Source: Seleniivibrio sp.
GTDB lineage: Bacteria; Chrysiogenota; Deferribacteres; Deferribacterales; Geovibrionaceae
Assembly: GCF_021209385.1 (NCBI RefSeq)
Contig: NZ_JAJOIL010000014.1
Coordinates: forward strand, 1-57,292
Direction of reading: 5' to 3'
Length of the DNA stretch: 57,292 nucleotides
Positions 1 to 57,292 of the stretch are shown here, piece by piece. The position numbers and the translations under genes are program-made. The notes under the pieces are model-generated. The model saw only the letters and a list, made by a program, of their open reading frames with translations, was not told where the DNA came from and made no database searches. How positions within the stretch are numbered: the first letter of the stretch is position 1; the number at the start of each line of letters is the position of its first letter.

Positions 1-91
1 CAGACTGTCTTAATTCGTCGGTCCACTATAGTTGAATATCTGGGTGAGTTGTGGTCTGACATAAAGAATTGTCAGCTCTGACGGCAGATGT

Positions 92-880
92 TTGAAATTG
101 CATGTTTCCGGTCCAAAAGGACAAGAAGTAGCCTACTGCAAGGATAAAGTTGATGCCAAACTTCGGATGCTGGCTGATTACAGTGAAATCAGTATTGATG
201 GTGTCAGGATTAAGAGCAGGAAAAACGGTAGGATAAGCATTTCTAGAGTAAGAATAGGCCTTAACAAGCTTTATGAAAAATACATGCAGAAGTTTGTAGA
301 TTACAGTTTTAATCTGCAAGATCACACGTGTAGCAGACTATTCCGCATGATTCATCGAGACAGAAAGCTTATGAGGCTGTTTGTAGATGCGCCGGAGTCG
401 AATGACAGCAAATACAATTACATTGGCGGGCTTTTGGTGCATACCTGTGAGCTTTTTGAGACAGCAGCACTTTTTGCGAAGATGGATCGCATTGGAAAAT
501 ATATAAATTATGACCGTCTCATCACGGGCATTCTGCTTGTTAATATTGGAAAATCCAAGTGTTACAGGATGACAGAGCGAGGCTTTCAGGTCACGCACAC
601 GGGGCTTTATATCGGTGCTGTTTCTTCATCGCACAAGATATTGTTAGAGAACGCTGCCAAGATGATTGAGATTGATGAATCCGTTCTTCAAAAACTTGAA
701 AATATCATTCTTCATCATTCAGCTGATGGGAATGTGCTGGCGAGGTCTGTTGAAGCGCGGATTATTTATGACTTGCAGAATGACAGAGTAACAGAGGTGC
801 GAAAGAATATGCAGTTCCATCGGCGCGTGGTGTCATGTTCAATATGGAATATGAGCGATGATAGTTCTGATGTTGGGTAG
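92..880 (+). CDS. Degenerate YhaM-like OB-fold/HD-domain protein
   Basis: The protein has a short OB-fold-like N-terminus (about residues 1-55) and then an HD-type region. The stretch RKLMRLFVDAP followed by GGLLVHT (about residues 90-117) matches the layout of YhaM-type 3'-5' exoribonucleases. The metal-binding His-Asp doublet expected before IGK is replaced by Val-Asn (LLVNIGK), although the later ILHHS and a distal Asp remain, so the phosphohydrolase is probably inactive. The start is uncertain. A TTG at 92 is the likeliest codon; the frame is open back to 65, where a TAA closes it. There is no good ribosome binding site and the OB fold looks shortened, so this may be the 3' part of a damaged gene. 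It lies in the AT-rich integrated element. A TraI_2-type HD domain is the main alternative. Confidence 0.5.
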   Translation: MKLHVSGPKGQEVAYCKDKVDAKLRMLADYSEISIDGVRIKSRKNGRISISRVRIGLNKLYEKYMQKFVDYSFNLQDHTCSRLFRMIHRDRKLMRLFVDAPESNDSKYNYIGGLLVHTCELFETAALFAKMDRIGKYINYDRLITGILLVNIGKSKCYRMTERGFQVTHTGLYIGAVSSSHKILLENAAKMIEIDESVLQKLENIILHHSADGNVLARSVEARIIYDLQNDRVTEVRKNMQFHRRVVSCSIWNMSDDSSDVG

Positions 881-1538
881 AGTTGGGATTGTTTTGGGTG
901 CCAACTGGGCATACGCTGCCCAATATTGGGTTACATGAACCCCCGTCCTGTGCGGTTAGTTAACACTGAATTTCAGAGTAGAAATGAGTATGAAATAATA
1001 GTTGTTAAAATAATTAAATACAAAACCATATAGTTTGAATTATGAGATAATGTTAAGAATTTTTAGCAACCAGTTAGCAGCTCCGTGAACGCCTGCCGGC
1101 GTTCCTGCAAACGCCGCTCGGCGTTTCTAGAAACGCCAGCGTTATCCAGTATTATATACTTCGTATGTTTTACAGTTTCTATTTCGAGCGAAAGCGATTT
1201 CTATTTCTCCATTTTTTAAAATAAAACAATTGATTTCTATGCAAACGAATTTTAGTCGGTGTAAAAATCAACAGTATTCGTATTCGGTTTTCCGGAAAAG
1301 ATTTATATGCGAACTAAAATTTTAGCTGTCAGTAATGTCATCCATTGATAAATGGTTTTTCCCTATGGCACGGCGTTGAAACTCTGGTATGGCGTTGTGA
1401 GTGGCTATGAGCCTGTATGAGACGAAAAATAGCTTGCGAGTTGGAAGTTTTGTGTTTATGGATGCAAATTGCGTTAGAAGCGAAAATACGGAGAATAGAA
1501 AATTCACGCTGAAATAAGCACATTTTAACTAGTAGTTA
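881..1538. other. AT-rich intergenic stretch within the integrated element
   Basis: No convincing gene is seen in these 658 bases. Two short overlapping minus-strand reading frames around 1322-1523 lack a ribosome binding site and family features. The stretch holds the GC-rich hairpin cluster at 1087-1137 and otherwise AT-rich sequence. Confidence 0.5.
1087..1137. repeat. Tandem palindromic GAACGCC/AAACGCC hairpins
   Basis: Two perfect 7-bp-stem hairpins lie in series. The first is GAACGCC (1087-1093), TGCC, GGCGTTC (1098-1104). The second is AAACGCC (1109-1115), GCTC, GGCGTTT (1120-1126). A third AAACGCC half follows at 1131-1137. The period is 22 bp, and the block stands out as GC-rich in an AT-rich neighbourhood. 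There is no T-run, so it is not a classical terminator. Confidence 0.6.
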
Positions 1539-2567
1539 TTAAATAGTGCTTTCAATCTCAGTCATATTATTCTTAATAATGAGCTTTTCGCTGGAACACC
1601 AAGTTTTACCTGCTTTTTTTGCAATGAGTTGTCCTCGGTTTACCATGACACGAAGAGAGTCTGCTGTGTAGCCCATAGATGGCGCAATATCTGCAATAGG
1701 GCTGATTTTTACGCCTCTATTCTCAAGAGTATTGCATATGAAAGTGTCTAAACTATAAAGAAGAGAATCATAGATAATGCCCGTCATAAGCTCTGCGTTG
1801 CCTTCATCATTTATCAGGTTGTCAATCCTGTAAAATGAATCTCTGAAATTCAGGCTATTTCCAAGTTTTGAGTCGAACTCTTCAAGTGCGGCATAATATT
1901 TGTTTCTGTCGTTATCTGCTCCTTTGATGATAACGGGAGGTAATCCCGATGCAATAAGCATGCAGTTCAGGAATATTCTTCCGGTTCTGCCGTTGCCATC
2001 AGCGAAGGGATGTATCGCTTCGAAAAGACAATGAAGTTTCGCAATAGAGTTAATATATGTAGAGAGCTTTATCCCTCCTGCCATATAAGCCTTTCTCGAC
2101 TTTATGATATGTTCAAGGAAATGATTTTTTATGAGATACTCAATGTCAACGTAGTCTGGCGGAGTGTGTTTTGAGCCTGTTATTACGATATGATCTCTGC
2201 GGAAACCGGTGTCGTTGTCGCCTTGGCGCAGAGTGGAGTTGATGGTTTTGATGATTGCTGGGGTAAGGAACGAGTCTGTTTTGTCCACGTAGTCGTTGTA
2301 TGCGAGTCCGTAGAATGTATTGGCAGCTTGGTGGTAGTTGACAGCTTTGTCAACATCGTCACTATTGTTTTTATATTTCTTATTGCTGAACACATCTTGG
2401 AGTGATTTCTTATCTACGAAATATCCTTCGATTAATATAGAGTTTCTTGTCTCTTCTGTGAGCAGATACAGCCATTCGTTATTGGTTACGACTGGCGAAG
2501 ATATGCTGCCGAGTTTATTCAGTAAGGAGAGGCGAGGGTTTAAGAGTTCATCTGAAATGTTTTGCAT
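1539..2567 (-). CDS. Fic/DOC-family protein (predicted AMPylating enzyme, class II)
   Basis: This 342-residue protein carries the complete Fic motif HPFADGNGRTGR at residues 186-197, with the catalytic His186 and the nucleotide-binding Gly/Arg residues intact. Fic proteins usually transfer AMP from ATP to a Ser, Thr or Tyr hydroxyl of a target. An SxxxEG sequence at residues 43-48 (Ser43, Glu47, Gly48) fits the inhibitory helix motif of class II Fic proteins, so the enzyme is probably auto-inhibited. The C-terminal 60 residues look like a winged-helix DNA-binding domain, common in this subfamily. It stands alone in the element with no antitoxin gene beside it, which suits built-in inhibition. 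The ribosome binding site is weak (GAGCGTAAC). Four TTGTTACG-type sites lie just upstream, so the protein may regulate itself or be regulated there. Confidence 0.93.
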   Translation of the reverse strand: MQNISDELLNPRLSLLNKLGSISSPVVTNNEWLYLLTEETRNSILIEGYFVDKKSLQDVFSNKKYKNNSDDVDKAVNYHQAANTFYGLAYNDYVDKTDSFLTPAIIKTINSTLRQGDNDTGFRRDHIVITGSKHTPPDYVDIEYLIKNHFLEHIIKSRKAYMAGGIKLSTYINSIAKLHCLFEAIHPFADGNGRTGRIFLNCMLIASGLPPVIIKGADNDRNKYYAALEEFDSKLGNSLNFRDSFYRIDNLINDEGNAELMTGIIYDSLLYSLDTFICNTLENRGVKISPIADIAPSMGYTADSLRVMVNRGQLIAKKAGKTWCSSEKLIIKNNMTEIESTI

Positions 2568-2568
2568 C

Positions 2569-2662
2569 TTGTTACGCTCGTAAAGGCAGTTTTAATGTAA
2601 CTGACTATATTGTAACAAAATTGTCCTTGTTACGCTAGAGATAAATTTATCAAACGTAACAA
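2569..2662. promoter_or_regulatory. Cluster of four TTGTTACG-type sites upstream of fic
   Basis: TTGTTACG occurs at 2569-2576 and 2627-2634. Its reverse complement CGTAACAA is at 2655-2662, and the one-mismatch TGTAACAA is at 2611-2618. The sites thus form two inverted pairs within 94 bp directly upstream of the fic start. This is the arrangement expected of an operator bound by a dimeric regulator, which could be the C-terminal domain of the Fic protein itself. The rest of the gap to 3058 holds AT-rich sequence and the terminator at 2912-2944. Confidence 0.5.
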
Positions 2663-2911
2663 AGAACGAGAGGCGCAAATTATTTCATAAGTATTTTGAC
2701 TGTAATCTCTATTTTGTGAGATTAGCTTTGAATCTAGCTTCAGTTAAGATGGCGTTGTTAATTACGTTGAAGCAGTTCATGAAGAAACATAAATAATATT
2801 GCCTTCAGTGTCAAAACGAAATTAATTGCGTATTGATACCTATATTTCCGTTTAATAAGCAATATATTACATGTTGATATGTTAATTTTTGCGTTGGGTT
2901 GAATATTTAAA

Positions 2912-2944
2912 CAAAAAAAAGCACCGGATCGCTCCAGTGCTTTT
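2912..2944 (-). terminator. Rho-independent terminator downstream of the excisionase-like gene
   Basis: The stem pairs AAGCAC with GTGCTT, has one C-A mismatch, then pairs GGA with TCC around a TCGC loop. Read on the minus strand it is followed by a run of eight T, so it ends transcription from the excisionase-like gene. The four T on the plus side could also support weaker termination the other way. Confidence 0.8.
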
Positions 2945-3058
2945 ATGAATGTATTCTTTATATTTATTAATTATTGTGTTGCTATTTTTCAATTTAGTAT
3001 TTTCAACTTTCAAAATGAAAATTGGTGTCTAAACAATATTTATGTTTAGCGTATATTG

Positions 3059-3376
3059 TTAATAATGTTTGGGTTTCTTAGACTCTATCTTGTTGAGATA
3101 GGTCTGCAGGTCTTTTGCCGTGTAAAAAACGTTTCCGCCATCTTTACGGTAGCTAGGACCTCGGCCGATACACCGCCATTTTGCGAGATTCGCAGGAGTG
3201 GTGTGTAAAAACACAGCAGTTTCCTCGATGCTGAATGTTGCATCAATTCGAGAAAATTTCTGCTGATTGGTAATTTCAGCAATGAGCTGATGAGACAGTT
3301 CGCAAAATTTCCTATCGATATAGGAATTGTGTTTGCGCATAATAATGCGCACGATGCGTAGGAACAAAATATTCAT
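3059..3376 (-). CDS. Small helix-turn-helix protein, excisionase/AlpA-like
   Basis: The protein is 105 residues with this start. Its C-terminal 55 residues (FSIEETAVFLHTTPANLAKW through the YRKDGG wing to FYTAKDLQTYLNK) have the MerR/AlpA-type helix-turn-helix layout of excisionases. The start at 3376 is chosen because AGGCGGAG lies six bases before the ATG; a longer frame reaches 3478 without a ribosome binding site. It lies downstream of the integrase on the same strand, with a 210-bp gap. It is expected to bind DNA and direct excision or regulate the integrase. This is inferred from fold and neighbours. Confidence 0.7.
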   Translation of the reverse strand: MNILFLRIVRIIMRKHNSYIDRKFCELSHQLIAEITNQQKFSRIDATFSIEETAVFLHTTPANLAKWRCIGRGPSYRKDGGNVFYTAKDLQTYLNKIESKKPKHY

Positions 3377-3586
3377 ATGTCGCTCCGCCTGAAACGCATA
3401 ACATATTAATATTGCTAGATAAATTTTGTTGTGGTGTTTTTGTATTGTTATAATGTTGAATATGAAACGGTCAGACATCTAGTGTCCGCTTAAAGACGCA
3501 ACCTTGTGCGTTTATTCGCCGTAGCGATTCCACCCCGTTGAGCTGGTGGTTATACGTGTCCTCAATGAAATTGATGACTTCATATT

Positions 3587-4729
3587 TTAGTCCGATTTGT
3601 CTTGTTTGTCAATGCGTTTCTTGACAATAAGCTCGCTCATTTCTCTAAGTCTTGCAGGGTTGACATGTGTATATTTTAATGTTGTTTTTGCGTCTTTATG
3701 TGTCATTAGAGCCATGATATCTCTCATTTCGGTTTGATTAAAGTGGAGTTGTGTTGCAAAATTATGACGGAGATCGTGTAGTCTGAAATTTGTTAATCCA
3801 GCCATTTTTTTAATTTTTTTCCAATGTTTTGAGATGTTTACCCAGTTTTTACCGTTTTTGGACGTGAAGACAAATTCTGAGTCTGAGCCATTTGCCATTT
3901 GTTCGGCTAAAACAGTTTGGGCAGCAGAGTTAAGTACGATTGTATCAAGGGAACCGTCCTTGTTGGTGAACTGTATAGTCCATAGATGCGTATCTATCTG
4001 TGACCACGTGAGATTGAGAATAACAGATTTGCGCATGCCAGTATGGAGATACAGAGTGACCATATTGGCTATTGTTTTGTTTTTGTACTCGGCGAGAACA
4101 TTTAATAGAGCGTCAGTTTGTTTGTCATTAAGATACCGTATTAATGTGTTATCGTATTTTGCCAACTTTAAATAGTGAAAATCTGCGGGATTGTTTTTTA
4201 AAAAATTATGCTGATATTTTAGGTAATTAAATATTTGTCGTATGATTTTAATATGGTGCTCAGCGGTGGCAGGAGCCATGGTCTTGCCGCGCTCAGTTAC
4301 AGAGTTCATTAAGTTATTATAGAATTTCTGTACAAGAGCAGGTGTTATCTCGTTTAGGTATTTATTGCCAATCGCTGGGAGAATTCTATGATTTAATCGG
4401 CTTATATCAGTCTTAATACTGCGTTTATTTATAGAGTCTTTGATATATAGACCTGCAGCTTCTTCAAATGTCATAGTTGAGGCAATATCTTTAGTAATAC
4501 CGTGCTCTCTTAATTTCATGTGGTCAGATCTGATTCCATAAGCTGTTTCAGGCTTATGTCCTTCGGAAGCCCAGCCTATTTTTGTTCTTTTAGATTTATA
4601 TTTGCCGTCTGAGCCTTTAATCTTTTCAGAAAAATAGTAGCATTTGTCTGGCTTGCCATTGTGTAGCTTTGTTGTTGATTGATAAAAGACTATGCCGGGA
4701 TATTTAGTAGTGACAAATTTTACACTCAT
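3587..4729 (-). CDS. Tyrosine recombinase (integrase) of a tRNA-targeted element
   Basis: This 380-residue phage-type integrase has an N-terminal arm-binding region, a SAM-like core-binding domain (about residues 80-180) and a C-terminal catalytic domain. The catalytic residues are visible: Arg in TGMRKSVILNL, His-x-x-Arg in LHDLRHNFATQL, a late His in LTHKDAKTTL and the nucleophilic Tyr in KYTHVNP. It would recombine attP with a site in the nearby tRNA-Arg gene. The ATG at 4729 is preferred over 4741 because GAGGT lies five bases before it. It points away from the tRNA into the element, the usual arrangement. The gene is AT-rich compared with the core genome beyond 5,000. Confidence 0.93.
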   Translation of the reverse strand: MSVKFVTTKYPGIVFYQSTTKLHNGKPDKCYYFSEKIKGSDGKYKSKRTKIGWASEGHKPETAYGIRSDHMKLREHGITKDIASTMTFEEAAGLYIKDSINKRSIKTDISRLNHRILPAIGNKYLNEITPALVQKFYNNLMNSVTERGKTMAPATAEHHIKIIRQIFNYLKYQHNFLKNNPADFHYLKLAKYDNTLIRYLNDKQTDALLNVLAEYKNKTIANMVTLYLHTGMRKSVILNLTWSQIDTHLWTIQFTNKDGSLDTIVLNSAAQTVLAEQMANGSDSEFVFTSKNGKNWVNISKHWKKIKKMAGLTNFRLHDLRHNFATQLHFNQTEMRDIMALMTHKDAKTTLKYTHVNPARLREMSELIVKKRIDKQDKSD

Positions 4730-4814
4730 AACACACCTCATATTGAAAATATAGGAGTATTTGAGTTTTTCTCAATAGAAAACTGTTTATTTTACAATAA
4801 AATACGAAGAAATT

Positions 4815-4834
4815 ATTTGCGCCATATTTGCGCC
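4815..4834. repeat. Tandem ATTTGCGCC repeats between integrase and tRNA
   Basis: ATTTGCGCC occurs at 4815-4823 and 4826-4834, an 11-bp step or about one helical turn. The reverse complement GGCGCAAAT appears at 2672-2680. Short direct repeats like these beside an integrase are candidate arm-type binding sites; that role is inferred. Confidence 0.4.
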
Positions 4835-4929
4835 AAAAAGGGTAATCCAGAGAAATTATCAGTAACTTAGAGTAATTTTGAATTTTTAGGATATTTTTGA
4901 TAAGTGATTGAAAACATTGGTAAAACAAA

Positions 4930-5003
4930 CGCCCCCGGCATGACTCGAACATGCGGCCTCTGGATTAGGAATCCATCGCTCTATCCGCCTGAGCTACGGG
5001 GGC
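4930..5003 (-). tRNA. tRNA-Arg (anticodon CCT)
   Basis: On the minus strand the sequence folds as a 74-base tRNA. The acceptor stem pairs GCCCCCG with CGGGGGC and the discriminator is G. The D-arm contains GCTCAGGCGGATAGAGC, the anticodon loop is TTCCTAA, and the T-arm contains the canonical TTCGAGTC. CCA is not encoded. A candidate promoter upstream has TTGACA and TATAGT with a short 15-bp spacer (minus strand, about 5016-5042). The 3' end faces the integrase, so this gene is the likely attachment site of the element. Confidence 0.96.
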
Positions 5004-5081
5004 GTGAAAGAAAAAACTATAGATTGAAGAAGTTTTTGTCAAGATATTTCTTTTTTCTGAAAAGTCTGCTATGTTGTTGCC

Positions 5082-6095
5082 ATGAAAAAACTAATACTTA
5101 TTATATTTCTCATTGTATCAACTATTTACAATTCTTTCGCAGAAGCTCCCGTAATAGAGAAAGATGTCATATCAAAGAGGATGGTCATGGTGGGTTTCCA
5201 TGCCACGGATTATAAGGACGAGGAGCTGAACGATCTGAAAGACCAGATAGAAAAAGGGCTTGTCGCAGGCGTTGTATTCTATGGCTACAATATCGAGTCC
5301 AGAAAACAGGTGAAGAGGCTTATCGCTGAGCTTAACAGACATAACCACTCCTTCATTCCTCTGCTCATGGCGGTGGACGAAGAGGGCGGGCGCGTGCAGA
5401 GGCTCACTGTGGACAAAGGATTCGTTGAGGAACCGACTGCGCAATACATCTCAAAGCACATGACACCCGATCAGGCTGAAAAGGTTTACGAGCTTACAGC
5501 CCGCGACCTTGCGGACGTCGGCTTCAATGTGAATTTTGCTCCGGTTATAGACCTCAACATCAATCCGTCGTCGCCTGTAATAGGTGCGATAGAGCGCAGT
5601 TACTCTGCGGATGTTGACACCGTTGTCGCATATGCAAAAGCGTTCATAAATGCGCACAGGAAATACGGAATAATTACCTGCCTCAAACACTTTCCCGGTC
5701 ACGGCAGTGCGAAAAAGGACTCACATCAGGGATTCACAGATGTTTCAACCACATGGAATGATATGGAGCTTGAGCCGTTTCAAAGGCTCATCGCAGATGG
5801 TTACGCTGACATGATAATGACGGCACACGTTTACAACTCAGGCATAGACCCTGATTACCCTGCGACGCTCTCAAAGAAGACCATATCGCTTTTACAGGAC
5901 ATGAACTACAAAGGGCTTGTTATAAGCGACGACCTCCAGATGGGCGCCATCACGGATAACTACAGTTTTGAGGACACGGTTAAGCTTGCTGTTGAAGCCG
6001 GAAACAATATCCTGTTGTTCTCAAACTACTTTTTTTATGAGAAGCATTATCCCGAAAAAGTGCGTCAGGTTCTCGGAATACCTATTAATCAATGA
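5082..6095 (+). CDS. Secreted glycoside hydrolase family 3 beta-N-acetylhexosaminidase (NagZ-like)
   Basis: This 337-residue single-domain GH3 protein has the hallmark KHFPGHG at residues 202-208, an Asp213-x-His215 pair that acts as general acid/base in NagZ-type enzymes, and the nucleophile Asp283 in ISDDLQMG. Such enzymes remove beta-linked N-acetylglucosamine from muropeptides during cell-wall recycling. Residues 1-20 form a signal peptide ending SFA, so it acts in the periplasm or as a lipid-free secreted protein, whereas classical NagZ is cytoplasmic. The ATG has little upstream Shine-Dalgarno sequence. It is the first core gene after the tRNA-Arg junction and stands alone, followed by the hairpin array at 6094-6227. 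Confidence 0.88.
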   Translation: MKKLILIIFLIVSTIYNSFAEAPVIEKDVISKRMVMVGFHATDYKDEELNDLKDQIEKGLVAGVVFYGYNIESRKQVKRLIAELNRHNHSFIPLLMAVDEEGGRVQRLTVDKGFVEEPTAQYISKHMTPDQAEKVYELTARDLADVGFNVNFAPVIDLNINPSSPVIGAIERSYSADVDTVVAYAKAFINAHRKYGIITCLKHFPGHGSAKKDSHQGFTDVSTTWNDMELEPFQRLIADGYADMIMTAHVYNSGIDPDYPATLSKKTISLLQDMNYKGLVISDDLQMGAITDNYSFEDTVKLAVEAGNNILLFSNYFFYEKHYPEKVRQVLGIPINQ

Positions 6096-6196
6096 AATAA
6101 TGACTTCCGTGTCATTATTTCACAACGTATTCATCAGGCAAAGCCTGACCGATACTCACACTCCACCAGTGTTTTACGTTGAACCGTAAAACACTG
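6094..6196. repeat. Array of three perfect intergenic hairpins
   Basis: Hairpin 1 pairs GAAATAATGAC (6094-6104) with GTCATTATTTC (6111-6121) and overlaps the stop codon of the hexosaminidase. Hairpin 2 pairs TCAGGC (6134-6139) with GCCTGA (6143-6148). Hairpin 3 pairs CAGTGTTTTACG (6167-6178) with CGTAAAACACTG (6185-6196) around a six-base loop. A terminator hairpin follows at 6205. All stems are perfect. Confidence 0.7.
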
Positions 6197-6204
6197 ACTC
6201 CGTG

Positions 6205-6227
6205 AGGCACATCCTTGTGCCTTTTTA
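6205..6227 (+). terminator. Rho-independent terminator before purS
   Basis: AGGCAC (6205-6210) pairs with GTGCCT (6217-6222) around ATCCTT and is followed by five T. It closes the hairpin array between the hexosaminidase and purS. Confidence 0.75.
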
Positions 6228-6326
6228 TTTGATTTTTTAATGACATGCCGTATGGTTTCTGATATAAAAAATCTTCCGATACAGGTGCGTCCAAAATCTG
6301 AAATAAACATATAAAAGGTGTCTTTA

Positions 6327-6560
6327 ATGAAAGCAAAAGTGTATGTCAGGCTTAAGAACGGCGTTCTCGACCCTCAGGGACAGACAATCCAAAGCTCAAT
6401 CGAAAGAATGGGTTATGAATTTGCGAAAGAGGTAAGGGTTGGCAAGGTCTTTGAAATAGAGGTTAAGGATGAATCCTGCCGTAAAGATCTTGAAAAGATA
6501 GCCTCCACAATGCTTGCAAACATGATCATCGAAGAATATTCCATAGAGTTTGAGGCGTAA
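6327..6560 (+). CDS. purS: Phosphoribosylformylglycinamidine synthase subunit PurS
   Basis: PurS is the small subunit that bridges PurQ and PurL in the FGAM synthase complex, step 4 of purine synthesis. The 77-residue length and [20 protein letters not shown] opening are typical of the family. The ATG at 6327 is chosen over a GTG at 6318 because AAAGG lies eight bases before it and family members begin here. It opens the purSQLF operon, two bases ahead of purQ. No PurR-type site or purine riboswitch fold was recognised in the leader, which instead holds the hairpin array. Confidence 0.95.
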
Positions 6561-6562
6561 GC

Positions 6563-7261
6563 ATGAAAGCCGGAGTAGTTGTTTTTCCGGGGTCCAACTG
6601 TGACCACGACTGCTATCACGTTTTAAAGCATGTCATCGGAGCCGAAACGGTTTTCCTGTGGCATAAGGACACTGACCTTCAGGGTGTTGACCTTGTTGTA
6701 TTTCCCGGCGGGTTCTCATACGGAGACTACCTGCGCTGCGGAGCTATCGCAAAGTTCTCTCCCATTGTTAACGAGGTCATAAAATTTGCCGAGAACGGCG
6801 GGCATGTGCTTGGTATCTGCAACGGATTTCAGGTGCTTACCGAATCCGGTCTGCTTCCCGGCGCGCTGATGCGCAACAAAGGTCTGAAATTCAAATGCGA
6901 ATATCTGAACCTACGAGTGGACAACTCCGACACACCCTATACCAGTATGTATGCTGACGGAGAGGTCATCAGCATTCCGATAGCTCATGCCGACGGCAAT
7001 TACTATATTGACGAAGAGGGCATGAAGGAGCTTGAGGATAACAATCAGATAGTGTTCCGCTATTGCGATGAGAATGGAACAGCGGAAAACGACAGCAACC
7101 CCAACGGCTCGCTGGGCAACATCGCCGGAATCATAAACAAAAAGGGCAACGTTCTGGGCATGATGCCCCACCCTGAAAGGTGTGCGGAAGGCGTTATGCA
7201 GACCCGCGACGGATACTTCCTTTTTGAATCAATAGCAAAATTCATCGGGGGCTTAAAATGA
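6563..7261 (+). CDS. purQ: Phosphoribosylformylglycinamidine synthase subunit PurQ (glutaminase)
   Basis: This 232-residue class I glutamine amidotransferase supplies ammonia to PurL. The nucleophile Cys lies in [10 protein letters not shown] and the His/Glu pair in [10 protein letters not shown] near the C-terminus. The N-terminal [12 protein letters not shown] is characteristic of PurQ. Its last four bases overlap the purL start, which suggests translational coupling. Confidence 0.97.
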
Positions 7262-9489
7262 GCGTATACGAAAAATTCGGTTTCCCCGAGGTAACGGCGG
7301 AAGCGGCGAAGGGCATGGGGCTTTCCGCATCCGAGTTTGACGGTGTTAAGAAACTTCTGGGCAGAACGCCCAACTACATAGAGCTTGGTGTTATTTCATC
7401 AATGTATTCCGAGCATTGCAGCTATAAATCCAGCCGTGTGCATCTGGCAAAGTTCCCTACAACAGCCCCTTGGGTTGTTCAGGGACCCGGCGAGAATGCG
7501 GGTATCATAGAGGTCGATAACGAAGGGCTTTGCGTATGCTTCAAGGTTGAATCTCACAACCACCCGTCGTTCATCGAACCCTTTCAGGGCGCGGCTACTG
7601 GCGTGGGCGGTATCCTCCGCGACGTATTCACAATGGGCGCAAGACCCGTTGCGGCGATGAACTCGCTCCGTTTCGGCAAGCTGGACAAACCTAAAAACCG
7701 CCAGATTTTTGAAGGCGTTGTTGCGGGAATCTCCCACTACGGCAACTGCTTCGGCGTTCCCACAGTGGGCGGCGAGGTTTACTTTAACAGCTGTTACGAC
7801 GGTAACCCCCTCGTAAACGCGTTTGCTCTGGGCGTTGTCCAGAAAGAGAACATCTACCTTGCGAAGGCGGAAGGTCTCGGCAACCCCGTTATCTACGTCG
7901 GCGCCAAGACAGGGCGTGACGGTATTCACGGCGCTACTATGGCATCAGAGGAGTTCAACGAGAACAGCGAGGCGAAACGCCCCAATGTACAGATTGGCGA
8001 TCCCTTTAAAGAGAAACTTCTGCTTGAGGCATGCCTTGAGCTTATGAAGACCGACTACATAGTCGGCATACAGGATATGGGAGCAGCAGGGCTTACCAGC
8101 TCGTCATTCGAGATGGCTTCAAAATCAGGTTCTGGCGTAAGGCTCGACCTTGATATGGTTCCCATGCGCGAAAAGGGTATGAACCCTTATGAAATCATGC
8201 TTTCCGAGTCACAGGAGCGTATGCTTATGGTGGCTAAGAAGGGTTATGAGGACAAGGTTAAGGCTATATTTGAAAAATGGGATCTGGACGCGGTTGTTAT
8301 CGGCGAGGTGACAAACGACGGATATGTAAGGCTGTTCTGGGAAGGGGAAGAGGTTGCGGCTCTTGAGGCGGCACCCCTTGCTGACGAAGCACCAAAGTAT
8401 AACAGACCCTACGCCAGAGGCGAATATATGGATGAACTCCAGCGTCTGCCCAAGGTTGAATCACCCGCGAACCTGCAAAAGGTTCTGGAAGACCTGCTCG
8501 CCAACGAGACAATAGCTTCTAAACGCTGGGTATGGAATCAGTACGACCACATGGTTCGTGTGGGTACCGTACAGCTTCCCGGTTCCGATGCGGCTGTTAT
8601 AAGGCTGAACGAATCCGAGAAGGGCATTGCCATTTCCAGCGACTGCAATAGCAGATACTGTCTGCTCAATCCCTTTGAGGGCGGAAAAGCGGCGATTGCA
8701 GAATCAGCAAGAAACGTAGCTGTGAGCGGTGCGCGCCCCAGAGCATTCACTAACTGTCTGAACTTCGGAAACCCAGAAAAACCGGACATCATGTGGCAGT
8801 TCGTTTCAGCGGTTGAGGGCATGGCGGAAGCGGCAAAAGTGCTTGAAACTCCTGCGATCAGCGGTAACGTTTCACTCTATAACGAAACAGAGGGTAAACC
8901 GATTCATCCCACACCCACAATAGTGATGGTGGGCGTGTTCGACGATGTTACCAAACGCATCGGCTCATACTTCACCAGTATGGAGAGCGCTGTGTATCTG
9001 CTCGGTGAGAACACCGGATACATCGGCGGCAGTGAATATCTTGCCTCCGTACACGGTTACGAGCGCGGCGACGCACCAGAGGTTGACCTTGAGCGCGAGA
9101 AGAACATAATAGACTTCATGTGTGCGGCGGCTGACAAAAGACTCGTCAAAGCGGCTCACGACGTTTCAGAGGGCGGTCTGGCTGTTGCTCTGTGCGAGAT
9201 GTGCTTCGGCGGCGAGAACGTAGGCGTTAATGTTAAGCTTGAAAGCGGCATCCGCAGTGACGCTCTTCTGTTCGGTGAAAACCACGGACGTGTCATTCTG
9301 GAAATAGACGTAAACAACGCACAGGCGATAACAGCACTTGCGGAAAAATATAATCTGCCTATATCGAAAATAGGACGCACATGCAGCGGACTTATTGAGA
9401 TTGCGAACAAGAGCGAAAAGGTCATATCCGCGAAAGTGGCTGATCTTGAAAAAATATGGAAAAACAGTATCGGAGACAGAATGAAATGA
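7258..9489 (+). CDS. purL: Phosphoribosylformylglycinamidine synthase subunit PurL
   Basis: This is the 743-residue small-type PurL, the ATP-dependent synthetase that converts FGAR to FGAM together with PurS and PurQ. Recognisable signatures include [11 protein letters not shown] near residue 50, the metal/ATP region [19 protein letters not shown] and the repeated AIRS-type halves ([13 protein letters not shown] near residue 640). The length matches PurL from genomes with separate purS and purQ. Its stop codon overlaps the purF ATG. Confidence 0.98.
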
Positions 9490-10856
9490 TTTTTGATAAA
9501 TTTCACGAAGAATGCGGGGTAGCAGGGGTTCACGGAAACAGAGAGGCGGCTAATCTTGTTTATCTGTCGCTGTATTCACTCCAGCACAGGGGACAGGAGG
9601 GCGCGGGTATAGCCGTGACCGACCGCAAACATATATCCTATGAAAAAGGAATGGGGCTTGTGGCTGATATTTTCAGTCAGGACAAACTGGACAAACTTCA
9701 GGGTGATATCGCCATCGGGCATAACAGATACTCCACAACAGGCGTATCCGCTCTGGCTAACACCCAGCCCATCACCGTTACGATAAATTTCGGCGAGATA
9801 TCCATCGCGCACAACGGAAACATTGTGAACGCTGACGAGATAAAGGATGGGCTTGTTGCGAGAGGCGCAATATTCGGTTCCACTTCGGATTCGGAAGTTA
9901 TCGTCCACCTCATAGCAAAATGCGGAAAAGATAACCTTGTTGATGCCATAACTGATTCCCTGCGCAAGCTCAAGGGTGCTTTTTCACTGCTCATCATGAC
10001 AAACGACAAGATGATAGGCGTGCGCGACGCTATGGGTATGCGTCCGCTTGTTCTCGGTAAACTTAAAAACAACGGATACATCCTTGCTTCCGAGACAGTC
10101 GCTCTTGACCTTATCGAAGCAAGCTTTGTCCGCGAGATAGAGCCGGGCGAGATGGTAATCATCGACGACGACGGTATTAAATCCATATTCCCGTTTGAAA
10201 AGACCACGCCGAAACCCTGCATATTCGAGCATATATACTTTGCGCGCCCCGATTCATACCTGTTCGGACGCAACGTGTACGAAGTGCGTAAGAAATTCGG
10301 CAGGTGGCTTGCGAATGAAACACCCGTGGATGCGGATGTGGTTATTCCTGTTCCTGATTCCGGCGTTGTTGCGACGCTCGGTTATTCCGAAGCGAGCGGT
10401 ATACCTTTCGAGATGGGACTTATGCGTAACCACTATGTCGGCAGGACGTTCATCGAACCCAGCCAGTCAATCAGACACTTCGGCGTTAAGATCAAACTGA
10501 ACCCCGTGAGGGAAGTTATAGAAGGAAAAAGGATTGTCGTTGTGGACGACTCCATAGTAAGGGGTACCACAAGCCGTAAGATAGTAAAAATGCTTCGTGA
10601 GGCAGGCGCGAAAGAGGTGCATATGCGCATCAGCTCGCCCCCTACGGCGTTTCCCTGCTTCTACGGCATAGACACTCCCACCAGAAAGGAACTGATAGCC
10701 TCTACACACACAATAGAGGAGACCAGAAAATACATAACCGCTGACAGTCTCGGATATCTGAGCATAGAAGGACTGATGGATTGCGTCGGCAGCACGAACT
10801 ACTGCCATGCCTGCTTCTCCGGTCAGTATCCGACGATTTACAAGAACGGTGAATAA
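9486..10856 (+). CDS. purF: Amidophosphoribosyltransferase PurF
   Basis: PurF catalyses the first committed step of purine synthesis, making phosphoribosylamine from PRPP and glutamine. With the start at 9486 (GGAGA upstream, overlapping the purL stop) the protein is 456 residues. It begins with a nine-residue propeptide before Cys10 in the HEECGVAG motif, so autocleavage to expose the catalytic Cys is expected. The PRPP site is [13 protein letters not shown]. Cysteines in [15 protein letters not shown] and NYCHACFSG match the four ligands of the [4Fe-4S] cluster in Bacillus-type PurF. It is followed 12 bases later by the probable selenoprotein gene, apparently in the same transcript. Confidence 0.97.
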
Positions 10857-10868
10857 CGGAGTGATTTT

Positions 10869-11219
10869 ATGGAAGAGATGATCGTTATCCGTATGTTCGG
10901 CAGCAGCATGGAGTTTGTTTCAGGCTGAAGCCCTTCGTATTTTCCCACAGGTTGTGGGACACACGATGATCCCTACGAACAGCTTTCCTATAGGCTGGAT
11001 GCGCTTCTGACACAGGAGTATGGACTCGGACGGATTGATTTCAGGTATATCGACGTTTCGTCGCCGGAGATACTTGACTATATCGGCGACATCGAGACCA
11101 TTGTGGACGGAAGACTGCCGCTACCCTATGTTTCTCTGAACAAAAAGCCTCTTTGCTGGGGACTTTCCGAGGCGGAGGACATTGTTACAAGGGTTAAGCT
11201 GAAATTGGATGAGAGTTAA
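10869..11219 (+). CDS. Probable selenoprotein: small thioredoxin-fold protein with in-frame TGA (Sec20)
   Basis: From the ATG at 10869 (GGAG seven bases upstream) one frame runs to TAA at 11217-11219, interrupted only by TGA at 10926-10928. Read as selenocysteine this gives 116 residues. Coding character continues unbroken on both sides (FGSSMEFVSG-U-SPSYFPTGCG). A perfect stem-loop with a GGU apical loop lies 21 bases after the TGA, within the usual bacterial SECIS geometry. The predicted fold is beta-alpha-beta-beta-beta-alpha with a cis-Pro-like RLPLPYVSL segment, resembling YuzD/thioredoxin-like proteins. Sec20, Cys29 and Cys96 are candidate redox residues. It follows purF by 12 bp and ends at a strong terminator. 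The selenocysteine reading is inferred; the alternative is a nonsense mutation of a Cys codon. Substrate and function are unknown. Confidence 0.8.
10926..10965 (+). promoter_or_regulatory. Candidate bacterial SECIS element
   Basis: The UGA at 10926-10928 is followed by TCCCACA (10943-10949), loop GGT (10950-10952) and TGTGGGA (10953-10959), a perfect 7-bp stem. The two first loop bases are G and the loop begins 22 bases after the UGA. A lower stem of CGT (10936-10938) with ACG (10963-10965) is possible. The apical CAGGTTG resembles the CAGGTCTG loop region of E. coli fdhF. Confidence 0.75.
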
Positions 11220-11221
11220 TG

Positions 11222-11246
11222 AAGCGGCTGGATAAGCCGCTTTTTT
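11222..11246 (+). terminator. Rho-independent terminator after the selenoprotein gene
   Basis: AAGCGGCT (11222-11229) pairs perfectly with AGCCGCTT (11235-11242) around GGATA and runs into six T. It begins three bases after the TAA of the selenoprotein frame, which supports that frame as the real last gene of the pur operon. Confidence 0.92.
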
Positions 11247-11258
11247 GTTCTGCCGTTG

Positions 11259-11431
11259 ATATGCTTCGCTCTGCGTCGTCGGTTTCTTCTCGCTCGCAAC
11301 ACATACCGTCGTGTATGCTTATGCTCATCTCGAATAAATCCTCCTCGCATAGCTCGCATCTGAACGGCAGACAGGAGAGATATGCTTCGTTCTGCGTCGT
11401 CGGTTTCTTCCCGCTCGCAACACATACCGTC
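11259..11431. repeat. 52-bp imperfect direct repeat
   Basis: The segments 11259-11310 and 11380-11431 match over 52 bases with two mismatches (C/T at the 11th and T/C at the 32nd base), offset by 121 bp. TCTGCCGTT before the first copy is also repeated inverted (AACGGCAGA) before the second. Short frames on the minus strand through the repeat carry a duplicated peptide but show no start signals and are not called as genes. Confidence 0.85.
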
Positions 11432-11486
11432 ATCAGCATTTCCATTTTCCCTTGTTGCCAAAATCTTTATCATTTATACTGATATC

Positions 11487-12620
11487 ATGACAAATACACA
11501 CTTTGCACCAGCCGAACGCGACGATATGGACAAAATTCTGGATGTTTACAGACTCATAGCATCAGAACCTATATTTATGGCACTGATGGACAGACTTGAG
11601 CAGAATATACTTATCCTCAACGACAGGCGGCAGACTGTTTTTATCAATGATGCCGTAATAAAAAACTATTCAATAGAAAAACCGGAAGATATTCTTGGAA
11701 TGCGCCCCGGCGAGATATTTAAGTGTTTAAATTCAATAAACGAAGGCGGCTGCGGAACTGCCAGATTCTGCAAAGAGTGTGGTGCTGTTAACGCTATTCT
11801 CGCAACTCAGCTCAAAAATGAGGAGCGGCTGGAGGAGTGTGTAATCACTTCTTTCGACGGTGAGACATATGAACTTCAGGTGAGCAGCAAGCCCTTTGAG
11901 TTTAAAGGTGTTCAGTATACTCTGTTCTCTATTTGCGATATCGGGCAGAAAAAACGCATGAAAGTGCTTGAACAGATATTCTTTCACGACGTTCTGAACA
12001 TTGCCGGAGGGATACACTCTATGCTACAGCTTATTATGGACGGAAGCCTCATAGAGGATGATGCCGAGCGTGACAAAATCAACAGGCTGCTTGTTCTTAC
12101 ATCTGAACAGCTTATAAATGAGCTTTCTGCACACAAGATACTGAAAGCGGCAGAGATGAACGAGCTGATCGTTACCAGGTCAAAGTTTATGTCAACTGAC
12201 TTGCTGAGCAGTGTTACAGCCATGGCGGAAAATCTGAAAAGTGCATACGGAAAAATAATATATCTTGATGCTGGCAGCGATTGTTTTGAAATTGATACTG
12301 ACGAATCTCTGCTGACCCGTGTTCTTTTGAATATGCTTACAAACGCGCTGGAAGCGTCTGAAGTCGGAGATAAAGTGACTGTTTCCGTCAGACTTGCCAA
12401 TAGTATTGCTGTTTTCAGCGTTCATAATAAACAGGTTATTCCCGAACAGAACAGACATCTGATTTACCAGCGTTCCTTTACTACCAAAAAACGCGGTTCC
12501 GGTCTCGGAACCCACAGTGTAAAACTTCTCACTGAAAGATATCTTAATGGCAGAGCTGATTTTGTTTCAGACGAAGAAATCGGTACTGTCTTCCGGATCC
12601 ATATCCCCGTTCAATTCTGA
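11487..12620 (+). CDS. PAS-type sensor histidine kinase with a four-cysteine segment
   Basis: This soluble 377-residue kinase has no membrane segments. A PAS-like sensor region spans about residues 30-155, followed by an atypical H-box with His167 (FFHDVLN) and a HATPase domain with NMLTNALEAS (N-box) and GSGLGTHSVKLL (G-box). Inside the sensor, Cys80, Cys89, Cys95 and Cys98 form C-x8-C-x5-C-x2-C, which could bind a metal or Fe-S cluster or act as a redox switch; this is inferred. No response regulator is adjacent. The start at 11487 is the first Met of the conserved protein; longer frames run into the 52-bp repeat. No strong ribosome binding site is visible. Confidence 0.88.
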   Translation: MTNTHFAPAERDDMDKILDVYRLIASEPIFMALMDRLEQNILILNDRRQTVFINDAVIKNYSIEKPEDILGMRPGEIFKCLNSINEGGCGTARFCKECGAVNAILATQLKNEERLEECVITSFDGETYELQVSSKPFEFKGVQYTLFSICDIGQKKRMKVLEQIFFHDVLNIAGGIHSMLQLIMDGSLIEDDAERDKINRLLVLTSEQLINELSAHKILKAAEMNELIVTRSKFMSTDLLSSVTAMAENLKSAYGKIIYLDAGSDCFEIDTDESLLTRVLLNMLTNALEASEVGDKVTVSVRLANSIAVFSVHNKQVIPEQNRHLIYQRSFTTKKRGSGLGTHSVKLLTERYLNGRADFVSDEEIGTVFRIHIPVQF

Positions 12621-12770
12621 AACCTTCTGTAGTGGCGTAATTATCGCACTTTCTAATAATGGACAAAATGTGTTTACAATTGAAAATAACTCAATATTGT
12701 AGTAATTAATATCGTAACATTGGAATTTTCTATGTGACATATTCAATTTTCATTTTGAGGAGACTTTTGC

Positions 12771-14453
12771 ATGATATCCAAATCACTAAAGAACAAGATT
12801 TTGCTGCTTGTGTTCTTTCCGGTTATGATCGCCGCCGCAATGGTTGGCGTTTCAAACGTGGTAACGATCAAAAAGCAGACAGTCATTGAGCTTCAGGAAA
12901 CAAGGGAGAGGCTCATGGAAGGAAAAAAAGATGAGCTTAAACAGCTTGTCGATCTTTTCCTGTCGGCATCAGACAAGATACTGAACGATCAGAACCTCAC
13001 CGGAGAAGAGGCCAGACAGCGTATCAAATATCTTGCGTACAGTATCAATTACGGCTCGGACGGTTACTATTTCCTTTATGAAACGGACGGTACCCTCGTG
13101 GCGAATCCTATGACGCCTCAGCTTGAGGGCAAAAACAGGATGGATGTTAAAGACGACGAAGGTGTTGAATACATCCGTCAGATGATCGAAGAGGCTCAGA
13201 AAGGTAACGGATACGTTCCTTACAAAAAGTTTAAAAAGTCCAAAGATGCAATTATGCCGAAAATGAGCTATGCGGCTATGATACCGAAGGTTAACTGGAT
13301 GGTTGGAACCGGATTTTATGTCGATGATATCGATGATATTGTAGCGAAGGTTAAAGAAGCCGGAGATGCAAAGGTGAGCAGAATGATAGCCATGACCGCT
13401 GTGGTTTCAGTGTTTGCCGCTCTGATTTCCGTTATGCTGGCAGGATTCATGCTCAATCCTGTTGTGAGAAACATTCGCTCAGTCAGCAGCACTCTCAAGG
13501 AGATTTCTACAGGTGAGGGTGATCTTACACGGCAGCTTCCTGTAAAGAGTGCAGACGAAGTCGGAAGTCTGTCAGTTTATTTCAACACTTTCATAACCAA
13601 ACTTAAAGAGATAATCTCATCGGTTCAGTCCTCTTCCCATTCTGTTGCATCAGGGAGCGCAGAGCTCGCCTCTGCCACAGAGGAACTGTCTGTGACGATA
13701 AGAGACCAGGCAGCACAGATTTCAGGCGTTGCTGCCGCCACAGAAGAGATGAGCAGGTCATCGGAGCAGATAGTGGTTAACCTGAACACAAACGTTGAGC
13801 TTGCCGGAAAAACTGAACGTAACACGGAACAGGGAAGTATTATGCTCCAAAAGGCTGTGGACGAGATCGTCGGTATAAAACAGCAGGTTGATGAGCTTGG
13901 AAAGGCCATAAGCAGTCTTGCAGATTCATCTCAGGAAATAAACGTAATCCTTAATGTAATAAGCGATATAGCGGATCAGACGAACCTTCTGGCGCTCAAT
14001 GCGGCGATAGAAGCGGCAAGAGCCGGAGACCACGGAAGAGGTTTTGCGGTGGTTGCGGACGAGGTGCGCAAGCTGGCGGAAAGAACGCAGTCAGCAACAG
14101 GGGAGATAAGCTCCATTGTTGATAATTTCCGCAGAGAATCCGTCAAAGCATCCAGCGATATGAGTTCGGCTCTGGTTCATGTAGACAGCGGTGTGAACAG
14201 CATGAGATCCATCTCTTCATTCTTTGACGAGATCGTGACTTCTGTAAAGTCCATGAACGAAATGAACGGTGTGATAGAAACATCCATACGCGAACAGCTT
14301 TCTGCTATTTCAGGAATCAATGACAATACGCAGACCATTTCAGCAGGTATAGAGCAGAGTTCAAACGCATTGCACGAGATATCAAGAACCGTTAATGATC
14401 TTGAAGCACAATCGGGAGATATGCTGAATGTGGTCGGCAAATTCAGAGTTTGA
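12771..14453 (+). CDS. Methyl-accepting chemotaxis protein with single Cache domain
   Basis: The 560-residue receptor has an N-terminal membrane helix (about residues 9-28), a periplasmic sCache_2-type sensor (about 30-200, with [15 protein letters not shown] and [10 protein letters not shown]), a second membrane helix (about 204-227), a HAMP domain and a signalling domain. The hairpin tip contains [18 protein letters not shown], the contact site for CheA/CheW. An ATG with AGGAG upstream marks the start. No che genes are adjacent. It likely senses a small carboxylate or similar ligand as other sCache_2 receptors do, but the ligand cannot be read from the sequence. Confidence 0.95.
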
Positions 14454-14482
14454 TTGATAAGCATTTATTTTCAGATATAAAA

Positions 14483-14509
14483 AAAGCCCTCGTTTTTGGC
14501 GAGGGCTTT
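14483..14509. terminator. Bidirectional terminator between convergent genes
   Basis: AAAGCCCTCG (14483-14492) pairs perfectly with CGAGGGCTTT (14500-14509) around TTTTTGG, flanked by A-rich sequence on the left and T on the right. It serves the chemoreceptor gene and the convergent ppiD-like gene. Confidence 0.9.
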
Positions 14510-14514
14510 ATCAT

Positions 14515-16419
14515 TTACTTCGTATAGTATTGCTGGTATTGAGGACTGACCTCAATTTTCGCTTTCTTCTTAAGAGCGTCCACATAATCTTTAAGTGCTT
14601 CATTCTGCTTAACACCCAGAAGAGCGGAGACTATCTGGTCTTTCTGCTCAGCCGTAACAGGTGCTGCAGGAGGTGTCAGGCTTACAACCTGAACAAGGAA
14701 AACTTTACCGCCCACTGTGTAGGGTTTCGCAAGGAAAGAACCGGGTTTGGCTTTGAAAACAGCATCCATAAGATCGTTGTTCATACCAAGGTTCTCAATG
14801 GGTTCGTTACGGTTGAATGCTTTGGGAGTAACAAACGTTTTGCCTGTTTTGGAAGCCGCTTCCTGAATAGATGCAAGCTTTCCTGCTTCCGCAGCCGCTT
14901 TTTCAGCCGCTTTAACACTTTCCTGTGCTTTATATTCGCCCTCAACCTGAGCTTTGATGTTTTCAAACTTAGGAATGTAAGAGGGGAACTTGTCAGTCAT
15001 TTCAAAAATAACCTTTTTATCGTCAAAGTCAATTATCTGGCTGACTTCTGTTTTAGTCATTGACATCAGCTTTTTGGCTATGTCGGGTTTTCCTTCAAGC
15101 GCTGTTCCGGCACCTGTTTCGGTTACACCGTTGATTGTTACGACAGGGAGTTTACCGCCGTTCTTTTTATTGAAAGCGGTGATGTTTGATTCAGCAACAA
15201 TCTCTTTGTATTTGTCAAAGACGAAACTTTTGAATGCCGTCTGACCTTTCTCTTTTTTGATCAGTTCGGTTATCTGAGGTTTAGCCTGATCCAGAGTGGG
15301 GCTGGTTTCAATTTTGTGATCAATCACTTTGATAATGTGGTAGCCGAACTGGGTTTTGACTATACCGGAAACTTCGCCGGCTTTAAGTTTGAATGCTTCC
15401 GCTTCAAACTGGGGAACCATCTGACCTTTGGTGAAATAACCGAGGTCGCCGCCGTTTTGTCCGCTTGAATCAGCTGAATATTTTTTAGCAAGCTCTGCAA
15501 AGTCGCCGCCCGCTTTGACCATTCCGAGAACCTCTTTTGCGAGTTTCTCTTTTGCTTCTGCATCCTGAGTGTTCTTCCAGTCGTCAACCTTGAAAAGGAT
15601 GTGAGAGGCTCTCACGCTCTCTGGTTGCGTAAGCGACGCTTTGTTTCTGATAAAGTAGTCTTCAACCTCTTTGTCGGAAACGGGAATATCAATATTTTTC
15701 ATAAGCGCGGGGTCAAACACCAGTGCTATGAAGTTTGCTTTTTCTGGAACTCTGTATTCGTCTTTGTTATCTTCGTAGAATTTTTTCACAGCTTTTTCGT
15801 CAACATTTACCGATGCAATGAAGTCGTTTGCGTCAAACTCTATATAATTGACAGTGGCGGTTGTGTTACGGAATTTGTATTCCATATTCACTTCTTTGTC
15901 AGTTACAGACACACTGTTTTTTATTAACTCAGACATCTTCTGGTTTGTGATGTCCTCTTTGACCTTTTGTTCAAAGATGGCGGGTGTCATTCTGTTTCTG
16001 GCAAGTATGCCTGTATATTGCTCAATGTTGAACTGACCGTCCACCTGAAACGATTGCATATTCTGGATATACATCTGAACTTCCGCATCGGAAACGGGAA
16101 TGTTCAGTCTTTTTGCTTCTTCAATGAGGAGTGCCTGACCGATGAGGTCGTTCATAACCGTTTTTTCGATCAGGTTGTCTTTCATAAGCTGATCGACCTG
16201 ATTTCCGAAAAGACTGCGGAAATTTTCTCTGGTGGCGTCAAGTTTCTGACTGAAATCAGCGTCTGATATGACAGTATCGTTTACCTTTACTGCATAACGG
16301 CTTTCAGCGACCTTGTCGCCGATACCCCATGCGAAAAAGATGGTAGCAACGAAAGCTGCTATCACAAACCAAAGGGCAAAAACTGTCATCTTTTTTTGTT
16401 GTCTGAGTCTGGAGATCAT
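14515..16419 (-). CDS. PpiD/SurA-type peptidyl-prolyl isomerase, membrane anchored
   Basis: This 634-residue protein has a single N-terminal membrane helix (about residues 13-34, FALWFVIAAFVATIFFAWGI), a SurA_N-type chaperone region (about 40-180), a PPIC parvulin domain (about 268-360, from VRASHILFKVDD to QFGYHIIKVIDHK) and a long C-terminal chaperone region rich in Lys and Ala. The layout and length fit PpiD, which helps newly exported proteins fold at the inner membrane. GAGG lies about ten bases before the ATG. SRP RNA and tRNA-Ser genes lie directly upstream on the same strand, so readthrough from their promoter could contribute to expression. Confidence 0.92.
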   Translation of the reverse strand: MISRLRQQKKMTVFALWFVIAAFVATIFFAWGIGDKVAESRYAVKVNDTVISDADFSQKLDATRENFRSLFGNQVDQLMKDNLIEKTVMNDLIGQALLIEEAKRLNIPVSDAEVQMYIQNMQSFQVDGQFNIEQYTGILARNRMTPAIFEQKVKEDITNQKMSELIKNSVSVTDKEVNMEYKFRNTTATVNYIEFDANDFIASVNVDEKAVKKFYEDNKDEYRVPEKANFIALVFDPALMKNIDIPVSDKEVEDYFIRNKASLTQPESVRASHILFKVDDWKNTQDAEAKEKLAKEVLGMVKAGGDFAELAKKYSADSSGQNGGDLGYFTKGQMVPQFEAEAFKLKAGEVSGIVKTQFGYHIIKVIDHKIETSPTLDQAKPQITELIKKEKGQTAFKSFVFDKYKEIVAESNITAFNKKNGGKLPVVTINGVTETGAGTALEGKPDIAKKLMSMTKTEVSQIIDFDDKKVIFEMTDKFPSYIPKFENIKAQVEGEYKAQESVKAAEKAAAEAGKLASIQEAASKTGKTFVTPKAFNRNEPIENLGMNNDLMDAVFKAKPGSFLAKPYTVGGKVFLVQVVSLTPPAAPVTAEQKDQIVSALLGVKQNEALKDYVDALKKKAKIEVSPQYQQYYTK

Positions 16420-16468
16420 ATTGAAGTACCTCGTGAGGCAATATTTGACTGATATATTAAAAATTTAA

Positions 16469-16572
16469 GACCCGACAGGGTGACTCCGGCACACAAATTA
16501 ACCCACTACCGTTGCTTTCTTCCGAACCTGGCGGGGTTCGCGGGAAATTCATTGCAGAGACCCCATCGGGCC
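16469..16572 (-). ncRNA. ffs: Signal recognition particle RNA (4.5S type)
   Basis: On the minus strand the SRP domain IV signature CAGGTTCGGAAGAAAGCA is visible in the apical region, close to the E. coli 4.5S RNA. The ends pair over at least 12 positions (GGCCCGATGGGGT against ACCCTGTCGGGTC, with G-U pairs), giving one long hairpin of about 104 bases. This is the short bacterial form without an Alu domain. It lies 30 bases downstream of tRNA-Ser and probably shares its promoter. The exact ends are approximate. Confidence 0.92.
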
Positions 16573-16602
16573 AGCCTGATATTCATTTTTTAAGCATCAA
16601 AA

Positions 16603-16691
16603 CGGAGAGGGAGGGATTCGAACCCTCGGAACGCGTTAACGTTCACACACTTTCCAGGCGTGCTCCTTCAGCCTGACTCGGACACCTCTCC
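16603..16691 (-). tRNA. tRNA-Ser (anticodon GGA)
   Basis: This 89-base tRNA has the long variable arm of serine tRNAs (GAACGTTAACGCGTTC). The acceptor stem pairs GGAGAGG with CCTCTCC and the discriminator is G. The anticodon loop contains CTGGAAA with GGA, and the T-loop has TTCGAAT. CCA is not encoded. Confidence 0.96.
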
Positions 16692-16716
16692 TTCATGATT
16701 CCAAAAAGGAATCAAA

Positions 16717-16745
16717 TGTATATCAGGCTTTCACTTTAATGTCAA
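16717..16745 (-). promoter_or_regulatory. Sigma-70-type promoter for tRNA-Ser and SRP RNA
   Basis: The minus strand carries a perfect TTGACA (-35, 16740-16745), a 17-bp spacer and TATACA (-10, 16717-16722). The tRNA begins 26 bases downstream of the -10 box. Confidence 0.8.
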
Positions 16746-16784
16746 TAGCATGGTTTGATTCTCCATGCATTATTTTGCTACCGG

Positions 16785-17198
16785 CTATTTAACGATTATT
16801 TTAGCTGGTTTATCCGTCTTTTTAATCTTGTAATAAACGTACGGGGCATACCATTCGTTTGAGCATGCTGTCGGCTCCGCATAAACGACAATGGACTTTT
16901 CGGTTTCGTCAATGCGGTATACCTTTATACATGAATCGCCGGCAGCCTTGCCGAAATATGCCACCAGAAGTGAAAAATTTTCATAGTCGAACGGCTGAGT
17001 ATTTTTATTGATAATAGCCCTTGCTCTGTGGAAAGCATTGTATTCCTCATCTGAATTGAATATCTTAACACCATAAACAGGACGTCCCACAGGGGCGAAA
17101 CCGTTGACCTTTTCAAACGAAGTGAGCGAGCTTCTGTCGCCCATGGCAAACGCAATGACGGCTGTGAAAATTAATATTGATATAATTATGGTTTTCAT
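16785..17198 (-). CDS. Secreted protein with PrcB-like C-terminal domain
   Basis: The 137-residue protein starts with a signal peptide (about residues 1-18, ending IAFA). Its second half has the beta-rich pattern of PrcB_C domains (YENFSLLVAYFG, later VYYKIKKTDKPAKIIV) and two cysteines that could form a disulfide (GDSC, TACS). PrcB was named from the protease complex of Treponema denticola. The gene is divergent from a secreted trypsin-like protease, with about 80 bp between, so it may be a partner or modulator of that enzyme; this is inferred from position only. The ribosome binding site is weak (GGTG). Confidence 0.6.
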   Translation of the reverse strand: MKTIIISILIFTAVIAFAMGDRSSLTSFEKVNGFAPVGRPVYGVKIFNSDEEYNAFHRARAIINKNTQPFDYENFSLLVAYFGKAAGDSCIKVYRIDETEKSIVVYAEPTACSNEWYAPYVYYKIKKTDKPAKIIVK

Positions 17199-17280
17199 GT
17201 CACACCATTGAGGTATTAATTACTTTGTAGTAGCATACTAATATGATAATATCACGACAAAACAGTTCACGAGGTCGTTT

Positions 17281-18705
17281 ATGATTACAAAATTTAAATT
17301 GTTGATTCTTGCAGCGTTTCTGTTTGTATCTGTTTTTTCTGCTTCGGCGGCAGATGTTACCGCAAAAATTATAGGCGGAACTACAGTTTCGAGCGGAGCT
17401 TACCCGTTTATGGTTGCGATTCTCGATACCACAGGCGGTACGACAGATTATAGCCAGCAGTTTTGCGGAGGAACCCTCATTGATTCACAATGGGTCATGA
17501 CAGCGGCACACTGTATGGTAAAATTAAAAGATTACACAATTTCTTCCAATATGAGTAAGCTTCGAGTTCTCGCAGGAACAAACACACTTTCAACGACAAC
17601 CATAAGTTCTGGAACAAAAGTTAGCGTTTCAGCGGTTTATGTGCACGAAAGTTACAACAGCGTGACATTTAACAACGACATCGCACTCATTAAGCTCAGT
17701 ACACCGCTTAGTGTTGATGCCATCGATGCTCTCTCGTCGTCCACATACCCCGGATTTTCAACCGATGATCTGGCAACTGTTGCAGGATGGGGTACAACTA
17801 CTTCTCCTGAACCGTATTCCTATCCCACAGATCTTATGGAGGTCGATGTTCCTGTTGTTTCAAACGCAACATGCAGCGGCAGCTACAGCAACATCACCTC
17901 TAATATGCTTTGTGCCGGTTATCCTGAAGGCGGGAAAGATTCCTGTTCGGGTGACAGCGGTGGACCTCTGTTCGTTCAGGACGGATCCAACTATATAGTT
18001 ATCGGTGTCGTCAGTAACGGTAACGGCTGCGCTTTAGCAGGTTTTTACGGCATCTATACCAGAGTTTCCCAGTATACCTCATGGATAGAAGGAAAGATGA
18101 GCGGTACACCAGCAGACAGTGAAACTGACCCTGGTTCAACGCCAGATATTTCGGATATCCCTACCTCTGGAAGCGCAAGTGAAATAGACACCAATATAGA
18201 GGATGAAGTTTACTATAATTTATCAGGAAGTCAGTTAATGGGGTTTGGGGTGGTTGGGTCAACATTCTTATCTCAAACAGTTCATAATGAAAGTGCTTCT
18301 ATAAATAATTATAACATTTTTGCCTCTATTGATTTCACTAGTACACTAACTGTTGGTAACAGCTCCATTGTTGCTTTATATCTGCCCGGAATGGATATTT
18401 CAAAAGTTAATCTGTTTAAATGTGAAGATAACATGATTAATTGTTCTTCCATTTCTGTTCAACGAGATAGTAATGAACATTTAATATGGTATTACGTTGA
18501 AGACGGTGGAACTTATGATACTGATGGTCTTGTTAATGGCGTCATAGTTGACCCTGTTTATGTAGGCTTGAGTACTGACAATAATTCAAGTTCCGGCGGC
18601 GGAGGAGGAGGCGGATGTTCCGCATCCAGAGACGGTTCGCCTGTTGCACTGATTCTTATGTTTGTTGTTGGCGGAATATACCTGATACGCAGAAGAAGAG
18701 CTTAA
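17281..18705 (+). CDS. Secreted trypsin-like serine protease (S1) with C-terminal Gly/Cys-TM-Arg sorting tail
   Basis: The 474-residue protein has a signal peptide (about residues 1-23) and a short propeptide before the activation site KIIGG. The catalytic triad is His77 (TAAHC), Asp133 (NNDIALI) and Ser226 (GDSGGP). Asp220 stands where Asp189 gives trypsin its Lys/Arg preference, and cysteines match chymotrypsin-fold disulfides. Residues 270-430 form an extra domain. The end is a poly-Gly stretch, a Cys, a hydrophobic helix (about residues 453-469) and RRRR, the three-part signal of GlyGly-CTERM/MYXO-CTERM-type surface proteins. The enzyme is probably exported and then anchored or trimmed by an intramembrane sortase. 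Codon use in 18220-18560 is noticeably more AT-rich than in the protease part. Confidence 0.9.
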   Translation: MITKFKLLILAAFLFVSVFSASAADVTAKIIGGTTVSSGAYPFMVAILDTTGGTTDYSQQFCGGTLIDSQWVMTAAHCMVKLKDYTISSNMSKLRVLAGTNTLSTTTISSGTKVSVSAVYVHESYNSVTFNNDIALIKLSTPLSVDAIDALSSSTYPGFSTDDLATVAGWGTTTSPEPYSYPTDLMEVDVPVVSNATCSGSYSNITSNMLCAGYPEGGKDSCSGDSGGPLFVQDGSNYIVIGVVSNGNGCALAGFYGIYTRVSQYTSWIEGKMSGTPADSETDPGSTPDISDIPTSGSASEIDTNIEDEVYYNLSGSQLMGFGVVGSTFLSQTVHNESASINNYNIFASIDFTSTLTVGNSSIVALYLPGMDISKVNLFKCEDNMINCSSISVQRDSNEHLIWYYVEDGGTYDTDGLVNGVIVDPVYVGLSTDNNSSSGGGGGGGCSASRDGSPVALILMFVVGGIYLIRRRRA

Positions 18706-18720
18706 CTCTTTCAGATACAG

Positions 18721-18749
18721 AAAAAGGCAGCCGCTTAGCTGCCTTTTTT
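18721..18749. terminator. Bidirectional terminator between protease and flavodiiron genes
   Basis: AAAAAGGCAGC pairs perfectly with GCTGCCTTTTT around CGCTTA. It lies between the convergent protease and flavodiiron genes and has A and T runs on both sides. Confidence 0.92.
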
Positions 18750-18767
18750 AATTGCTTCTTATGTCTT

Positions 18768-19979
18768 TTATTGAGCTTCCAGAACCTGCATACCGAAGTC
18801 TCTGCCCCATTGATAAGCGTCCCTGAGCTCATGCTCAGACGGTGTCATCTTAACCTTGAACGAGGGCAGAGGAGTCTTCATGCGCATGGTCTTCATTATA
18901 TCCTCTGAGACCTTAACGCCTTCGCCGCTCCAGCCGTATGAGCCGAAACATCCGCCCAGTCTGTTCACAACGTTCAGAACTACAAAGTATGAGAACAGTT
19001 CAAGTACCGGGTGCGGAGCCTTCGCGTTGAGTGTCGGTGTACCGATAAGCACGCCGTGGGATATTTCTATGGAATCAATTAATGTCATTATGTCAGTTGT
19101 GGCGGAATCATACATATCAACGCGGACGCCGACCTCTTCGATTCCTGCGCGTATCTGGTCTGCCAGCTTTTTGGTGTTGCCGTATGCTGTGGCATAAACC
19201 AGCGTGACCTGGCGTGTTGTCATGTTCTTATAGTATCTGGCGGCGGACTTTTCATAGAAATCCATGTAAAAGTCAATATCCTCAACCAGAATTGGACCGT
19301 GGGAAGGGCAGACCATGTCAATTTTCAGTCCTTCGATCTTTTGAAGAGCCTTGGTTATATGTTCCTTATAGGGTCGCATGATCATGGAGTAGTAGAAGCG
19401 GAACGCTTCTTTTGCCGTTTCCTTTTCCGCTATGTCCTTGTTCAGCAGTATCTCGTCTTTCGGACAGTAATGCGCACCGAGAAAGTCGCAGGGAAAGAGC
19501 ATTGCTTCTTCCACAAGATAGGTGAACATAGTGTCCGGCCAGTGCAGGAAAGGAGTATGGAAGAAACGAAGCGTCTTTCCGCCGAGATCTATAACATCCT
19601 CATCTCCTACGGCTCTTCCTTTGAAGTCACGGTTGACGATATTCTCAACGAAGGTCTTTGCCGTTTTGGAATAGATAACTTCCATATCGGGGTTGAGATC
19701 AAGCAGAGTGGGCAGTGCGCCGGAGTGATCCGGTTCGTTGTGGTTCAGAATGATGTAATCAATCTTGCTCACAGGCACGATCTCTTCTATTCTGGCGATG
19801 TATTCCTTCTGAAAATTAAGCTTACAGGCTTCTATCAGAGCTGTTTTCTCTTTGCCTATAACCAGATAGCTGTTATATGTCGTTCCGTGTTCCGTGGGGA
19901 TAACTATGTCGAAAATCTCGAGCTCCGGATCTTTTACGCCGACCCAGTAAATATCCTTTTTCAGCAGAGTAGCATGCAT
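18768..19979 (-). CDS. Flavodiiron protein (FprA/ROO-type oxygen or nitric oxide reductase)
   Basis: This 403-residue class A flavodiiron protein has a metallo-beta-lactamase-like diiron domain (residues 1-245) and a flavodoxin domain (about 253-395). All diiron ligands are in place: His80, Glu82, Asp84 and His85 in HNEPDHSG, His146, Asp165 and His227. The flavodoxin FMN loop is YATAYGNTKKLA. These enzymes reduce O2 to water, or NO to N2O, with electrons from rubredoxin, protecting anaerobes. The rubredoxin gene lies directly upstream on the same strand, with a hairpin terminator between them. A good TTGGAGGAAA ribosome binding site precedes the ATG. Confidence 0.96.
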   Translation of the reverse strand: MHATLLKKDIYWVGVKDPELEIFDIVIPTEHGTTYNSYLVIGKEKTALIEACKLNFQKEYIARIEEIVPVSKIDYIILNHNEPDHSGALPTLLDLNPDMEVIYSKTAKTFVENIVNRDFKGRAVGDEDVIDLGGKTLRFFHTPFLHWPDTMFTYLVEEAMLFPCDFLGAHYCPKDEILLNKDIAEKETAKEAFRFYYSMIMRPYKEHITKALQKIEGLKIDMVCPSHGPILVEDIDFYMDFYEKSAARYYKNMTTRQVTLVYATAYGNTKKLADQIRAGIEEVGVRVDMYDSATTDIMTLIDSIEISHGVLIGTPTLNAKAPHPVLELFSYFVVLNVVNRLGGCFGSYGWSGEGVKVSEDIMKTMRMKTPLPSFKVKMTPSEHELRDAYQWGRDFGMQVLEAQ

Positions 19980-20006
19980 ATTTCCTCCAAGAAAAATAAG
20001 TGAAAA

Positions 20007-20038
20007 AAAGCCGCCGTAACAGTTTGCGCGGCGGCTTT
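20007..20038 (-). terminator. Intercistronic terminator between rubredoxin and flavodiiron genes
   Basis: AAAGCCGCCG (20007-20016) pairs perfectly with CGGCGGCTTT (20029-20038). On the minus strand it is followed by seven T, a full intrinsic terminator. It lies between genes expected to be co-expressed, so it may act as a partial terminator, or the flavodiiron gene may be read by leakage or from a promoter of its own. Confidence 0.88.
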
Positions 20039-20043
20039 ATTTC

Positions 20044-20205
20044 TTAGTCCTGATAAGCCTCAAAGCTGTCTTTGCCTACGCCGCATTCGGGGCAGACCCA
20101 GTCTTCGGGGATATCTTCAAAAGCTGTACCGGGGTCGATACCGCCATCGGGGTCGCCCACTTCAGGGTCATAAATCCAGCCGCAGATTGTGCAGATATAC
20201 TTCAT
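20044..20205 (-). CDS. Rubredoxin
   Basis: This 53-residue iron protein has the two Cys-x2-Cys pairs of rubredoxin (Cys5/Cys8 and Cys38/Cys41) binding one iron, and the usual aromatic core ([22 protein letters not shown]). It is a one-electron carrier, here most likely donating to the flavodiiron protein encoded downstream. The start at 20205 is fixed by a perfect AAGGAGG eight bases upstream and the family's MKYICTICG opening. Confidence 0.97.
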
Positions 20206-20249
20206 GGTTGCCTCCTTATAATAAGAGTATACTGGTCTTTTTATGCAAG

Positions 20250-21239
20250 TCAAATCTTTTTGATTTCGGTGTTCTTAATACCTATCTTCTTGAGCAGTCG
20301 GTCTTTTATAGTGGTTATCACAAAGTTGTAGTCTTTGTCTGCAAGGTTAAGCTGACCGCCTGCGGATTTCATATGCCCGCCGCCTGTACCAAGTCCTTTG
20401 ACAAGGCTTATAGCCATTCTGCCCACTGCTGTTCTTGTGGATTTCGAGCGCAGGGAGAAGAAACCGCAGTTATCTATCTTTCCAACAACGAATGTCCATT
20501 TTATATCTCTCATGCGAAGCAGAAAATCGCTTGTTTCTGCAATGAGGTCGGCGTTTCGTACCTCGCCCAGATCGCAGAAAATAAGGTTGTCGATTATCTC
20601 TGAACATTCTACAGCTTTTTTCAGATTTTTGAAATAGTATCTGGGGACTTCGGGGTTTTCAATTTTTGTGAGTTTTTTGTGGGAGATATAGGGGAAAATG
20701 TACGACATCATGGCTTTGTCTTCGCAGGTGTTCGTACGCCCCGAACCGACGGTGTCCGTCTTTATTCCATAATAAAGCGCCGTTGCTGTGTCCGTGTCAG
20801 GAATAATATTCAGACGCTTCATATATTCAGTGATGATTGTGCTTGTGCTGCCTGCATTCGGTCTGACATCGTGCAGGCGTATTTCCGAGGTCGTGTGTCT
20901 GTAGTTGTGATGATCGATGACCACATCCACTTTAAACCCTTCCGGTATATAAACGTTTCCTGCTTTTGGCTGGGTATCGACAACGATAAGGTAGTCGTAT
21001 CTTGCGAAGTTCAGTTTTGAAGAACTGTGCATATCTATTTTGCACAAACGCAGGAGTTCACGGTTTTCTGCTCTGCCAACGATACCGTAAAATCCTATTG
21101 TACATCGTTTTTTGAGTTTAGAGGAAAGGATATACTTCATTCCGGTGGCAGCCGCAATGGTATCAGGATCAGGGTTGTTATGGGTGAGTATCAGAACCTT
21201 TCGTTTAGGTTTGATATCTTCTAGTATCCTGTCTATCAT
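20250..21239 (-). CDS. DHH/DHHA1-family phosphoesterase (NrnA-like)
   Basis: The 329-residue protein carries the DHH-family motifs: [13 protein letters not shown] (motif I), VVDTQP (motif II) and the diagnostic IDHHNY (motif III), with a DHHA1 substrate domain ending in [10 protein letters not shown]. Single-protein members of this size degrade nanoRNA or cyclic dinucleotide products such as pApA and pGpG, or convert pAp to AMP, using Mn ions. Which substrate applies here cannot be read from the sequence. It sits 11 bp after a secreted-protein gene and ahead of rubredoxin in a minus-strand run. Confidence 0.92.
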
Positions 21240-21250
21240 GATAAAGATTA

Positions 21251-22279
21251 TTACTCCTGTGACGTAAAATCAAGGAGAATATTCCCACCTTCAAGTTTTG
21301 ACGCTGTGAAACCGTATTCTTTCTGTATCCCCTGAAGCTTTTTAAGGAGCATGTCGGGCGAAACGTATATCTCGGCTTCAATATCAAGTGATTTTTCAGC
21401 GAAACCTTTTATGCTGTAGTTGGTTATAAACGTTTTTCTTTTCAGCGCTTCCATGAGGTTCTTGGGGGTTGCAAAGTTGGCGTAGTTCGCAGCCGTCAGA
21501 GTTATTTTTGTCAGTTCCCTGTCAAGAGACGGTGCCGGAATAGCACCCTCGCGAACGGAATAGAGGGCAAGATCCATGGCGCTGTAAATGGCTGATGCTA
21601 CGCATGAAACATCAGATTGTCCTGTGCCTTCGCCGGATGTTTTAACTGCCGGAAACTCCTTTGCCTTGCCGGCGACACGCATACTGACAGTGGCAGAACA
21701 TTTTCCGTCGCCTGAAGTTGTGTCGGCTTTTATATCAAAGAGGTACTGTGCTTTTGAATTCTGAAATGCTTCATAGACCAGATCGGGCATAGAGCTGTCG
21801 GCAACTGTGGAGAGGAAATCCATCTGGTATTTTGTGCTGAACGCATTCTTTTTCAGCGCGTTCGTGATGGCGGCGTTGTTTTCATAGTTGTCGTGGAGTT
21901 CGTCTATGACATAAACAGCGTTATCGGTTCTGGACTTGATCATATATGCAACATCTGAAAGGCTAAGCTTGTCAACATCCGCTATCACCGTATAGGTTAT
22001 GGTTCCGTGGTTATATCTTCTGTCAACTATCTTGTAGCTTCTGATAAATTTAAGATATTCTGATGTTATCTCCGGCATGTCGGAACCTGTCTGTTCATCC
22101 TGCTGTCTGGAGAAATAGTTATAGAGGGCGTTCAGAAGGGCGCTGTTCTTTGCCGAAGTGTCCGCCTGTTTTATGTTGTCGTTCTGAACGGTCACGGTTG
22201 CGGAGCCGTTAACGACCGTCGCATATGCATTTATTGTGAGGAGCAGAACAGCCGCAGCCATTACCAGTAACTTATTCAT
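21251..22279 (-). CDS. Secreted protein of unknown function, FlgT-like N-terminal region
   Basis: The 342-residue protein has a signal peptide (residues 1-19, MNKLLVMAAAVLLLTINAYA). Residues 20-110 have the layout VNGSATVTVQ, then SAKNSALLNALYNYF, then a Tyr-rich strand and ITYTVIADVD. This recalls the N-terminal domain of FlgT and similar periplasmic proteins that begin by processing repeated calls on the gene name as an outer-membrane assembly factor, but the match is by pattern only. The start at 22279 is supported by GGAG six bases upstream and overlaps the end of lptD by eight bases, suggesting coupling. The role is unknown; an envelope function is inferred from lptD. Confidence 0.6.
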   Translation of the reverse strand: MNKLLVMAAAVLLLTINAYATVVNGSATVTVQNDNIKQADTSAKNSALLNALYNYFSRQQDEQTGSDMPEITSEYLKFIRSYKIVDRRYNHGTITYTVIADVDKLSLSDVAYMIKSRTDNAVYVIDELHDNYENNAAITNALKKNAFSTKYQMDFLSTVADSSMPDLVYEAFQNSKAQYLFDIKADTTSGDGKCSATVSMRVAGKAKEFPAVKTSGEGTGQSDVSCVASAIYSAMDLALYSVREGAIPAPSLDRELTKITLTAANYANFATPKNLMEALKRKTFITNYSIKGFAEKSLDIEAEIYVSPDMLLKKLQGIQKEYGFTASKLEGGNILLDFTSQE

Positions 22280-24452
22280 TATTGTCTCCGTTCTCTGTTG
22301 TTGTAGCCGTATACACTGATGATGTGTATTTTCCAAGACCTCTGAGCCCAATAGTCAGCATTACTATATGTTCAACATCGCTGTCGTTGCTGACTGAAAC
22401 GTCTTTTATCTCCGTCTTTCTTTTGTATGTTATACCTGCTTCCCAGCATTCGCTCTTGTAAAGCAGAGTGACTGCATCATCAACAGACGATTCAGCTTTC
22501 CATGAAAGATGATTGTTCCAGCCGGAGCTGGTTCTGCTGTAAGAAAGGTCGTACTTTGGAGTAGTATAGGTCACTGTTCCCTGAATGGTAGTGTTTTTGT
22601 CGTCACTGGTCTCTTTATCGAACGCGTATTTGCCGGAAACTACTATTTTCCCAAGTGATACACTGAGTCTGGTGAGGAGGAAATCTGCATCCTTGTCGTA
22701 GTAGTTGTATTCGTGTTCAAAATAGCTGTAAAACCCGCCTGTAGTTGAAAATTCTACCTTGCTGACAAGAGGCTCATAGCGGTGTTCAGCTCTTGTCATC
22801 TCATAACCCTGAGTGTTTTCAAGTTTTAATGCCCAGTCGGGAGCTTTGAAATAGTTTTTAAGTGAATATGAGTAGTTCTTTGTTTCGTCTATAACATCCT
22901 GATCTATGTAGTCGAAAAGATTCGTCTGGTCGATGTCCGGTGTCTGCACATATCTCAATGTGTTATATATTGAATGGCGAAAACCGTTGTAGTTTTTATA
23001 TATTTCCGCAAAAGCGAACGAGTAGTCTATAGTATACATCTGCCTTGTTATGGAGTCTTCGTCAACATCCAGATATGCTGTGCCGGAGTGTTTGTCGGTG
23101 GTTGGCATAGTAAGGTCATAATTGCTTTCAAAATCGTACCATCTGGTGTAATAACCAGTGATGGATGGTGTGAAAGTACCGATGTATACAGATATGGGCT
23201 TATATAACATCAGACTTGCGTGGTCTCTGGTATAGTCCAGTTTTTTTGTTTCCTTCGTGTCAAGATCATAGTCATATATGAATTTTGTATTTCTGACTTC
23301 GTCGTGAGCTGCGTAATACCTGACATTAACCGGCGCAAACGATATATCTTTTTGTGCAGAGAGTTCAGGGCGCAGATATGTATGCTCTTTAAGGTATGTG
23401 CTTGTGATAGTGTATGACATTACGTCGTTGTATTTAAGTTCTACGTCGCTGTATTTTGTTTCATACTGAAGCTGTAAGCTGTTGTAATAGGTTTCGTCTT
23501 CGTTGTCGTAATCCTGCGCTATTGAATAATCTTCATAATCGTCCTGATAACTGTAATCTGATACCGCTTCAAGATCGACCTTAAGCCTGAGACTGTCGGT
23601 TATGGCTATACTGGACTTGTTATATATGAAGAAACGACCGGAATCCGTTTCAGGACCGGATATATGAGCTTCTTCTGTCGGTGACTTTCTGTCTTTGCCG
23701 ACATACTCGAAATAGTTGTATATCTTTGAATCAGCGCTGGGTGTAAAGCGAAACTCATTGGCGTAGAGAGTGTTTTCATTCTGCGAAAAAGTTGCGGCAA
23801 AAGTTGTATCCTTATCCACGTCGATATTGTAAAAGAATTTCGGCTGAACGAACATTCCCAATGTTGAGCTGTAGCCCATGCTGGGAATAAGAAAGCCTGT
23901 TTCACGCTCGCTCTTTATCGGGTATATAATATAAGGTGAATAAAAGACGGGAACGCTCTTTGCCCAACCCGCCACGTTGAAGGCGGAAAAATAGCCGCCC
24001 ACGTCAATTTTTGCAGAGGACGCGGAGAGCGACCACGCCGGATCATCACCTGAACAGGTGGTAAAAGTGGTGCTGAAAAGCTTATAAGAGTTCTTGCCTG
24101 TTTTGTGAACCTCTTTGGCGGAGAACCAGTTATATGGCTGAACGAAAGCATCCGCATCATAGAACTTTCCGGTTTCCGTTTCGGTGTCGTACTCCATTCT
24201 CTCACAGTCCACTGTTTCGTCTGCTTCCGTCATACGGACGTTTCCGTTCGCTTCCATATATCCTCTGTCCTTATAATAGAGGAGATCGTCAGAAGTGAGC
24301 GTACGCTCGCCCTGGAAAACCTTGACATTACCGGATGCGTGATAGAAGTTCTGGTCGGACGAATCGACATTGTCCGCTTCAATTGTGACATTTTCAGCGG
24401 CATAAGACGACATACAGATGCAGACAATTATAATGGAGAGAATAAGTTTCAC
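22272..24452 (-). CDS. lptD: LPS-assembly protein LptD
   Basis: The 726-residue outer-membrane protein has a signal peptide (ending SSYAA), an OstA/LptA-like periplasmic jellyroll (about residues 20-140: VTIEADNVDSSDQNFYHASG, YMEANGNVRM) and a large beta-barrel of alternating strands to the C-terminus. LptD, with LptE, inserts lipopolysaccharide into the outer leaflet. The conserved barrel-start region YSPYIIYPIKSERETGFLIP is clear. Cysteines are few (one after ETVD, one in TTCSGDDPAW), so disulfide switching as in E. coli may differ. The GTG start at 24452 overlaps the end of folC and follows AGGACAGG. Confidence 0.93.
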   Translation of the reverse strand: MKLILSIIIVCICMSSYAAENVTIEADNVDSSDQNFYHASGNVKVFQGERTLTSDDLLYYKDRGYMEANGNVRMTEADETVDCERMEYDTETETGKFYDADAFVQPYNWFSAKEVHKTGKNSYKLFSTTFTTCSGDDPAWSLSASSAKIDVGGYFSAFNVAGWAKSVPVFYSPYIIYPIKSERETGFLIPSMGYSSTLGMFVQPKFFYNIDVDKDTTFAATFSQNENTLYANEFRFTPSADSKIYNYFEYVGKDRKSPTEEAHISGPETDSGRFFIYNKSSIAITDSLRLKVDLEAVSDYSYQDDYEDYSIAQDYDNEDETYYNSLQLQYETKYSDVELKYNDVMSYTITSTYLKEHTYLRPELSAQKDISFAPVNVRYYAAHDEVRNTKFIYDYDLDTKETKKLDYTRDHASLMLYKPISVYIGTFTPSITGYYTRWYDFESNYDLTMPTTDKHSGTAYLDVDEDSITRQMYTIDYSFAFAEIYKNYNGFRHSIYNTLRYVQTPDIDQTNLFDYIDQDVIDETKNYSYSLKNYFKAPDWALKLENTQGYEMTRAEHRYEPLVSKVEFSTTGGFYSYFEHEYNYYDKDADFLLTRLSVSLGKIVVSGKYAFDKETSDDKNTTIQGTVTYTTPKYDLSYSRTSSGWNNHLSWKAESSVDDAVTLLYKSECWEAGITYKRKTEIKDVSVSNDSDVEHIVMLTIGLRGLGKYTSSVYTATTTENGDNNE

Positions 24453-25585
24453 AGCCTGTCCTTGAGCAGTATTTCTCTGACCGCTGCACAAAGATACAGC
24501 GAACCGCATACGAGTATATCAGTATTTCCTGTAAGTTCAACGGCTAATTTGACAGCGTCCCGGACATTTGAGAGCTTCGTAGCTTTAACATTTAAGTCAT
24601 TAATATCAATGCTTCTTTCATTTCCGGGTATCTGTGTTACTATTATTTGAGATGCCACATTTCCCAGTATATTTATGTGCTTTACAGCGTTTCTTTCCTT
24701 AGTGCATGAAAAGATCACAATCGGGTTTTTACCTTTATAATGCTGTAAAAGTCTGTTAAGTCCGTCTTCGTTATGCGCACCGTCAAGAACAAATCTGCCG
24801 AACCGTTCCATCCTGCACATAGGCAGTTTCAGATTTTCAGGCATACCGCCTTTTTCAATATAGTCGCAGACTGCTTCCGCCAGTCTGAGGTTGTTTGAGT
24901 AGGGGTCTTCAAAACCACGGTAAGGTTCTTCGGAATACTGAGGTTCTATGATGGTCTTATCTGAAAACTCTTCATAGACGTGGCTTCTGACCTGTTCAGT
25001 GTTTCTGCCAAGGAAAAAAACCGGATTGGTTTTGATTATCGCTAGCTTTTCGTTGGCAATGGAAATGATATTGTTGCCCAGAAACTCCGTGTGATCCATT
25101 GAGATGCTTGTTATTACAGGTATCTTGCTGTTCAGAATATTTGTGGAGTCGAACCGTCCGCCAAGTCCCGTTTCAATAACGGCAGTGTCTATGCTCTGTT
25201 CCTTATAATAAAAGAACGCCATAAGTGTAAGTGTTTCAAAATAGGACAGGGTATGCTTGATAACAGATTGTTCGACAGCGGAGAATATCCTGTTGAAATC
25301 GACCTGTGGGATGTCCTCGTCGTTCAGTTTTATTCGTTCCCTTACATTTAATATATGGGGAGAGGTGAACAGTCCTGTTGTGTGTCCCCTGTGGCGGAGT
25401 ATCTGGTCGATAAAATAAGACGTGCTGCCTTTCCCGTTTGTACCTGCTATGTGTATGACGTTTTTTGCGATATTATCACACAGACCCAGTTCTGTTGCCG
25501 CATTTTTGATACGGTTAAGGGTGAGTTCAAGATTTTTGAACTCACCGCGTTGTCTGAAAAATGATTCAAATAGAGAGTGAGGCAT
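24449..25585 (-). CDS. folC: Folylpolyglutamate synthase / dihydrofolate synthase FolC
   Basis: The 378-residue Mur-ligase-family enzyme adds glutamate to folates, and probably also to dihydropteroate. The P-loop is HIAGTNGKGSTSYF (about residues 45-58). ETGLGGRFDSTN and SMDHTEFLG are the family signatures, and the C-terminal domain has FVLDGAHNEDG. It shares one base with accD upstream, and lptD starts four bases before its stop, so the three are tightly linked. The accD-folC neighbourhood is widespread in bacteria. Confidence 0.96.
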   Translation of the reverse strand: MPHSLFESFFRQRGEFKNLELTLNRIKNAATELGLCDNIAKNVIHIAGTNGKGSTSYFIDQILRHRGHTTGLFTSPHILNVRERIKLNDEDIPQVDFNRIFSAVEQSVIKHTLSYFETLTLMAFFYYKEQSIDTAVIETGLGGRFDSTNILNSKIPVITSISMDHTEFLGNNIISIANEKLAIIKTNPVFFLGRNTEQVRSHVYEEFSDKTIIEPQYSEEPYRGFEDPYSNNLRLAEAVCDYIEKGGMPENLKLPMCRMERFGRFVLDGAHNEDGLNRLLQHYKGKNPIVIFSCTKERNAVKHINILGNVASQIIVTQIPGNERSIDINDLNVKATKLSNVRDAVKLAVELTGNTDILVCGSLYLCAAVREILLKDRL

Positions 25586-26436
25586 CAGCCAAAGAATTCA
25601 AGGACCTTGGATATCTCAGATTTCCAGTCCTGTCTGTGGAGAACCATGTCCACCATTCCGTGTTCAAGAAGAAATTCCGAACGCTGGAACCCTTCGGGGA
25701 GGGTCTGGCGGATGGTCTGTTCGATAACTCTGGGACCTGCAAAACAGATAAGCGCACCTGGTTCGGCAATATTAATGTCGCCGAGCATCGCATAACTGGC
25801 GGTGACGCCCCCTGTTGTGGGGTCTGTGAGCAGGGAGATGTGTCCAAGTCCCTTCTGGCGCAGCTTCACCAGCGCCGCAGAGGTTTTTGCCATCTGCATG
25901 AGAGAGAGTATGCTCTCCTGCATTCTTGCGCCGCCGGAGCAGCTTATAGTAATGACATGTGTGTTCTTTTCAATAGCGCTTTCGATAAGTCTGACTATCT
26001 TTTCGCCGACAACACTGCCCATGCTTCCGCCGAGGAAGCCGAACTCTATGCCGCCGATATGTACGGGTTTGTCGTTGATGCGGGCTATGCCTGAAACAAA
26101 AGCGTCATTCATGCCTGTTTTTTTCACAGCTGCTTTAACCCTGTCGGGATATTTTTTAGAGTCTTTGAATTTGAGCGGGTCAAGCGATTTCAGGTTTTCA
26201 TCCATCTCCTGAAAAGTACCGGGATCTATGATAATGTCGATCTTTTCCCTTACTGTGATAGGAAAGTGCTTTCCGCACTTGGGGCAAGTCTGGAGAGCTT
26301 TTGTTACCTCTTTATGGTAGTTTATCTCGCCGCATCCGCTGCATTTCATCCAGAGCTTTTCGTCAATTTCCTTTCTCTGTTGGTCGGGAGTATTAACTTT
26401 CTGGACTTTATCGCGTAAAAAATCTCTGATGCCCAT
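25585..26436 (-). CDS. accD: Acetyl-CoA carboxylase carboxyltransferase subunit beta
   Basis: The 283-residue AccD forms the carboxyltransferase with AccA, making malonyl-CoA for fatty acid synthesis. A zinc ribbon lies near the N-terminus (CSGCG and CPKCGKHF, C-x2-C-x15-C-x2-C spacing). The acyl-CoA-binding crotonase-like core has SGGARMQESILSLMQMAK and LTDPTTGGVTASYAMLGD. The ATG at 26436 is preferred to the frame's earlier Met at 26460 because GGAG lies upstream and AccD proteins begin here with a basic MGIRDFL-type sequence. Confidence 0.97.
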   Translation of the reverse strand: MGIRDFLRDKVQKVNTPDQQRKEIDEKLWMKCSGCGEINYHKEVTKALQTCPKCGKHFPITVREKIDIIIDPGTFQEMDENLKSLDPLKFKDSKKYPDRVKAAVKKTGMNDAFVSGIARINDKPVHIGGIEFGFLGGSMGSVVGEKIVRLIESAIEKNTHVITISCSGGARMQESILSLMQMAKTSAALVKLRQKGLGHISLLTDPTTGGVTASYAMLGDINIAEPGALICFAGPRVIEQTIRQTLPEGFQRSEFLLEHGMVDMVLHRQDWKSEISKVLEFFG

Positions 26437-26534
26437 ATTTTCTCCGTGTTTGTGTGTCAATTAACCATAATGAAGACGGTATCTGAAAGTTGAATAATAA
26501 AACTGTTCCCTTTTTTTTGCAAACGTTTTCTTTT

Positions 26535-27152
26535 TTACCTGAAAATATGAAAGGTTCTTCTATGTTGTGTGAATAGCTGCGCAGGTGTGCATATGTTTTC
26601 GTTGGTCAATTTCTTCAAACAGATACAAAGCAGCAGTGCCGTGTGAGCTGCATCAAAAAGTGCGCGGTGGCGGTAGGTGTCCGGAAGTGGAATTTTCATG
26701 TCGAAATGATGTATAAGATTATCAAGGGAATAGCTCTTAAGTCCTTTTTCAGCCGCTCTTGATAATTTTACAGTATCTATTACACACCGGAGGTTAACAG
26801 GCAGTCCCTTTTCTTCCATGTGGTGAGTCAGGAAAGCATAGTCAAATCCGGCATTGTGCGCGGCTATGATGCTGTCTCCGGCGAAATCCAGAAACTGCGG
26901 AAGCACCTGATACGCTTCAGGTTTGTCGGCGACCATCCGCGTGTTTATGCCGTGAATGGCATACGCCTGATAGGGTATGTCGGTCTTGGGATTTATGAGT
27001 GAGCTGAACGTATCCTGAAGATCGACAATGAGACCCGGTTTAACTTTAACAGCGGCGATTTCAACAAGCCTTGCTCCCTTTTGCGGCGACATTCCTGTTG
27101 TTTCCGTGTCAAACACGGTGAAGGTCATCTCCGAAAAAGGCGTGTCATACAT
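26535..27152 (-). CDS. DnaQ-like 3'-5' exonuclease
   Basis: The 205-residue DEDDh exonuclease has Exo I VFDTETTG, Exo II around AHNAGFDYAFL and Exo III HRALFDAAHTALL, so all acidic residues and the catalytic His are present. It resembles the epsilon proofreading subunit of DNA polymerase III, but stand-alone homologues of this size also exist, so the exact role is open. The ATG at 27152 follows GAGTG; an in-frame TTG at 27164 is possible. It overlaps the end of rsmA by eight bases. Confidence 0.9.
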   Translation of the reverse strand: MYDTPFSEMTFTVFDTETTGMSPQKGARLVEIAAVKVKPGLIVDLQDTFSSLINPKTDIPYQAYAIHGINTRMVADKPEAYQVLPQFLDFAGDSIIAAHNAGFDYAFLTHHMEEKGLPVNLRCVIDTVKLSRAAEKGLKSYSLDNLIHHFDMKIPLPDTYRHRALFDAAHTALLLCICLKKLTNENICTPAQLFTQHRRTFHIFR

Positions 27153-27951
27153 CGCTGCACTCAAAGAGTTTTATGAAATCCGCAACGGTCATCTGCTCTC
27201 CGCGGATGTTCTGCGCAAATCCGGCTTTTTCCAGAACTTCTTCTATATTTTCAATGGATTTCATCAGGTTGTTTTTAAGTGTTTTACGTTTAAGTACAAA
27301 TGAGTTACGAACCATATTCAGAAAGCGTTGCTCTCTTTCCGGCTCGAAATAGCGCTCTCTGGGGTAAAATTCCAGAACGGTTGAGCGCACTTTTGTATTG
27401 GGCCAGAACTGACCGCCGGATATATCTTTCAGCTTTTTCATTGTGAAATAGTAGGAGGATATTACAGATAGAGAAGAGTATTCTTTGCAGTTAGGTTTGG
27501 CGTTTATTCTGTCAGCGACTTCCTTCTGGAACATAAAGGTCATTTTTTCTATGCGATGGAAGAACTTGACGCAGTGCATCAGAATTTCCACAGAAACGTT
27601 GTACGGCAGGTTTCCTGCGAAGGCTATCTTGCCTTCCGGAAGCTGTGATTCCTCTATGAGCATAAAGTCAGAGTGGATCAGCTTAAATTTCGGATAGATG
27701 AACAGATAGCGCGGCAGGAATTTTGCGAGGTCTTCGTCTATCTCTACGGAAGTAACGCCCACACCCTTTTCAAGCATGGCGATGGTAAGCACGCCGCACC
27801 CGGGACCTATCTCCACCACGTTCTTACATTCAGCGTCCGCCAGCGACTGGGCAATATCGTCGATAGTGTGTCTGCTGGTCAGGAAGTGCTGACCGAACTT
27901 CTTTTTCGTATATCCGAATTCGTTCTTATAAATATCAAGCAAGTCGAGCAT
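27145..27951 (-). CDS. rsmA: 16S rRNA dimethyladenosine transferase RsmA (KsgA)
   Basis: The 268-residue SAM-dependent enzyme dimethylates the two adjacent adenosines near the 3' end of 16S rRNA. FGQHFLTS at the N-terminus, the SAM motif VEIGPGCGVLTIAML and motif IV NLPYNVSVEIL are diagnostic. It overlaps the end of pdxA by 17 bases, the same pdxA-rsmA order found in many Gram-negative bacteria. Confidence 0.97.
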   Translation of the reverse strand: MLDLLDIYKNEFGYTKKKFGQHFLTSRHTIDDIAQSLADAECKNVVEIGPGCGVLTIAMLEKGVGVTSVEIDEDLAKFLPRYLFIYPKFKLIHSDFMLIEESQLPEGKIAFAGNLPYNVSVEILMHCVKFFHRIEKMTFMFQKEVADRINAKPNCKEYSSLSVISSYYFTMKKLKDISGGQFWPNTKVRSTVLEFYPRERYFEPEREQRFLNMVRNSFVLKRKTLKNNLMKSIENIEEVLEKAGFAQNIRGEQMTVADFIKLFECSDV

Positions 27952-28897
27952 TTTTCACCATTTCCGCCGCCACTTCGGAGGCTCGTTTGATGCTGGTACA
28001 CGAGGCTATGCCTTGTCCGGCTATATCGAAGGCTGTGCCGTGGTCAACCGACGTCCTTATTATAGGCAGGTTGAGAGTGACGTTGACCGCGTTGCCGAAT
28101 GATTCCATCTTAACGGGGATAAGCCCCTGATCGTGGTACATGACCACAACGAAGTCATATTCGCCTTTTGCCGCCTTAACAAACAGGGAATCGGCGGGGA
28201 AAGGACCCTCAACGTTTATCCCTTCTGCCTGTGCAATCTCAACCACAGGCGATATGAGAGTTATCTCTTCGTCGCCAAGCGCGCCGTTGTCGCCCGCATG
28301 GGGGTTAAGTCCGCACACGGCAATTTTCGGTCTGCGTTTCCCGCAGAAGAACTGTCCTGCGGCATCCGCATTGAGTATTGCGTTCATTATGGCTTTTTCA
28401 TCAAGTTTTTCCACCAGATGTTCCATTGGGACGTGGGTTGTCGCTAATACGCAGCGCACCTTGTCGCCAACCATCAGCATGGAGAAGTGTTTCGATTTTG
28501 TCAGAAATCCCAGAAATTCCGTATGTCCGGGAAAGTTGTATCCGCCCTCTTTGATGGATGCTTTGTTTATGGGGCAGGTGACAACAGCGTCAGCCTCGCC
28601 GTTTTGCACCATGCGTACCGCTTTTTCAACGAACAGCATGGAAGCTTTCCCGTATTCGGGTTTTATTTCGCCGTATTCAATGTCAAACGTAAGTTTTTCG
28701 TCCGGTTCAACGATCGTGATGTCCGGCATCGGTCGTTTCAGCAGGGTTTCAAAAGTGTGCCTTATGATATATTCATAGGAAACAAGAATAACTTCGTATT
28801 CATCGTTCTGTGTTATGCTTTCCGCAAATTTACATGCGATCTCCGCGCCTATGCCTGCGGGGTCGCCTGTTGTTATAGCAAGTTTTGTCTTTTTCAT
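27935..28897 (-). CDS. pdxA: 4-hydroxythreonine-4-phosphate dehydrogenase PdxA
   Basis: The 320-residue PdxA acts in the DXP-dependent pathway to pyridoxal phosphate. It opens with the conserved ITTGDPAGIGAEI. The metal-binding histidines lie in FPGHTEFLG, LNPHAGDNGALGDEE and VVMYHDQGLIP. The Met at 28897 starts the conserved protein; a longer frame reaches 28933 but adds unrelated residues. It is the first gene of the minus-strand run down to the flavodiiron protein. Confidence 0.96.
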   Translation of the reverse strand: MKKTKLAITTGDPAGIGAEIACKFAESITQNDEYEVILVSYEYIIRHTFETLLKRPMPDITIVEPDEKLTFDIEYGEIKPEYGKASMLFVEKAVRMVQNGEADAVVTCPINKASIKEGGYNFPGHTEFLGFLTKSKHFSMLMVGDKVRCVLATTHVPMEHLVEKLDEKAIMNAILNADAAGQFFCGKRRPKIAVCGLNPHAGDNGALGDEEITLISPVVEIAQAEGINVEGPFPADSLFVKAAKGEYDFVVVMYHDQGLIPVKMESFGNAVNVTLNLPIIRTSVDHGTAFDIAGQGIASCTSIKRASEVAAEMVKNARLA

Positions 28898-29051
28898 AAC
28901 CGGAAGGATATAGCATCCGCCCCCTTGTTTCAAGAGTTAAAAACTTGCACAAAAATATCCGCTAAATATTATATGTATTATTTGAAATGAAAGACAAAAG
29001 TCTGTAAGATAGAGCGCCCGATGTTTATGCGACATAAGGTAAGGAGAGAAA

Positions 29052-31889
29052 ATGCCCCAGCTTACTAAGAACATATTCGATGAGCTTACGGAAAATATCC
29101 GAGGCGAAGTATATACAGATGCTGTGCGGAGATATCTGCACTCCACCGACGGATCAATATTCAGAGTTGAACCCGCCTGCATAGTTTACCCTAAAGACAC
29201 CTCAGACGTTGTTGAGACTGTGAAATTCGCAAATAAATACGGATTGTCCGTCCACTCAAGAGGTGCGGGTTCTGGTCTCTGCGGTTCTGCGATAGGCAGA
29301 GGGATAATCATAGATTTCGCGAAATTCATGAACAGGCTTATCGATCTTGACGAAGAGCAGAAAACTTTCGTCTGCCAGCCGGGGTACAGATTCGGTGAGC
29401 TTGAGGTCGAGCTTAAAGGAAAAGGACTCTTTTTCCCGCCTGACCCTTCCAGCGGCGAATACGCAACCTTCGGCGGCATGTTCGGAACAAACGCCAGCGG
29501 CGCCCACTCCGTTAAATACGGAAACGTGTCGGATTATATAGAGGATGCAGAGTTCGTTACGGCAGAGGGCAAAGTATATACTTTCAGCCAGATTGCCGGA
29601 ACGGATTACGACAGTCTGGACGAGCCTTTCAGAAAACTGTTCGACCTTTACAGCGATAACAGTGACAAAATCGAGAGCGGTTATCCAGCCATCCGTTTCA
29701 ACGTGGCAGGATACAACCTCAAAAACCTTGTGGACAGCGGAAAGCTGACGCTTGGCAAACTGATAGGCGGTTCAGAAGGTACACTGGTCATAACCACCCG
29801 TCTGAAATTCAGACTGCTGAAAAAACCTTCCCACGACAGCCTTGTTGTTGCGTATTTCGACAATATAATCAATTCCGCAAAGGCTACGCAGGCTATTTTG
29901 CCGCTCAACCCTGCCGGAATCGAGATAATGGATAAATCGCTCCTTAAATTCGCCAAAGAGTTCGACGAAAAGCTGAACGAAGCGATACCGGACGGATACG
30001 ACAACGTATGTATGTTCGAGTTCGACGGCTTCTCCGAAGAGGAGACCACAGAGCTTGCTGACCGCGCGAAAGCTATTCTGGAAGAGCAGAATCTTTCGCC
30101 CCTGATGCACACTGCGGCAACGAACGAGGAGAAGGAACAATTCTGGGCGGTGCGCAAGGCGGCTGTGCCGATACTTTATAAGATAAAGGGCGACCGCAAG
30201 ATTCTGGCTCTGATAGAGGACGCGGCTGTCCCCACAGACAAACTCGTGGAATACTTCGAGGGGCTTTACGAGATTCTGGAGCGCCACGAAGCGAAATTTG
30301 TTATCTACGGTCATATAGCGAAGGGGCTTCTGCACACCAGACCCCTGCTGAATCTGAAAGACCCCCACGACATAGAGCTTCTGCGTATCCTCGGCGACGA
30401 GGTGTTCTCTCTGGTTAACCGCCTTGGCGGAGCCATCAGCGGAGAACACGGAGACGGCAGACTGCGCAGTAAATACATTAAAAAGCAGTACGGCGCGCTT
30501 TACGACGTGTTCATGGAAACAAAGAACATACTGGACAGCGGACACCTGCTGAACCCGGAGATAAAGACCCAGCACGACGAAAATCAGATGATGAAATTCC
30601 TGCGCTACGGAAAAGACTACCGCAGCGAAGACATACAGAATAAAAATCTCAACTGGTCAGAAGGGTTTGTTACAGAGGCTGAAAAATGCCACGGCTGTTC
30701 AAAGTGTACTACTGTGACCACAGCAACAAGGATGTGTCCGGTCTATAAAATAACCCGCGACGAATATTCCGCACCAAAGGCGAAAGCTAATATCCTGCGC
30801 GCACTCATAAGCGGTGCCGTGGACGACAGAGCGCTTTATGAAGAGACTTTGCAGGAAGTCATAAGCCACTGTGTAAACTGCGGAAGCTGCCACATAGAGT
30901 GTCCTTCTGCTGTGAACATTCCCAAACTCAGCATCGAAGCGAAATCCCAGTATACCGAGCGTTTCGGCGTATCTATGAAAGACAGGATACCCACAAGGCT
31001 TGAGAACATGGGTCGCAGTCTGCGCAAAGTGACGTGGATGCTCGAACCTGTTATGAAACATAAACTCGCGAGAAATATAATGGAGATAGCGTCAGGCATC
31101 TCCGCCGAAAGAGAGTTCATGCCTCTGGCGAAAAACTCCCTTTACGATAGGATAAAAGACCGCTCCAGACTGAAAAGCGACCGCAAAGTTCTTTATTTTG
31201 CAGGGTGTTATGCCAGCTACGTCCGCCCGCAGATAGGTGAGGCGATGATAAGAGTTCTTGAAGCGGCAGGTATCGAAGTTCTTGTACCCGACCAGCACTG
31301 CTGCGGTATTCCGCACCTTTCAAAAGGTCTTGTGGACGGCGCAAAGGATAAAGTTGACCAGAACCGCAAAAGCTGGGGCAATCTTCTTGATGAAGTCGAC
31401 TACGTTGTCACAACCTGCACATCGTGCGGTCTATCCCTTTACAAAGAATGGGGATTCCTCCGCGATGACGATTTTACTGCGAAGGTCAAGGGCAAGCTGA
31501 TACACATCAGCACCCTTGTAAATATGAACATGGACAAGCTTGAGTTCAACGAAAGCAAGCTTAGTCTGGCATACCATAAGTCCTGCCACATGCGCGCACT
31601 TCCCGATAACGGCAGTTCCATGAAGATGCTCTCCTGTCTGAAAGGCGCTGTTGTGGAGGATCTGGCAAGCAACTGCTGCGGAATGGCTGGAAGCTGGGGT
31701 ATGAAAGCTGACAACTACGATCTCAGTACAAAGATAGGAACGCCCATGACCGACAAGCTGAAAGCCAGCGGTGCGGATTTAGGCGTTACGGACTGCCCCA
31801 CATGCACCATCCAGATGGAGCATATGAGCATGAAAGAGGTAAAACATCCCATTGAGGTGATGGCTGAATGTTTAAAAATATCAGACTGA
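29052..31889 (+). CDS. FAD-linked oxidase / Fe-S oxidoreductase fusion (GlcD-GlpC type, lactate/glycolate dehydrogenase-like)
   Basis: The 945-residue protein joins a FAD-binding domain (about residues 30-230, with SRGAGSGLCGSAIGRG and PPDPSSGEYATFGG), a FAD-oxidase C-terminal domain (to about 510, GEHGDGRLRSKYIKK) and an Fe-S half. Two [4Fe-4S] sets lie at CHGCSKC...MCP and CVNCGSCHIECP (about 548-620). They are followed by two CCG domains (HCCGIPHLSKG and NCCGMAGSWG) that are typical of GlpC/heterodisulfide-reductase subunits. Such fusions oxidise D-lactate or another 2-hydroxyacid and pass electrons to quinone or cytochromes. The exact substrate is not evident. AAGGAGAG precedes the ATG. 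Confidence 0.9.
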   Translation: MPQLTKNIFDELTENIRGEVYTDAVRRYLHSTDGSIFRVEPACIVYPKDTSDVVETVKFANKYGLSVHSRGAGSGLCGSAIGRGIIIDFAKFMNRLIDLDEEQKTFVCQPGYRFGELEVELKGKGLFFPPDPSSGEYATFGGMFGTNASGAHSVKYGNVSDYIEDAEFVTAEGKVYTFSQIAGTDYDSLDEPFRKLFDLYSDNSDKIESGYPAIRFNVAGYNLKNLVDSGKLTLGKLIGGSEGTLVITTRLKFRLLKKPSHDSLVVAYFDNIINSAKATQAILPLNPAGIEIMDKSLLKFAKEFDEKLNEAIPDGYDNVCMFEFDGFSEEETTELADRAKAILEEQNLSPLMHTAATNEEKEQFWAVRKAAVPILYKIKGDRKILALIEDAAVPTDKLVEYFEGLYEILERHEAKFVIYGHIAKGLLHTRPLLNLKDPHDIELLRILGDEVFSLVNRLGGAISGEHGDGRLRSKYIKKQYGALYDVFMETKNILDSGHLLNPEIKTQHDENQMMKFLRYGKDYRSEDIQNKNLNWSEGFVTEAEKCHGCSKCTTVTTATRMCPVYKITRDEYSAPKAKANILRALISGAVDDRALYEETLQEVISHCVNCGSCHIECPSAVNIPKLSIEAKSQYTERFGVSMKDRIPTRLENMGRSLRKVTWMLEPVMKHKLARNIMEIASGISAEREFMPLAKNSLYDRIKDRSRLKSDRKVLYFAGCYASYVRPQIGEAMIRVLEAAGIEVLVPDQHCCGIPHLSKGLVDGAKDKVDQNRKSWGNLLDEVDYVVTTCTSCGLSLYKEWGFLRDDDFTAKVKGKLIHISTLVNMNMDKLEFNESKLSLAYHKSCHMRALPDNGSSMKMLSCLKGAVVEDLASNCCGMAGSWGMKADNYDLSTKIGTPMTDKLKASGADLGVTDCPTCTIQMEHMSMKEVKHPIEVMAECLKISD

Positions 31890-33082
31890 TACTAATAATT
31901 GCATTTTTCTGTGCTTCAATGGCACACGCAGGTGACGACGACTATATTCTCGGATTGAATGCGTTCGGCGACGGACTTTATTCAATTGCCGCGCCTGCTC
32001 TGGAAACGTACCTTAAGGGCGGTCAGGAAGTACAGAAGCGTAATTATGCAAAATATCTTCTCTATAAGACATATATGAAACAGGGAAAAACTGCCGACGC
32101 GCAGAAATACCTGAAAGAGATAGCGGATGTGGACGATTCGCGCTTCGACAAGGTGCAGATGTCTGCTGACAACATGTCCATCCTTACGTCAACCGATTGC
32201 GCAAAAGCCTCCGCATATGCGGCGGGACATCCGCAGGACGGTGTATTTGATGTATATCTGGATTCAAAATGTACAGTAGACGATAATCTGTTTAAGGCGA
32301 TGCTCGACGGATCAAAAAGTGAATCAGTGAAGATGAAGCTGGTTTCAAAATTCACCGATAAGCCTGAAATGGTAAATAAAGTGTTCGATTCAACTCCTCT
32401 GTCCACTCTGTCTGCGTCTTCAAAACGCTATTTCGGAGTATTTTTTTACAGGCAGAAGGATTTTGTCCGTTTCGACAAGGTGAAGGCGGACTATATGGAT
32501 GCCGATCTTGCTGGACTTGAACTTGACAGATACTGGGTGAAGGGCGACAAACAGGGATATATGGACAGGTTCGCCGCGCTTAGCGCCAAATATGACATAA
32601 CAGGCGCTCCGGTTTGCCGTGCAATAGAGCTTTACAACGAGGCCGGCAGGGATTTTGACTGCAACCTTGTGAACAAATGCATAACAGAATATACAGTTGA
32701 ATTTGTAAAGGTGAAAGGCGCGTGTCTGGCGGGTAAAAAAGACCCTAAAGCCATGACAGCATTTGCCGATTCGCTGGGTACGAAGATATTTTCAGGTCTC
32801 TGCGGTTACGGTGAATATATATTTGCAAACTCTCTGTACACCGGAGAGAAGGAATCTAAATTCGCCGCTTGCGACAATAAGTTCCACATAGCGGACGTTA
32901 TGGCGCAGAAGCGTAACTATAAAGGACTTGTGAACATGTTCAAAGGCGGTTCAGACGATATGGACAGGTATTACACCGCCATAGGATACGCCGGACTGGG
33001 CAAAAAGAAAGAGGCGTCGGAGACGGCGGCAAAGATAAAAGATGCGTATCTCAGATCAAAGCTTTCAGGAGCTGCTAAATGA
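31868..33082 (+). CDS. Secreted TPR/Sel1-like protein of unknown function
   Basis: This 404-residue protein has a signal peptide (residues 1-21, ending MAHA) and a helical repeat body. The first region (about residues 25-90) reads like TPR helices (YAKYLLYKTYMKQGKTADAQ). Several single cysteines are scattered. No enzymatic motif is visible. Its start overlaps the end of the dehydrogenase gene by 22 bases, and it overlaps the next TPR-type gene by four, so it is likely translated from the same transcript. A periplasmic scaffold role is a guess from fold. Confidence 0.72.
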   Translation: MFKNIRLILIIAFFCASMAHAGDDDYILGLNAFGDGLYSIAAPALETYLKGGQEVQKRNYAKYLLYKTYMKQGKTADAQKYLKEIADVDDSRFDKVQMSADNMSILTSTDCAKASAYAAGHPQDGVFDVYLDSKCTVDDNLFKAMLDGSKSESVKMKLVSKFTDKPEMVNKVFDSTPLSTLSASSKRYFGVFFYRQKDFVRFDKVKADYMDADLAGLELDRYWVKGDKQGYMDRFAALSAKYDITGAPVCRAIELYNEAGRDFDCNLVNKCITEYTVEFVKVKGACLAGKKDPKAMTAFADSLGTKIFSGLCGYGEYIFANSLYTGEKESKFAACDNKFHIADVMAQKRNYKGLVNMFKGGSDDMDRYYTAIGYAGLGKKKEASETAAKIKDAYLRSKLSGAAK

Positions 33083-33792
33083 AAAGGTTTCTGATACTGC
33101 TGGCGGTTCTTGCCGTTGCGGGATACGGTGTTTATTACACCTTCACATCGAAAAGCTACGAGCTTTCCCGCGAGGCGGAGAAACTTTACAACGAAGGAAA
33201 ATACCGCGAGGCATACAGACTTGCGGATGAAGCGCTTAACCTTAACAAGCTGAACAGGAAGGCTATTGCGCTGCGCCCGAAACTGCGCCGTATAGTTGAG
33301 GGTGAGGACATGCTTAACGAGGCGAAGACACTTTATGAAGACGGGGTAAACCTAGGGCTTGAAGGAAAGGTGGACGAAGCCAAGCTGAAATTGTCCAGAG
33401 CTTATAAAATCGCTACGGATATCCCAGGGCTTTCACCTTCAAAACCGGAAGCGAAAGAGCTTATGAAAAAGATAAATCGCGATACGGAGCTTATAATCGA
33501 GCGCGGACCTGAAGTGCAGTACCGCGAGGCTATGAAATATGTCGGCGGCGGCGATCTGACACGGGCTTATGAGGCGCTTGGCAATATAGACCAGCAGAAC
33601 GAAAAGATACAGCGTAAACGGAGTGAACTCGCTTACCAGATAGGTATGCAGAGATATGAATCCGTTATCAGCGGTATGGGTAATAAGGGCATTGCTCAGG
33701 ACGGAATCTATTGGTTCTCTGCCGTTCAGCAGTTCGACGAGAACTATGCGGACGCGCAATATAAAATATCAGAGCTTAAAAAGCTGAAATAG
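33079..33792 (+). CDS. Membrane-anchored TPR-like protein of unknown function
   Basis: The 237-residue protein has one N-terminal membrane helix or uncleaved signal (about residues 4-23) followed by helical repeats such as AEKLYNEGKYREAYRLADEA and YEDGVNLGLEGKVDEAK, matching TPR consensus positions. It probably projects into the periplasm. It overlaps the preceding secreted gene by four bases and lies seven bases before hldE. Confidence 0.75.
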   Translation: MKRFLILLAVLAVAGYGVYYTFTSKSYELSREAEKLYNEGKYREAYRLADEALNLNKLNRKAIALRPKLRRIVEGEDMLNEAKTLYEDGVNLGLEGKVDEAKLKLSRAYKIATDIPGLSPSKPEAKELMKKINRDTELIIERGPEVQYREAMKYVGGGDLTRAYEALGNIDQQNEKIQRKRSELAYQIGMQRYESVISGMGNKGIAQDGIYWFSAVQQFDENYADAQYKISELKKLK

Positions 33793-33799
33793 GTGACAG

Positions 33800-35215
33800 A
33801 TGTCATTGTATGATTTTTCAGGGGCGAAGGTGCTTGTCGCAGGAGACCTTATGCTGGACAGGTACCACTTCGGTTCCGTTTCCCGCATCTCTCCGGAAGC
33901 TCCGGTTCCCGTTGTGAATGTTAAAAGAACAACACAGACGCTCGGCGGTTCAGGCAACGTTGTAAACAACATAGCCCACCTTGGCGCTGATGCTGTGATG
34001 ATGGGCGTTTGGGGAGAGGATGCCGACGCGCAGATACTCAAAGGCATGATGGATAGCATAAACATTGAATGTGACATGCTTGTAACAGATGCACCCACAA
34101 CTACAAAACTGCGCGTGATCGGTGAAAAACAGCAGATAGTCAGGCTTGACTTTGAAGAGGTCACTCCGCTCACCCGCGAACAGTCTGGGACAGTCTCCGC
34201 ACGGGTTAAAGAGCATATGAAAACATGCGGTGCGGTTGTAATATCAGATTACGGCAAGGGATTCTGCACTCTGGACGTGTGCGAGGACATAATCCGTCTG
34301 GCGGAAATACATAATATTCCCGTGATAGTTGACCCTAAAGGGAGCGACTGGCGCAAATATGCGGGAGCTACAACGGTTACGCCAAACGTTAAAGAGCTTG
34401 CGGAGGCAGTGGGCAGATACGTTCCCAACGAGGACGAGGCTATCGTACTTGCCGCACGGGAGATAATCGACAGGGTACGTCTTAAATATCTGATAGTGAC
34501 CAGAAGCGAAAAGGGGATCACCGTTGTTGACGGCAATGATTTCATGCACTTTCCCACGCAGGCGAAAGAGGTTTTCGATGTGTCCGGTGCAGGCGACACT
34601 GTTGTGGCTTCTCTGGCTCTTGCCCTTGCGAAGGGATTTTCGCTTAAGGATGCCGTCACTGTCGCAAACAGAGCGGCGGGTATTGTTGTTGCTAAGATAG
34701 GAACCGCTCCGGTTCTGCTTTCAGAACTGAACAGCTCCCACGATGTGAAGTCAAAGCTTATGCCCCTTGACGCGCTGCTCATCGAGCTTGAAAAAGCGCG
34801 TATCACTGGCAGGAAGATAGTTTTCACAAACGGATGTTTCGATATACTGCACAAAGGGCATGTGACATACCTTAAAAAAGCGGCGGAGCTGGGCGATATT
34901 CTCGTTCTGGGGCTTAACAGCGACGATTCCGTGCGCAGACTGCAAAAGGGACCGGATCGCCCAATAAACAACGAGATTGACAGGGCAGAGGTTCTGGCGG
35001 CACTTGAAAGTATCAGCTATATTACAATATTTGATGAAGACACCCCCTATGAACTCATAAAAGCGATTGCTCCGGACGTACTTGTGAAAGGCGCGGACTA
35101 TAAAGTTGAAGAGGTTGTGGGCAGGGAGTTTGCAAAGAAAACGGTTCTGATAGATTTTGTGCATGGATATTCCACCACATCAGTAATTAAAGCTATGCAA
35201 GGAGATAAGAAATGA
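33800..35215 (+). CDS. hldE: Bifunctional heptose-7-phosphate kinase / heptose-1-phosphate adenylyltransferase HldE
   Basis: The 471-residue fusion carries an N-terminal PfkB-type kinase (to about residue 315: [17 protein letters not shown], catalytic [11 protein letters not shown]) and a C-terminal nucleotidyltransferase (from about 340: [20 protein letters not shown]). Together these make ADP-D-glycero-beta-D-manno-heptose for the LPS inner core. HldD, encoded next, epimerises the product, and the following family 9 glycosyltransferase probably transfers heptose. Confidence 0.97.
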
Positions 35216-36157
35216 TGATAGCCGTAACAGGCGGCGCGGGGTTCATAGGAAGCAACCTTGTTAAAGGACTGAACAACGCGGGCTATAAAGACATAATAAT
35301 CAGCGATAACCTTAAAAAAAAGCGAAAAACACCTGAACCTGAACAGGCTGGATTTCACAGATTACGTCGATAAAGAGGATTTTATCGAGGTTTTCGACGA
35401 GCTGGCTCCGGAAATTGACGTGATTTTCCATCAGGGCGCATGTTCCGACACTATGGAGACCGACGGTCACTATATGATGAAGAACAACTATGAATACACT
35501 TGCGCGCTGTTCAATAAATGTATCGAACACAACGTCCGCTTTATCTATGCTTCGTCAGCATCCGTTTACGGAAACGGCGACACGGGATTTTCGGAAAAAC
35601 GCGAGAACGAATATCCGCTGAATGTTTACGCTTTCAGTAAATTCATGTTCGACAACTATTTAAGACGCTATCCCGACAATGTGCCGATTCAGGTTGCGGG
35701 ACTGAGATATTTCAACGTTTACGGTCAGCAGGAGAACCACAAGGGAAGAATGGCGTCTGTTATCAGGCACTTCTTTAACCAGTACAGAGATTCCAAAGAG
35801 ATAAAGGTCTTTGCAGGCAGTGCTGATTTCCTCCGCGACTTCATCTATATTGATGATGTTGTTGCGGTTAACCTCTATCTGCTGAACAATCCCAAAGTTT
35901 CAGGTATCTATAACTGCGGAACAGGCAACTGCCGCAGCTTTAAAGATATCGCAGATATCTTTTCAAAACGCTATCCCAATGCGAAGATAACAGAAATACC
36001 TTTCCCCGACGCGCTGAAAGGAAAGTATCAGAAATATACTCAGGCTGACCTGACAAATCTGCGCGCCACAGGATGCGACGTACAGTTTACAGCGCTTGAG
36101 AAGGGTGTCAGTGCATATCTGGACATCCTTGAGAAAACAGACGGCTATATCCTTTAA
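35212..36157 (+). CDS. hldD: ADP-L-glycero-D-manno-heptose 6-epimerase HldD, frameshifted at an A8 tract
   Basis: An ATG at 35212 (overlapping the hldE stop, GGAG upstream) opens [15 protein letters not shown], the NAD(P)-binding Rossmann motif of HldD. The frame ends at a TAA near 35370. The rest of the epimerase, with YGNG and the Tyr-x3-Lys-like YAFSKF active site and [10 protein letters not shown]-like region, continues in the +1 frame from just after AAAAAAAA at 35314-35321 ([20 protein letters not shown] then to 36157). Removing one A restores a full-length protein. The cause may be a sequencing or assembly error, a real mutation, phase variation or transcriptional slippage at the A tract. 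Intact downstream coding suggests a recent event or functional slippage. Confidence 0.85.
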
Positions 36158-37221
36158 TGTTTCAAAAACGCACCGGCAGACTTTCGAGATTTCTTGACAG
36201 GTCTGTCGGTGTTCTTTTACTCCTTTTCATTTCAATTTTTCTGAGAAAACGCATAAAACCTGACAATCCGCAGAGTTTTTGTTTCATAAAGACAGGCGGA
36301 GTTGGCGACATGGTGCTTTTGTCCGCCGTTATAGGGCAGGTTCGGTCTAAATATCCGTCTGCAAATATGACGCTTGTCTGTTCGCCTGAAAACAGGGAGA
36401 TGGCGGAATATATGACCGATTGCCGCGTGATAGCGGTTTCGCATAAGAATCCTGTTCAGTGGTTTTCTCTTTGCCGCCTTGAAAAAGCTGATGTGCTGAT
36501 AGATTTCGGTGCATGGGCGAGGTTTGATGCGTTCCTAAGTATGTTCGTACCGTCAGATTTCCGTATGGGATTCAAGACGGAGAGACAATACCGACATTTT
36601 TGTTACGACCATACAGTCAAACACAGCAGAGATAAACACGAGCTTGATAATTATTATGCGCTGGCAGAAGATTTTTGTGCGCAGACGGGAGTTCTGCCTG
36701 AGTGTGAAACTGAACCTGACAACAGTGTTAAGGATATGATAATAATGCACATGTACTGTGCCGGAGCCAGATATATGTGTCGGATGTGGAGTTTTGATAA
36801 TTGGGAAAAACTTGCAAAATTAATAAAAAATAACGGATTTTACCTTGGTTTTACTTCCTATGGTACAGAATCAGATCATCTTAAAGCATTTTTACACGGG
36901 AAATGCATTACAGCTCAAGTTATAGCGGATAGATCCCCCGACGGGTTAGCCTCCAAATTTTGCTCCTGTCGGGGGGTCGTTTCCGTTAACTCCGGTATCT
37001 CCCATTTTGCATCCGCCTGCGGTGCAAAGGTTCTGGAACTGACAGGTTCTGTTAATCCCAAAAGATGGGGGACACTTGGCAATCAAATATATCATGTTAT
37101 CCCGCCGGATGTAAAAAAGATGTTGTGTTACGGTTATGAAAAAAGTGCCGACGAAAACAGCATGGACAGCGTTACTCCCGAAGAAGTGTTTGAGATGGTG
37201 AAAAAAGTATTTCCCTTATAG
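36157..37221 (+). CDS. Glycosyltransferase family 9 (heptosyltransferase-like)
   Basis: The 354-residue protein has the GT9 opening FIKTGGVGDMVLLSAV and the C-terminal donor-site region VVSVNSGISHFASACGAKVL. Its N-terminus carries a hydrophobic stretch (about residues 18-29) that may tether it to the membrane. Enzymes of this family transfer heptose from ADP-heptose to the LPS core. The location right after hldE and hldD supports that role. Its start overlaps the hldD stop. Part of the gene (about 36720-36960) is more AT-rich than the flanks. Confidence 0.88.
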   Translation: MFQKRTGRLSRFLDRSVGVLLLLFISIFLRKRIKPDNPQSFCFIKTGGVGDMVLLSAVIGQVRSKYPSANMTLVCSPENREMAEYMTDCRVIAVSHKNPVQWFSLCRLEKADVLIDFGAWARFDAFLSMFVPSDFRMGFKTERQYRHFCYDHTVKHSRDKHELDNYYALAEDFCAQTGVLPECETEPDNSVKDMIIMHMYCAGARYMCRMWSFDNWEKLAKLIKNNGFYLGFTSYGTESDHLKAFLHGKCITAQVIADRSPDGLASKFCSCRGVVSVNSGISHFASACGAKVLELTGSVNPKRWGTLGNQIYHVIPPDVKKMLCYGYEKSADENSMDSVTPEEVFEMVKKVFPL

Positions 37222-37268
37222 CCGCGATTCATTATATTTAGGTTTCAGGAAAAATAAGGAGCTTCTTG

Positions 37269-38585
37269 TTGCGTAAATACTTTATTCACACCATGGGCTG
37301 CCAGATGAACGAATACGATTCACTGCGCATCGCCTCCATACTCGAAAAAATGGGTTTTGCCCCTGCTGAAACAATGGAAGAGGGCGACTACCTTATCGTA
37401 AATACATGCAGTGTGAGGGAGAAGCCAAAGCATAAGGCGGATTCATCCATCGGCAGATTCAAACAGATCAAAAAGAAAAGACCGGATGTCAAAATAGGCT
37501 TCTGCGGGTGCGTAGCACAGCAGGACGGCGAAAAAATACTCAAAAACAGCAAATATATAGATTTCGTTGTGGGAACAGACGGGCTGGACAGGATGGAAGA
37601 GGTCATTGCCTGTGTGGAAAACGGGCAGAGAACCTGTGACACACAGGTGAACGAGGGTGAGCTTTCCATCGGCAGTTTCCGCCGCAGTGTCAACGTATCC
37701 TCTTTCGTGACCATAATGAAAGGTTGCGACAACTTTTGCAGTTACTGCATAGTGCCATATGTCAGAGGTCGCGAGAAGAGCCGCACCGTTGACGAGATCA
37801 TGGAAGAAGTTCAGTATCTTGCGGATAACGGTGCGCGTGAAATTACCCTTTTGGGACAAAATGTAAACTCTTATGGAAAAGGACTTGAAATATCAGTATC
37901 TTTTCCCGAACTTATAAACAGGGTGAGTAATATTGAGGGCATCAGGCGCGTCCGGTTTGTGACGTCGCACCCCAAAGATTTTTCTGATGAGCTGATAGAC
38001 GTTATAAAGGACAATGAGAAGGTGTGCGAATACCTCCACCTGCCTTTGCAGGCGGGCAGCGACAAGGTTCTGAAAGCCATGAACCGCAAGTACACCTATG
38101 AGAAATATAAAGAAATGGTCATGCACGCAAAGGCGAAAATGCCGGATATCGCACTCTCTTCGGATTTCATAGTGGGCTTTCCGGGCGAAACAGACGAGGA
38201 CTTTGAATGTACACTCAACGCTCTGCGTGAGATAGAGTATGACTCAATCTTTGCTTTCGCATATTCTGTGCGTCCGGGGACAGCGGCGGAAAAGCTGGTT
38301 GACGACGTTCCTGAACAGGTAAAAAAGATGCGCCTTGCAAAGGTTTTAGACCTGCAAAAAGAGATAATAGCCAGACGGTCGAAAGCATATGAAAAGACAG
38401 TCGTCGAGGTTATGGTCGAAGGCAGAGGCAAAAGAGACGAAAATCAATTCAGCGGTAGAAACCGTCAGAATAAAGTGGTAAACTTTTCAAGCGATAAGGA
38501 ACTTAATATAGGCGATTTCGCCAGAGTATACATTACACAGGCAAGACCCAACAGCCTGTACGGAAAAGCTGTCGAGGGAGACTAA
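37269..38585 (+). CDS. miaB: tRNA-2-methylthio-N6-dimethylallyladenosine synthase MiaB
   Basis: This methylthiotransferase modifies A37 of tRNAs reading codons that start with U. It has the N-terminal UPF0004 cysteines (HTMGCQMNEYD, VNTCSVRE, GFCGCVAQ) for the auxiliary [4Fe-4S] cluster, the radical SAM motif CDNFCSYC and a C-terminal TRAM domain. The start is a TTG. Two adjacent TTG codons (37266 and 37269) are possible; 37269 gives seven bases to AAGGAG. It is followed two bases later by the DUF151 gene. Confidence 0.96.
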   Translation: MRKYFIHTMGCQMNEYDSLRIASILEKMGFAPAETMEEGDYLIVNTCSVREKPKHKADSSIGRFKQIKKKRPDVKIGFCGCVAQQDGEKILKNSKYIDFVVGTDGLDRMEEVIACVENGQRTCDTQVNEGELSIGSFRRSVNVSSFVTIMKGCDNFCSYCIVPYVRGREKSRTVDEIMEEVQYLADNGAREITLLGQNVNSYGKGLEISVSFPELINRVSNIEGIRRVRFVTSHPKDFSDELIDVIKDNEKVCEYLHLPLQAGSDKVLKAMNRKYTYEKYKEMVMHAKAKMPDIALSSDFIVGFPGETDEDFECTLNALREIEYDSIFAFAYSVRPGTAAEKLVDDVPEQVKKMRLAKVLDLQKEIIARRSKAYEKTVVEVMVEGRGKRDENQFSGRNRQNKVVNFSSDKELNIGDFARVYITQARPNSLYGKAVEGD

Positions 38586-38587
38586 AA

Positions 38588-38989
38588 ATGTATGAAGTGA
38601 AGGTGTACAAGGTTATCAGAGAACCGCTTACCTCCAGATATCTTCTTATTCTGGATTCAGTTGACATGACAGAGGAATCTGTTTTAATCCCAATAGGCAA
38701 ATACGAAGCTGAAAACATTCACTCCAGAAAATGCACAAGCGGCAAATGCAAAAAGTCCGCTTATGATATGCTCTCGCCCATACTTGACGCCGTTGAAAGT
38801 GTAAAATTCCATAAACTTGTGATAGATAACTGCGACTGCGGAATTTATAAAGCAAATCTGTTCATGACCTCAGAAGGTAAGGATATAAAGATAGACTGCC
38901 GCCCTTCTGACGGTGTTATTCTTGCCATGGACAGAAACGTTCCGATCTTTGTAAAGCATCCGTCAGAGTGCTGTGAAATAAACAACTGA
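38588..38989 (+). CDS. Bifunctional nuclease family protein (DUF151)
   Basis: The 133-residue protein fits the DUF151/BFN family: an N-terminal strand set (YEVKVYKVI, YLLILDS), LIPIGKYEAENI and the conserved IDCRPSDGVILAM near the C-terminus. Several cysteines are unusual (CTSGKC, DNCDCG, ECCEI). Plant members were reported to have DNase and RNase activity; bacterial roles are unclear. Its place directly after miaB suggests a link to RNA metabolism, by position only. Confidence 0.88.
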   Translation: MYEVKVYKVIREPLTSRYLLILDSVDMTEESVLIPIGKYEAENIHSRKCTSGKCKKSAYDMLSPILDAVESVKFHKLVIDNCDCGIYKANLFMTSEGKDIKIDCRPSDGVILAMDRNVPIFVKHPSECCEINN

Positions 38990-39019
38990 TATTATTATCA
39001 TTAATTGAGTGGGGGTTCA

Positions 39020-40039
39020 ATGAAGAAGGTTGCCGTTGAGGATGCCGTCGGGCATGTCCTCGCATACGATATCACCGAAGTCAATCTCGCTAAAGGGCTT
39101 AAACACAGAGCCTACAAACGCGGACACATTATTGCCGCGGAAGAGGTTGAACATCTTAAAAGCCTCGGCAGAAGATCAATTTTCATCGAAGACGGTAATT
39201 CAACCGGAGTTCACGAAGACGACGCGGCACGGATCGCGGCGCCTCTCATCGCAGGAAAAAATATAAAATATGACGCTGAGACTTCTGAAGGGAAGGTCAG
39301 TTTTTATGCCGAGATCGACGGGCTTTTCAAAGTTGACGAAGAGCGCCTTTTTGAAATAAACAACATCGGCGTGCCTTCTCTGCCCACAATACATAATAAT
39401 ATGAGTGTGGAAGCGGGGAAACAGGTCGCCGCATTCCGAATAATCCCCCTTGTCTGCGAACAGAGTGTCATGGACAGGGTCAAAGAGATTCTTGATACTC
39501 CTCTTATTGAGGTGAAACCGTTCGTCATTAAGACAGCCGCTATGCTCATTACAGGCAGCGAAGTTTATGAGGGACGCATAAAGGACGGCTTCCGTCCGAA
39601 ACTTGAACCGAAACTCAAGAGATGGGGTGTTGATCTGATAGATTACCGCATCGTTCCGGATGAACCGGAAATTGTCATCAAAGCTGTGAAAGAGATGGCG
39701 GAAAAAGCTGATATGCTCATCACAACCGGAGGAACGTCGGTAGACCCTGACGATATCACTGCGCAGGCACTTCTTGACGCAGGTGTTACATACGAAATGA
39801 AAGGTTCGCAGATACAGCCGGGCAACAACATGACAATGGGCTATTACGGCGACAAACCCGTATGTGCCATACCAGCGGCGGCTCTTCACTTCACAGCCAC
39901 CAGCTTCGACATACTTCTTCCCAGAATACTTGCCGGCGAAAAAATCGGTAAAAAGGATATGGCGCTTCTTGCACACGGCGGGCTTTGCCATTTCTGCAGT
40001 AAATGCGTTTATCCCATCTGTCCTTTCGGGAGGGGCTGA
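39020..40039 (+). CDS. Molybdopterin-binding protein (MoCF_BD) with a C-terminal four-Cys tail
   Basis: The 339-residue protein has a molybdopterin-binding domain of the MoaB/MoeA fold in its second half (MLITGSEVYEGRI, then ITTGGTSVDPDDIT). The N-terminal 150 residues are unlike MoeA domains I and II. The last 25 residues contain CHFCSKCVYPICPFG, a C-x2-C-x2-C-x4-C pattern that could hold an Fe-S cluster or zinc. It is followed by moeA four bases after its stop, so a role in cofactor handling, perhaps molybdopterin delivery, is likely. The ATG at 39020 is preferred because a GGGGG tract lies eight bases upstream. Confidence 0.85.
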   Translation: MKKVAVEDAVGHVLAYDITEVNLAKGLKHRAYKRGHIIAAEEVEHLKSLGRRSIFIEDGNSTGVHEDDAARIAAPLIAGKNIKYDAETSEGKVSFYAEIDGLFKVDEERLFEINNIGVPSLPTIHNNMSVEAGKQVAAFRIIPLVCEQSVMDRVKEILDTPLIEVKPFVIKTAAMLITGSEVYEGRIKDGFRPKLEPKLKRWGVDLIDYRIVPDEPEIVIKAVKEMAEKADMLITTGGTSVDPDDITAQALLDAGVTYEMKGSQIQPGNNMTMGYYGDKPVCAIPAAALHFTATSFDILLPRILAGEKIGKKDMALLAHGGLCHFCSKCVYPICPFGRG

Positions 40040-40042
40040 CAA

Positions 40043-41221
40043 ATGAAAGTTTCAAGGCATAAAGCAAAAGAGATACTCTATTCAATAGCTGCCAGACCGG
40101 AAATCGAAGAGGTTGACGTACGAGACAGCTATATGCGTGTTCTGGCGGAGGATATTCTTACGGAAAGGGACTATCCAGATTGCCGCAAATCTGCTGTGGA
40201 CGGCTATGCGCACATACCCGGTCACACAAGTTATAACCAGATAGGCGAAACAGGTGCCGGACGCAAAGGAGCCGAATCCATAAGCGGTGACGAGACTGTA
40301 TTCGTTATGACAGGCGGAAACGTGCCTGAAAATGCTTTGGCGGTTGCCCGCGTGGAAGACTGCAAAACCGAAAACGGCAGAGTTATCATCCCTGAATGTT
40401 CGACCGGAGAGAATATCAATAAAATAGCGGAAGAGAATTCTAAAGGCGACGTTGCCGCAACAAAGGGCAGTGTTGTGACCGACGGACTTTTCCCTGTTCT
40501 GTTCTATCTGGGCAGGGGCAAAGTAAAAGTATATAAACGTCCGAAGATCGGCATTTTTGTTACAGGTGACGAGATACTGGAAGCGGGTGAGGAATATCGC
40601 AAAGGCTTTGTATACAATACAAATAAATATATTCTCGAATCCATGTTCAGAAAATACAGGTTCGATTTTGAATATGCAGGACATGTGAAGGACAGCAAAG
40701 AGGACGTTGCGGAAGTCTTTGAGATGATGTCTGAGAAATACGACATTATCATATCGTCCGGCGGCATCTCCATGGGTAAATATGACTATGTGAAAGAAGT
40801 TTTCAACACCTGCGGGTATGAGATACTCTTTTCAAGAACCGCAATCAAGCCCGGAAGTCCGCTCATGACTGCAAAAAAAGACGGATGCACCTTCATCGGT
40901 ATGCCCGGATATCCTGCGGCTTTTATGACAAATCTGGTTTTTTACATCATCCCGTTCCTTAAAAAATGTTACGGATACGAAACTTTTGAAAATGAAGAAG
41001 TGAATGTTGTCATGGGAAGCAGGACATCTTGCAAAGAGGGCAGGTTCGATATAAACCGTGCAGTGGTGAAACCTGTAAACGGTGTGTTTACCGCTGTTGA
41101 TGCGGGTACGCAGAAGACCTCGCACTTTATAAGTTTTGCCCGCGTGAATGCACTTCTGCTTCTGGATGAAGAGACAGGAAGCCTTGATAAAGGAGATTCT
41201 GCGAAGGCAATTTTTCTGTGA
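40043..41221 (+). CDS. moeA: Molybdopterin molybdenumtransferase MoeA
   Basis: The 392-residue MoeA inserts molybdate into adenylylated molybdopterin. Domain I/III motifs include KSAVDGYA, the MTGGNVPENALAVARVED region near residue 100 and IGIFVTGDEIL. The core has SSGGISMGKYDYVKEV and KPGSPLMTAKKDG. It is coupled to the preceding molybdopterin-binding gene. The window also encodes a molybdopterin-fold enzyme at 55206. Confidence 0.94.
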   Translation: MKVSRHKAKEILYSIAARPEIEEVDVRDSYMRVLAEDILTERDYPDCRKSAVDGYAHIPGHTSYNQIGETGAGRKGAESISGDETVFVMTGGNVPENALAVARVEDCKTENGRVIIPECSTGENINKIAEENSKGDVAATKGSVVTDGLFPVLFYLGRGKVKVYKRPKIGIFVTGDEILEAGEEYRKGFVYNTNKYILESMFRKYRFDFEYAGHVKDSKEDVAEVFEMMSEKYDIIISSGGISMGKYDYVKEVFNTCGYEILFSRTAIKPGSPLMTAKKDGCTFIGMPGYPAAFMTNLVFYIIPFLKKCYGYETFENEEVNVVMGSRTSCKEGRFDINRAVVKPVNGVFTAVDAGTQKTSHFISFARVNALLLLDEETGSLDKGDSAKAIFL

Positions 41222-41295
41222 TTGTTAAATTTTAAGCGTGTAAGTTTTTTGTTGGGTTATTTCCGATAAATATTGTTCTTCGTTGAAATATAAGA

Positions 41296-41336
41296 TATAC
41301 TCCTCATGTAATAAAACTTATTAAATGAGGAGTATA
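41296..41336 (+). promoter_or_regulatory. Inverted repeat covering the ribosome binding site of the first nhaB
   Basis: TATACTCCTCAT (41296-41307) is perfectly complementary to ATGAGGAGTATA (41325-41336). An inner TAATAA/TTATTA pair and a three-base loop lengthen it to about 18 pairs with one mismatch. The GAGGAG ribosome binding site lies inside the right arm, four to ten bases before the ATG at 41341. In RNA it would hide the ribosome binding site; in DNA it is a large operator-like palindrome. Confidence 0.6.
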
Positions 41337-41340
41337 ACAT

Positions 41341-42870
41341 ATGGGTAAGCAGTTTGTTCATAACTTTCTTGGTGAGGCTCCGAACTGGTATAAACTTACG
41401 GTTTTGGGCTTTATAGTTGCCAACCCTTTTCTGCTTGCGATATTCGGGTCTTTTTTCACAGGCTGGGTGATCATCGCAGAATTCATTTTCACCCTTGCCA
41501 TGGCTCTGAAATGTTATCCTCTGGCTCCTGCGGGTCTCATAGCTCTTGAATGTGTTGTTATGGGACTTACTTCACCGGCAACGGTCTATCACGAAACACA
41601 CGCAAATTTTCCTGTTATCATGCTTCTGATGTTCATGGTGGCGGGCATACACTTTATGAAGGACGGACTGCTGTTCGTATTCACAAAACTCCTCATAAAC
41701 GTCAGGTCAAAGGTTTTTCTGTCGCTTTTGTTCTGTTTTGTCAGTGCTTTTCTTTCCGCTTTCCTCGATGCCCTTACGGTTACGGCAGTTATCATTGCAG
41801 TTGCATACGGTTTTTATTCCGTTTACCACGCGTATGCTTCAGACGATGAAGCGGAGGAGTATGCGGTTGACGATGACAGTCTTGTTCTCGATGCACACAA
41901 AGCTGATATGGAACAGTTCAAAGGCTTTCTGCGCAACCTTATGATGCATGCGGCTGTGGGTACGGCTCTCGGCGGTGTTACAACAATGGTGGGCGAGCCG
42001 CAGAACCTTATTATTGCTGAAAAAATGAAATGGCATTTCGCCGAATTCGTCGTTCATACATACAGAGTGACATTTCCTGTTCTGATAGCTGGACTTGCCA
42101 CATGCTGGGCGCTTGAAAAGACAAAGATATTCGGCTACGGTTATCAGCTTCCCGAAAACGTATACGATGTTCTTAAGAAGAATGTCGAGAAACAGGCGGA
42201 AGAGATAGATGCCTCCGGCAAAATGAAGCTTATTGTTCAGGGTATTGTGGGCGTTCTGCTTGTGCTGTCACTTGCTCTGCACCTTGCGGAGGTCGGAGTT
42301 ATCGGTCTTTTCCTCATAGTTCTTCTGGCTGCCTTCAACGGAATCATCAGCGAGCATGAGATAGGTCACGCATTTACGGAGTCTCTGCCGTTCACTGCTC
42401 TTCTGGTTGTGTTTTTTGCAGTTGTTGCAGTCATACACGACCAGCACCTTTTCAAACCCGTTACGGATTATGTTCTTGCAATGTCAGGACATGCACAGCT
42501 TGGGGCATATTTCGTTGCTAACGGCGTCCTTTCTGCTGTTTCAGACAACGTATTCGTTGCGACTGTTTATATGAACGAAACCATAAGCGGTTTTAAAGAC
42601 ATAGCTCCCCTTCTGGGTACTCATGATGGACTCACCCCCGAACAGGCAGGAAGGATTGAACACCTCTCAAAACTGGCAGCTTCCATCAACACCGGAACCA
42701 ACATTCCGTCCGTTGCCACCCCCAACGGTCAGGCTGCGTTCCTTTTCCTTCTGACATCTGCTCTTGCGCCTCTGATAAGGCTTTCATATGTCGAGATGGT
42801 GAAACTGGCTCTTCCCTATACCATAGTTATGAGCATAACAGGCTTTGCCGCGACTATCTACCTTCTATAA
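41341..42870 (+). CDS. nhaB: Na+/H+ antiporter NhaB (first copy)
   Basis: The 509-residue protein matches NhaB throughout: NFLGEAPNWYKLT at the N-terminus, [30 protein letters not shown] and the C-terminal [13 protein letters not shown]. About ten to twelve membrane helices are visible. NhaB exchanges protons for sodium to set internal pH and Na+. It has a near-identical layout to the gene that follows at 42984, so the pair is a tandem duplication. The inverted repeat upstream may regulate its translation. Confidence 0.95.
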   Translation: MGKQFVHNFLGEAPNWYKLTVLGFIVANPFLLAIFGSFFTGWVIIAEFIFTLAMALKCYPLAPAGLIALECVVMGLTSPATVYHETHANFPVIMLLMFMVAGIHFMKDGLLFVFTKLLINVRSKVFLSLLFCFVSAFLSAFLDALTVTAVIIAVAYGFYSVYHAYASDDEAEEYAVDDDSLVLDAHKADMEQFKGFLRNLMMHAAVGTALGGVTTMVGEPQNLIIAEKMKWHFAEFVVHTYRVTFPVLIAGLATCWALEKTKIFGYGYQLPENVYDVLKKNVEKQAEEIDASGKMKLIVQGIVGVLLVLSLALHLAEVGVIGLFLIVLLAAFNGIISEHEIGHAFTESLPFTALLVVFFAVVAVIHDQHLFKPVTDYVLAMSGHAQLGAYFVANGVLSAVSDNVFVATVYMNETISGFKDIAPLLGTHDGLTPEQAGRIEHLSKLAASINTGTNIPSVATPNGQAAFLFLLTSALAPLIRLSYVEMVKLALPYTIVMSITGFAATIYLL

Positions 42871-42951
42871 TTATTTAAAAAGTAAGGCTTATTTTTGTAG
42901 CGGACATATTTTCTCCCTTGTTTTTAAACTTGTGATTCTGTAAAATCGCGT

Positions 42952-42985
42952 ATTGTGTGCTATACGCATGAGGAGAATACACAAT
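42952..42985 (+). promoter_or_regulatory. Inverted repeat over the start of the second nhaB
   Basis: ATTGTGT (42952-42958) pairs with ACACAAT (42979-42985), whose last bases include the start of the ATG at 42984. GAGGAG lies in the loop. An alternative GCGTAT/ATACGC pairing overlaps its left side. Both could expose or hide the start region; no function is shown. Confidence 0.4.
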
Positions 42986-44522
42986 GAACATGGGTAAGGT
43001 ATTCACTGCCAATTTTTTAGGTGATGCGCCCAAGTGGTATAAGCTCACCATTCTCTGTTTCTTAATTCTGAACCCGATCCTGCTTTTAACTGTCGGCTCA
43101 TTTATTACCGGCTGGGTGCTGATCATCGAATTTATCTTCACCCTTGCCATGGCTCTTAACTGTTATCCGCTCCCGCCTGCCGGACTTCTTGCGGTGGAGG
43201 CAGTTGTTTTGGGCATGACATCACCCGCGACCGTTTATGAGGAAGCACACGCCAACTTTCCGGTTATAATGCTTCTGATGTTCATGGTTGCCGCTATCTA
43301 CTTTATGAAGGATATGCTGCTCTTCATCTTTTCAAGACTGCTTGTGAATGTACGTTCAAAGATGATGCTGTCGCTTTTCTTCTGCTTCGCCGGAGCATTT
43401 CTTTCGGCATTTCTCGATGCGCTCACCGTTACAGCGGTGGTCATCTCTGTTGCATATGGATTTTATAAGGTCTATCACGAGTATGCGTCATCGCTTAACG
43501 ATGTCGAATACAATGTGGGTAACGACGGGAATATTCCTGAGGAACACCTTGACGACCTTGACCAGTTCAGAGGTTTTCTGCGCAATCTTATGATGCACGC
43601 AGCTGTCGGTACGGCTCTTGGCGGAGCATGTACGCTGGTTGGCGAACCGCAGAACCTTATTATTGGTGAAAAGATGAAATGGCACTTTGCTGATTTCTTC
43701 TTCCATGCCGCACCTGTTTCCATACCTGTTCTGCTGACAGGGCTTGCTACCTGTCTGCTGCTTGAAAAGGTCAAAATAATGGGCTATGGCTTTCAGCTTC
43801 CGCAGAACGTTTATGAAGTTCTGAAACGCAACGTAGAGAAGGACGCCGAAAAGATGGACACATCCAGAAAGCTGAAACTCATCATTCAGGGGATTCTGGG
43901 TGTTGGTCTTGTTCTGTCGCTGGCTTTCCACATTGCAGAGGTCGGCGTTATCGGTCTGACCCTGATAGTTCTGCTCACAGCCCTTAACGGCATCGTGAGC
44001 GAACATGAAATAGGTCATGCCTTTACTGAGGCACTCCCTTTTACAGCTCTTTTGGTTGTCTTTTTTGCCATTGTTGCCGTAATACACGATCAGGAGCTTT
44101 TTAAGCCTGTTATAGGCTACGTTCTCAGTCTGCACGGTCACGCACAGCTCGGCGCATATTTCATTGCTAACGGAGTGTTGTCCTCAATTTCGGACAACGT
44201 TTTTGTTGCGACGGTGTATATGAACGAGACCATGAGTCATTTCAGTGATGTTGCACCACTTCTCGGACACCATGCCACTGATCTTTCACCTGAAAATTTT
44301 CAGAAACTGGAACATCTTGCAAAACTTGCTGTGTCTATCAACATGGGAACAAACATCCCTTCTGTCGCCACGCCTAACGGTCAGGCGGCATTCCTTTTCC
44401 TTCTGACATCTGCGCTTGCGCCTGTCATAAAGCTTTCTTACATGGAAATGGTGAAGCTTGCTCTGCCTTATACGATAACAATGAGTATCGCCGGTTATCT
44501 GGCAACACTTTACCTTTTGTAA
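42984..44522 (+). CDS. nhaB: Na+/H+ antiporter NhaB (second copy)
   Basis: The 512-residue paralogue of the preceding gene shares most motifs ([56 protein letters not shown]). It differs mainly in the acidic cytoplasmic loop after helix 4 (about residues 168-190) and in the loop near residue 425. Keeping two copies suggests different regulation or ion affinity. A terminator follows at 44541. Confidence 0.95.
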
Positions 44523-44540
44523 ATAACTGTTGAATAAAAT

Positions 44541-44568
44541 AAACCTGCCCGTTTGGGCAGGTTTGTTT
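44541..44568 (+). terminator. Rho-independent terminator after the nhaB pair
   Basis: AAACCTGCCC (44541-44550) pairs perfectly with GGGCAGGTTT (44555-44564) around GTTT and is followed by a T-rich stretch. Confidence 0.92.
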
Positions 44569-44643
44569 ATTTTTATATCATTTATGTATCATTTAGCTTT
44601 TTATATACACAAAATAATGCTAATATTAATTATTCGGTGATCA

Positions 44644-45948
44644 ATGCAAGAAGACAGATTTTCAAACATAACAATTCTTTATGTGGAAGATGAACCTGCT
44701 ATCAGAGAGGGGCTTCAAAGATTTTTTCAACGCCGCTCCGGCACTATTTATCTTGGGGCAAACGGGCAGGAAGGACTTGAGCTTTTCGAGAAGCATAAAC
44801 CTGACATAGTGGTGACGGATATCCGTATGCCTGTTATGGACGGGCTTGCCATGTCACGCAGGATAAAGGAGATATCTCCAAGCACTCCTGTTGTCATAAC
44901 CACAGGTCACAACGACGAAGAATTTCTGCTTAAAGCCATTGATGTGGGTGTTGACAAATATATCAAAAAACCTGTTGATTTCAGGGAACTGATGAAGGTC
45001 ATCCTGCATCTTTCATCTGCCGTACACTATAAAAAACAGCTTGAAGAACAGAACAAGTTTTTCCGTGAGCTGATGGATCTTAACCCGAACTTTCTGGCGA
45101 CAATCGAAGGCACGCAGTGTACATATATAAACGATTCTTTTCTGAGCTTTCTCAAATGTACCGGACTTGAGGATTTCAGCCTTCGTTACGGTTCTCTGGA
45201 CAAGGCTTTTGTGGATAAGGACGATTCATTCTATGCCGGCAAAAAGATAACCGACTGGATAGCAACCGCTGCGGACGACAGGCAGACAAGCCGTATCGTT
45301 GTCATGAGACCGGACACCAGCGTCGACGATGACGAATCCACTTTCATCCTCACCGTAAGGCATGTACCAGGCAAAAACGAATATCTGCTGTCATTTGCCG
45401 ATGTAACCCACCTTGAGATGGAGAAACAGCTCTATATGATACTGTCTCTTCAGGATCCGCTTACGAAAGTATATAACCGTAAAAAATTCTTTGACGAGAT
45501 CGAGAAAGAGGTGGAGAGGGTCAACCGTTACGGACAGAAACTTTCTCTGATAATGATGGATGCAGACTATTTTAAGAACATCAACGATATTTTCGGTCAC
45601 TCTGTGGGCGATAAGGTACTGATACAGCTTACTGAGCTTATCCGCAAAGGAATACGCAAAACGGATATTCTCGCCCGCTACGGAGGCGAGGAATTTGCCG
45701 TACTTATGCCCGGAACGGATGCCGAGGGTGCGTTTGAAATAGCGGACAGACTGCGCAACTCCATAGCATCGTATGAATTTCCAATCTGCAAGGAAGTTAC
45801 CTGCAGTTTCGGTGTCGCCGAGTTCGCAGAGACCGACACCATCGACAGTTTCGTACAGAAAGCAGATATTGCACTTTATGAGGCGAAGAGCAAAGGGCGC
45901 AACAATGCCCAGATGTTTGAAGGCGGCTCATTCAGATGCAGCATGTAA
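44644..45948 (+). CDS. Response regulator with diguanylate cyclase output (REC-PAS-like-GGDEF)
   Basis: The 434-residue protein has a receiver domain with phosphoacceptor Asp59 (VVTDIRMPVMDG), acidic pocket EDE at 15-17 and Lys109. A middle PAS-like region spans about 140-260. The C-terminal GGDEF domain has an active-site YGGEEF signature and an RKTD I-site five residues before it. It should make c-di-GMP when phosphorylated, with product inhibition through the I-site. No partner kinase is adjacent. The start has a weak GGTG ribosome binding site. Confidence 0.95.
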   Translation: MQEDRFSNITILYVEDEPAIREGLQRFFQRRSGTIYLGANGQEGLELFEKHKPDIVVTDIRMPVMDGLAMSRRIKEISPSTPVVITTGHNDEEFLLKAIDVGVDKYIKKPVDFRELMKVILHLSSAVHYKKQLEEQNKFFRELMDLNPNFLATIEGTQCTYINDSFLSFLKCTGLEDFSLRYGSLDKAFVDKDDSFYAGKKITDWIATAADDRQTSRIVVMRPDTSVDDDESTFILTVRHVPGKNEYLLSFADVTHLEMEKQLYMILSLQDPLTKVYNRKKFFDEIEKEVERVNRYGQKLSLIMMDADYFKNINDIFGHSVGDKVLIQLTELIRKGIRKTDILARYGGEEFAVLMPGTDAEGAFEIADRLRNSIASYEFPICKEVTCSFGVAEFAETDTIDSFVQKADIALYEAKSKGRNNAQMFEGGSFRCSM

Positions 45949-46028
45949 ACCTTTCAGTTTAATATTGATTAAAGCTTTGCTGTGTGTTAGTTTCTGGTGT
46001 GGTACAGTGTACCTGACTGGAGTTTATC

Positions 46029-47039
46029 GTGGAAAATCTCTTCAAAAAAGACTTCCTTACGCTTGGCAGACAGGCGGATGATATAAGACAAAAGATGTGG
46101 GGCAAAAAGACTTTTTTTGTCCGCAATCTTCACCTCAACTATACTAATATCTGTGTAAGCAAATGCCGTTTCTGCGCTTTTGCAAAAGATACCGGCGACG
46201 ACGGTTCGTATCTTTATGAAATAGACCACATGGTTAGATATGTAGACGAAAAGGCGCCTGATGCCAGAGAGATACATATAGTCGGCGGTCTTCATCCGGA
46301 TAAACCCTTCAAATTTTACACCGATGCGGTTTCTGCACTGAAAACCGCGTATCCTGACAAAACCATCAAAGCGTTCAGCGCTGTTGAAATAGATTATTTT
46401 TCAAAGATATCAGATCTTTCTGTCGCAGAAGTTCTGAAAGCACTCAAACAGGCAGGGCTTGAGATGATGCCTGGTGGCGGTGCGGAGATATTCGACCCTG
46501 AGGTCAGAAATGTTATCTGTCCCGAAAAGATACCTGCGGAAAGATGGCTTGAAATACACAGAACGGCTCACGGGCTTGGGATAATGACCAACGCCACAAT
46601 GCTTTACGGACATATAGAAAAAGATGAACATAAGATGCGCCACCTTGAGACCTTGCGTACACTGCAAGAGGAAACAGGCGGTATTCAGGCTTTTATCCCG
46701 CTCTCATTTCATCCGGAAAACACCTTTCTGAGTCATATTCCTGCGTCGACAGGTGTTGAAGACCTTAAGACCACAGCCGTTTCCAGAATTGTTCTGGACA
46801 ATGTGCCGCATATAAAGGCTTACTGGGTGATGCTCGGTGAGAAAACCGCTCAGGTTGCTTTGCGCTTCGGTGCGGACGATCTTGACGGAACCATTGTTAA
46901 AGAGAACATAACTCACGCAGCCGGAGCAAAGAGCAGCGATGGGCTTACTGTTAATCAGATGGCTGATTTTGCCCGTTCGGCGGGACTGACCGCTGTGGAG
47001 CGCGATGCTTTTTATAACGAAATAAAGGTATACGGCTGA
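46029..47039 (+). CDS. mqnE: Aminofutalosine synthase MqnE (radical SAM)
   Basis: The 336-residue enzyme joins SAM-derived adenosine to 3-enolpyruvylbenzoate in the futalosine pathway to menaquinone. The radical SAM motif is CVSKCRFC (C-x3-C-x2-C), and the family signatures HIVGGLHPDKPF and MPGGGAEIF are clear. The start is GTG. The other mqn genes are not in the window. It is followed four bases later by an unknown gene. Confidence 0.94.
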   Translation: MENLFKKDFLTLGRQADDIRQKMWGKKTFFVRNLHLNYTNICVSKCRFCAFAKDTGDDGSYLYEIDHMVRYVDEKAPDAREIHIVGGLHPDKPFKFYTDAVSALKTAYPDKTIKAFSAVEIDYFSKISDLSVAEVLKALKQAGLEMMPGGGAEIFDPEVRNVICPEKIPAERWLEIHRTAHGLGIMTNATMLYGHIEKDEHKMRHLETLRTLQEETGGIQAFIPLSFHPENTFLSHIPASTGVEDLKTTAVSRIVLDNVPHIKAYWVMLGEKTAQVALRFGADDLDGTIVKENITHAAGAKSSDGLTVNQMADFARSAGLTAVERDAFYNEIKVYG

Positions 47040-47042
47040 TAT

Positions 47043-47858
47043 ATGGCTGATTATATTTTCTTAAACCCTTCGCCAAATCTGCTGAAAGTTGCAGAGAACG
47101 TCCGCAACAGAGGCTTTGACGTTAAGCTGGTGAAGAACGAGCAATTCCCTGAAATAACGGCGGAGAACGTTCATGTGTTCTTCGACGGCGGATACCGTAC
47201 GTTCTATCAGAACGAACCGGGACTTGGAACCTCCAAGCGCTTTATGAAACTCAAAAAATCGTTCCTGTCCGGTTTCAGTGTGCGCGGAGTTTCAGGCGAA
47301 CTGCGCGGAATTTCAAAAGGACTTGGCTGCGGCGATATAATCGACCTTTCGCTTTTCAGACGGCAGGCGCTTGAGGATAACAACATGGTCACGTCTCCTG
47401 TGTCCAGCGCTTCCAGCTTCTCCGCTATTGCAGAGGATAACGGCAACGCTGTTATCGTTACGGGCTATCTTGAGTTCGTTGCGGGAAGCGAAAAACTTTC
47501 ATTGTACGACACCGATTTTGATATAAACGATGCCCTTGGCAACGACTATATAATTTTCATGTGCGACGGTCGAAGAATTGAAATGTGCCGATCCGGTAAC
47601 AGACTTGTGATAATCGGCAGCAAAAGTTCCGATAACCTCGCATTTTTAAGTTCAAAACTGCATTTTCTGAACAAATTCAGCTTTAAAAGGGTCAAAGAGC
47701 TGGTCATTTCCCGCAACAGGATGCCTTGGGTGATGAACAGTCTGGACAAAAAGCTGATACTGCTTAACGATTTCAGTTATTTTAACATTTCCGTTAAGCT
47801 GACCTCCGAATGGTTTGACAAGGTAGGTAAACAGATATGCGCAGACAGGCAGCGGTAG
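47043..47858 (+). CDS. Uncharacterised protein between mqnE and the Memo-like gene
   Basis: I do not recognise this 271-residue protein. It begins DYIFLNPSPNLLKVAENVRN and has alternating strands and helices, a Ser-rich patch (SSASSFSAI, about residue 120) and no signal peptide, membrane helix or cofactor motif. It starts four bases after mqnE and overlaps the next gene by 22, so it belongs to that transcript. A role with menaquinone or Memo-type chemistry is possible but only from context. Confidence 0.75.
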   Translation: MADYIFLNPSPNLLKVAENVRNRGFDVKLVKNEQFPEITAENVHVFFDGGYRTFYQNEPGLGTSKRFMKLKKSFLSGFSVRGVSGELRGISKGLGCGDIIDLSLFRRQALEDNNMVTSPVSSASSFSAIAEDNGNAVIVTGYLEFVAGSEKLSLYDTDFDINDALGNDYIIFMCDGRRIEMCRSGNRLVIIGSKSSDNLAFLSSKLHFLNKFSFKRVKELVISRNRMPWVMNSLDKKLILLNDFSYFNISVKLTSEWFDKVGKQICADRQR

Positions 47859-48646
47859 CGGGATATTTCTACCCCGCGGATAAAAACGAACTTACAGAAT
47901 TCTTCAAAGAGAACACTTCCAAACTTCCTAAAAAAGATGCCCTGATGGTTATTGTTCCGCATGCCGGTTACATCTATTCAGGCGCCACCGCTTTCAGAAC
48001 TTTGTCGTCAGTTAATATTCCGGAACATGTCGTGATTATGGGACCGAACCACACCGGTGCGGGTGCTGCTGTTTCGGTGTATCCTGAGGGCGAGTGGGAG
48101 ACTCCTTTCGGCGATGTAATAATTGACGGGGAAACAGTGAACACACTTTGTTTGTCAGATATCTTTGAAAGGGACACACAGGCGCATCGCAGAGAACATT
48201 CTCTGGAAGTTATCGTACCTATGCTCAAATTTTTACGTTCTGATGTAAAAATAACATGTATAACTGTAAAAAATATGCATAAAAACACTTTAAAATCTGC
48301 CGCTGAGGTATTATTTTCATCAGTCAGAGACAAAAATGCGCTGGTTGTAGTGAGTTCTGACATGAATCACTTTGAAAATGCGCAGATAACAGAGCAAAAA
48401 GACTCCATTGCACTGGATGCTCTGTTGAAATCCGATGAAAATATGCTGTATAATAGCGTGTTTACGAACAGTATATCGATGTGCGGTATTTTCCCAGCTT
48501 ACATAGGTCTGCATTATTGCGGACTTTGCGGCGCGCATAAGGCGGAACTGGTCGAACACACCCACAGCGGCGTCGTTTCCGGAGACTTTAACAGTGTTGT
48601 GGGCTATGCCGGATTAATATATTCAAAGGTGATTCATGAGAGTTAG
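47837..48646 (+). CDS. MEMO1-family protein (AmmeMemoRadiSam system protein B)
   Basis: The 269-residue protein shows the family's metal-site motifs: VPHAGYIYSG, GPNHTG, REHSLEVIVPML and SSDMNHFE. Memo is related to LigB-type dioxygenases. In bacteria it usually accompanies an AMMECR1 protein and a radical SAM protein, with an unsolved function. Here neither partner is adjacent, although the radical SAM enzyme MqnE is two genes upstream. It overlaps galU by 11 bases. Confidence 0.92.
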   Translation: MRRQAAVAGYFYPADKNELTEFFKENTSKLPKKDALMVIVPHAGYIYSGATAFRTLSSVNIPEHVVIMGPNHTGAGAAVSVYPEGEWETPFGDVIIDGETVNTLCLSDIFERDTQAHRREHSLEVIVPMLKFLRSDVKITCITVKNMHKNTLKSAAEVLFSSVRDKNALVVVSSDMNHFENAQITEQKDSIALDALLKSDENMLYNSVFTNSISMCGIFPAYIGLHYCGLCGAHKAELVEHTHSGVVSGDFNSVVGYAGLIYSKVIHES

Positions 48647-49499
48647 AACAGCAGTATTCCCTGTTGCGGGGCTTGGAACAAGGCTTTTACCTGCGACAAA
48701 ATCCATCCCGAAAGAGATGGTTACATTAATAGACAAACCGCTGATACAGTATGCAGTTGAAGAGGTTATCGCAGCGGGGATAGAACGGGTCATATTTGTT
48801 TCCGCCAGAAGCAAACGCGCTCTGGAGGATTATTTTGATAATACGCCGGAGCTTGAGTATCAGCTTGAGTCTAACGGCAAGGTGAAGGCTCTTGAGGAGA
48901 TGCGCAGAATATCGGAGATGTGCGACATCACATACGTCCGCCAGAAAAACCCCAACGGGCTTGGACATGCGGTTCTCTGCGCAAAGGATGCCGTAGGCAA
49001 TGAACCCTTCGCTGTGATTCTGCCCGACGATATAATAATGAGCAAAGTGCCTGTTACAGCGCAGCTTGTCGAGCAGTTCAACAGGACGAGGAAATCGGTT
49101 ATCTCCCTTATGGAGGTGCCGGACGAGGACACCTCAAAATACGGAATTGTCGTTCCGGGTGAAAGGGTTGACGACAGGATGATGAGATTGGAAGGTATGG
49201 TGGAGAAACCGAAAAAGAACCCGCCCTCAAACCTTGCGATAATCGGAAGATACATCCTGACCAGCGAGGTAATGGACGCTCTTCAGACCATACCACGAGG
49301 TGCCGGCGGGGAGATACAGCTTACTGACGCTATCCTTGAGGTGGCAAAATCAAGCAGAGTATACGGCTATAGTTTTGAAGGAAAAAGGTTTGACTGCGGA
49401 AATAAGTTCGGGCTGTTTGAGGCTGCCGTAAATTTTGCACTGGATAGGGAAGATATGCGCGAACACGCAATGAAAGTTATAAAAGGTATGCAAATCTGA
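48636..49499 (+). CDS. galU: UTP-glucose-1-phosphate uridylyltransferase
   Basis: The 287-residue enzyme makes UDP-glucose for envelope polysaccharides. The nucleotide-binding start VFPVAGLGTRLLPATKSIPK, the PKEM lysine and the EKPKKNPPSNLAIIGRY region are typical of bacterial GalU. It overlaps the Memo-like gene's end and is followed 20 bases later by hsp20. Confidence 0.97.
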   Translation: MRVRTAVFPVAGLGTRLLPATKSIPKEMVTLIDKPLIQYAVEEVIAAGIERVIFVSARSKRALEDYFDNTPELEYQLESNGKVKALEEMRRISEMCDITYVRQKNPNGLGHAVLCAKDAVGNEPFAVILPDDIIMSKVPVTAQLVEQFNRTRKSVISLMEVPDEDTSKYGIVVPGERVDDRMMRLEGMVEKPKKNPPSNLAIIGRYILTSEVMDALQTIPRGAGGEIQLTDAILEVAKSSRVYGYSFEGKRFDCGNKFGLFEAAVNFALDREDMREHAMKVIKGMQI

Positions 49500-49519
49500 C
49501 ACCGTGAGAGGTGGAGCAA

Positions 49520-49927
49520 ATGCACGACAAAATAGAGAAAATTAAATTCATCCACGGATTATTCAAAAAAGAACTGGATGAGCTTTTAAGGTTTGCAAAC
49601 TCTGCCAAAGCAAGTCTGACAGAGACACAGGGTCCCCCGATGGACATTGTTATAAACGATACGGATATCAATATCTATGTCGAACTGCCGGGGCTTTCCG
49701 CTGACGATTTCACCGTTTACCAGCTCGATGACATAGTTGTTGTCGAAGGCATGAGACCGAAAGAATGTATTGAACAGGTACGTTATATCCGTGTTGAGCG
49801 TGAGGCGGTTTGGTTTCGCAGGGTGGTTCGTCTGCCTTTCTGCGTTAACGATTCCGATACCACCGCAAAACTGAAAGACGGTGTACTTACAGTCAGAATA
49901 TCCAGATGTGCTTGTGAACTTGAATGA
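49520..49927 (+). CDS. Small heat shock protein (Hsp20/alpha-crystallin family)
   Basis: The 135-residue protein has an alpha-crystallin domain from about residue 45 (MDIVINDTDINIYVELPGLS) to the end (AKLKDGVLTVRIS). It is an ATP-independent holdase. The ATG at 49520 follows GAGG; a GTG at 49511 is possible. The C-terminal IXI-like extension is short or missing, which may limit oligomer size. It lies just upstream of lon, so chaperone and protease are probably co-expressed. Confidence 0.92.
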   Translation: MHDKIEKIKFIHGLFKKELDELLRFANSAKASLTETQGPPMDIVINDTDINIYVELPGLSADDFTVYQLDDIVVVEGMRPKECIEQVRYIRVEREAVWFRRVVRLPFCVNDSDTTAKLKDGVLTVRISRCACELE

Positions 49928-49943
49928 TTGAGAGGAGATAAAC

Positions 49944-52280
49944 ATGGAACAATTCGAGCAGGAAATAAACATACCCGATGAGCTTCCGCTCCTTCCCGTA
50001 AGGGACATAGTTGTTTTCCCATACATGGTTCTGCCGCTTTATGTCGGCAGGGAACAGAGTATCGCCGCCGTTAACGAGGCGCTGAACGAGGACAGGCTGA
50101 TTTTTCTTGCCTGCCAGAAGGATGCATCCGTTGAGGATCCTGAAAAGGACGAAATATACAAGGTCGGCACAGTTGCCGTCATCCTTCGTATGCTCAAGAT
50201 GCCCGACAGCAGAGTCAAACTGCTGATTCAGGGTATCAAACGTGCGAAGATTACCGATTATGTTGAGAGCGATCAGGGCATGCGCGTTAAGATAGAGCAG
50301 ATAAACGATTCCGTTAAACAGGAGAACATCGACGAGCAGGCACTCCTTCGCCACTCGAAAGAGCTTCTCAGCAAAGCGGTTTCACTTGGCAAACCCATGC
50401 TGCCGGATCTGCTTGCTGTTATAGACAGCATAGACGAACCGGGGAAACTGGCGGATATAATCGTATCCAACCTCGGACTTAAGATGGACGAGGGGCAGGA
50501 AGTTCTTGAGATAGAGAACCCTGTGGACAGACTTAAAAAGGTAGGCGAACTCCTTAACCGCGAAATATCCATTCTGGAAGTTCAGCAGAAGATAATGAAC
50601 GATGCCAGAGGTGAGATAGACAAAAGCCAGAAAGAGTATTTCCTCCGCGAGCAGCTCAAAGCTATCAAAAAAGAGCTGGGTGAAGAGGACGACTTTCAGG
50701 TCGAAATGGATGAGTACGCCAAAAAGATAAAGAAATGCAAAATGCCTAAAAAGGTGAACGACGAGGCAATGAAACAGCTCGACAGGCTGTCGAAGATGCA
50801 TCCCGATTCTGCCGAGGCAACTGTTGCAAGAACGTATCTCGACTGGATGGTGGAAATCCCATGGAGCAAAGCCACCAAAGATATGATAGATATTAAGAAT
50901 GCTAAGAAAATACTGGATGAGGATCACTTCGGTCTGGAAGAGGTGAAGGACAGGATTCTGGACTTCCTCGCTCTGCGCAAGCTGAAAAACGATCTTAAAA
51001 GCCCCATACTTTGTCTCGCGGGACCTCCCGGAGTGGGCAAAACCTCTCTTGGTATGTCAGTCGCAAAAGCAATGGGCAGAAAATACGTCCGTATGTCCCT
51101 TGGCGGCGTTAGGGACGAAGCGGAGATACGCGGTCACAGAAGAACGTATATCGGTGCGCTTCCGGGCAAGATAATTCAGGGGATGAAGACGGCGGGAACT
51201 AACAACCCTGTCTTTATGCTTGATGAAATTGATAAGCTAGGTTCCGACTTCCGGGGCGACCCGTCTTCCGCTCTGCTTGAGGTGCTTGATCCCGTGCAGA
51301 ACGTGTCCTTTACGGATCACTACATGGGCGTGCCTTTCGACCTGTCGAAAGTGCTGTTTATCACCACTGCGAATTACCTCGACCCGATACCTCCGGCGCT
51401 TAAAGACAGGATGGAGATAATCAACATCCCCGGTTATACGGAAGAGGAAAAGATAAAGATTGCTGAAAAATACCTGATACCCAGACAGAAAAAAGAGAAC
51501 GGCATAGACGACCACGACGTGACGTTCACCAAAAAAGCTCTGTCTGAGCTTATTTCAGGCTACACAATGGAGAGCGGACTCCGTAACCTTGAGCGTACTA
51601 TCGGTACGGTGTGCAGAAAGATAGGACGAAAGATAGCGGAGGGCGACAAGGCGGCATCTTTCGTAGTTACGGATAAGTCACTTGAAAAATACCTCGGACC
51701 TATAAAGTTCCTTGGTGAAGACGCTCTGAAAGAGAACGAGGTCGGCGTTGTAACAGGACTTGCGTGGACTCCCGTGGGCGGAGACGTGCTTTTTGTCGAA
51801 TGTACCAAGTTTAAGGGCAAAGGCGCGCTGAACGTTACAGGACAGCTTGGCGATGTTATGAAAGAATCATCCCGTGCCGCAATGACCTATGTCCGTACAA
51901 TCGGCGAGAAATACGGCATAAGCAACGAGGATTTTGAAAACTTTGATATACACGTCCACGTTCCTGCCGGAGCTATACCGAAGGACGGACCCAGTGCTGG
52001 CATTACCATGGCGACAGCTATCCTGTCCTGTCTGACAGGTAAAAAAGTGGAGAAAAGCCTAGCCATGACGGGCGAAATAACCATCACCGGAAAGGTTCTG
52101 CCCATCGGCGGACTTAAGGAAAAACTGCTGGCTGCAAAACGCCACGGCATTAAAAAGGTGCTGGTGCCTGCGAAAAACGAAAAAGACCTCCGCGGTCTTC
52201 CGAAATATGTGACCAAAGCTCTTGAGATAGTTTACGTCAGCACGTTTGACGAAGTTGTTCCACACGCGCTGATTGATTAA
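49944..52280 (+). CDS. lon: ATP-dependent protease Lon
   Basis: The 778-residue protein has all Lon parts: an N-terminal substrate-binding domain (LPLLPVRDIVVFPYMVLPLY), a coiled-coil middle, an AAA+ module (Walker A GPPGVGKTSL, Walker B VFMLDEIDK) and a Ser-Lys protease domain with the nucleophile in PKDGPSAGITMATA. It degrades damaged and regulatory proteins. GAGGAG lies before the ATG. A terminator follows at 52296. Confidence 0.98.
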   Translation: MEQFEQEINIPDELPLLPVRDIVVFPYMVLPLYVGREQSIAAVNEALNEDRLIFLACQKDASVEDPEKDEIYKVGTVAVILRMLKMPDSRVKLLIQGIKRAKITDYVESDQGMRVKIEQINDSVKQENIDEQALLRHSKELLSKAVSLGKPMLPDLLAVIDSIDEPGKLADIIVSNLGLKMDEGQEVLEIENPVDRLKKVGELLNREISILEVQQKIMNDARGEIDKSQKEYFLREQLKAIKKELGEEDDFQVEMDEYAKKIKKCKMPKKVNDEAMKQLDRLSKMHPDSAEATVARTYLDWMVEIPWSKATKDMIDIKNAKKILDEDHFGLEEVKDRILDFLALRKLKNDLKSPILCLAGPPGVGKTSLGMSVAKAMGRKYVRMSLGGVRDEAEIRGHRRTYIGALPGKIIQGMKTAGTNNPVFMLDEIDKLGSDFRGDPSSALLEVLDPVQNVSFTDHYMGVPFDLSKVLFITTANYLDPIPPALKDRMEIINIPGYTEEEKIKIAEKYLIPRQKKENGIDDHDVTFTKKALSELISGYTMESGLRNLERTIGTVCRKIGRKIAEGDKAASFVVTDKSLEKYLGPIKFLGEDALKENEVGVVTGLAWTPVGGDVLFVECTKFKGKGALNVTGQLGDVMKESSRAAMTYVRTIGEKYGISNEDFENFDIHVHVPAGAIPKDGPSAGITMATAILSCLTGKKVEKSLAMTGEITITGKVLPIGGLKEKLLAAKRHGIKKVLVPAKNEKDLRGLPKYVTKALEIVYVSTFDEVVPHALID

Positions 52281-52295
52281 ATATTCAAATATTCA

Positions 52296-52326
52296 AAAAG
52301 CCCTCTTGTATTTCAGGAGGGCTTTT
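52296..52326 (+). terminator. Rho-independent terminator after lon
   Basis: AAAAGCCCTC (52296-52305) pairs with GAGGGCTTTT (52317-52326), with an 11-base loop. Confidence 0.9.
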
Positions 52327-52369
52327 CTTATATTGATGTTGAATATCAATATTTTTTGTCGGAGTTCAT

Positions 52370-54553
52370 ATGTCTTCAAAACTTGTAGAAAAAAACGTGA
52401 ACATAGGCGGAATGACCTGTGCTGCTTGTGTGCGCCGTGTTGAGAAGAAACTCGGAAAGGTCGAAGGGATCAGTTCCGTTGCTGTCAATCTTGCAACGAA
52501 CTCAGCGGCTGTAGAATACGATCCTGCAGTTGTGGACATAGATGACATCGCGCAGGAGATTGAACGTATCGGCTACGTTTACAAAGGCGTGGACAAAGAT
52601 ATCTCCGATGACGAGACGGAAGCTTATTACGCAAAATCGCTGAAGCTGGCGGCTCCTGTTGCTTTCATTGTCTTTCTGTTTTCAATGGTAATAATGCTCC
52701 CGCACAAATATATGCAGATAACCAACTGGGTCATGATGTTCCTGTCACTTTACGTCATGTATTTCGGTGGGCGCTCATTTTATAAGATAGCCTGGAAGAA
52801 TCTGAAAAACCGCACGTCAGATATGAATACTCTGCTGGCGCTGGGCACACTGTCCGCGTTCGGATATTCCGCAGCTGTAACCATTTTTCATGACTTTTTT
52901 ATGCAGCACAACATGGCGCATGTATACTATGATGCGTCAGTGGTTATCATAACTTTCATACTGCTGGGCAAACTGCTTGAGACCAGAGCAAAAAAGAAAG
53001 CTGCCGGCGCCATTGAAGCTCTTCTGAACCTTGCTCCGAAGACAGCTACCGTAATAGAGAACGACGGCGAGCGGGAAGTTGCCGCTTCAACACTTAAAAT
53101 AGATGATGTTATCCGTGTTAAGCCCGGCGGTTCCATAGCCGTTGACGGAATTGTAGAACACGGGCAGGGCAGTGTGGATGAATCCATGCTCACCGGTGAG
53201 TCGGTTCCCGTTTCAAAAAGGGTTGGCGAAAGCCTTTATGCCGGAACAATACTGACATCCGGAACTCTCCTTTATAAAGCGACCTCAGTTGGTACTGATA
53301 CCGTACTTGCGGGTATAATAAAAGCGGTTAAGGGTGCGACAGCATCCAAACCCCGCGTTCAGAGAATGGCGGATCAGGTCTCTTCTGTTTTTGTTCCGGC
53401 GGTTATTCTGATCGCAGGAGCAACCCTTGGACTGTGGATGATTTTCGGCCCCGAACCTGTTCTGACCAACAGCCTGCTGGCGTTCGTATCAGTGCTGATA
53501 GTTGCATGTCCCTGTGCTATGGGGCTTGCAACACCTACAGCCGTTATGGTTGCCACAGGCAGGGGCGCTTCCGAAGGGATACTTGTCAAAAACGGCGAAA
53601 CCCTTGAAAAAGCCTGTAAGGTCAACAGAGTGATATTTGATAAAACGGGTACACTGACAACCGGAAAACTCAGGGTTGAAGACGTGCATACGGCTGTGGG
53701 ATATACAGAAGATAAACTTCTCTCTTATGCCGCATCTCTGGAGACGCTTTCTGAACATCCTCTGGCAAAGGCGGTTGTTGCTTTTGCAAATGGTAAAGGC
53801 GCAGTGATTCATAGCGTTGAAAACTTCATAAACATAGACGGCGAGGGCGTGAAAGGGAGAATAGAAGGCAGAGAAGTTCTTGTCGGTAAACTGGAGTTCC
53901 TGAAAAGCAACGATGTGGAAGCTCCGCAGTCCGGTTTTTCAGGCTCCCATGTATATGTCGCTGTGGATGGAGTCTACGTTGGTGTGTTCGGTGTGGCGGA
54001 CACCGTTAAGGAAGATGCGGTCGATACTGTTGCAAAACTTAAAAAGATGAATATCGTTCCTGTGATAATCTCCGGAGACAATGCAAAGTCTGTGAAGAGC
54101 GTTGCGGAAAAACTTGATATATATGAGTATTTCAGCGGCGTAAGCCCCAAGGGCAAGCTTGAAAAACTCCATGAATACAGAAACAACGGCGACGTTGTTG
54201 CCATGGTAGGCGACGGAATCAACGATGCGGCTGCGCTTGCGGCGAGTGATGTGGGTTTTGCCATGAGCGGCGGAACAGAGGTTGCCATGCAGTCGGGAGA
54301 TATCACTATCATAGGCGACAAAACCGACAGAATTGTAAAAGCTATCAAACTGTCAGGTTATACGCTGGCGATAATCAGAGAGAACCTTTTCTGGGCGTTC
54401 TTTTATAATATAGTATTGATTCCCCTCGCAGCAGGGGCTTTCTATCCGGCTTTCGGCATACGTTTGATGCCTATGTATGCAGGTGTGGCAATGGCGTTTT
54501 CATCCGTAAGCGTTGTGAGCAATTCTTTGAGGCTTAAAATTAAGAAGCTTTGA
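52370..54553 (+). CDS. copA: Copper-translocating P-type ATPase
   Basis: The 727-residue P1B-type ATPase has one N-terminal metal-binding domain (GMTCAACVRRVE), the actuator LTGES, the transmembrane CPC motif (VACPCAMGLATPTA), the phosphorylation site DKTGTLTTGK, SEHPLAKAV in the nucleotide domain and GDGINDAAALAASD. CPC with this layout indicates Cu(I) export. No copper-responsive regulator is adjacent. It converges with a small minus-strand gene and overlaps it by 14 bases. Confidence 0.96.
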   Translation: MSSKLVEKNVNIGGMTCAACVRRVEKKLGKVEGISSVAVNLATNSAAVEYDPAVVDIDDIAQEIERIGYVYKGVDKDISDDETEAYYAKSLKLAAPVAFIVFLFSMVIMLPHKYMQITNWVMMFLSLYVMYFGGRSFYKIAWKNLKNRTSDMNTLLALGTLSAFGYSAAVTIFHDFFMQHNMAHVYYDASVVIITFILLGKLLETRAKKKAAGAIEALLNLAPKTATVIENDGEREVAASTLKIDDVIRVKPGGSIAVDGIVEHGQGSVDESMLTGESVPVSKRVGESLYAGTILTSGTLLYKATSVGTDTVLAGIIKAVKGATASKPRVQRMADQVSSVFVPAVILIAGATLGLWMIFGPEPVLTNSLLAFVSVLIVACPCAMGLATPTAVMVATGRGASEGILVKNGETLEKACKVNRVIFDKTGTLTTGKLRVEDVHTAVGYTEDKLLSYAASLETLSEHPLAKAVVAFANGKGAVIHSVENFINIDGEGVKGRIEGREVLVGKLEFLKSNDVEAPQSGFSGSHVYVAVDGVYVGVFGVADTVKEDAVDTVAKLKKMNIVPVIISGDNAKSVKSVAEKLDIYEYFSGVSPKGKLEKLHEYRNNGDVVAMVGDGINDAAALAASDVGFAMSGGTEVAMQSGDITIIGDKTDRIVKAIKLSGYTLAIIRENLFWAFFYNIVLIPLAAGAFYPAFGIRLMPMYAGVAMAFSSVSVVSNSLRLKIKKL

Positions 54554-54797
54554 CACAGAAGCGCTTCATCTTCGCACCGAGAATCTGTCCGGCAACTGAG
54601 AACAGAAGGAAGAGAGGAATGTATGTCCACGGGGTATGCGTTGCTATGCGGATGACCGCTACGACCGGAATGGGTGCGTGAACGCAGGCGAACCACGCCA
54701 GAGAAAACTTTCTGGTATTGGCTCTTATCCACCCGAAAGGTAAATTCAAAATAAATGCAATCACACAGATTGCAATAACGCCTTGAATTGATGTCAT
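54540..54797 (-). CDS. Small membrane protein of unknown function
   Basis: The 85-residue protein has two or three hydrophobic helices (about residues 5-21, 33-52 and 57-75) separated by NLPFGWIRANTRKFSLAWF, a basic loop that looks conserved. It begins at the ATG at 54797; a longer frame reaches 54875 into the crcB start. The ribosome binding site is weak. It is divergent from crcB and convergent with copA. Confidence 0.7.
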   Translation of the reverse strand: MTSIQGVIAICVIAFILNLPFGWIRANTRKFSLAWFACVHAPIPVVAVIRIATHTPWTYIPLFLLFSVAGQILGAKMKRFCVKAS

Positions 54798-54831
54798 AGT
54801 TTCTATATAAGACTGAAATGAGGTTTTGTAA

Positions 54832-55206
54832 ATGAAAATTTTGTTAATCGGTATAGGCGGATTTCTTGGAGCCATCGCAAGGTTTTATACTACAAAATGG
54901 ACGAATAGCCTGATAACAGATAAGATTCCGTTTGGAACAGTGGTCGTTAACGTTATCGGTTCTTTCATTTTGGGTCTTGTTGTTGTGCTTTCTGTTGAAA
55001 AGCTTGTCGCAAGCGAGGATATCAGGCTGTTCATTGGTGTCGGTATGCTCGGCGCTTTTACAACCTTTTCAACCTTTTCTGTTGAAACGGTCTACCTGCT
55101 TGAAGATGGCGCAATCATCCCCGCTTTCATATATATAGCATGCAATCTTTTTCTGAGCCTTCTTGCGGCATATGGCGGTGTTTTGCTTGCCAGACAGTTG
55201 GTGTGA
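54832..55206 (+). CDS. crcB: Fluoride channel CrcB/FluC
   Basis: The 124-residue protein has four membrane helices and the Fluc signatures GGFLGAIARF, FGTVVVNVIGSFILG and the Phe-box/Na+-site region GAFTTFSTFS. It works as a dual-topology dimer that exports fluoride. Only 34 bases separate it from the divergent gene, and I saw no fluoride riboswitch fold there. Its stop overlaps the next start. Confidence 0.95.
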   Translation: MKILLIGIGGFLGAIARFYTTKWTNSLITDKIPFGTVVVNVIGSFILGLVVVLSVEKLVASEDIRLFIGVGMLGAFTTFSTFSVETVYLLEDGAIIPAFIYIACNLFLSLLAAYGGVLLARQLV

Positions 55207-55799
55207 TGGGATTTCTGCGAAGCGTCAAATGTCCGGTGTTCAATGCCGAGCGCATTAAAGAGGTGCCGGAACGTGCCGACTATACCATACAGATAGGCGG
55301 CGAGTGCGAAAAGACGGGTATTTATAAATTAGACGAATTCCTGTCAAACTTTAAAATACACACAGTCAACAGCAGATTGACCTCCGTTTCAAAATGGAGC
55401 GTCAGGGCGGACTGGCAGGGTGTTTTGTGGCAGGATTTTTTAGATTGGGTAAAACCATCGGCTGACTATAAATATATGTATACGGAGAGCTGGGGCGGTT
55501 ATAAAACCTCTCTGGCGGCGGAACTTCTTATGAATCCGCGCGTTATAATCTGCACAGGTGTTGCAGGGGAAGAGATTGAACACGAGTATGGCGGTCCTCT
55601 GCGGATGGTCATCCCTAACCAATGGGGTTTCAAAAGCTGTAAATGGCTTAAAAAGATATATTTTACGGATGAATATGTTCGGGGTTTCTGGGAGGCGAAC
55701 GGTTACGGAGACGACGGAACCATTCTTCCATGTATGGTTGAGGACGTAAATACAGGAAAACATATCCGCATCAAAGGCGGCGAAGTTACGGAGTTTTAA
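55206..55799 (+). CDS. Sulfite-oxidase-fold molybdopterin protein with the Mo-ligand Cys replaced by Ser
   Basis: The 197-residue protein has the Oxidored_molyb fold: the WSVRADWQGVLWQDFL region (about residues 64-79) and VIICTGVAGEEIEHEYGGPL (about 113-132) with the family ending YFTDEYVRGFWEANGY. Cytosolic relatives carry a Cys that binds Mo in an xCVxxW sequence; here the position is Ser60 (LTSVSKW, codon TCC). There is no Tat signal, so it is cytoplasmic. The start at 55206 overlaps the crcB stop. It may be an inactive or altered enzyme, or a non-catalytic cofactor binder. Confidence 0.85.
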   Translation: MGFLRSVKCPVFNAERIKEVPERADYTIQIGGECEKTGIYKLDEFLSNFKIHTVNSRLTSVSKWSVRADWQGVLWQDFLDWVKPSADYKYMYTESWGGYKTSLAAELLMNPRVIICTGVAGEEIEHEYGGPLRMVIPNQWGFKSCKWLKKIYFTDEYVRGFWEANGYGDDGTILPCMVEDVNTGKHIRIKGGEVTEF

Positions 55800-55800
55800 T

Positions 55801-56889
55801 ATGGCTGGGAATACATTCGGAAAGAATTTTACCATAACTACATTCGGCGAAAGCCACGGCAAAGCGGTAGGCGTTGTAATTGACGGCTGCCCGCCTAACG
55901 TTGAGCTTTCATTGGGATATGTCCAGAAAGAACTGGACAGACGCAGACCGGGACAGAGCGAGGTATCAACACCCCGCGATGAATCCGATACAGTGGATAT
56001 CTATAGCGGTATATTTGAAGGCAAGACAACCGGAACCCCTATAATGATGATGGTGTTCAACAAGAATCAGATGTCGAGAGATTATGACGCAGTCAAAAAT
56101 CTGTTTCGCCCCGGACATGCTGATTTTACTTATTTCTCGAAATACGGTATTCGCGACCACAGAGGCGGCGGGCGTTCATCAGCCCGTGAGACTATCGGAC
56201 GTGTTTGCGGCGGCGCCGTGGCAAAGGCTGTGCTGACACAACTTGGTATAGACATTAAAGGATATGTCATTCAGGTGGGTCCTCATAAGGCTGTTAAAAG
56301 AGATTTCGATTTTATAGAGAAGAATATCATCAGAACCTGTGACCCCGATGCGGTGCAGGCTATGACTGATTATATATTGGATGCTAAGAATGACGGCGAT
56401 TCTGTAGGTGCCATAGTGGAAGTGACCATTAAAGGAGTGCCTGTCGGTGTGGGCGAGCCAGTATTCGACAGGCTGAACGCGAACCTCGGAAAAGCGATCC
56501 TGTCTGTTCCCGCCGTTAAAGGTATAGAGTTCGGCAGCGGCTTTGCGGCGGCTCTCATGCGCGGCAGTGAGCACAACGACGAGGTGACCAAATACGGTTT
56601 CCTGTCAAACAATGCCGGTGGTACACTCGGTGGTATGGCAAGCGGTCAGGATATTGTATTCCGTTTTGTGGTTAAACCTGCAAGCTCCATAACTGTACCC
56701 AAAAAGGGCATAGACCTCTACGGTAATGAGAAGACAATTATCACAGAAGGACGCCACGACCCCTGTGTTGCTCCCCGCGTTGTACCTGTTGCCGAAGCTA
56801 TGTCTGCCGTCACTGTACTTGATATGATAATGACTGACAGGGCGATAGCGAAGTTTTTTAATGTTGGCGGAGCAGGAACAGACAATTAA
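55801..56889 (+). CDS. aroC: Chorismate synthase AroC
   Basis: The 362-residue enzyme makes chorismate from EPSP using reduced FMN. The N-terminal FGESHGKAVGVVIDGCP, RGGGRSSARETIGRV near residue 120 and the C-terminal GRHDPCVAPRVVPVAEAM are the three AroC signatures. It follows the molybdopterin-fold gene with one base between and ends just before the promoter array. Confidence 0.98.
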   Translation: MAGNTFGKNFTITTFGESHGKAVGVVIDGCPPNVELSLGYVQKELDRRRPGQSEVSTPRDESDTVDIYSGIFEGKTTGTPIMMMVFNKNQMSRDYDAVKNLFRPGHADFTYFSKYGIRDHRGGGRSSARETIGRVCGGAVAKAVLTQLGIDIKGYVIQVGPHKAVKRDFDFIEKNIIRTCDPDAVQAMTDYILDAKNDGDSVGAIVEVTIKGVPVGVGEPVFDRLNANLGKAILSVPAVKGIEFGSGFAAALMRGSEHNDEVTKYGFLSNNAGGTLGGMASGQDIVFRFVVKPASSITVPKKGIDLYGNEKTIITEGRHDPCVAPRVVPVAEAMSAVTVLDMIMTDRAIAKFFNVGGAGTDN

Positions 56890-56912
56890 ATTAAAAAAAA
56901 TGAAATAAGTGG

Positions 56913-57282
56913 TTGACTTCATAAGTCAGATTAGATATAACACATCTCCGCTTGAGACACACCTTGATTGGTGAAAAAGTTCAGACGGAAAAAGTTGATA
57001 GAAAAAGAAAAAAGTAGTTGACAAGGCGGGCTGAATCAAGTAAGCTCACCCTCCCGCAAGAAGCCGAAAGACAGACGGCGGGCAACGAGAAAGATGTTGG
57101 AAAATACGGCATCGTAAGGTGCCGATTGCTTTTTAAAAGGTCTTGAAAAGATTTTTAAAAAAGCTAAAAAAGAGATTGACAACGGTGAGTAAGTTTGATA
57201 GATTCACCAGCCGCTTGAAAGAGCGGGAAGCTCGAAAGACCGGACGGAAGAAAAAGGAAGGTTTGAAAAAAACTTCTTGACT
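56913..57282 (+). promoter_or_regulatory. Tandem strong promoter array, probable rRNA operon upstream region
   Basis: Four promoter-like units face right. P1 has TTGACT (56913) and TATAAC (56936). P2 has TTGACA (57018) and TAAGCT (57041). P3 has TTGACA (57176) and TAGATT (57199). P4 has TTGACT at 57277 and its -10 lies past the window. All three complete spacers are exactly 17 bp. P2 and P3 share downstream blocks (TCACC, CCGC, CGAAAGAC), so the units look duplicated. A boxA-like TGCTTTTTAAAA lies at 57127. No gene is seen in the 403 bases after aroC. A stable-RNA operon, most likely rRNA, should start beyond the edge. Confidence 0.7.
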
Positions 57283-57292
57283 TTAGAAAGGG

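What the first reader, a model, noticed from the sequence alone, without database searches (positions are those of the whole stretch)
10869..11219. Probable unannotated selenoprotein in the purine operon
Directly seen: the frame opened by an ATG with a good ribosome binding site after purF contains one TGA (10926-10928), then continues as clean coding sequence to a TAA three bases before a strong terminator. A perfect 7-bp stem with a GGU loop starts 15 bases after the TGA, its apical loop 22 bases after it, matching the published geometry for bacterial SECIS elements (stem 4-16 bp, short loop, a G in the first two loop positions, 16-37 base spacing). Inference: the product is a thioredoxin-fold, YuzD-like protein with Sec20 and Cys29. 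A standard gene finder would miss it or split it. Its link to purF, an oxygen-sensitive Fe-S enzyme, hints at redox protection of purine synthesis.
Basis: partly seen in the sequence, partly recalled or inferred. Interest (0 to 1): 0.9.

Follow-up and report, generated by a model that had tools for sequence, protein, structure and literature searches.

The report
New selenoprotein gene behind purF
A gene that ordinary gene finders miss, because it contains a TGA read as the rare amino acid selenocysteine, sits at the end of a purine-synthesis operon in selenium-using Deferribacterota bacteria and makes a thioredoxin-like protein of a family whose other members are linked to iron-sulphur cluster assembly.

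Summary
The 116-codon frame at 10869-11219, with one in-frame TGA at codon 20, is a real selenoprotein gene. Twenty homologues in 19 genomes (five families, seven genera of the phylum, about 50-97% identity) all keep TGA at this codon. None has Cys there, and codons after the TGA evolve as coding sequence. All 20 lie directly behind purF. A bacterial SECIS hairpin follows the TGA; its variable pairs covary, and synonymous Cys29 codons follow the hairpin partner.

The genome encodes SelA, SelB and a Sec-containing SelD. tRNA-Sec is missing from this 42-contig assembly but present in all four congeners. Same-family genomes that lack the gene lack the Sec machinery.

The protein is a distant YuzD (DUF1462) relative with a thioredoxin fold. 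Sec20 aligns with YuzD's CxxC motif. In three Bacilli genera yuzD sits among Fe-S assembly genes, and the PurF here has all four Fe-S ligands. My best guess is a Sec-based thiol oxidoreductase that matures or protects Fe-S PurF; that function is inferred, not shown. The family is absent from a 2026 catalogue of 119 prokaryotic selenoprotein families and from NCBIfam: a new selenoprotein family, decoded by an ordinary mechanism.

The parts
10869..11219 (+). YuzD-like selenoprotein gene, 116 aa with Sec20 and Cys29
   Evidence: TGA-interrupted frame conserved in 20 homologues
10926..10928 (+). UGA selenocysteine codon (Sec20)
   Evidence: invariant TGA in all homologues; aligns with a Cys of the YuzD CxxC motif
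10943..10959 (+). bacterial SECIS hairpin: 7-bp stem, GGU loop
   Evidence: 93.7% of cells paired, two pairs with compensatory changes, slid controls far lower
10953..10955 (+). Cys29 codon of the GCG motif, inside the 3' arm of the hairpin
   Evidence: Cys29 invariant in the main family; its third base follows the hairpin partner
9456..10856 (+). purF, amidophosphoribosyltransferase of the [4Fe-4S], propeptide type
   Evidence: aligned with 1ao0; all four Fe-S ligand cysteines present; directly upstream of the Sec gene in 20 of 20 loci
7258..9489 (+). purL-like ORF (operon context)
   Evidence: ORF and sequence character, naming from knowledge of the family
6563..7261 (+). purQ-like ORF (operon context)
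   Evidence: ORF and sequence character, naming from knowledge of the family
6318..6560 (+). purS-like ORF (operon context)
   Evidence: ORF and sequence character, naming from knowledge of the family
11221..11243 (+). terminator-like hairpin ending the operon
   Evidence: 9 pairs, T tail; such sites are no commoner than chance in the region, but this one directly follows the stop codon

Best explanation
The gene encodes a small thioredoxin-fold selenoprotein of the YuzD (DUF1462) kind, made as the last gene of a purS-purQ-purL-purF operon. Ribosomes read the UGA at codon 20 as selenocysteine because the downstream SECIS hairpin recruits SelB with Sec-tRNA (shown by conservation, covariation and genome machinery; not shown by biochemistry). 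Sec20, with Cys29 nine residues later as the likely resolving thiol, forms the redox centre (inferred). The most likely job is thiol-disulphide or persulphide chemistry that helps assemble, maintain or protect Fe-S proteins. The co-produced [4Fe-4S] PurF is the first client (inferred from operon linkage here and from the Fe-S neighbourhood of yuzD in Bacilli).
For: All 20 homologues in 19 genomes keep TGA at the codon, at about 50-97% identity. Third codon positions differ most both before and after the TGA. Hairpin pairs covary: 18-34 is C-G, U-A, U-G or G-U; 22-30 is G-C in 8 and A-U in 4 sequences, where the 3' partner is the synonymous third base of Cys29. SelA and SelB lie side by side and SelD carries its own TGA in this genome. 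tRNA-Sec is in all four congeners. Same-family genomes without the gene lack SelA, SelB over cut-off, SelD over cut-off (two tested) and tRNA-Sec. Some homologues end in a genuine TGA stop, so TGA is not reassigned. YuzD relationship: PF07315 hit by 15 of 18 members, best 1.3e-5, one over the gathering cut-off; 1xg8 by profile and as the top fold match; profile-profile E 1.6e-7. yuzD lies near NifU-family, A-type Fe-S carrier, YuzB and NAD(P)/FAD oxidoreductase genes in Priestia and Staphylococcus, and near NifU, YuzB and NAD(P)/FAD oxidoreductase genes in Listeria. PurF ligands.
Against: No direct proof of Sec insertion. tRNA-Sec was not found in this assembly. Seven members have one or more broken pairs in the stem (six at pair 22-30, one at two other pairs). 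The active-site loop, residues 15-31, is predicted with low confidence. Three same-family genomes keep an Fe-S-type PurF without the gene, so it is not essential for PurF. The Fe-S role rests on gene neighbourhood alone.
Confidence: 0.6

Rival explanations
1. It is a genuine selenoprotein, but its job has nothing to do with Fe-S clusters: a general peroxide or thiol reductase that merely shares the purine operon, perhaps acting on the active-site cysteines of PurF or PurL or on small-molecule disulphides.
For: Thioredoxin fold and a Sec/Cys pair. Same-family genomes keep Fe-S PurF without it. Paralogues in two genera lie away from purF.
Against: Strict purF linkage over all 20 loci and the Fe-S neighbourhood of yuzD in Bacilli.
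Confidence: 0.33
2. The UGA is a selenium-sensing switch: product level, and perhaps purF mRNA stability, depends on selenium supply, and regulation is the main role.
For: UGA decoding depends on selenium supply in general (established knowledge); the gene is last in the operon, directly after purF.
Against: The protein itself is strongly conserved with 26 invariant residues, which a pure sensor would not need.
Confidence: 0.04
3. Pseudogene or sequencing error: a TGT/TGC codon misread as TGA, or a truncated remnant.
For: None beyond the single-genome view.
Against: TGA in 20 separate loci, with coding-type substitution downstream.
Confidence: 0.01
4. Readthrough by another route (code reassignment, TGA as Trp, or suppression) rather than selenocysteine.
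For: tRNA-Sec not seen in this assembly.
Against: Sec machinery present and Sec-containing SelD; SECIS hairpin covaries; the gene is missing in the same-family genomes that lack the Sec machinery; TGA is the real stop in some homologues; the aligned residue in YuzD is Cys.
Confidence: 0.02

Closest known systems
YuzD family (Pfam PF07315, DUF1462), e.g. S. aureus protein of PDB 1xg8
   Same: Thioredoxin fold, similar length, matching C-terminal two thirds (hhalign E 1.6e-7), Sec20 on the CxxC region, conserved Pro before the strand (P86)
   Different: Sec in place of a Cys; the other Cys of CxxC is lost and a new Cys29 lies 9 residues downstream in a PxGCG insert; neighbour is purF rather than NifU/YuzB; most members score below Pfam's cut-off
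Known Sec thioredoxin-like families (Trx, Grx, UXX-star, SaoT, Sec.1/Sec.2 in PMC13188914)
   Same: Small thioredoxin-fold protein with N-terminal Sec in the active site, and a bSECIS downstream
   Different: No convincing match to any NCBIfam model (best 0.13, to UXX-star, for one member); motif U-x8-C instead of UxxC or CxxU
Bacterial SECIS elements of the bSECISearch model
   Different: Nothing essential; seven members carry mismatches within the stem

Membership tests
Bacterial selenoproteins | In-frame UGA conserved in homologues, or aligned with Cys | tested here: met
   20 of 20 TGA; aligned with a Cys of CxxC in YuzD in L-INS-i, E-INS-i and hhalign
Bacterial selenoproteins | bSECIS hairpin immediately downstream | tested here: met
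Bacterial selenoproteins | SelA, SelB and SelD in the genome | tested here: met
Bacterial selenoproteins | tRNA-Sec in the genome | tested here: inconclusive
   not in this 96.6% complete assembly, in all four congeners
Bacterial selenoproteins | Selenium shown in the protein | not testable with these tools
   needs 75Se labelling or mass spectrometry
YuzD / DUF1462 (PF07315) | Match to the family profile | tested here: inconclusive
   15 of 18 members hit, best 1.3e-5; one over the gathering cut-off; the window's own protein gives none
YuzD / DUF1462 (PF07315) | Thioredoxin fold like 1xg8 | tested here: met
   Foldseek E 7e-5, only match below 0.001; VIA-align Z 9.4 over 104 residues, but only 0.4 above an ordinary thioredoxin
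YuzD / DUF1462 (PF07315) | CxxC (CASC) motif invariant in the three Bacilli YuzD compared | tested here: not met
   one Cys replaced by Sec, the other absent; Cys29 instead. So it is filed as a Sec-containing relative, not a plain YuzD
PurF, [4Fe-4S] propeptide type (neighbour) | Four Fe-S ligand cysteines and an N-terminal extension before the catalytic Cys | tested here: met
   alignment with 1ao0

The most novel reading that the evidence does not exclude
A selenocysteine-containing redox protein dedicated to de novo purine synthesis, which builds or repairs the Fe-S cluster of PurF. Selenium supply would then feed directly into nucleotide production across much of a phylum, and YuzD in Bacilli would be revealed as an Fe-S assembly or repair factor.
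Probability: 0.35. Interest if true: 0.8.

Novelty: new variant of a known kind. Interest (0 to 1): 0.62.

Why it matters
It adds a selenoprotein family that annotation pipelines would miss. It is found only with Sec in the genomes searched, so searches that look for Cys/TGA pairs among close homologues would not find it. It links selenium to purine synthesis and gives YuzD, an uncharacterised family with a solved structure, a testable Fe-S-related function from two independent gene neighbourhoods.

Tried and rejected
Single-sequence Pfam and NCBIfam scans of the window protein gave nothing; only the set of homologues reached DUF1462. Cys homologues were sought in 385 genomes by profile, among downstream ORFs of non-carrier purF loci, and in plasmids, phages and viral contigs: none. 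Rfam gave no match at the hairpin. The eight best tRNA-Sec-like matches in the own genome are all ordinary tRNAs. The 20 kb around the congener's tRNA-Sec is mostly unmatched in the own assembly; the nearest collinear piece lies 1.4 kb from the end of a contig, which fits an assembly gap but does not prove it. Papers: no mention of YuzD or DUF1462 as a selenoprotein; subscription papers are not covered.

Full report
What is in the sequence. The frame from ATG 10869 to TAA 11217-11219 contains one in-frame TGA at 10926-10928, codon 20, and reads as 116 residues. It begins 12 nt after the stop of purF and ends just before a terminator-like hairpin. On its own the hairpin is not rare: 26 of 2231 TGA triplets in the window are followed by one at least as stable, and the fold has z = -1.8.

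Conservation settles it. A search of 100 related genomes found the protein in 19 (five families and seven genera of the tool's numbering), with 20 purF-linked copies at roughly 50-97% identity, every one interrupted by exactly one TGA at the same codon. A profile search of 385 genomes found no copy with another residue there. Codon third positions differ most, before and after the TGA alike (per-site differences 0.14/0.11/0.55 before and 0.27/0.16/0.51 after), as expected of protein-coding sequence on both sides. In three copies the final stop is itself TGA, so TGA is not simply reassigned.

The hairpin is a real element. On 19 sequences (18 distinct), 93.7% of cells pair, against at most 56% when the partner is slid by 1-3 columns, and the covariation score exceeds all 500 shuffles. 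Two pairs show changes on both sides. At pair 22-30 the 3' partner is the third base of the Cys29 codon: eight sequences pair G-C and four A-U, so the synonymous choice TGC or TGT follows the hairpin. Six sequences with a U at this position are mismatched and one further sequence has two broken pairs, so the stem is imperfect in seven members.

Machinery. SelB and SelA lie side by side on contig 31 of this genome, and SelD on contig 4 carries its own in-frame TGA. No tRNA-Sec was found in the assembly: the best matches are serine, leucine and other tRNAs. All four congeners have one at 73-75 bits. The 2 kb around the congener's tRNA-Sec has no match in the assembly, so a gap is the likely reason. 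Among same-family genomes, the three without the protein (G006, G008, G010) lack SelA, SelB over cut-off and tRNA-Sec; SelD was searched in G006 and G008 and is below cut-off. Some Sec-using genomes of the order lack the protein (for example G015), so Sec use does not force its presence.

What the protein is. Fifteen of 18 members hit Pfam DUF1462 (YuzD), best E 1.3e-5; one copy exceeds the gathering score. Profile searches reach S. aureus YuzD, PDB 1xg8, which is also the only Foldseek match below 0.001 for the predicted model (pLDDT 77). VIA-align gives 1xg8 Z 9.4, only slightly above ordinary thioredoxins, so the fold alone does not single out YuzD; the sequence profiles do (hhalign E 1.6e-7 with three YuzD sequences). 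DUF1462 was placed in the thioredoxin-like clan earlier (PMC3091736). L-INS-i and E-INS-i alignments and the global hhalign against three YuzD sequences put Sec20 on the second Cys of YuzD's CASC motif; hhalign against 1xg8 alone put it on the first, and G-INS-i left it shifted. Cys29, in an invariant GCG motif, is new, giving U-x8-C. Its position suits a resolving thiol, but the loop 15-31 is modelled with low confidence.

Neighbourhoods. purF is the upstream gene in all 20 copies. This PurF aligns with the B. subtilis enzyme (1ao0) and keeps all four Fe-S ligand cysteines and an N-terminal extension before the catalytic Cys (ligand identities from knowledge of that enzyme). In Priestia, Staphylococcus and Listeria records yuzD lies near a NifU-family gene, yuzB and NAD(P)/FAD oxidoreductases, with an A-type Fe-S carrier in two of the three. 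The family is therefore next to Fe-S genes in two distant lineages with different neighbours. This is the main ground for the Fe-S proposal. Against it, three same-family genomes keep an Fe-S-type PurF without the gene (ligand patterns intact in two, and one of three patterns not recognised in the third).

A second branch. Two genera carry a paralogue away from purF, again with an in-frame TGA and a hairpin (L159 in G005, L163 in G011), with a C-x3-U motif (EECTSGU, EPCEAGU) and shared neighbours, a membrane protein and a methyltransferase.

Novelty. The 2026 review's table of 119 prokaryotic selenoprotein families and subfamilies does not contain DUF1462/YuzD or a purF-linked family, and no NCBIfam model matches convincingly. 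The literature held here has no report, but subscription papers and GenBank annotations could not be checked. The mechanism, UGA plus SECIS, is standard; the family, its U-x8-C motif and its tie to purF are new.

Confidence. That it is a selenoprotein gene: about 0.97. The figure of 0.6 given to the best explanation covers the full statement, with an Fe-S-linked thiol role in the broad sense; the strict version, a factor dedicated to the Fe-S cluster of PurF, I put at about 0.35.

Noticed in passing
L159 (G005) and L163 (G011, match at 1501-1797): A second YuzD-like selenoprotein branch with a C-x3-U motif, a hairpin after the TGA and conserved neighbours (membrane protein, methyltransferase), away from purF.
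   Followed up: partly
window 11258-11310 and 11379-11431: Two 53-nt direct repeats, 96% identical, just downstream of the operon terminator.
   Followed up: no
   Followed up: no
G000 contig 4, 12905-13825 (L155): SelD of this genome is itself a selenoprotein with one in-frame TGA, as in its relatives.
   Followed up: partly
G000, whole assembly: tRNA-Sec not found although SelA, SelB and SelD are present; probably an assembly gap.
   Followed up: partly
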